Positions 1-20,475 of a DNA stretch of 20,475 nt are shown in pieces. A program made the translations under genes and the position numbers. The stretch is taken from positions 1 to 20,475 of the IMG/VR virus record IMGVR_UViG_3300020215_000155; one strand, written 5' to 3'. Below the pieces are notes generated by a model, which searched no databases, was not told the DNA's origin, and was given only the letters and a program-made list of their open reading frames with translations. The stretch's first letter is position 1. Every line of letters begins with the position of its first letter. This DNA is from a virus.

Positions 1-120
1 GCCATCGTTGGCCAGTGCCTGCACGTAAGCGTGCGCAATCCATTCAAGTTCGCTCTTGCCCCATCGCGAACAGCACGGACTGCCGAGATTGGCGAAAAAG
101 CTCGGTGGATAGGCTTTCAT
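1..120 (-). CDS. Conserved small phage protein, partial (C-terminus beyond left edge)
   Basis: The reverse strand is open from an ATG at 120 to the window edge, giving the first 40 residues. The start codon overlaps the stop of the upstream leftward gene (ATGA at 117-120), as elsewhere in this operon. The N-terminus reads MKAYPPSFFANLGSPCCSRW and continues with an aromatic segment (ELEWIAHAYVQAL). I recognise this style of N-terminus (a YPPS segment, then SPCCS) from small uncharacterised proteins in early regions of proteobacterial phages, but I know no function. The adjacent Cys pair could bind metal or be structural; that is inference. It is the last gene of the leftward operon visible here. 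Confidence 0.7.
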   Translation of the reverse strand, partial: MKAYPPSFFANLGSPCCSRWGKSELEWIAHAYVQALANDG

Positions 121-362
121 ACCCCACCCCTAACCAGCACAGCCGCAACAGCCGTACCGATGGCGAAACCCAGCAGCAGCCACATCAGCGTGCGATCCTT
201 CGCCAATGCCGACTCGGGAACCTCTGTCCGAAACCCGTTTACATCCACGATGTAGAACCGATCCGGCGCCTCGTACTCCCTCGGGATATCGACCACGATC
301 CCGCTCTTTCCCCTGTGCGTGCCTTCCTTGATAACCACTTTGTCGCCTAGCTTTATGTCCAT
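117..362 (-). CDS. Small KOW-like/SH3-fold protein with a C-terminal membrane segment
   Basis: This 81-residue leftward protein begins MDIKLGDKVVIKEGTHRGKS. The GDKVVIKEGTHRGKSGIVVDI segment looks like a KOW motif, a small beta-barrel that usually contacts RNA or protein. The middle is charged. The end (about residues 58-81) is hydrophobic, MWLLLGFAIGTAVAAVLV, and should be one membrane helix with a very short tail. A start 18 codons upstream is possible, but the start at 362 is preceded by a strong AGGGAGGA ribosome site, so I use it. Whether the KOW-like fold faces the cytoplasm, and what it does, cannot be told from the sequence. Confidence 0.75.
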   Translation of the reverse strand: MDIKLGDKVVIKEGTHRGKSGIVVDIPREYEAPDRFYIVDVNGFRTEVPESALAKDRTLMWLLLGFAIGTAVAAVLVRGGV

Positions 363-389
363 GTGTTCCTCCCTATCTAGTCTCTTCGT

Positions 390-416
390 GCTATAGTTAG
401 AGTTGTTGTGGGTCAA
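390..416 (-). promoter_or_regulatory. Possible sigma-70 promoter inside the leftward operon
   Basis: Reading leftward, TTGACC (416-411) is followed 15 bases later by TATAGC (395-390), upstream of the ribosome site of the gene starting at 362. The spacing is short for sigma-70. An imperfect hairpin (415-432, GGGTT/AACCC stem) directly follows the stop of the upstream gene and overlaps the -35, which would suit a boundary between transcription units, but it has no U-tract. Confidence 0.3.
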
Positions 417-430
417 GGGGTTAGAAACCC

Positions 431-646
431 TTAAGCAAGCTGTTCCGTGACGTGCAACTGTGTTTTCAGGCTGTGGCGGGCGTTAGCCGCGTTCTGCATC
501 GCAAGCCGGTGATGCATGCGGGCATAACAGACGAACATGGCGCGCTGTACGCCTCTGGCGCCTCGAGCCTTCTGCATGAGGTCGTCACGCATGGCGAAGT
601 TCTTGCCAGCGATCATTGCGAACTTCAGGGAGTGGGGGAGGGTCAT
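431..646 (-). CDS. Hypothetical small basic protein
   Basis: A 71-residue leftward frame starts at the ATG at 646, six bases after the stop of the membrane microprotein gene at 652-774. The product is basic and Met- and Ala-rich (for example MQKARGARGVQRAM), with no recognisable domain. Support comes from its fit between two better genes on the same strand and a weak GGTGA ribosome site. The frame stays open further upstream to 757, but that part overlaps the microprotein gene in another frame and is not needed. I do not recognise the protein. Confidence 0.45.
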   Translation of the reverse strand: MTLPHSLKFAMIAGKNFAMRDDLMQKARGARGVQRAMFVCYARMHHRLAMQNAANARHSLKTQLHVTEQLA

Positions 647-651
647 GGCGA

Positions 652-774
652 TCACCAGAACTTGCGGATGAAGTGGATTGCGACATAGATCCCGCCTGCC
701 ATAAGGGCGAGGGAAGCAACTGCACACAACGCGAATAGCAACTCCGTGAGCGTCCAACCGTTCTGCTTTTTCAT
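652..774 (-). CDS. 40-residue membrane microprotein with a prepilin-like N-terminus
   Basis: This frame is very short. It starts at 774 after a GGAG ribosome site and encodes 40 residues beginning MKKQNGWTLTELLFALCAVA, ending in FIRKFW. The KKQNG-W-TLTELL pattern (basic residues, Gly, aromatic, Glu at +5 after the Gly, then a hydrophobic helix) copies the cleavage and methylation motif of type IV prepilins. There is one membrane helix of about 24 residues. I recall similar ~40-residue phage proteins with a GWTLIELL-type start, none with a known role. A real prepilin would have a globular domain; this one lacks it. The resemblance could be functional (interaction with PilD or pilus assembly) or coincidental. 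Confidence 0.7.
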   Translation of the reverse strand: MKKQNGWTLTELLFALCAVASLALMAGGIYVAIHFIRKFW

Positions 775-783
775 AGTTAGCTC

Positions 784-1044
784 CTAGCCGGCCTGTCGAA
801 TGCCGAGACGAATCATTCCAATCCGCTCTAACATCGCCTCAGCCGCTCTACGCTCGGCCGCTCTCTCAGCGGGAGTCATGGAGTGGTAGGCAGAGAACGC
901 CTCGTATAGGCGCTCCTGCTCAGCCTCATGGGCTACCGCACGTTCATGGGCGTTCAAGCTGAACTCCTCGCATTCCCCCTCGCACTCAAAGCAAGGGGAT
1001 TCTTCGCGGGGGGAGGAGCACGCCGGGCAGAAGTAGGGGCTCAT
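784..1044 (-). CDS. Small zinc-ribbon-like acidic protein
   Basis: The 86-residue product starts MSPYFCPACSSPREESPCFE. Cysteines at CPAC (6 and 9) and CFECEGEC (18, 21 and 25) could form a zinc ribbon or knuckle. The rest is predicted helical and rich in Glu, Ala and Arg (ERAAERRAAEAMLERIG), probably coiled-coil. The start is preceded by GAGGTGG and overlaps the stop of the upstream gene by four bases (ATGA at 1041-1044), so the two are probably translationally coupled. Function is unknown. Confidence 0.7.
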   Translation of the reverse strand: MSPYFCPACSSPREESPCFECEGECEEFSLNAHERAVAHEAEQERLYEAFSAYHSMTPAERAAERRAAEAMLERIGMIRLGIRQAG

Positions 1045-1484
1045 GCGGCCACCTCATCAAGCGACAGGCCAAAACCGCCGTAGTAGCCGTTATGTTCGTT
1101 GTGCGTGCAGACAGTGACGAAGCACTGGTCAGTAGCGATCTCGACGAATATTTGTTCGTGTTCCTCGCCGTAGTCCGCGCTAGTGGTCGGGCCCTCTTTC
1201 GCCTCGATGCGATTCAGCTTTCCGCCAACCAGCTTCGAGAGATCGTCATCGCAGGTCATGTAGCGGTGTTCGCAGCACGACTGCCCCTCATCCGTCAGAC
1301 GCAGTGTCACGCCATCATCGAAGGTGAGATTGAGCGCGTCCTTTTCGCCATCGCCGATTGAGCGATAGCCGGAGATCTTCGACATCGAAGCAGCAACTAC
1401 CCTGCGACCGTAGTAGTCGCTAGCGTTTTTCTTCGATCCGCCGCTTAAGTAGTGGAGCATCGCTCCCATGCCTGGCTTGCTCAT
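1041..1484 (-). CDS. DUF7448-like protein, first gene of the leftward operon
   Basis: From the start at 1484 (ribosome site GGGGGAAGGAGAG) the product is 147 residues. It contains a conserved-looking core: DALNLTFDDGVTLRLTDEGQ, then CCEHRYMTCDDDLSKLVGG, and a late HNEHNGYYGGFGL. This matches a family common in phages and mobile elements and annotated only as a domain of unknown function (I recall it as DUF7448). The frame is open to 1574, but the extra residues are basic and arginine-rich, run through the operator region and lack a ribosome site, so I reject that start. As the first gene behind the operators at 1522-1569 it is probably expressed early and repressed in the lysogen. Confidence 0.8.
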   Translation of the reverse strand: MSKPGMGAMLHYLSGGSKKNASDYYGRRVVAASMSKISGYRSIGDGEKDALNLTFDDGVTLRLTDEGQSCCEHRYMTCDDDLSKLVGGKLNRIEAKEGPTTSADYGEEHEQIFVEIATDQCFVTVCTHNEHNGYYGGFGLSLDEVAA

Positions 1485-1521
1485 CGCTCTCCTTCCCCCT
1501 CGGTCACAGTGCCGGGGTGTG

Positions 1522-1537
1522 GTGTAAAGAATTACAC
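1522..1537. promoter_or_regulatory. Left operator OL-a (perfect palindrome)
   Basis: GTGTAAAGAATTACAC is a perfect inverted repeat. Its inner 14 bases fit TGTAA-N4-TTACA, the pattern of the best operator next to the cro-like gene (2189-2202). It lies 38 bases upstream of the first leftward gene, so it probably controls that operon. I could not identify a convincing -10/-35 pair around it. Confidence 0.7.
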
Positions 1538-1555
1538 AGAGCAGACGAGAGCGCA

Positions 1556-1569
1556 AGTAATATTTTACA
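1556..1569. promoter_or_regulatory. Left operator OL-b (one mismatch)
   Basis: AGTAATATTTTACA fits TGTAA-N4-TTACA at nine of ten specified bases. Its centre is 33 bp from the centre of OL-a, about three helical turns, which would put both sites on the same DNA face. Confidence 0.55.
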
Positions 1570-1621
1570 GCCAATGAGACGGCTGTAGCATTTCGGCCAA
1601 CTTAAGGGGGTGCCCGATGTC

Positions 1622-1784
1622 GGCCTAGTCTGACGGTGTTATGTTCCACCGCGTCGGTCGAGGCCGCTTCGGAGAATTCACGAAGCCGTGGGAACCGCAA
1701 ACCCATGCGGCGACTAGGGCCTGGGGGGAGCAGAGGGATGGAATCCCGGAAAGCCGGGTGTGTCGCTGCGAACCGCAGGCCCTA
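1622..1784. other. Structured GC-rich segment, candidate non-coding RNA (strand unknown)
   Basis: No convincing gene lies between 1570 and 1796, but the segment holds many helices. GGCCTAGTC (1622-1630) pairs with 1712-1721 with one bulged G. GCTTCG (1666-1671) pairs with 1681-1686. CCGCA (1695-1699) pairs with 1706-1710. GGGAT (1735-1739) pairs with 1743-1747, or alternatively CCCGG (1745-1749) with 1754-1758. CTGCG (1766-1770) pairs with 1774-1778. TAGGGCCT (1715-1722) can instead pair perfectly with AGGCCCTA (1777-1784), excluding the first and last helices. No U-tract follows on either strand. It lies downstream of the repressor gene, so it could be that transcript's 3' structure or an independent RNA. 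I do not recognise a known RNA family. Confidence 0.4.
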
Positions 1785-1796
1785 TTGAACCGATTC

Positions 1797-2138
1797 TCAG
1801 CCCTTCTGGGCGGCGATCCGTGCTACCGACATGATCGTCTGCTTACCAGCCTCATCCGCCTTAGAAAACAGCTCTAGAAGCTCCAGAACCTGTTTATTCG
1901 AGGCTGGGCTGTCTGTGAAGTCTATGGCCAGCATCTGCCAGGCGGATAGGCCGAAAACCTTGGCAATCCCATCGAGCCCCTTAAGTCGGAAGTTGTGACC
2001 GGCGTCCAGGTAGTTGTAGATCTGTTTTTCTTGGACACCAGCCGCTCTGGCCACCTTGGCGACCGTAGTTTTCTCCAACTCAATGAGCTTCCTCAGATTC
2101 TTCGCGAACCTGTGGACGAGATTTGTAGGGGTGTCGAG
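1797..2138 (-). CDS. Xre-family HTH repressor, CI-like, without a self-cleavage domain
   Basis: A leftward HTH protein of 113 residues from the GTG at 2138. The helix-turn-helix is seen in TTVAKVARAAGVQEKQIYNY followed by GLDGIAKVFGLSAWQMLAID (a typical Xre/Cro-CI five-helix fold in roughly residues 12-76). The C-terminal 35 residues are helical (QVLELLELFSKADEAGKQTI), probably for dimerisation. There is no S24/LexA-type peptidase, so RecA-triggered self-cleavage is not expected. ATG codons exist at 2216 and 2234, but those starts would run the gene through all three operators and over the cro-like start. GTG at 2138 leaves the nearest operator just upstream, as in autoregulated repressors. 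Divergent position from a Cro-like gene supports the role. Confidence 0.8.
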   Translation of the reverse strand, partial: LDTPTNLVHRFAKNLRKLIELEKTTVAKVARAAGVQEKQIYNYLDAGHNFRLKGLDGIAKVFGLSAWQMLAIDFTDSPASNKQVLELLELFSKADEAGKQTIMSVARIAAQKG

Positions 2139-2142
2139 CACC

Positions 2143-2156
2143 TGTAAAGCATTCCA
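2143..2156. promoter_or_regulatory. Right operator OR3 (one mismatch)
   Basis: TGTAAAGCATTCCA fits TGTAA-N4-TTACA at nine of ten specified bases. It lies four bases upstream of the repressor GTG start, placing it to block repressor expression when occupied. Confidence 0.6.
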
Positions 2157-2165
2157 CGATACAAG

Positions 2166-2179
2166 TGTAATAGGTGACT
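2166..2179. promoter_or_regulatory. Right operator OR2 (weak second half)
   Basis: TGTAATAGGTGACT has a perfect left half-site and three of five bases in the right half. Its centre is exactly 23 bp from both neighbours, which supports it despite the mismatches. Confidence 0.5.
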
Positions 2180-2188
2180 TGACTTTCC

Positions 2189-2202
2189 TGTAACTTGTTA
2201 CA
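2189..2202. promoter_or_regulatory. Right operator OR1 (perfect palindrome)
   Basis: TGTAACTTGTTACA is a perfect palindrome of the TGTAA-N4-TTACA type, 12 bases upstream of the cro-like ATG. A TTGACT at 2179-2184 could be the -35 of the rightward promoter with the operator in its spacer, but the matching -10 (about 2201-2207) is poor. With one more base on the left it reads CTGT-N8-ACAC, one base from the enterobacterial SOS core CTGT-N8-ACAG. Confidence 0.7.
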
Positions 2203-2214
2203 CACTCAGGGCTC

Positions 2215-2424
2215 ATGAACCTGCTTGAAAGCACCCAAAAGCTCCTTCAATCCCGTCTTGCCGAGGGGATGACGCTTCGCGAGATCGCGAAGGAATCAAA
2301 CGGCACGGTTCCATTTGAGTGGCTGCGAAAGTTCGCGGACGGCACATCCAAGAATCCCACGATCACTCCTTTGCAGAACCTGCACGACTGCTTGAAGGGC
2401 ATTCGCACACGTAAGTCGGCCTAG
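2215..2424 (+). CDS. Cro-like small HTH regulator
   Basis: The first rightward gene gives 69 residues. A helix-turn-helix is visible in GMTLREIAKESNGTVPFEWL, followed by KFADGTSKNPTITPLQNLHD, the usual ending of a single Cro/CI HTH where the last helices select a gene position (compare NPTxxxLxxL). The start at 2215 has a short-spaced AGGG. Position, size and divergence from the repressor across a triple operator make it the functional Cro equivalent: it should bind the same operators and lower repressor and early expression. This role is inferred from layout; the sequence itself only shows a small HTH protein. Confidence 0.75.
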   Translation: MNLLESTQKLLQSRLAEGMTLREIAKESNGTVPFEWLRKFADGTSKNPTITPLQNLHDCLKGIRTRKSA

Positions 2425-2524
2425 CTACTAGGAGCGAAATAGCCTTGTTTTCAGCCTTTCCATGCGACTTAAACCTGACACGAGTTGTTAGTGTTGTTTG
2501 CATGGGGAGCATGATTAGGCAAGC

Positions 2525-2544
2525 GGCTTGTTTGGGCTTGTTTG
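2525..2544 (+). repeat. Tandem 10-bp repeat upstream of the CII-like gene
   Basis: GGCTTGTTTG occurs twice head to tail (2525-2534 and 2535-2544) in the 142-base gap between the cro-like and cII-like genes. It creates TTGT-N6-TTGT, the one-turn direct-repeat spacing of classical CII sites (TTGC-N6-TTGC). The gap otherwise shows no gene and no clear terminator. Confidence 0.5.
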
Positions 2545-2566
2545 ATAAAAACAGGGGGCACCAAGC

Positions 2567-2965
2567 GTGAACCAATCGTCACTTTTCTACGAGACGATCT
2601 ATGACGCACTTGGAGCCGATATCGCGGCTGCTGGTGGGTATAAGGCAGTGGCTGGAAAACTCTGGCCGGCAGAGTCCCCGGCGACAGCTACGCAGAAACT
2701 GCGCAATTGTTTGAACGCGGACCAGCCCCACAAGCTGTGTCCTGACGAAGTTCTCCAGATCAAGCGCCTCGCATACGAGCACGGATCTACCGCAACGGTG
2801 GATTACGAAGCGCAGCAGCTTGGGTATCAATGTCAATGGATCGATCCCGTAGATGAAGCCGACGCACTCCGACGAGAAGTGCGGGACCTGCTGGCTAGCG
2901 TCACCAAGAAGCTAGACCGGATTGAGAAGGCGGATGAGCGGGCAGGGCTGAGGGTCATCAAATGA
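2567..2965 (+). CDS. cII: Phage regulatory protein CII, CP76 type
   Basis: A 132-residue protein from a GTG preceded by GGGGG. The N-terminal two thirds match the CP76-type CII family: AAAGGYKAVAGKLWP, then a QKLRNCLNADQPHKLCPDEV segment, then the VDYEAQQLGYQCQW part. In this family CII is a small DNA-binding activator for lysogeny promoters. The last 40 residues (EADALRREVRDLLASVTKKL) form a likely coiled-coil that could make the tetramer. Its place as the second rightward gene after a Cro-like gene is the standard position. It overlaps the next gene by four bases. Confidence 0.82.
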   Translation: MNQSSLFYETIYDALGADIAAAGGYKAVAGKLWPAESPATATQKLRNCLNADQPHKLCPDEVLQIKRLAYEHGSTATVDYEAQQLGYQCQWIDPVDEADALRREVRDLLASVTKKLDRIEKADERAGLRVIK

Positions 2966-3162
2966 GCTTCGAGAAAGAAGTCGAAAGCTCCGCGCGAGAA
3001 ATGGTTCCCGAAACAAAGGGGGAGCGGGCTGTTACCCGTCCCCACTATGTCTTGCGGATCACTGGCGATGGGATGGACACACAGGTCCTTATCAACCACG
3101 CCGATGACATGGAGATTGTCGAAGCAGTTATTAGGAAGTTGCGTGGGGCGGTTACGCCATGA
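2962..3162 (+). CDS. Hypothetical small protein downstream of cII
   Basis: The 66-residue product starts in the ATGA overlap with the CII-like gene, with GAGGG eight bases upstream. The N-terminal third is polar and charged (EKEVESSAREMVPETKGERA); the rest looks like a small alpha/beta fold with YVLRITGDGMDTQVLI and an amphipathic end (DMEIVEAVIRKL). I do not recognise a family. Probably co-translated with the CII-like gene. Confidence 0.65.
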   Translation: MSFEKEVESSAREMVPETKGERAVTRPHYVLRITGDGMDTQVLINHADDMEIVEAVIRKLRGAVTP

Positions 3163-3314
3163 AAATCGATCCGCCAAAAACAAGCATGCGTTTGAGCACG
3201 GTAAGCGGAAACCATCAGACCTTTCCCGCCGCGCTGGACGGTGGACAAATTTCGCATCCAGTAACTTACGACCACCCCCACTCAGATCCAGCGCACGTTG
3301 GAGCGCGCAAATGA
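3159..3314 (+). CDS. Hypothetical 51-residue protein
   Basis: It starts in an ATGA overlap with the preceding gene and ends in an ATGATG overlap with the next, so it fits exactly between them. The product (MKIDPPKTSMRLSTVSGNHQ and onwards) is short, histidine- and proline-rich near its end (HPVTYDHPHSDPAH), and has no recognisable domain. Support is purely positional; the ribosome site is weak. Confidence 0.5.
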   Translation: MKIDPPKTSMRLSTVSGNHQTFPAALDGGQISHPVTYDHPHSDPAHVGARK

Positions 3315-3538
3315 TGGCTCCCTCACAAGGCAGAAAGGCCCTTTTTTTTGGCCCTGAGGTTTCAACTAGTAGCGCATTCCTACGGGATTCGCTGGTAACG
3401 GCTGATTGCGAACGGCGGATAGATCGGTGTCTGGCGGGGATGCAGAACGCCAAGACGTGGGCATGGGTAAAGCGATGGATGGCCGCTTACCTGTGCTTGA
3501 AGCGGGAGCGGGATGAGAGAAGCGGGGTTGCGTCATGA
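3311..3538 (+). CDS. Hypothetical small basic protein
   Basis: A 75-residue frame starts at 3311 (GGAG seven bases upstream; a second ATG directly follows at 3314). The C-terminal half is helical and rich in Trp, Arg and Lys (NAKTWAWVKRWMAAYLCLKR). The coding sequence contains a run of eight T (3342-3349), but the frame continues normally through it as ALFFGP. It ends in an ATGA overlap with the HNH endonuclease gene. Function unknown. Confidence 0.6.
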   Translation: MMAPSQGRKALFFGPEVSTSSAFLRDSLVTADCERRIDRCLAGMQNAKTWAWVKRWMAAYLCLKRERDERSGVAS

Positions 3539-4101
3539 ACCAAGAGCAACTCACGCAGTTGGCTCACTACGATCCTGAAACCGGTGTTTTCACCCGTCTT
3601 TGCGGGGTCAAGCGCGGACATCCAGCCGGAAGCGTCAAGCCGAACGGCTATGTTCGAATCAACTTCGGTCGTGGCCCGCTTTACGCCGCCCACCGCTTGG
3701 CGTGGCTTTACATGACCGGTGAGTGGCCAAAGCACCAGATCGACCACATAAACCGGGTCAGATCCGACAACCGGTTCTGCAACCTTCGCGATGTTTCCGT
3801 TTCGCTTAACGCGCTCAACAAGGGCGCCGCTGGCGTTAGCTGGGACAAACGCAAAAAGAAATGGCGGTTCGATCTGCGTTTCGCAGGTCAGCGCGTTTGG
3901 GGCCGGCGATCGACAAGAGAAGAAGCAGCAAGCGCATACCTGGCTGCGAAGGACCGCCTGCTCACGGCCGATGAGCAGGCTGCCCACGCGGACAGAGGCT
4001 CACGGAGTGTGTCCGACTTGAGTCCGGATACTACGACAGTCTTCGTAGATAGTCAATTTTCAGAGGTTGAAAAGCAAAACGCCCCAGGAGTTGTGTCCTG
4101 A
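3535..4101 (+). CDS. HNH endonuclease with C-terminal AP2-like DNA-binding segment
   Basis: The 188-residue protein looks like a free-standing HNH homing endonuclease. N-terminal strands (YDPETGVFTRL, SVKPNGYVRI) lead to AAHRLAWLYMTGEWP and QIDHINRVRSDNRFCNLRDV, giving the HNH set H53, D70-H71, N73 and N83. Residues 100-135 (GVSWDKRKKKWRF, then TREEAASAY) resemble the AP2-like DNA-binding module that often follows HNH_3 domains. The tail after about residue 150 is low in pattern. The start overlaps the previous stop (ATGA), so it is coupled to the early operon although it is probably a selfish element. I found no intron structure around it. Such enzymes nick or cut a target, often in related phages lacking the gene. 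Confidence 0.9.
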   Translation: MNQEQLTQLAHYDPETGVFTRLCGVKRGHPAGSVKPNGYVRINFGRGPLYAAHRLAWLYMTGEWPKHQIDHINRVRSDNRFCNLRDVSVSLNALNKGAAGVSWDKRKKKWRFDLRFAGQRVWGRRSTREEAASAYLAAKDRLLTADEQAAHADRGSRSVSDLSPDTTTVFVDSQFSEVEKQNAPGVVS

Positions 4102-4106
4102 GGCGT
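4079..4106 (+). terminator. Hairpin over the HNH gene stop codon, possible terminator
   Basis: ACGCC-C-CAGGA pairs with TCCTG-A-GGCGT around a six-base loop (GTTGTG), one internal mismatch. The stop codon of the HNH gene lies inside the 3' arm. The following CGTTTCT is only weakly U-rich, so termination may be partial. Confidence 0.45.
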
Positions 4107-4394
4107 CGTTTCTAACTGCTTGACCGGCAGTGGAGTCGATGAGTGAGCAGTGAAATCCGCCAGCACTCAACGGCTTGGATGATACCCGGTACTGGGGGCA
4201 TGCGCAAACCGGGCGCGGCAGGCGATAGCGAGAAGCCGCGTTAAGCATCAGGTTCGCTTTTTTTAGGAACTTGAAAGTAGCTCGCAGTGGAGTGGCTCCG
4301 ATGGGTCACTGCGCAGTCAGCTTGTTGGGCAACCAAGGGCTAAGACTGCGTGGAGTTCACCAATGGGTCACCCCGGAAGGATGAGGGTAGAGAC
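4102..4394 (+). other. 293-base gap with hairpins and an imperfect repeat
   Basis: I find no gene here. TGAGTG (4141-4146) can pair with a CACTCA near 4165, CCCGGT with an ACCGGG about 20 bases further on, and GCAGTG (4284-4289) with CACTGC (4307-4312). A seven-T run occurs near 4258 without a strong stem before it. A ~22-base imperfect direct repeat (4287-4309 and 4350-4371, about 18 identities) starts GTGGAGT and ends ATGGGTCAC. The gap sits between two endonuclease-like genes, so it may include insertion boundaries. Confidence 0.4.
4287..4371 (+). repeat. Imperfect direct repeat upstream of the GIY-YIG-like gene
   Basis: Copy 1 is 4287-4309 and copy 2 is 4350-4371. Both begin GTGGAGT and end ATGGGTCAC, with a few substitutions and a one-base gap between. 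Copy 1 is enclosed by a GCAGTG/CACTGC hairpin; copy 2 lacks it. The second copy ends 23 bases before the gene start. Confidence 0.45.
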
Positions 4395-4781
4395 ATGTAC
4401 GTGTACTTCATTAGGAGTAATTCGAGACCTCCAATGCTGAAGATAGGCAGATCCGATGATCCCATTCATCGAATGGCCGAATTACAGGTTGGTAGCCCTT
4501 TTGAGTTGGAGATGGTCGGAACAGTCAAATGCAGGAGCCACGCGCATTCAGTCGAGATGGAAACGACGGCCCACAAATTGTTTCGTGGGAGTGCCTATCG
4601 AGGCGAGTGGTTCAGGTACGACCAGAAATTGCAGGACTATGTCGCAGCCTTGCTGAAAGGCGACGCGGACAGCATGAGACACAACATCCATGCGCTGAAG
4701 GTCGATCGCTGGTTTGAACGACAGGAGCGAAAGCGCGCGGCGAAAGAGGCGCGGCGACTCGCGAGGGAGAGCCGGCCATGA
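4395..4781 (+). CDS. GIY-YIG-like nuclease (T5orf172/MUG113 type)
   Basis: The 128-residue protein begins MYVYFIRSNSRPPMLKIGRS, the YVYF...KIG version of the GIY-YIG core. HRMAELQVGSPFELEMVG follows, then VEMETTAHKLFRG with the family's acidic residue, and RGEWFR. This is the order seen in T5orf172/MUG113-type domains found in phages and mobile DNA. The C-terminus is a basic helix (RQERKRAAKEARRLARE). An in-frame ATG at 4350 adds 15 residues outside the domain and lacks a good ribosome site; the ATG at 4395 follows GAGGG and begins exactly at the domain. It may be a homing or recombination nuclease. Confidence 0.82.
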   Translation: MYVYFIRSNSRPPMLKIGRSDDPIHRMAELQVGSPFELEMVGTVKCRSHAHSVEMETTAHKLFRGSAYRGEWFRYDQKLQDYVAALLKGDADSMRHNIHALKVDRWFERQERKRAAKEARRLARESRP

Positions 4782-5212
4782 ACGAGGTTTTTGGACTGAA
4801 TGCAGAGGCATGGAACACCTGGCTTGCGTACCGGAAAGAGATCCGAAAGCCATTGAAGCCAATGTCACAGAAGCTCGCGGCAAAGAAGCTCGCGAAGTTT
4901 GGGAAAGATCAGATGCGCGTAGTCGAGCAAGCGATTGAAAACGGATGGACGGGGCTCTGGCCGCTTACCGAGAAGGGTAATGGCGGGCCCCCTGCATTCC
5001 GTGCAGAAAAAAAGGCGCAACGCGATTTGATCGAGATGAACGAACTGAAGATCAGAGCCGAGAAGATCGGGTTTCGCCAGCCGCTCCCCGGGGAAGACCT
5101 GCTCAGCTACCGGACGCTTGTGGAGCGTGCGGAGTGGCAAGCATCGGAGAAACGTCGGGTACAGGCACGCGGAATGCAGCCCATTGCAAAGCTCCTGGGG
5201 GGTGCGTCGTGA
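4778..5212 (+). CDS. Replication-associated phage protein, W-x-YR / NGWTGLW module
   Basis: The 144-residue protein starts in an ATGA overlap after GAGGGAGA. Residues about 10-70 (EAWNTWLAYRKEIRKPLKP, LAAKKLAKFGKDQMRVVEQA, IENGWTGLWPL) copy the module found at the C-terminus of many phage replication organisers and helicase-loader-like proteins, where a W..YR start and an S/E-x-NGWxGL ending are conserved. Here it stands at the N-terminus of a short protein and the usual winged-helix origin-binding part is missing. The C-terminal half is charged and helical (RDLIEMNELKIRAEKIGF). A replication role is inferred; no origin or helicase is visible nearby. Confidence 0.6.
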   Translation: MNEVFGLNAEAWNTWLAYRKEIRKPLKPMSQKLAAKKLAKFGKDQMRVVEQAIENGWTGLWPLTEKGNGGPPAFRAEKKAQRDLIEMNELKIRAEKIGFRQPLPGEDLLSYRTLVERAEWQASEKRRVQARGMQPIAKLLGGAS

Positions 5213-5406
5213 GCCAACGTCTCGAGATTCAACGCCACCTCGCCAAAGGCCACACCATCACCCCCATGCAGGCGTTCCTGAAGTTCGGATGCCTGGCGCT
5301 TTCGCAGCGCTGTACAGAGCTTCGCCGTGATGGCTGGCCAGTCAAGACCCGCATGGTCAACGTGAACGGAAAAAGAGTCGCGCAGTATTCCATGGGGCGC
5401 AAATGA
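5209..5406 (+). CDS. HTH_39-like helix-turn-helix protein
   Basis: The GTG at 5209 overlaps the previous stop (GTGA) and follows GGGGGG, giving 65 residues. Its pattern, LEIQRHLAKGHTITPMQAFL, then FGCLALSQRCTELRRDGWPV and VNGKRVAQYSMGRK, matches the small phage HTH_39 family: helix, ITPxxA turn, G-C-x-x-L-xx-R recognition helix, then a beta-wing. The longer frame upstream lies over the previous gene and is not used. Likely a sequence-specific DNA-binding regulator or recombination accessory protein; family members are uncharacterised. Confidence 0.78.
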   Translation: MSQRLEIQRHLAKGHTITPMQAFLKFGCLALSQRCTELRRDGWPVKTRMVNVNGKRVAQYSMGRK

Positions 5407-5567
5407 CCGCCGCCCAATACCAAGCCATCTGGAAGCAGATCCAGCGCGAGCACAAGCCTGATCGCCAAAGCAATGCGCGCAATCGCTGCGGGTGCTGTGG
5501 GGTGGAGATCTGGACGGGGCTGAGGGTTTGTAGGGCCTGTCGCACTAGAAAACAGGTGGCTGCATGA
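5403..5567 (+). CDS. Zinc-ribbon microprotein (54 residues)
   Basis: It starts in an ATGA overlap after a GGGG site. The product is basic in its first half (KQIQREHKPDRQSNARN) and then carries RCGCCGVEIW and RVCRACRTRK, a CxCC/CxxC arrangement typical of a small zinc ribbon. Probably a nucleic-acid-binding or adaptor protein; no named family. Confidence 0.68.
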   Translation: MTAAQYQAIWKQIQREHKPDRQSNARNRCGCCGVEIWTGLRVCRACRTRKQVAA

Positions 5568-5698
5568 GCATCGCGCGTACACCAGAGCAGAAAGCCAAGA
5601 AGCGGCTACGAGACGCGCGCTATCGGGAGCGCAATCGGTTGTCGATCAAGGTGCGTCAGGAGCTGCGCGGGCTAAAGATGATGAGGGAACGCGCATGA
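5564..5698 (+). CDS. Very basic 44-residue protein
   Basis: ATGA overlap with the zinc-ribbon gene and a good AGGTGG site support this frame. The peptide (MSIARTPEQKAKKRLRDARY, then RERNRLSIKVRQELRGLKMM) is almost entirely helical with about a third Arg or Lys. It could bind RNA or DNA, or act as a small adaptor. No family recognised. Confidence 0.6.
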   Translation: MSIARTPEQKAKKRLRDARYRERNRLSIKVRQELRGLKMMRERA

Positions 5699-5781
5699 GC
5701 AGCTATTTCTTTTTTCTCTTTGGCGCTATCTGTGGAGTAGCAGTCATGTGCATTTTCTATGCGACGGATGGGGAGGAGTGA
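5695..5781 (+). CDS. 28-residue single-pass membrane microprotein
   Basis: It starts in an ATGA overlap after GAGGGAAC and ends in a TGATG overlap with the LexA-like gene. The sequence MSSYFFFLFGAICGVAVMCI plus FYATDGEE is one membrane helix with an acidic tail, so it should sit in the inner membrane with the tail outside or inside unresolved. Size, overlaps and a strong ribosome site argue for a real gene despite the length. Confidence 0.6.
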   Translation: MSSYFFFLFGAICGVAVMCIFYATDGEE

Positions 5782-5990
5782 TGCACCCAATGACGCCAAA
5801 GCAATTGGAAGTCCTGCGCTATATCAAGGCTTATCAGCACGAGGAAGGCATGCCCCCGACTAGGGCCGAGATGTGCGAGGCGTTCGGATGGAAGTCACCT
5901 AACGCCGCTGAATGTCATCTACGGGCATTGGCTTCGCATGGGCTTATCAAGCTCGTGCCGGCGATCTCTCGCGGGATCAAGGTGCTGTGA
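5781..5990 (+). CDS. Stand-alone LexA DNA-binding domain (LexA mimic)
   Basis: The 69-residue product lines up without gaps with residues 1-69 of enterobacterial LexA as I recall it: GMPPTRAE (23-30), FGWKSPNAAE (35-44), HLRALASHG (46-54), SRGI (63-66). The residues that read the SOS half-site (S39, N41, A42, E44) are kept. It ends where the LexA linker starts, so the autoproteolytic and main dimerisation half is missing and RecA cannot trigger its cleavage. Start at 5781 follows a strong GGGAGGAG site and matches LexA Met1; the upstream extension belongs to the microprotein region. It may bind host SOS boxes or the phage operators. Without dimerisation, binding should be weak unless another contact helps. 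Confidence 0.88.
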   Translation: MHPMTPKQLEVLRYIKAYQHEEGMPPTRAEMCEAFGWKSPNAAECHLRALASHGLIKLVPAISRGIKVL

Positions 5991-6112
5991 TGGCAAAGAA
6001 AACAACGTGCCCGCTGCGCAACGTGAGAGTCATGCAGGTGCTTGCCACAGAGACCGTGCATCGTGCGGTTATCGCGCGAATTCATCATGGCAAGGGGTGG
6101 CGCCATGTATAG
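5990..6112 (+). CDS. Hypothetical 40-residue basic protein
   Basis: The start overlaps the LexA-like gene by one base (TGATGG). The product MAKKTTCPLRNVRVMQVLAT, ending IARIHHGKGWRHV, is basic with His and Trp near the end. No family recognised. The end overlaps the start of the nuclease-like gene, keeping the chain of coupled genes. Confidence 0.5.
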   Translation: MAKKTTCPLRNVRVMQVLATETVHRAVIARIHHGKGWRHV

Positions 6113-6368
6113 GTTCGCCGCCAAGAGGGACAGCAACGAGAAATCAATCTTTAAGGCCCTCGTAACCGCTGGTGCCCAACCGATCAGGGGCACAGACAGC
6201 GACATTTACGCTCGTCACGCAAAGGGTTTCGGCGTGCTTCTAGAGGTAAAGACCAAGGACGGCACGTTACGGCCTATCCAGGTGGAGTTACAGGCGTTGT
6301 TTGGGGACAGGTATCACGTGGTCAGGAGTGAGGAAGAAGCGCTCCGTGCATGCGGGAGGATGGTATGA
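6105..6368 (+). CDS. PD-(D/E)XK nuclease-like protein (VRR-NUC-like)
   Basis: From the ATG at 6105 (AAGGGG upstream) the product has 87 residues. It carries the small nuclease pattern: RDSNEKSIFKALV with E12, then GTDSDIYARHAKGFGVLLEV with D31/D33 and the ExK (E47, K49), then RPIQVELQALFG with a Gln after the core. This order, E - D - ExK - Q, is that of VRR-NUC and phage Holliday-junction or restriction-like nucleases, here at near-minimal length. Upstream in-frame Met codons exist but lie over the previous gene. It could process recombination or replication intermediates. The catalytic assignment is from motifs only. Confidence 0.72.
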   Translation: MYRFAAKRDSNEKSIFKALVTAGAQPIRGTDSDIYARHAKGFGVLLEVKTKDGTLRPIQVELQALFGDRYHVVRSEEEALRACGRMV

Positions 6369-6646
6369 GCCAGTTTAAGCCCGGTGACATTTGCGTTGTC
6401 GTTGGCGGGCCCGATATGTCTGCTGAGGATGCCGACTTGGTTGGCAAAGAAGTGACACTCACGGAGTGGTTCATTTTCTGGGGCGTGCGCTGCTGGTACA
6501 CGACGGACGACAATTCGCGCGGCTATCGGGAATCAATCTTGCGCCTCAAGCGCCCCAAAGACGACGCAGAACCCCGAGCAGACTTCACCCCCTGTGACGA
6601 CGACTTCCGCGAATGGCTCAAGGCGCGGCAGAGGGAGCGGGTATGA
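6365..6646 (+). CDS. Hypothetical protein with SH3-like N-terminal segment
   Basis: The 93-residue protein starts at 6365 after GGGAGGA, overlapping the nuclease stop. It opens with MSQFKPGDICVVVGGPDMSA, then GKEVTLTEWF, resembling the small beta-barrel (KOW/SH3-like) opening seen in several phage proteins of unknown role; the other window example is at 117-362. The C-terminus is charged (DDDFREWLKARQRERV). No function can be assigned. Confidence 0.65.
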   Translation: MSQFKPGDICVVVGGPDMSAEDADLVGKEVTLTEWFIFWGVRCWYTTDDNSRGYRESILRLKRPKDDAEPRADFTPCDDDFREWLKARQRERV

Positions 6647-6852
6647 GCTGGCAGCCAATTGAGACAGCGCCCAAGGACGGAACTCGCGTCTGGCTGTATT
6701 GCCCAGAGGATGAGCCGACGCAGGTAGTCGGAGAGTGGATCGAGGGCGACGGGTACGCACTGTGGGCCTATGTCGATGCATGCATGCGCGACGTAGTGCC
6801 TGAGGGGCCTAGCCCGACGCACTGGATGCCCTTGCCGGAGGGCCCGAAATGA
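6643..6852 (+). CDS. DUF551-domain protein
   Basis: The 69-residue protein starts in an ATGA overlap after GAGGGAGCGGG. It has the DUF551 signature at both ends: MSWQPIETAPKDGTRVWLY at the start and GPSPTHWMPLPEGPK at the end. DUF551 proteins are very common in phage early regions and prophages and have no established function; the domain is usually about this length, so the gene is complete. Confidence 0.88.
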   Translation: MSWQPIETAPKDGTRVWLYCPEDEPTQVVGEWIEGDGYALWAYVDACMRDVVPEGPSPTHWMPLPEGPK

Positions 6853-7016
6853 CCTGCACCCGATGCCACCGTCCCCACAAAGGACGCTATGTCCGCTGTT
6901 ACCCATGCAGGAAATACGAGAAGCACTGCCGGGTATATCGCGCTCAGATGGAAATCGGGACGCACATAGGGAACGAGGTTTATCAGGTGCTATTCAAGAA
7001 CGGAGAACGGACATGA
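6849..7016 (+). CDS. Zinc-finger microprotein (55 residues)
   Basis: ATGA overlap at both ends and GGAGGG upstream support it. The product begins MTCTRCHRPHKGRYVRCYPC, with CxxC at 3 and 6 and CxxC at 17 and 20, a treble-clef or zinc-ribbon layout, followed by a basic helix and a short strand pair (NEVYQVLFKNGERT). Likely nucleic-acid- or protein-binding; no family named. Confidence 0.68.
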   Translation: MTCTRCHRPHKGRYVRCYPCRKYEKHCRVYRAQMEIGTHIGNEVYQVLFKNGERT

Positions 7017-7237
7017 CGCCAATGAATGGCGATCACGCGCAGTACGAGATTGACAACGCCGGTGTTCCTTTGGAGCAGCGCAGCGACTACCCGTATTGCT
7101 CTTTCGATGCGAGTGATTGGGCAAAGGCATTTGTGAGGCAAAACCCCGAGTTTGACCAGGGAATGGCCATCGCATGGTTCGCGGCTGCACTGATGCGCGG
7201 ATTCGATGAGGGCGCATCTCGGGAACGAGGTTTTTAA
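7013..7237 (+). CDS. Hypothetical small acidic protein
   Basis: The 74-residue product starts at 7013 in an ATGA overlap after GGAG. It is acidic and aromatic (QRSDYPYCSFDASDWAKAFV, then GMAIAWFAAALMRGFDEGAS), with a helical C-terminal half. I do not recognise a family. It is the last early gene before the terminase small subunit. Confidence 0.6.
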   Translation: MTPMNGDHAQYEIDNAGVPLEQRSDYPYCSFDASDWAKAFVRQNPEFDQGMAIAWFAAALMRGFDEGASRERGF

Positions 7238-7255
7238 CAGGGTGTGGGGGAGAGC

Positions 7256-7732
7256 GTGAGCGAAGAAGCGGTAATGGGCAGGCCGACGATCTACAGCCAA
7301 GATCTGGCAGACATCATCTGCGCTGCATTGGCTGAGGGCCGCTCATTGCGTTCGATTTGCGAGCACGAAGAAATGCCGTGTTTAACGACGATATTCAATT
7401 GGTTACGCACAAAGCCAGACTTTTTGGCGCAATACGCGCGCGCGAAAGAGGAGTCTGCGGACGCCCTGGCTGACGAAATGTTGGATATCGCGGATGACGC
7501 TCGCAACGACTGGATGGAGCGGTCTGAGAAGGAAGGCAAGACCGGCTGGGAGCTGAACGGCGAGCACATCCAGCGATCAAGGGTGCGAATCGATACGCGG
7601 AAGTGGCTGGCCTCGAAGCTCAAGCCAAAGAAGTACGGGGACAAGATCGACGCCACACTAAGCGGTCCTAACGGCGGCCCGATCCAGGTAGAGGGGCGCA
7701 TAAAGCTGGTGAAGCCCGAAGGAGGGGAGTGA
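7256..7732 (+). CDS. terS: Terminase small subunit
   Basis: The protein has 158 residues from the GTG at 7256, which follows GGGGGAG; a GTG at 7244 or the ATG at 7274 are alternatives. The N-terminal HTH region, MGRPTIYSQDLADIICAALA then GRSLRSICEHEEMPCLTTIF and NWLRTKPDFLAQYARAKEE, is characteristic of the Sf6-like terminase small subunit family, which binds the packaging site and loads the large subunit. A helical oligomerisation segment follows (ADEMLDIADDARNDW), then RKWLASKLKPKKYGDKID, the usual end of the core. It lies nearly 5 kb before the large subunit gene, an unusual separation. Confidence 0.88.
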   Translation: MSEEAVMGRPTIYSQDLADIICAALAEGRSLRSICEHEEMPCLTTIFNWLRTKPDFLAQYARAKEESADALADEMLDIADDARNDWMERSEKEGKTGWELNGEHIQRSRVRIDTRKWLASKLKPKKYGDKIDATLSGPNGGPIQVEGRIKLVKPEGGE

Positions 7733-7938
7733 TGGCTGTCACATGCGAACAGTGCGGACACTGGTCATTGAGTGGCGAGCATGACTGCCCAGCAGTGCGC
7801 GCCAAGTTCATGGCCGAGGCTTACCGCAAGCAGATCGTGATTCAGCTACCGGACAACCCCGGGCCTGTATACGACGATCTGTTGATCGCGCTGGAGCGGT
7901 TGGCCAGCTCTCACGTTAAGCCGGAGGGCGGGGAATGA
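7732..7938 (+). CDS. Hypothetical protein with short zinc-binding N-terminus
   Basis: Starts in a TGATG overlap with the terminase gene after GGAGGGGAG and encodes 68 residues. MAVTCEQCGHWSLSGEHDCP has a CxxC plus H/C set suited to one zinc ion. The C-terminal part is a helix (VYDDLLIALERLASSHVKPE). The first gene and this one end in nearly the same residues (KPEGGE), a small local duplication at DNA level worth noting. Function unknown. Confidence 0.62.
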   Translation: MAVTCEQCGHWSLSGEHDCPAVRAKFMAEAYRKQIVIQLPDNPGPVYDDLLIALERLASSHVKPEGGE

Positions 7939-8138
7939 GCAATATACAAACTCTGGTTAACGAGGTTTGCGCTGAGTTCCGTGCTGATGAAGTAGCGCAT
8001 TTGACCAAGATCGGTATTGCAAGAGGCCTGAGCGAAAAGGAAGCGCACATAACGGCCGAGATGGTGGTCGATGTTGCAGAGACCATTGTGCGAGATGAGC
8101 TTCTATATGGAACGGTTAGGCGGCGCCATGAGCCGTAA
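7935..8138 (+). CDS. Hypothetical 67-residue protein
   Basis: It starts in an ATGA overlap after GGAGGGCGGGG. The product (MSNIQTLVNEVCAEFRADEV, then HLTKIGIARGLSEKEAHITA) is helical and mildly acidic with a basic end (GTVRRRHEP). No domain recognised. Coupled to its neighbours. Confidence 0.6.
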   Translation: MSNIQTLVNEVCAEFRADEVAHLTKIGIARGLSEKEAHITAEMVVDVAETIVRDELLYGTVRRRHEP

Positions 8139-8370
8139 GCGCGTCCTGAGTGAGAGCCAAGAGATCGAGCTTGAACGCTGGTACAGCGACTATCAGCGCA
8201 TTGGGACCGTTGACGAGAAGTGCAAGGAACTGGGGATCAGCGAGGACACACTAAGGGACGCTGTTAGGCGTGTCCGTGGACTTGACACCAAGCCGCTCAA
8301 GCGCAAGTTGAGTGAGGCTGAGATAAACCAGCTAATCGACGACATTTCACGTGGAACAAAGGTCGCATGA
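8128..8370 (+). CDS. Small helix-turn-helix protein
   Basis: An 80-residue product starting at 8128, overlapping the previous gene by 11 bases. It has an HTH pattern: SESQEIELERWYSDYQRIGT, then VDEKCKELGISEDTLRDAVR, where CKELGIS-EDTLRDAVRRVRG is a typical turn plus recognition helix (homeodomain/resolvase style). A second helical pair follows (KLSEAEINQLIDDISRG). It may regulate late genes or the adjacent terminase. Upstream Met codons in the same frame fall inside the previous gene. Confidence 0.62.
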   Translation: MSRKRVLSESQEIELERWYSDYQRIGTVDEKCKELGISEDTLRDAVRRVRGLDTKPLKRKLSEAEINQLIDDISRGTKVA

Positions 8371-8543
8371 GTAGGCTTGCCTTGTTGTATCGCTGCTTGC
8401 GACGACTGAAAAAGCGCGAAGGGGCGCTGAATGATCTGTTCAGGGAGCGCTTCGGAGTGCGTATTCGCAAAACTGGGATTGTCTTTGTTACCGATGATTC
8501 GCCAGAGATCCGCATCTGGCGCGAGTTGGGAGCGCCACGATGA
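8367..8543 (+). CDS. Hypothetical 58-residue basic protein
   Basis: ATGA overlaps at both ends and an AAAGGT site support it. The product starts MSRLALLYRCLRRLKKREGA, an amphipathic basic helix, followed by a probable strand pair (VRIRKTGIVFVTDDSPEIRI). No family recognised. Confidence 0.55.
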   Translation: MSRLALLYRCLRRLKKREGALNDLFRERFGVRIRKTGIVFVTDDSPEIRIWRELGAPR

Positions 8544-8899
8544 ATCTTCACTGGGTACGCCGACAGCTTTATCACTGGGGCCTTATGAACCGCGCTCACG
8601 GCATCGGCTACCCAACGATGGCAGCCACCGAGAAAGCCCGTATAGGGCGCGGTGGCGTGTTTGAGGGGCCTAACTTGCCGCAGGATCTGGAGGAAGTAGA
8701 CCTTGCGGTGAGGCGGCTCGAGCCCCAGCACAAGCTCGTGATAGCCGAGTGTTACACGCATTACGGCACGCACATGGATCACATGATTCGGCTGCGTATG
8801 TCAGAGCGGACATACTTTCGACGTAAGAATATCGCCGAACAGCGTGTTTACTGGTTACTACAGCGTGACAGCGATTACCTACAATCTGCGTCAGGCTGA
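8540..8899 (+). CDS. Late-gene regulator, antitermination protein Q / RinA-like
   Basis: The 119-residue protein starts in an ATGA overlap after GGGAG. The N-terminus (LYHWGLMNRAHGIGYPTMAA) and the HTH part (LEPQHKLVIAECYTHYGTHM, then IRLRMSERTYFRRKNIAEQR) match phage late regulators of the Q/RinA/ArpU kind, whose C-terminus resembles sigma-70 region 4: helix, CYxHYG turn, and an S-ERTYFRRK recognition helix. Such proteins let polymerase pass a terminator, or activate the late promoter. Its place as the last gene before a promoter-like sequence, a strong terminator and the virion genes fits this exactly. The antiterminator versus activator choice cannot be made from sequence. Confidence 0.8.
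   Translation: MNLHWVRRQLYHWGLMNRAHGIGYPTMAATEKARIGRGGVFEGPNLPQDLEEVDLAVRRLEPQHKLVIAECYTHYGTHMDHMIRLRMSERTYFRRKNIAEQRVYWLLQRDSDYLQSASG
8880..8885 (+). promoter_or_regulatory. Possible late promoter -10 element
   Basis: TACAAT, one base from the sigma-70 consensus, overlaps the end of the Q-like gene. No good -35 lies 16-18 bp upstream (TTACTA is 19 bp away). A start near 8892 would make an RNA of roughly 85 bases ending at the terminator at 8951-8976, the lambda pR'-tR' plan. Confidence 0.35.
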
Positions 8900-8927
8900 G
8901 ATTTAGCCTCCCCAATATTTCCTCCCT

Positions 8928-8945
8928 ACCTCGCCTTAGCGAGGT
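8928..8945 (+). other. Perfect hairpin ahead of the late terminator
   Basis: ACCTCGC pairs with GCGAGGT around a CTTA loop, seven pairs without mismatch, six bases before the terminator stem. It has no U-tract of its own. It may add to termination or act as a pause or recognition element for the Q-like protein. Confidence 0.6.
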
Positions 8946-8950
8946 CATTC

Positions 8951-8976
8951 AGCCCCGGAATCAGGGGCTTTTTTTT
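8951..8976 (+). terminator. Strong intrinsic terminator before the virion genes
   Basis: AGCCCC pairs with GGGGCT (six pairs, seven-base loop), followed by an unbroken run of T up to 8976. It stands between the Q-like gene and the spike gene. The spike gene's ribosome site (GGAG, 8977-8980) begins right after the T run. Confidence 0.9.
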
Positions 8977-8987
8977 GGAGCCCATTC

Positions 8988-10379
8988 GTGTTGCCGTGTA
9001 TCGCAGGACCCGGCAGCCGGCTCTTTGTGTCTGCCACTGCGGAGACGGGCGAGAGTCGATATACGGCTACGCATTTCGTCTCATCGACTGCGACGGGATC
9101 AGCCAACGGCCTCACGAGGGAAACTCCATGGAGCCCGACGCAGGCTAAGGCAGCAGTCGCTGGCAACGTAGTTTGCTGGCTCTCTGGGAATGGTGGGTCG
9201 TACAGGTTCGCCTGCACCAACAGCGAGAACGCCGCCTGGACGCCGACTAACTCAGGGTCTGCCGGCAACCCGATCATCCACTACGCAGAGTACTCAGGCG
9301 CGGATCTATCGACGCCCACGAGTAACGCGAACAGGACAGAGCTATCCCACGATGGGACACCAGGCGTTCATCCTCAGGGACGTAGTTCCGTCCTCGGCAA
9401 TGGCTCAGCCTCTTACGTCTACTTTGACGGGTTCGTATTCAATTGGGCCAATGCCAAGCCCGCGATAGACGGCGGCTGGTTCAGGTTAGGCGGGCAGAAC
9501 GGCGGATTCGCCGATATCCGTGTTCTCAACTGCTACATCCTCGCCGACGAGGACACGATAGGAGGCAACTACCCTGGCATCTGGGCCGAGGGTATCGACG
9601 GTCTCAAGATCATGGGCTGCGTGGTCCGGGACTTAACGAGTTCCACGGACACGAGCGACAACGTGGCGTGCGTGATCACGTATGGCTGCGAGAACATGGA
9701 AATCGCCTATAACGATTTCCTCGAGAGCGAAACTGCCTTGTACATCAAGGGCACGGCCTTTGAAGCCAACCCGATCATGTACAACTCAGGCTCTATCCAT
9801 CACAACAAGATGGAGAACTGTAACCGGTCGTTCAGGTGCGCCGACATATCGGCCACCACACGATTGTTGATCCACCACAATCTCTGCACGGGTTTCACTC
9901 AGTACGGGATAGCCATCGTCGATAACTCCGGTGGTGATGGCCGGATGGTCGATCTCTACAACAACACGTTCGCGAATCCTGACTTCTCAGTAAGCGGCAC
10001 AGCGGTGTTGTCGGTGAGCGACACGACCGGCAACACGCTGCGCATTCGCGACAACATCTTCCACAACAACCAGGACTCGGTTCCGAATGTGGACGCGAGC
10101 GAATACGCGCAAGCCTGGCAGCTTCTGAACTACAACTATCACGTACAAAACCCGGGAACGTTCCAGGGTCTGTACAACGGTACTAGCGCCACGACCATAG
10201 CCGCATGGCGCACCAACACGAGTGCCGAAGCTAACTCGACCATCACCTCCACAGTCCCATTCACCAACATGGCTGGGGGTGATTACACGGTCTCAGGTGC
10301 GTTGCTCACAGCATCGAGCACCGGCGGTGAGGTGGGGGCTTACGAGGGCTCTGAGGAGCCCGGAAGGGCATTTGTGTAA
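8988..10379 (+). CDS. Right-handed beta-helix virion protein, probable tailspike
   Basis: The 463-residue protein starts at a GTG seven bases after GGAG. The opening THFVSSTATGSANGLTRETPW and AKAAVAGNVVCW is the DUF1565-style start of parallel beta-helix proteins. The middle has the ladder-like repeats of such folds (FADIRVLNCYILADEDTIGG, GLKIMGCVVRD, MEIAYNDFLESETALYIKG, SGSIHHNKMENCNRSFRC, RLLIHHNLCTGFTQYGIA, TLRIRDNIFHNN). The end, GGDYTVSGALL ... GGEVGAYEG, resembles the close of choice-of-anchor/beta-helix repeats. There is no signal peptide, so it is a virion part rather than a secreted host enzyme. It likely binds or degrades a surface polysaccharide. No head-binding N-terminal domain is obvious. 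Confidence 0.78.
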   Translation: MLPCIAGPGSRLFVSATAETGESRYTATHFVSSTATGSANGLTRETPWSPTQAKAAVAGNVVCWLSGNGGSYRFACTNSENAAWTPTNSGSAGNPIIHYAEYSGADLSTPTSNANRTELSHDGTPGVHPQGRSSVLGNGSASYVYFDGFVFNWANAKPAIDGGWFRLGGQNGGFADIRVLNCYILADEDTIGGNYPGIWAEGIDGLKIMGCVVRDLTSSTDTSDNVACVITYGCENMEIAYNDFLESETALYIKGTAFEANPIMYNSGSIHHNKMENCNRSFRCADISATTRLLIHHNLCTGFTQYGIAIVDNSGGDGRMVDLYNNTFANPDFSVSGTAVLSVSDTTGNTLRIRDNIFHNNQDSVPNVDASEYAQAWQLLNYNYHVQNPGTFQGLYNGTSATTIAAWRTNTSAEANSTITSTVPFTNMAGGDYTVSGALLTASSTGGEVGAYEGSEEPGRAFV

Positions 10380-11056
10380 TGGCGATTACTCTCTCGGGTC
10401 AGGCGGATTCAGTTACCGCCAGCACAACCACGGGTCAGGTAACCGTCACTCCCTCGGCCGGGGAATTGCTGGTTATCGCCTGGGTGCTGAGAGGCGGCAA
10501 CACCCTCACGAGTGTCACTGACAACCGTAGCCAGACCTACACAGCGGTCACGACGCCGGTTCTGAACAATGCCCGAGCCGGTATCCACTACGTGGCGAAC
10601 TGCCTTGGTGGGTCAACGACGATCACGGTCACGGCGGGATCTACCGAAACCGTCATCATCAACGCCTCTCACTGGGCGGGAGCCGCTACTAGTTCGGTCG
10701 TCAACCAGTTCGATACGGCCCAGAACAACGCTGTTACGTCCCATCCTCATGGGGCAACGGGTGTCAACGCATCATCTGGGGATCTGATCATCACGGTAGC
10801 GGGGCAGGGCTCGACCATCACGGACGAGGTGGTGGCTACGAACTACACCGCCCTCACGATGGCCACGGGCGGCAATAACCGCCACTGGTGGCAGTACAGG
10901 CTGGCTAATTCGACGTTGACGGGCGAGACAGCAGCCTACACAGCTACGGCTCATAACAGCGCTTGCATGATTGCGAGCTTTCTACAGGCAGCGGCTGCTG
11001 GTACTGGCAGATCACGAATCATCGGCGGCAAGCTCGTCGGCGGAATCTTAAGGTAA
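10379..11056 (+). CDS. Beta-rich virion-type protein with a short basic C-tail
   Basis: The 225-residue protein starts at the ATG that shares its A with the spike gene stop (TAATGG). It is nearly all beta-strand in character (VTVTPSAGELLVIAWVLRGG, STTITVTAGSTETVIINASH), Thr-, Ser- and Ala-rich, like phage receptor-binding or head-decoration proteins. The tail GTGRSRIIGGKLVGGILR is distinct and may be an attachment peptide. No named family recognised. It lies between two other virion-type genes. Confidence 0.62.
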   Translation: MAITLSGQADSVTASTTTGQVTVTPSAGELLVIAWVLRGGNTLTSVTDNRSQTYTAVTTPVLNNARAGIHYVANCLGGSTTITVTAGSTETVIINASHWAGAATSSVVNQFDTAQNNAVTSHPHGATGVNASSGDLIITVAGQGSTITDEVVATNYTALTMATGGNNRHWWQYRLANSTLTGETAAYTATAHNSACMIASFLQAAAAGTGRSRIIGGKLVGGILR

Positions 11057-12096
11057 TGCTAGACATCAGACTCGGCGAAACGGTAGACATCAAGTTCACC
11101 ACCTGTGAACCCGATACAGGTGCGCCCGCAACCCTTTCTGGCACGCCCGTTATCTCTGCATACGTGGACAACTCCACGACCCAGATCACGGCTGGCATCA
11201 CGCTTACTGTGGACTTCGATGGCGTTACGGGACTCAATAACGTCCGCGTAGTGGCGACATCAGGCAACGGCTATACCACGGGTACCAATGTCGCTTTGAT
11301 CATCACTACAGGCACCGTGGACAGCGTTAGTGCTGTTGGCTACAAGGTCGGAGAGTTCACGATTGGCCGGCAAGCATCGCTTGCCTTGCGCCCCACGACT
11401 GCAGACAGAACGCTCGATGTCACGGCGGGGGGTGAGGCGGGAATCGATGTTGCGAACATCTCCGCATTGCCGGTTGGAGCTATCCCGGCACTAGGCATTG
11501 CCGAAAACGGTACGTTGCAGTCAGCCACCGCCACGACGGCCGTACTGCGAGCAGCTACATCCTTCGCTGACGACAACCCCATCGGGTATCAGATCTGGAT
11601 CACTGGCGGCACTGGAGTGGGCCAGACGCGATTCATCACCGATTGGGTGAGCGCGACCGATACGGCAACAGTCGCTACATGGACGGTTACCCCGGACAAC
11701 ACCTCAACCTACATCGTGTTCCCGACTGGGGCCGGCACGGTTAATTCCGATATCGCGGCGATCAAGACTAAGACTGACTTTCTGCCATCAGCTACTGCTG
11801 GTGCAGCGGGAGGGCTGTTCATCGCCGGCAGCAATGCTGCAACCACGGTCAACATCACTGGCAACCTGACTGGAAACGTCACGGGTTCAGTAGGTAGCGT
11901 GACAGGTGCCGTGGGCTCGGTTACCGGAGCCGTGGGAAGTGTCACGGGGCTCACAGCATCTGATGTTGCCGCGATCAAGGCCAAGACTGATTCGCTGACC
12001 TTCACGGTTGCAAACGTATTGGACGTGAACGCGCTTCGCATTAACGGCGTTGTCGTTCAAGGCGCGGGAACTTCCGGGAATCTCTGGAGAGCGTAG
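11056..12096 (+). CDS. Virion structural protein with TG(S/A)VGSV repeats
   Basis: The 346-residue protein starts at 11056, sharing an A with the previous stop. The N-terminal part (MLDIRLGETVDIKFTTCEPD, then LIITTGTVDSVSAVGYKVGE) is a beta domain common to proteins in phage structural clusters. The middle is Thr/Ala-rich beta. About residues 276-296 are three tandem TG[S/A]VGSV units. SDIAAIKTKTDFL and later SDVAAIKAKTDSL form a second repeat pair around it. The repeats should make a thin fibrous stretch as in tail fibres. The frame is open upstream to 10963, but that part lies over the previous gene. A tail-fibre or head-fibre role is inference. Confidence 0.65.
   Translation: MLDIRLGETVDIKFTTCEPDTGAPATLSGTPVISAYVDNSTTQITAGITLTVDFDGVTGLNNVRVVATSGNGYTTGTNVALIITTGTVDSVSAVGYKVGEFTIGRQASLALRPTTADRTLDVTAGGEAGIDVANISALPVGAIPALGIAENGTLQSATATTAVLRAATSFADDNPIGYQIWITGGTGVGQTRFITDWVSATDTATVATWTVTPDNTSTYIVFPTGAGTVNSDIAAIKTKTDFLPSATAGAAGGLFIAGSNAATTVNITGNLTGNVTGSVGSVTGAVGSVTGAVGSVTGLTASDVAAIKAKTDSLTFTVANVLDVNALRINGVVVQGAGTSGNLWRA
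11881..11943 (+). repeat. Three tandem 21-bp coding repeats
   Basis: Units 11881-11901, 11902-11922 and 11923-11943 encode TGSVGSV, TGAVGSV and TGAVGSV. Many codons differ between units, so the protein sequence is kept more closely than the DNA, pointing to an old repeat under selection. Confidence 0.8.
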
Positions 12097-12564
12097 TTGG
12101 CTGCGTTCTCAGATGGCGCGTTCTCACAGAGCGCATTCGGTCCCGCTGCCTTTGACTTCGGTACAGCGCCTGTTGTTGCGGCAACTACGCCAGCCACCGG
12201 ACGCTCACGCGGCCCTCGCTTCTACGTTGAGATAGACGGCCAGCACTTCACGGTAGACAGCATTGCGGAAGCCGAGGAGCTGCTACAGCAAGCTCGAGCC
12301 CTCGCTGAACGACAGGCCGAACAGCTTTCCGAAAAGACGGTTAAGCGCCTTCGCAAGAAGAAGGTGGTTCCCGAGGTCAAGTTAGATCCGCCCGTCGTCA
12401 CCGCGTCGCCTGAGCTCAGGTTTGAGCTTGCGCCGATCATCAGCGACATCAACCGCCTTTACAAACAAGCGGCGATCAATGCCGAGATCCGCTTGCGCCT
12501 TGCACAGATCGCAAGACAGCAGGCCGAGGATGAGGAGGAGGAAGACCTCCTGTTGCTCCTATGA
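12097..12564 (+). CDS. Virion-associated protein with helical acidic C-terminus
   Basis: The TTG at 12097 follows GGAGAG and comes directly after the previous stop, giving 155 residues. The opening AAFSDGAFSQSAFGPAAFDF is the repeated xFSxxAF pattern I know from small proteins in phage structural clusters. Then RFYVEIDGQHFTVDSIAEAE and a long helix (EELLQQARALAERQAEQL) follow, ending in a very acidic stretch (AEDEEEEDLLLLL). TTG start is required because no ATG or GTG occurs before the conserved opening. Role unknown, possibly an assembly factor for the upstream fibre. Confidence 0.65.
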   Translation: MAAFSDGAFSQSAFGPAAFDFGTAPVVAATTPATGRSRGPRFYVEIDGQHFTVDSIAEAEELLQQARALAERQAEQLSEKTVKRLRKKKVVPEVKLDPPVVTASPELRFELAPIISDINRLYKQAAINAEIRLRLAQIARQQAEDEEEEDLLLLL

Positions 12565-12692
12565 CGCTGGATGAGGCCCTAGAGCGCTTCCGAGCTGGCA
12601 TCCCGTACATGACGATAGATGAGCTGAAAGCGGCTCTGAAAGAGGTTAAGGCCGCTCTGCGGTATCTGTATGAACGCAGTAGTTCAGGTTGA
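12561..12692 (+). CDS. 43-residue helical protein overlapping terL
   Basis: A short frame starts in an ATGA overlap with the preceding gene and runs 23 bases into the terminase large gene. The product MTLDEALERFRAGIPYMTID, then ELKAALKEVKAALRYLYERS, is two amphipathic helices. Coupling to terL, which has a poor ribosome site of its own, may be its main effect. No family recognised. Confidence 0.55.
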   Translation: MTLDEALERFRAGIPYMTIDELKAALKEVKAALRYLYERSSSG

Positions 12693-13983
12693 TTGGGAGT
12701 TCCCGGAGAAGGACCAGCTTGGCTACGTTCTCGTCTATCAGCACCACCGCTACAAGGTGCTCTATGGCGGGCGAGACAGCGCCAAGTCGTGGAGTATCGC
12801 TAGAGCGCTGCTGATCAAAGGCGCGGCTGCGCCGCTTCGGGTCGGCTGCTTTCGCGAGATTCAAAAGGATCTTGACGGCTCGGCCTATCAGCTCCTCAAG
12901 GATCAAGTACACGCGCTGGGATTTGCCGATTGGTACGAGGTACTGCGCAACGAGATTCGCGCGCCTAACGGGACCAAGTTCGTATTCGACGGCCTCTCGG
13001 GTCACAACAAAGACTCAATCAAGTCATACGAAGGATTTGATGTTGCATGGATCGAGGAGGCAAACACCACTAGCGAGGCTAGCTGGGATGTGTTGGAGCC
13101 GACGATACGAAAGCCGGGCAGTGAACTTTGGCTGAGTTTCAATCCAGAGCTAGATACCGATTACGTTTATCGATTGTTTGTCGAGGACGTCAAGAAGAAG
13201 CTGAGCCGCCCCCCCAATGCGAAGGTAATCAAGCTCAACTACTACGATAACCCTTGGCGATCAAGGGTTCTCGATACAGCCCGCGAGCAGATGAGGCGTG
13301 AAGATCCAGAGAAGTATCTTCATGTCTACGAGGGGCACTGCAAGCCAGCAGTAGATGGGGCGATCTACTACAAAGAAGTATCGAGTCTGAAGGCCGGGCG
13401 GTTTCATCCCGTGCCGTATGACCCGATGCTTAAGGTTCACGTTGTTTGTGACCTTGGCTATAACGATTTCATGAGTTTGATTCTGGTGCAGCGTCTTGCA
13501 TCAGAGATTCGCGTCATCCGCTACATCGAAGATCGCAAGCGCTCTATCCCTGACTATAGCCAGGAACTGAAGGATCTAAAGCTTAACTATGGAACGGTGT
13601 GGCTGCCGCACGATGCGCGGGCGGCTACGCTCACGTCATCCAGCAATCCAATCGGCGCAACTGCCCAAGAGCAGTTTCGGAACCTCGGATGGGACGTGCA
13701 GATCGTCCCCAATATCAATGTTGAGCAAGGCATACGAAAGACACGGGAAGTCTTTCCACGCGTACACATTGATTCTGATAACGCGACTGAACTCCTAACG
13801 AGGCTCGGACGCTATCGACGGCACATCAAGCCGGACGGACAAGCAACCATTCCAGTCCATGACGACGCATCCCACGGCGCGGACGGGTTTCGCTACATGG
13901 CGTTGGTTGCAGACCAGATGACGAACGATTCAGACGACAACTGGGGCAAGAAATTGAAGTACGACAGTAGAGGAATTGTGTAG
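12670..13983 (+). CDS. terL: Terminase large subunit
   Basis: The 437-residue protein has both motor and nuclease parts. ATPase: Walker A GGRDSAKS (33-40), Walker B FDVAWIEEA (123-131) with the catalytic Glu pair, and coupling motif SFNP (156-159). Nuclease (RNase H fold): D261 in HVVCDLGYND, D315 in LPHDAR, D405 in SHGADGFRY. The pattern and length fit the Terminase_3/PBSX-like class. It packages DNA into the prohead with the portal and TerS. Its ATG lies inside the end of the preceding small gene and lacks a clear ribosome site, so translation is probably coupled. It overlaps the portal start by one base. Confidence 0.96.
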   Translation: MNAVVQVDWEFPEKDQLGYVLVYQHHRYKVLYGGRDSAKSWSIARALLIKGAAAPLRVGCFREIQKDLDGSAYQLLKDQVHALGFADWYEVLRNEIRAPNGTKFVFDGLSGHNKDSIKSYEGFDVAWIEEANTTSEASWDVLEPTIRKPGSELWLSFNPELDTDYVYRLFVEDVKKKLSRPPNAKVIKLNYYDNPWRSRVLDTAREQMRREDPEKYLHVYEGHCKPAVDGAIYYKEVSSLKAGRFHPVPYDPMLKVHVVCDLGYNDFMSLILVQRLASEIRVIRYIEDRKRSIPDYSQELKDLKLNYGTVWLPHDARAATLTSSSNPIGATAQEQFRNLGWDVQIVPNINVEQGIRKTREVFPRVHIDSDNATELLTRLGRYRRHIKPDGQATIPVHDDASHGADGFRYMALVADQMTNDSDDNWGKKLKYDSRGIV

Positions 13984-16304
13984 TGCCTGACGTTCAACGC
14001 CTTTTACATGCCATCGATGCAGCCGAGGAGAATTCCTATGGCTCCGATTCCGATGGCGATCTGGCGAATGAACGCGCAACCGCTATCGACCTTTACCTGG
14101 GCCGCAACATTACTCCAGCCCCTGATGGGCGTTCTCAGGTTGTAGACCGCTCGGTCTATGAGACCGTGCAATGGATGATGCCGAGCTTCTCGCGCATCTT
14201 CGCCAACGGGGATGATGTTGTAGAGCTTCCTCCTATCAGCCAGGAGGACGAGGAAGGAGCGAAGCAAGAGGCGCAGTTTCTTAACCACGTTCTCCTGCAA
14301 AAGAACAATTGGTTCGAGATCTTTGATACTGCTGCTAAGGATGCGCTCCTTACAAAGGCCGGATATCTCCACCCCTACGTTGAGAAGCGCCGGCAGATTG
14401 AGATCGAGCGTTACGAGAATCAGACCGCCGAGTCCTTGGCGCTCATCATGCAGGACAGCCCTGAGGTAGTAAGCCTCAAGGAGAAACCAGACCAGGACGC
14501 ACAGCCCACTCCGTCGGTCGATCCGATGACGGGCCAGCCTGTGATGGGACCCGACGGTCAGCCTGTCATGCAGCCACCGCCGATGCTCTATGACGTAGAG
14601 ATCCGCCGCACGAAGGTCGAAAAGCACTTTTGTGTGAAGGTCCTCCCTCCAGAGCGCTGCAAGATCGCAGAGAGCACGGATACGGTCCAGGTATCGCGCA
14701 ACTGCCCATATTTTGAGTATTACGATTTCCCGACCATCTCCGACCTTCGCGAGATGGGTTACGAGGTTGACGACGAGATCAGCGATTCCGACAAGGCAGA
14801 TACCGAAGAAGACACCGCACGAGACCAATACTCAGAACGCGGATGGGAGGAGAACAACGCGCTAGATCCTGCCATGAGACGGGTGAAGTGTCGGTGGGTT
14901 TGGATCAAACACGATTACGACGATGACGGCATCGCAGAACTGCAATACGTTGTTCGAGTCGGCCCCAACTTACTGCACAGGGAGGAAGTGAACCGTATTC
15001 CGGTGGCCGTCCTGTGCCCCGATAAGCTACCGCACAGGCATGTGGGGTTGTGTCCTGCCGATATCGTTGCTGATATCCAGCAGATCAAGACAGCGATTCT
15101 TCGTGGTGGGTTGGACAATCTCTACATCTCCAACAACCCACTGAAGTACGCCCACGGCAAGTACGTCAATCTCGATGACATGCTCGTGTCCCGCCCTGGC
15201 TCGACGGTGCGTCTCAAAGACGGCGCGGTATTCGGGCAGAACTTCGGCGTGATGCCTATTCCATTCGTGTTTCCTCAGGCCATCGAAGGCTTGGGGTACA
15301 TGGATCATGCGAGGGAGACTCGTACCGGAGTCAACAACAGCTTTCAAGGACTGGATGCCGGCCAGCTCACTCAGCTACAGCCCGGCACGGTAAACCAGAT
15401 CTCGAGCATGGCGGCGCAGCGTACCGAACAGGTCGCGCGTCACTTTGCTAACGGCATCACGGAGCTGATGTCGATCCTTCACGAGATCATCTTGAAGTCT
15501 GGCCACAAAAAGGAAGTCGTTCAGCTTCGCGGCCAGTGGGTGACGGTCGATCCCTCAACCTGGAGAAAACGCACCGACTTCCGTATTTCCGTTGGTTTTG
15601 CAGCCGGTAACAAGGACGCGCAGATCACGCGCCTCATGATGATCGGGAACATGCAGAAAGAGGCGTTGGTGGGAGGTCTGCCCATCGTCACGCCGGAAAA
15701 TGTGTACGAGACGATGAATGAGCTGATCAAGGCGTCGGACCTTCAGGCGCCCCACAGATTCCTCACGCATCCGTCCAAAGCTCAGCCGCCACCGCCTCCG
15801 CAGCCTGACGTCACCGTCATGGCGATGGAGCAGATCAAGAGCGAGACCACGAAACAGGTCAAGGCCGCAGAGCTTGAGACCGAACGCCAGGTCAAGGCGG
15901 CTGAACTTGAGTCCGAAGAACGCCTTGCCGCACTCGATGCGCAGACCAAGCTGACTATCGAACAGATGCGCCAGCAGCACAGCGTGGAACTCGAGGACAA
16001 AAAATCCAATACGGCCGTGAAGCTCAAGAACATGGACGCGGCCAAGTCAGGTGATGAACTCACCGGTGCCCGTGTCCGTGCTCAGACGGCAGAGGAGCGA
16101 GCCGAGGAGATGAGCACGAAGGTGATGGAACACATCAAGGCCCTGCACGAGACCTTGCAGAAGGTTGCTCTGTCGCGTCGTGTCATCAAGCGCGGCAAGG
16201 ATGGTAAGGCAGAAGGCGTGGACATCATGTCTCCGGATGGGGAGTTGATCGACACGCAGAAGATCCTGCGCGGTCCAGACAATCGCCCGATAGGGACCGC
16301 CTAA
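13983..16304 (+). CDS. Portal protein, long podovirus type
   Basis: The 773-residue protein starts at a GTG overlapping the terL stop, after AGAGGA. The N-terminus (ERATAIDLYLGRNITPAPDG, then VDRSVYETVQWMMPSFSRIF) and the core (HVGLCPADIVADIQQIKTAI, LRGGLDNLYISNNP) are typical of the long portals of P22-like and SU10-type podoviruses. The dodecamer forms the DNA channel and binds TerL. Residues near 590-612 are proline-rich (QPPPPPQPDV), and about 610-720 is a long charged coiled-coil (ETERQVKAAELESEERLAAL), which could form the barrel inside the capsid. It is longer than tailed-phage portals of ~500 residues, as expected for this type. Confidence 0.9.
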   Translation: MPDVQRLLHAIDAAEENSYGSDSDGDLANERATAIDLYLGRNITPAPDGRSQVVDRSVYETVQWMMPSFSRIFANGDDVVELPPISQEDEEGAKQEAQFLNHVLLQKNNWFEIFDTAAKDALLTKAGYLHPYVEKRRQIEIERYENQTAESLALIMQDSPEVVSLKEKPDQDAQPTPSVDPMTGQPVMGPDGQPVMQPPPMLYDVEIRRTKVEKHFCVKVLPPERCKIAESTDTVQVSRNCPYFEYYDFPTISDLREMGYEVDDEISDSDKADTEEDTARDQYSERGWEENNALDPAMRRVKCRWVWIKHDYDDDGIAELQYVVRVGPNLLHREEVNRIPVAVLCPDKLPHRHVGLCPADIVADIQQIKTAILRGGLDNLYISNNPLKYAHGKYVNLDDMLVSRPGSTVRLKDGAVFGQNFGVMPIPFVFPQAIEGLGYMDHARETRTGVNNSFQGLDAGQLTQLQPGTVNQISSMAAQRTEQVARHFANGITELMSILHEIILKSGHKKEVVQLRGQWVTVDPSTWRKRTDFRISVGFAAGNKDAQITRLMMIGNMQKEALVGGLPIVTPENVYETMNELIKASDLQAPHRFLTHPSKAQPPPPPQPDVTVMAMEQIKSETTKQVKAAELETERQVKAAELESEERLAALDAQTKLTIEQMRQQHSVELEDKKSNTAVKLKNMDAAKSGDELTGARVRAQTAEERAEEMSTKVMEHIKALHETLQKVALSRRVIKRGKDGKAEGVDIMSPDGELIDTQKILRGPDNRPIGTA

Positions 16305-16595
16305 GTGTCCCTCCAAGAGGACGTAGATCGCGGCCAACGCGCTGCGAGGATTCTCAGCGACTCCGTTTTTCAGAGCGCATGGGATTCGGTATCACAAGCA
16401 ATTCACGAGCAATGGGCCAACAGCCCCATTCGTGACCATGAAGGCCAGCACGAGCTGCGCCTGATGTTGAAGCTCCTAGGCGACGTAAGAGCGGTTCTCG
16501 AGGCAACGGTGGATGACGGAAAGGTCGCCGCCAAGAAGCTCGATGAACTCAATTCCCGTCGTGTTCTTTCACCCGCTCAGTGGAGCGGAAGGTAA
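16305..16595 (+). CDS. Small helical protein between portal and scaffold
   Basis: A 96-residue protein from a GTG just after the portal stop (TAGGGA upstream). It is helical throughout (GQRAARILSDSVFQSAWDSV, then LRLMLKLLGDVRAVLEATVD), ending LSPAQWSGR. Small helical proteins in this position occur in podovirus head clusters with no assigned role. Possibly a head-assembly factor. Confidence 0.75.
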   Translation: MSLQEDVDRGQRAARILSDSVFQSAWDSVSQAIHEQWANSPIRDHEGQHELRLMLKLLGDVRAVLEATVDDGKVAAKKLDELNSRRVLSPAQWSGR

Positions 16596-16598
16596 TCA

Positions 16599-17546
16599 AT
16601 GGAAACGCCAGGAATGGAGCAAGGCCAAGCGCCCTCCATCGAGTCACGTATTGAAGCGATGATGTTGGGAAAGCCTAAGCCGGAGATCAAACCGGCACCT
16701 AAAGAGGCACCCGAAATCGAAGCGTCTGAGCCGGAAGGTGAAGCGCCTAACACTGAAGAAACCGAAGCACAGGAAGCTCAAGAAGCCACTCCGACCGCTG
16801 AGGATCTTTTCGAGATCGAGGTAGATGGCGAGACCTTCGCCCTGCCTAAGAAGCTCGAGAAGGCCGTTCTTCAGGAACGCGACTATACGCAGAAGACTCA
16901 ATCTCTGGCCGAACAGCGCAAGCAGTTCGAGCTATTGCACGAACAGGCGCGTATAGCCAGTTTCCGACAGGAGTTTGAGGCAGAAGCCTCCGCAGAGCTG
17001 CAACAGCTCCAAGCGTATGACGCGGTATTGAAACAGCCCATCGACTGGACATCGATGTCCACCGATGAGGTGATACGCAAGAAGCTCCAGTTGGATCAGT
17101 GGAAGGACGAACGCGAAGCTATCGCGAAGTCATTGCAGGCAAAACACCAGCAATTCGAGAAGAAAACTCAGGATGCGTTGAAAGAGCTTAAGGCCAAGGC
17201 TCAAGAAACCATCACCAAGAGAATTCCGAACTGGAGCGATGCCACGCAAAAGGCTATCCGCGAGCACGCGATCTCTGAGGGTTATACGGAAGCGGAGCTG
17301 AATTCGATCATCGATCCGCGTCACACGCTCACTTTGTGGAAGGCCCAGCAGTTCGACCTGCTCAAGGCCAAGGCCACCAAGACGGTTACTGACGTGAAGA
17401 CGGTGAAGACCACTCCTAGCAATCCGATGCCTCAGAAGACCAAAGAGCTACTGAACTATCGCAAGACGCTCCAGAAAGCCCCGCCGAATTCCCCTGAAAG
17501 GAAGCGCGCGGTTGAGGGGCGTATTGCCTCCATCTTTTCGAGGTAA
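16599..17546 (+). CDS. Capsid scaffolding protein
   Basis: The 315-residue protein (ribosome site GGAAGG) is acidic and disordered at first (EAPEIEASEPEGEAPNTEET), then has a short beta-like segment (LFEIEVDGETFALPKKLEKA) and long coiled-coil helices (about residues 95-220). A compact C-terminal part (IPNWSDATQKAIREHAISEG) precedes a basic tail (YRKTLQKAPPNSPERKRAVE). This composition, and the place right before the major capsid gene, are those of a head scaffold such as P22 or SU10 type. The basic C-tail would contact the capsid protein. No protease motif is visible. Confidence 0.82.
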   Translation: METPGMEQGQAPSIESRIEAMMLGKPKPEIKPAPKEAPEIEASEPEGEAPNTEETEAQEAQEATPTAEDLFEIEVDGETFALPKKLEKAVLQERDYTQKTQSLAEQRKQFELLHEQARIASFRQEFEAEASAELQQLQAYDAVLKQPIDWTSMSTDEVIRKKLQLDQWKDEREAIAKSLQAKHQQFEKKTQDALKELKAKAQETITKRIPNWSDATQKAIREHAISEGYTEAELNSIIDPRHTLTLWKAQQFDLLKAKATKTVTDVKTVKTTPSNPMPQKTKELLNYRKTLQKAPPNSPERKRAVEGRIASIFSR

Positions 17547-17549
17547 GTA

Positions 17550-17636
17550 ATGGCAATTGTTACTGGTACAACTTGGACGCATGCAACGGCGAATTCGCTG
17601 ACGTATGGCACTAATATTCGGGAGGACCTGGAGGAT
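17550..17636 (+). CDS. Major capsid protein, exon 1
   Basis: The first 29 codons of the capsid gene start at 17550 (GAGGT upstream), giving MAIVTGTTWTHATANSLTYG then TNIREDLED. Read on without splicing, the frame stops at once (TAA 17637-17639). The REDL(x)D segment is the start of a conserved motif of SU10-type capsid proteins (REDLxDVI...P), and its missing half begins exon 2 at 18567. The exon ends in T, as needed for the U-G pair of a group I intron. See the intron and exon 2 entries. Confidence 0.92.
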
Positions 17637-18566
17637 TAACAAATCTTCTCGAATATGAGAAGATAGTCCTCAGTGCTGCTAGCAGGCTGGGGCAATGACA
17701 AAGCAATGGGCTGACCTGACGAGAAAAGATTTCATCAGGTTGAATGACGATATGAGCGGCGTAGAAATAGCCGCTGAGTACGGCGTACATCACAACGCCG
17801 TGTACTACAAGCTACGTACACTCGGAATTCGCACGACGCGAAAGAAGCGTCGGTTTGATCCACCTAAGGCAGAGCTAGAGGCCCTGTATAGGCGGATGAG
17901 CATGGCGAAGATTGCCGAGCATTACGGAGTTGGTGAAACCGCAATATTCATGCGCCTTAAGGAGCATGGAATAGGCGGGATCACTAGATCGGATCGGTTA
18001 TCCGGTAAGCCAAAGAGTTTAGAGCACAGGCTTTCAATGAGCCGCAGTGCGCTAGCCTCTGGCGTCCGTGCAGGCGCGCGGAACGGTAACTGGAAGGGCG
18101 GCAAATCGAGTGCCAACAAATTGGCAAGATCGAAAGTCGCTTACTACGAATGGAAAGCTGGCGTTCTTGAAGCCGCTAACTGGACATGCCAGGGCTGCGG
18201 GAAGGAGCACGGTCATGTGTGTGAGTGTTGCGGACACAGGATTCTCCTGCACGCACACCACATCAAGTCATTCGCCAAGAATCCGAGCTTGCGGTACGAC
18301 GTAAAGAACGGACGAGCCCTTTGTGAGCGTTGCCACAATCTGGAGCATCACAAGCAATCGGGTGAATTCGGTGAACGTCCCACAGGGAAAACACCGAGCC
18401 AATCCGCATAAGTAGCGAAAGCGAGAGATGCGGCAGGCGTAACGACTAGGCTGTGACGAAAGAATAATCAGCCCACGAGCGCCCGACGCCGACAGGCGAT
18501 GAGATAGTCTGAGCTGCAAGGCAACTTGCAGATGCGCGGATAAAGAGCCGCGCGATAACAAATCTG
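17637..18566 (+). mobile_element. Group I intron with HNH homing endonuclease, in the capsid gene
   Basis: 930 bases separate the two capsid exons, with splicing predicted after U17636 and after G18566. P1: exon GAGGAU (17631-17636) pairs fully with GUCCUC (17666-17671), with U-G at the splice site; an eight-pair hairpin (17643-17664) fills the loop. P10: AGAUA (17661-17665) pairs with exon 2 UAUCU (18569-18573). Core: P3 AGCC (18397-18400)/GGCU (18449-18452), P4 CCGCAU (18404-18409)/AUGCGG (18428-18433), P5 with a GAAA loop, P7 GACUA (18444-18448)/UAGUC (18505-18509), P9 CTGCAAG/CTTGCAG with a GCAA loop, P9.1 GCGCGG/CCGCGC. The endonuclease gene fills the P2-side loop between P1 and P3. The joined protein reads through the conserved capsid motif. 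Confidence 0.94.
17695..18411 (+). CDS. Intron-encoded HNH homing endonuclease
   Basis: The 238-residue protein has two HTH-like repeats at the N-terminus (MSGVEIAAEYGVHHNAVYYK at ~20-39 and MSMAKIAEHYGVGETAIFMR at ~68-87), a NUMOD3-like ARNGNWKGG (128-136), and a C-terminal HNH with zinc ligands: CQGC (165-168), CECC (176-179), LHAHHI (185-190), N205 and ERCHNLEHH (211-219). The likely role is to cut intron-less capsid genes near the exon junction, so the intron is copied into them. It starts 58 bases into the intron with a weak GGGG site. The C-terminal codons (about residues 233-238 and the stop) overlap the ribozyme's P3 and P4 strands, so protein and RNA share these bases. Confidence 0.93.
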   Translation: MTKQWADLTRKDFIRLNDDMSGVEIAAEYGVHHNAVYYKLRTLGIRTTRKKRRFDPPKAELEALYRRMSMAKIAEHYGVGETAIFMRLKEHGIGGITRSDRLSGKPKSLEHRLSMSRSALASGVRAGARNGNWKGGKSSANKLARSKVAYYEWKAGVLEAANWTCQGCGKEHGHVCECCGHRILLHAHHIKSFAKNPSLRYDVKNGRALCERCHNLEHHKQSGEFGERPTGKTPSQSA

Positions 18567-19499
18567 GTTATCTGGGAACTGGACCCCATGGACACGTGGG
18601 CCCTCTCAAACCTTGATCATGTCAAGGCATCGTCCACTTATCACGAGTGGCTGACCGACAGCCTTGCGGCGGCGGGTGCGAACCTTATCCGCGAAGGCGA
18701 CGACGCGTCATTCGTGACCGCTGCTCCGGCGAATCGCCTGGGCAACTTCATGCAGATCAGCAACAAGACATTTGTTGTTTCTGACACCTTGGAGATCGTC
18801 GATAAGGCTGGTCGTAAGACGGAAACCGGCCGCTTGGGCACGAAGCTCATGAAGGAGCTGAAGCGTGACATGGAGTTCGCCCTGGTGCGCAACCAGGCGT
18901 CGTCCTTGGGCGCCGATGCCACTGCCCGTTCTTCGGCGGGTATGGAATCGTGGATCGCTGGTCCGACCGCTTCCACTGCCAATACGGCGGCTAACGTTGT
19001 TGCCTCCACCACGACCGCGGCGACTGCGACGACCCCGGGATTCTCCGGTGGCACGGTTGCGGCCCCGACGGACGGCACCACGACTGCGGCTCTGACCGTT
19101 GGTGTTCTCAATCTCGCCCTCCAGGGCGCGTGGGAAGACGGCGGCAATCCGACGGTCATTCTGGCGAGTGCTCAGAACAAACTCGTCATTGACGGGTTTA
19201 CCGGCCAGGTAACGCGCAATATCGACGTGTCGAAGGGCAAGCAGGCAACCATCGTTGGCGCTGCGAACCTCTACGTGTCGTCGTTCGGCGTACACCAAGT
19301 GATCCTGTCGCGGTACGTGCGTAACAACGCGCTGCTGTGTCTGGATACCGACTACTGGGCGGTGGCGTTCCTGCGCAAGCCCCGTGTCGTGGACCTGGCG
19401 AAGACGGGCGATGCGACCAAGAAACTGTTGGTGACGGAATTCGGCCTCGTGTGCCGTAACCCGTCTGCCAATGCGAAGGTGGTTGGCCTCGCGGCGTGA
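18567..19499 (+). CDS. Major capsid protein, exon 2 (SU10/DUF5309 type)
   Basis: From GTT at 18567 the frame gives VIWELDPMDTWALSNLDHVK, then STYHEWLTDSLAAAGANLIR and a long C-terminal part ending at 19499: 310 residues, so 339 in the spliced protein. The (REDLED)VIWELDP...TYHEWLTDSL pattern is that of SU10-type (DUF5309) capsid proteins with the HK97 fold. MELKRDMEFALVRNQ-type helix and the Ala/Thr-rich stretch (about ATASTANTAANVVASTTTAA) fit the family's middle part. A plain gene call would start at the ATG at 18588, lose the N-terminal 36 residues and report 303; no ribosome site supports that start. Confidence 0.95.
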   Translation, partial: VIWELDPMDTWALSNLDHVKASSTYHEWLTDSLAAAGANLIREGDDASFVTAAPANRLGNFMQISNKTFVVSDTLEIVDKAGRKTETGRLGTKLMKELKRDMEFALVRNQASSLGADATARSSAGMESWIAGPTASTANTAANVVASTTTAATATTPGFSGGTVAAPTDGTTTAALTVGVLNLALQGAWEDGGNPTVILASAQNKLVIDGFTGQVTRNIDVSKGKQATIVGAANLYVSSFGVHQVILSRYVRNNALLCLDTDYWAVAFLRKPRVVDLAKTGDATKKLLVTEFGLVCRNPSANAKVVGLAA

Positions 19500-19933
19500 T
19501 CGTAATTGTTGGTCACGGTCCCTCAGTCCTGTCTGGGCTGGGGGCCGTGATCGACTCTCATACGGTGGTCAGGCTTAAAAAGGCCCCCACCAAACCTGCA
19601 GAGCACTACGGGAAGCGCACGGATTATCTCTGTGCGCGATCCCTCATTTTCGATACCGGGCAAGTACCTTTCTGGCTCTTTCCCGATGACTCAAGGTGGA
19701 TTGAGTATTTCGCGCGCTTTCATCCACGACGACGCAAGCCCAGCACCGGGTTATGCGCAGTGTTTAGCGCTATAGACAGATTGGATGCCAAAGAGATCGC
19801 GTTGATTGGGTTCGATGCGATCTTGAATCAGCTTGATCTAGCTGGGCATGACACGAGAGCCGAGCACGAATGCCTGCATTCACTCGGGGTAAAGATCATT
19901 GACTTGGAGAAGGCACATCGCCCGCTTTGTTGA
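19496..19933 (+). CDS. GT29-like (sialyltransferase-fold) glycosyltransferase
   Basis: The 145-residue protein starts at a GTG overlapping the capsid stop (GTGA). It has the three sialyltransferase-type motifs in order: VIVGHGPSVLSGLGAVIDSH with TVVRLKKAP (L motif, 3-31), KPSTGLCAVFSAIDRLDAKE then IALIGFD (S motif, 81-107), and H118-x4-E123 (HDTRAE, VS motif). It is shorter than eukaryotic enzymes but similar to compact phage and bacterial GT29-like domains. These transfer a sugar from a CMP- or similar donor. Its coupling to the capsid gene suggests a role in the virion or at the host surface; substrate and acceptor are unknown. Confidence 0.75.
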   Translation: MIVIVGHGPSVLSGLGAVIDSHTVVRLKKAPTKPAEHYGKRTDYLCARSLIFDTGQVPFWLFPDDSRWIEYFARFHPRRRKPSTGLCAVFSAIDRLDAKEIALIGFDAILNQLDLAGHDTRAEHECLHSLGVKIIDLEKAHRPLC

Positions 19934-20258
19934 CTACAACGACGCTAACGGCGTCGCCATGTATGAAGACGTGTACGAGGGTCGGCAGCAGTTCCACTAC
20001 CGACAGGACGTGGAACCAGTATTGGACCATGTAGCCGCTATCCGTAACTACGGACTAGCGGACAAGGCTGGGAGGAAGGACGACTTCTACCAATACGCCT
20101 GTATCCCGCCTGTGGTAGTTCTCGAACTCAAGTACAAGTACGGCGTCGATCTGCTGAGCGGGCGGCAGGACCACCTGGCCAAAGCCGTTAGGATCATCAA
20201 CGAGCACTATCCGAAGCTCAAGACCACGGACAAAACCCATGTGGTGAAACATGGGTAA
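19899..20258 (+). CDS. Conserved phage structural-cluster protein (DVEPVL ... YGVD type)
   Basis: A 119-residue protein with ARFVDYNDANGVAMYEDVYE, then HYRQDVEPVLDHVAAIRNYG and VLELKYKYGVDLLSG, ending YPKLKTTDKTHVVKHG. I recall similar proteins downstream of capsid genes in podoviruses, beginning at the ARFVDY segment, with no known function. No ATG precedes that segment. Choices are a TTG at 19899 (used here; GGGGT lies about nine bases upstream), or an ATC at 19917 behind an excellent GGAGAAGG (19906-19913). The ATG at 19959 would cut off the conserved start. The gene overlaps the GT29-like gene by 35 bases and the next gene by eight. Confidence 0.72.
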   Translation: MTWRRHIARFVDYNDANGVAMYEDVYEGRQQFHYRQDVEPVLDHVAAIRNYGLADKAGRKDDFYQYACIPPVVVLELKYKYGVDLLSGRQDHLAKAVRIINEHYPKLKTTDKTHVVKHG

Positions 20259-20475
20259 GGTAGTTCAGATCTCGCCCCATAAGGAACTGCCGCAGGTCTA
20301 CAAGACCTGTATCAAGATGATGGAGGCAGGGAACCTCGATGATGCCTACGCGCTCATCGACGAGCAGTTACGACAGGACCCGAACGACGCACAGGCATTG
20401 ACGGTCGCTTCTTCGATCATGAAGCGCGCCAAGAAGATGCCCATCGCCTACTCTCTTGCTCAGAGAGCGACAGCG
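20251..20475 (+). CDS. TPR-like protein, partial (cut by right edge)
   Basis: The first 75 residues are visible from the ATG at 20251. MEAGNLDDAYALIDEQLRQD followed by PNDAQALTVASSIMKRAKKM and PIAYSLAQRATA is the repeating pattern of a tetratricopeptide: a W/L..G..A/..A...... P.. arrangement with PNDAQAL at the helix turn. A short basic N-terminus (MGKVVQISPHKELPQVYKTC) precedes it. TPR proteins serve as binding scaffolds; in a virion cluster this could be a head-to-tail or chaperone function. The end of the gene is outside the window. Confidence 0.75.
   Translation, partial: MGKVVQISPHKELPQVYKTCIKMMEAGNLDDAYALIDEQLRQDPNDAQALTVASSIMKRAKKMPIAYSLAQRATA

Follow-up and report, generated by a model that had tools for sequence, protein, structure and literature searches.

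A 69-residue protein encoded in the early region of a P22-like phage is a bare LexA DNA-binding domain, and it probably acts as a small transcription factor on promoters of the phage itself. Its gene occupies positions 5781-5990 (+ strand) of the window, by which we mean the whole stretch of DNA analysed, a 20,475-base IMG/VR virus fragment with a P22-like terminase/portal/coat block. We favour a phage-promoter factor of this kind over a mimic of host LexA at SOS boxes, over Cro-like feedback on early transcription and over a functionless truncation of host lexA.

The reading frame comprises 69 codons and a TGA stop, and its product (MHPMTPKQLEVLRYIKAYQHEEGMPPTRAEMCEAFGWKSPNAAECHLRALASHGLIKLVPAISRGIKVL) was characterised as a LexA-type winged-helix protein with Pfam and PHROG profiles, an AlphaFold (AF2) model and Foldseek. 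It looks like a real gene, with a ribosome-binding site, GGGGAGGAG, read directly at 5769-5777 (+) 5' of the ATG and with start and stop overlaps on both sides. The stop of a small hydrophobic ORF of 28 residues (5695-5781, +) overlaps its start, and an ORF of 40 residues (5990-6112, +) begins at the final base of its stop codon. The product covers all 65 positions (1-65) of the Pfam model PF01726, LexA_DNA_bind, at E = 1.1e-20 and 73.6 bits (cut-off 23.7 bits), and also matches phrog_24920 (6.9e-20) and phrog_362 (5e-17, residues 2-68). It was aligned by phmmer without gaps to residues 2-69 of E. coli LexA (E ~4e-16), and comparison with E. coli LexA 1-69 gave 34 identities in 69 positions and zero gaps. 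The first-pass annotation had called the product a phage-encoded LexA domain on such a gap-free match, and this identity is confirmed, far above chance level. With TIGR00498, the LexA equivalog model, it scored 61.8 bits, below the curated whole-protein cut-off of 110.95 bits. The protein indeed stops, as had been claimed, at residue 69, at the LexA linker, and it has no cleavage site, Ser/Lys dyad or dimerisation domain. When LexA residues 70-202 were compared with the 382 bases 3' of the stop, no match was obtained even at E = 100. With full E. coli LexA as the query, tblastn gave an alignment extending to 6290 that could have been taken for a remnant protease half; it proved spurious, since it passes through stop codons and a search with the C-terminal half by itself does not reproduce it.

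The model of the product is a winged helix with a mean pLDDT of 92.7, consisting of helices at residues 6-22, 28-35 and 40-52 and two wing strands. Its best PDB matches in Foldseek are the E. coli LexA-DNA structures 3jso and 3jsp (rmsd 0.8-0.9 Å; TMq 0.94 for 3jso), together with 1lea. Based on the model, the alignment and the contact residues of LexA (PMC3091678), the predicted helix-turn-helix is encoded at 5862-5936 (+) and is formed by helices 28-35 and 40-52, the latter being the recognition helix (SPNAAECHLRALAS). E. coli LexA contacts DNA through S39, N41, A42, E44 and E45 (PMC3091678). Retention of the first four had been noted before and is borne out, while the fifth, Glu45, which had been omitted, is Cys45 here. 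We compared these positions with those of 37 different host LexA domains, taken from full-length proteins of mostly beta- and gamma-proteobacterial origin. S39 and N41 never vary in this set and A42 and E44 hardly ever do; the window protein keeps all four. Position 45, by contrast, is variable in the host set (E in 18, D in 11, Q in 3, G in 2, T in 2 and S in 1), and Cys45 is therefore not decisive against SOS-box binding. For the same reason it was rejected as proof of altered specificity. R28, A43, H46 and L47, invariant or nearly invariant among the 37 host proteins, are retained as well, and the host-invariant L4, F37, K53 and G61 are replaced by M, W, H and A.

Unrelated phages, too, carry bare domains of this type in the corresponding genome segment. 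A tblastn search found LexA-type domains in 60 phage records, including a few that have full-length lexA. SfV orf42 (108 aa), mEp390 gp43 (106 aa), mEp460 gp46 (108 aa) and lexA_2 of Edwardsiella phage EPP-1 (71 aa) are all without a peptidase and are located in a segment that also contains RusA, HNH and Q-type genes. The first-pass view that a bare domain was new in a lambdoid-type phage thus has to be given up. A position between replication and resolvase/HNH/Q genes is common to these four phages, Proteus V3, Klebsiella phi9.1 and the viral contigs L142, L146 and L153. Contigs L139-L154 contain further bare domains, most of which end 2-12 residues past the wing; the gene order in L142 is anti-repressor, LexA domain, HNH and Q, and in L153 the domain gene lies immediately 5' of NinG. 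With SfV orf42 as the query, confirmed SfV-type copies were found in 526 viral contigs, and such copies are present in 2,212 of 5,426 complete E. coli genomes (two in every five), making protease-less LexA domains widespread in prophages. Existing annotations call these genes 'LexA DNA binding domain protein' (mEp460, SfII), 'LexA-like protein' or 'transcriptional repressor'. Judged from its sequence, the gene in the window phage is a further case of this known, widespread type; its product is among the shortest of these proteins and comes from a P22-like phage, but does not amount to a new type of system. Whether such domains recognise SOS boxes or operators private to the phage bears on the number of prophages able to act directly on the SOS response or on the timing of late genes.

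The window protein differs from each of these groups in some respect. It shares with the phrog_362/SfV orf42 family the peptidase-less LexA domain, the replication-to-Q segment of temperate phages and an ungapped alignment over residues 2-68. However, the SfV and mEp390 members have 106-108 residues with a conserved C-terminal extension of about 35 residues, whereas the window protein ends at residue 69; its phrog_362 match ends at position 68 of the 106-position model, leaving out the extension at 69-106, and SfV covers 1-106. Identity to SfV-type proteins is 41-42%, and these have an E44V replacement where the window protein keeps E44. EPP-1 lexA_2 and the domains of L142-L152 are equally bare, ending 2-4 residues past the winged helix, and occupy an early-operon site among an anti-repressor, an HNH gene and Q. 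They are 46-50% identical to the window protein and have Asp at position 45, and their neighbours differ in detail. A scan with the window protein as the sole query gave no viral relative and, in genomes, full-length LexAs only, where inspected. No close homologue of the window gene usable for a selection test was found.

Host LexA (TIGR00498; E. coli, Aeromonas and Burkholderiales MAGs) is 49-58% identical to the window protein over residues 1-69, with the same predicted fold and the same S39, N41, A42 and E44, but it possesses the linker, cleavage site, Ser/Lys protease dyad and dimerisation domain that the window protein does not have. A recent random truncation of host lexA, or a decaying gene without function, would fit the observations that the nearest sequences (58% identity) are full-length host LexAs, such as that of Aeromonas, and that relatives of the window phage are without a LexA domain. 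We nevertheless consider this origin highly improbable, given an intact ORF with a ribosome-binding site, overlapping neighbours and no protease remnant. In addition, Q19, W37 and I62 are absent from the 37 host LexAs and present in other phage domains, which favours a phage lineage over a fresh truncation. The best tree, on 66 columns with most forks poorly separated, groups the window protein with Myxococcus phage domains at weak support (88/84); the AU test did not reject one common origin for all the phage domains (p 0.42). The earlier annotation had also raised wide occurrence as a random truncation of host genes; the phage versions are found instead in a conserved neighbourhood, with residues that the host set does not contain.

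The window terminase shares 55% identity with that of ctkAd229, a related podovirus from Manatee Spring. From 4778 to 7237 successive genes, the domain gene among them, overlap by a few bases. Upstream in this operon lies the gene of an O-like replication initiation protein with partial similarity (4778-5212, +; phrog_678 1.2e-13). Downstream, the gene at 6105-6368 (+) encodes a possible VRR-NUC or Holliday-junction-resolvase-like protein, tentatively assigned from phrog_5702 at E 0.014 only; its position is that of RusA in SfV-type phages, and ctkAd229 has an annotated VRR-NUC gene 3' of its O-like gene. A transcriptional-activator-like protein, possibly a late-gene regulator, is encoded at 8540-8899 (+; phrog_248 2.8e-4), and at 8951-8969 (+), 5' of the downstream gene block, the sequence shows a strong hairpin with a T run after it, resembling a terminator. 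Two nuclease-type genes, HNH_3 and T5orf172/MUG113 GIY-YIG-like, stand beside the replication gene in the early region (3535-4101 and 4350-4781, both +).

A relative of the window phage, L015, has a terminase 69% identical to that of the window, and no LexA domain is present in its record. Between its homologue of 5403-5567 and a nuclease-like gene it carries a methyltransferase-like gene (DPPY motif, by eye), indicating that the domain gene is an accessory gene in an exchangeable slot. The same relative has only about 115 bases at the place taken in the window by the gene at 17695-18411 (+), which lies between the probable scaffold and coat genes (16599-17546 and 18588-19499) and whose product has, judged by eye, an HNH-like C-terminus. 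That gene therefore looks inserted and may encode a homing endonuclease. Directly 3' of the probable coat gene, 19496-19933 (+) appears by eye to be glycosyltransferase-like, an odd spot for a sugar-modifying enzyme.

As a non-cleavable mimic of LexA, the window protein would sit on host SOS boxes in infection or induction and damp the SOS response, a role suggested in the first-pass annotation that we regard as unlikely. The retained contact residues S39, N41, A42 and E44, the conserved R28, A43, H46 and L47 and the natural variability of position 45 are consistent with SOS-box binding, and a protein without a protease would escape RecA. On the other hand, the host-invariant K53, G61, F37 and L4 are altered, E44 is Val in SfV-type relatives, and the C-terminal dimerisation domain is absent. 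A LexA domain deprived of C-terminal dimerisation should bind SOS boxes with an affinity far below that of LexA. Nor do the boxes themselves point to this role. No exact CTGT-N8-ACAG occurs in the 20,475 bases of the window, and sites with one mismatch number 6 where 6.9 are expected by chance, so that enrichment of SOS boxes was rejected. An association of SOS boxes with domain-carrying phages was likewise rejected, the boxes being present in relatives but independent of the domain. Slightly less probable is a form of this role in which host SOS-box specificity is kept and the uncleavable protein holds part of the SOS regulon, or the early promoter of the phage, shut during cleavage of host LexA, the CI-like repressor of this phage having no RecA-cleavable domain itself.

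The immunity region offers one candidate site. A CI-like repressor with a helix-turn-helix is encoded at 1797-2234 (- strand; start codon uncertain), its best Pfam match being HTH_26 (3.2e-4), along with matches to PHROG transcriptional repressors. No Pfam match to an S24/LexA-type peptidase was obtained for it, and SOS induction via repressor self-cleavage therefore looks unlikely in this phage. A Cro-like small repressor (2215-2424, +; phrog_9425 1.3e-6) opens the rightward early operon, followed by a CII-like gene at 2567-2965 (Pfam and PHROG profiles). In the cI/cro-like gap, at 2188-2203, lies CTGTAACTTGTTACAC, a one-mismatch CTGT-N8-ACAG that forms the perfect palindrome TGTAAC-TT-GTTACA. 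In a phage with a CI-like repressor that has no RecA-cleavable domain, the window protein might bind this palindrome between the two divergent genes and, like Cro, stop early transcription or assist host LexA there. The placement of the site inside a divergent regulatory gap and the CI-like protein without a peptidase match argue for such feedback, to which we give little credence, about as much as to the occupation of host SOS boxes. Sites of this kind occur at chance frequency, and a perfect palindrome is what a CI/Cro operator is expected to look like anyway; CTGTAACTTGTTACAC could equally be one. No operator for the window protein was identified in the window.

A closer parallel is found in GIL01, a Bacillus tectivirus. 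Its gp7 had been put forward as the precedent; the relevant protein is instead gp6, a truncated LexA that activates transcription (PMC6182141). This homologue, mainly a DNA-binding domain, is encoded by ORF6 (4350-4550) in the phage early region, and at sub-micromolar concentration it binds a specific palindrome, GaCACAnnTGTGaC, which overlaps the late promoter at its -35 region; it directly activates this promoter both in vitro and in vivo (PMC6182141). The site of gp6 differs from that of LexA and there is no competition with host LexA at P3 (PMC6182141), an observation that also counts against occupation of SOS boxes by the window protein. Lys38 in the recognition helix of gp6 is essential for binding (PMC6182141). 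Residue 38 of the window protein is also Lys, a match by number alone, as gp6 is known here by description. Compared in this way, both are truncated LexA homologues without a protease in a phage early region, but gp6 is a demonstrated late-promoter activator via its own palindrome and belongs to an unrelated virus and host. In the literature searched, we found no experimental study of the enterobacterial phrog_362 family or of any protease-less phage LexA domain besides gp6.

Activation by gp6 as a bare LexA domain shows that such a domain can regulate without the dimerisation half. The resemblance of the window protein to this case in architecture and position is the reason why we prefer a small phage transcription factor, derived from a LexA DNA-binding domain and probably acting on phage promoters. 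Having lost, or never possessed, the dimerisation/autoprotease half, the protein would be a product of the delayed-early operon, its gene lying after the replication gene and ahead of the late-gene switch. With the protease absent, RecA cannot inactivate it. Two monomers would probably occupy a short palindrome at one or a few phage promoters, and these promoters would probably be activated or repressed in the manner of gp6. From the gp6 analogy we infer all three of the DNA that would be bound, activation as against repression, and the promoter concerned.

SOS boxes in other phages deserve separate mention. In many enterobacterial prophages related to SfV and L142, a LexA-box sequence, ACTGT-N8-ACAGT, overlies codons 4-9 in a gene for a phage DNA methyltransferase (L003:8909, L142:7296, L146:7184 and L194-L273, at the methyltransferase start in each). 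The Thr4 codon is ACT in 48 of 48 distinct methyltransferase genes (against 26% for Thr codons in the rest of the gene), the Ser9 codon is AGT in all 48 (25% elsewhere), and Asn8, where present, is encoded by AAC in 45 of 45 (43% elsewhere). Such fixed synonymous codons, in 48 genes related by descent, point to selection on the DNA sequence, and LexA control of the prophage methyltransferase is possible. Of the 37 loci that carry the box and have 6 kb or more of upstream sequence, 35 are without a bare LexA gene; the methyltransferase box is independent of that gene. Hafnia phage yong2 (L006:6091) encodes a protease-less LexA domain of 123 residues with a RecA gene close by, and an exact SOS box lies just 5' of this recA.
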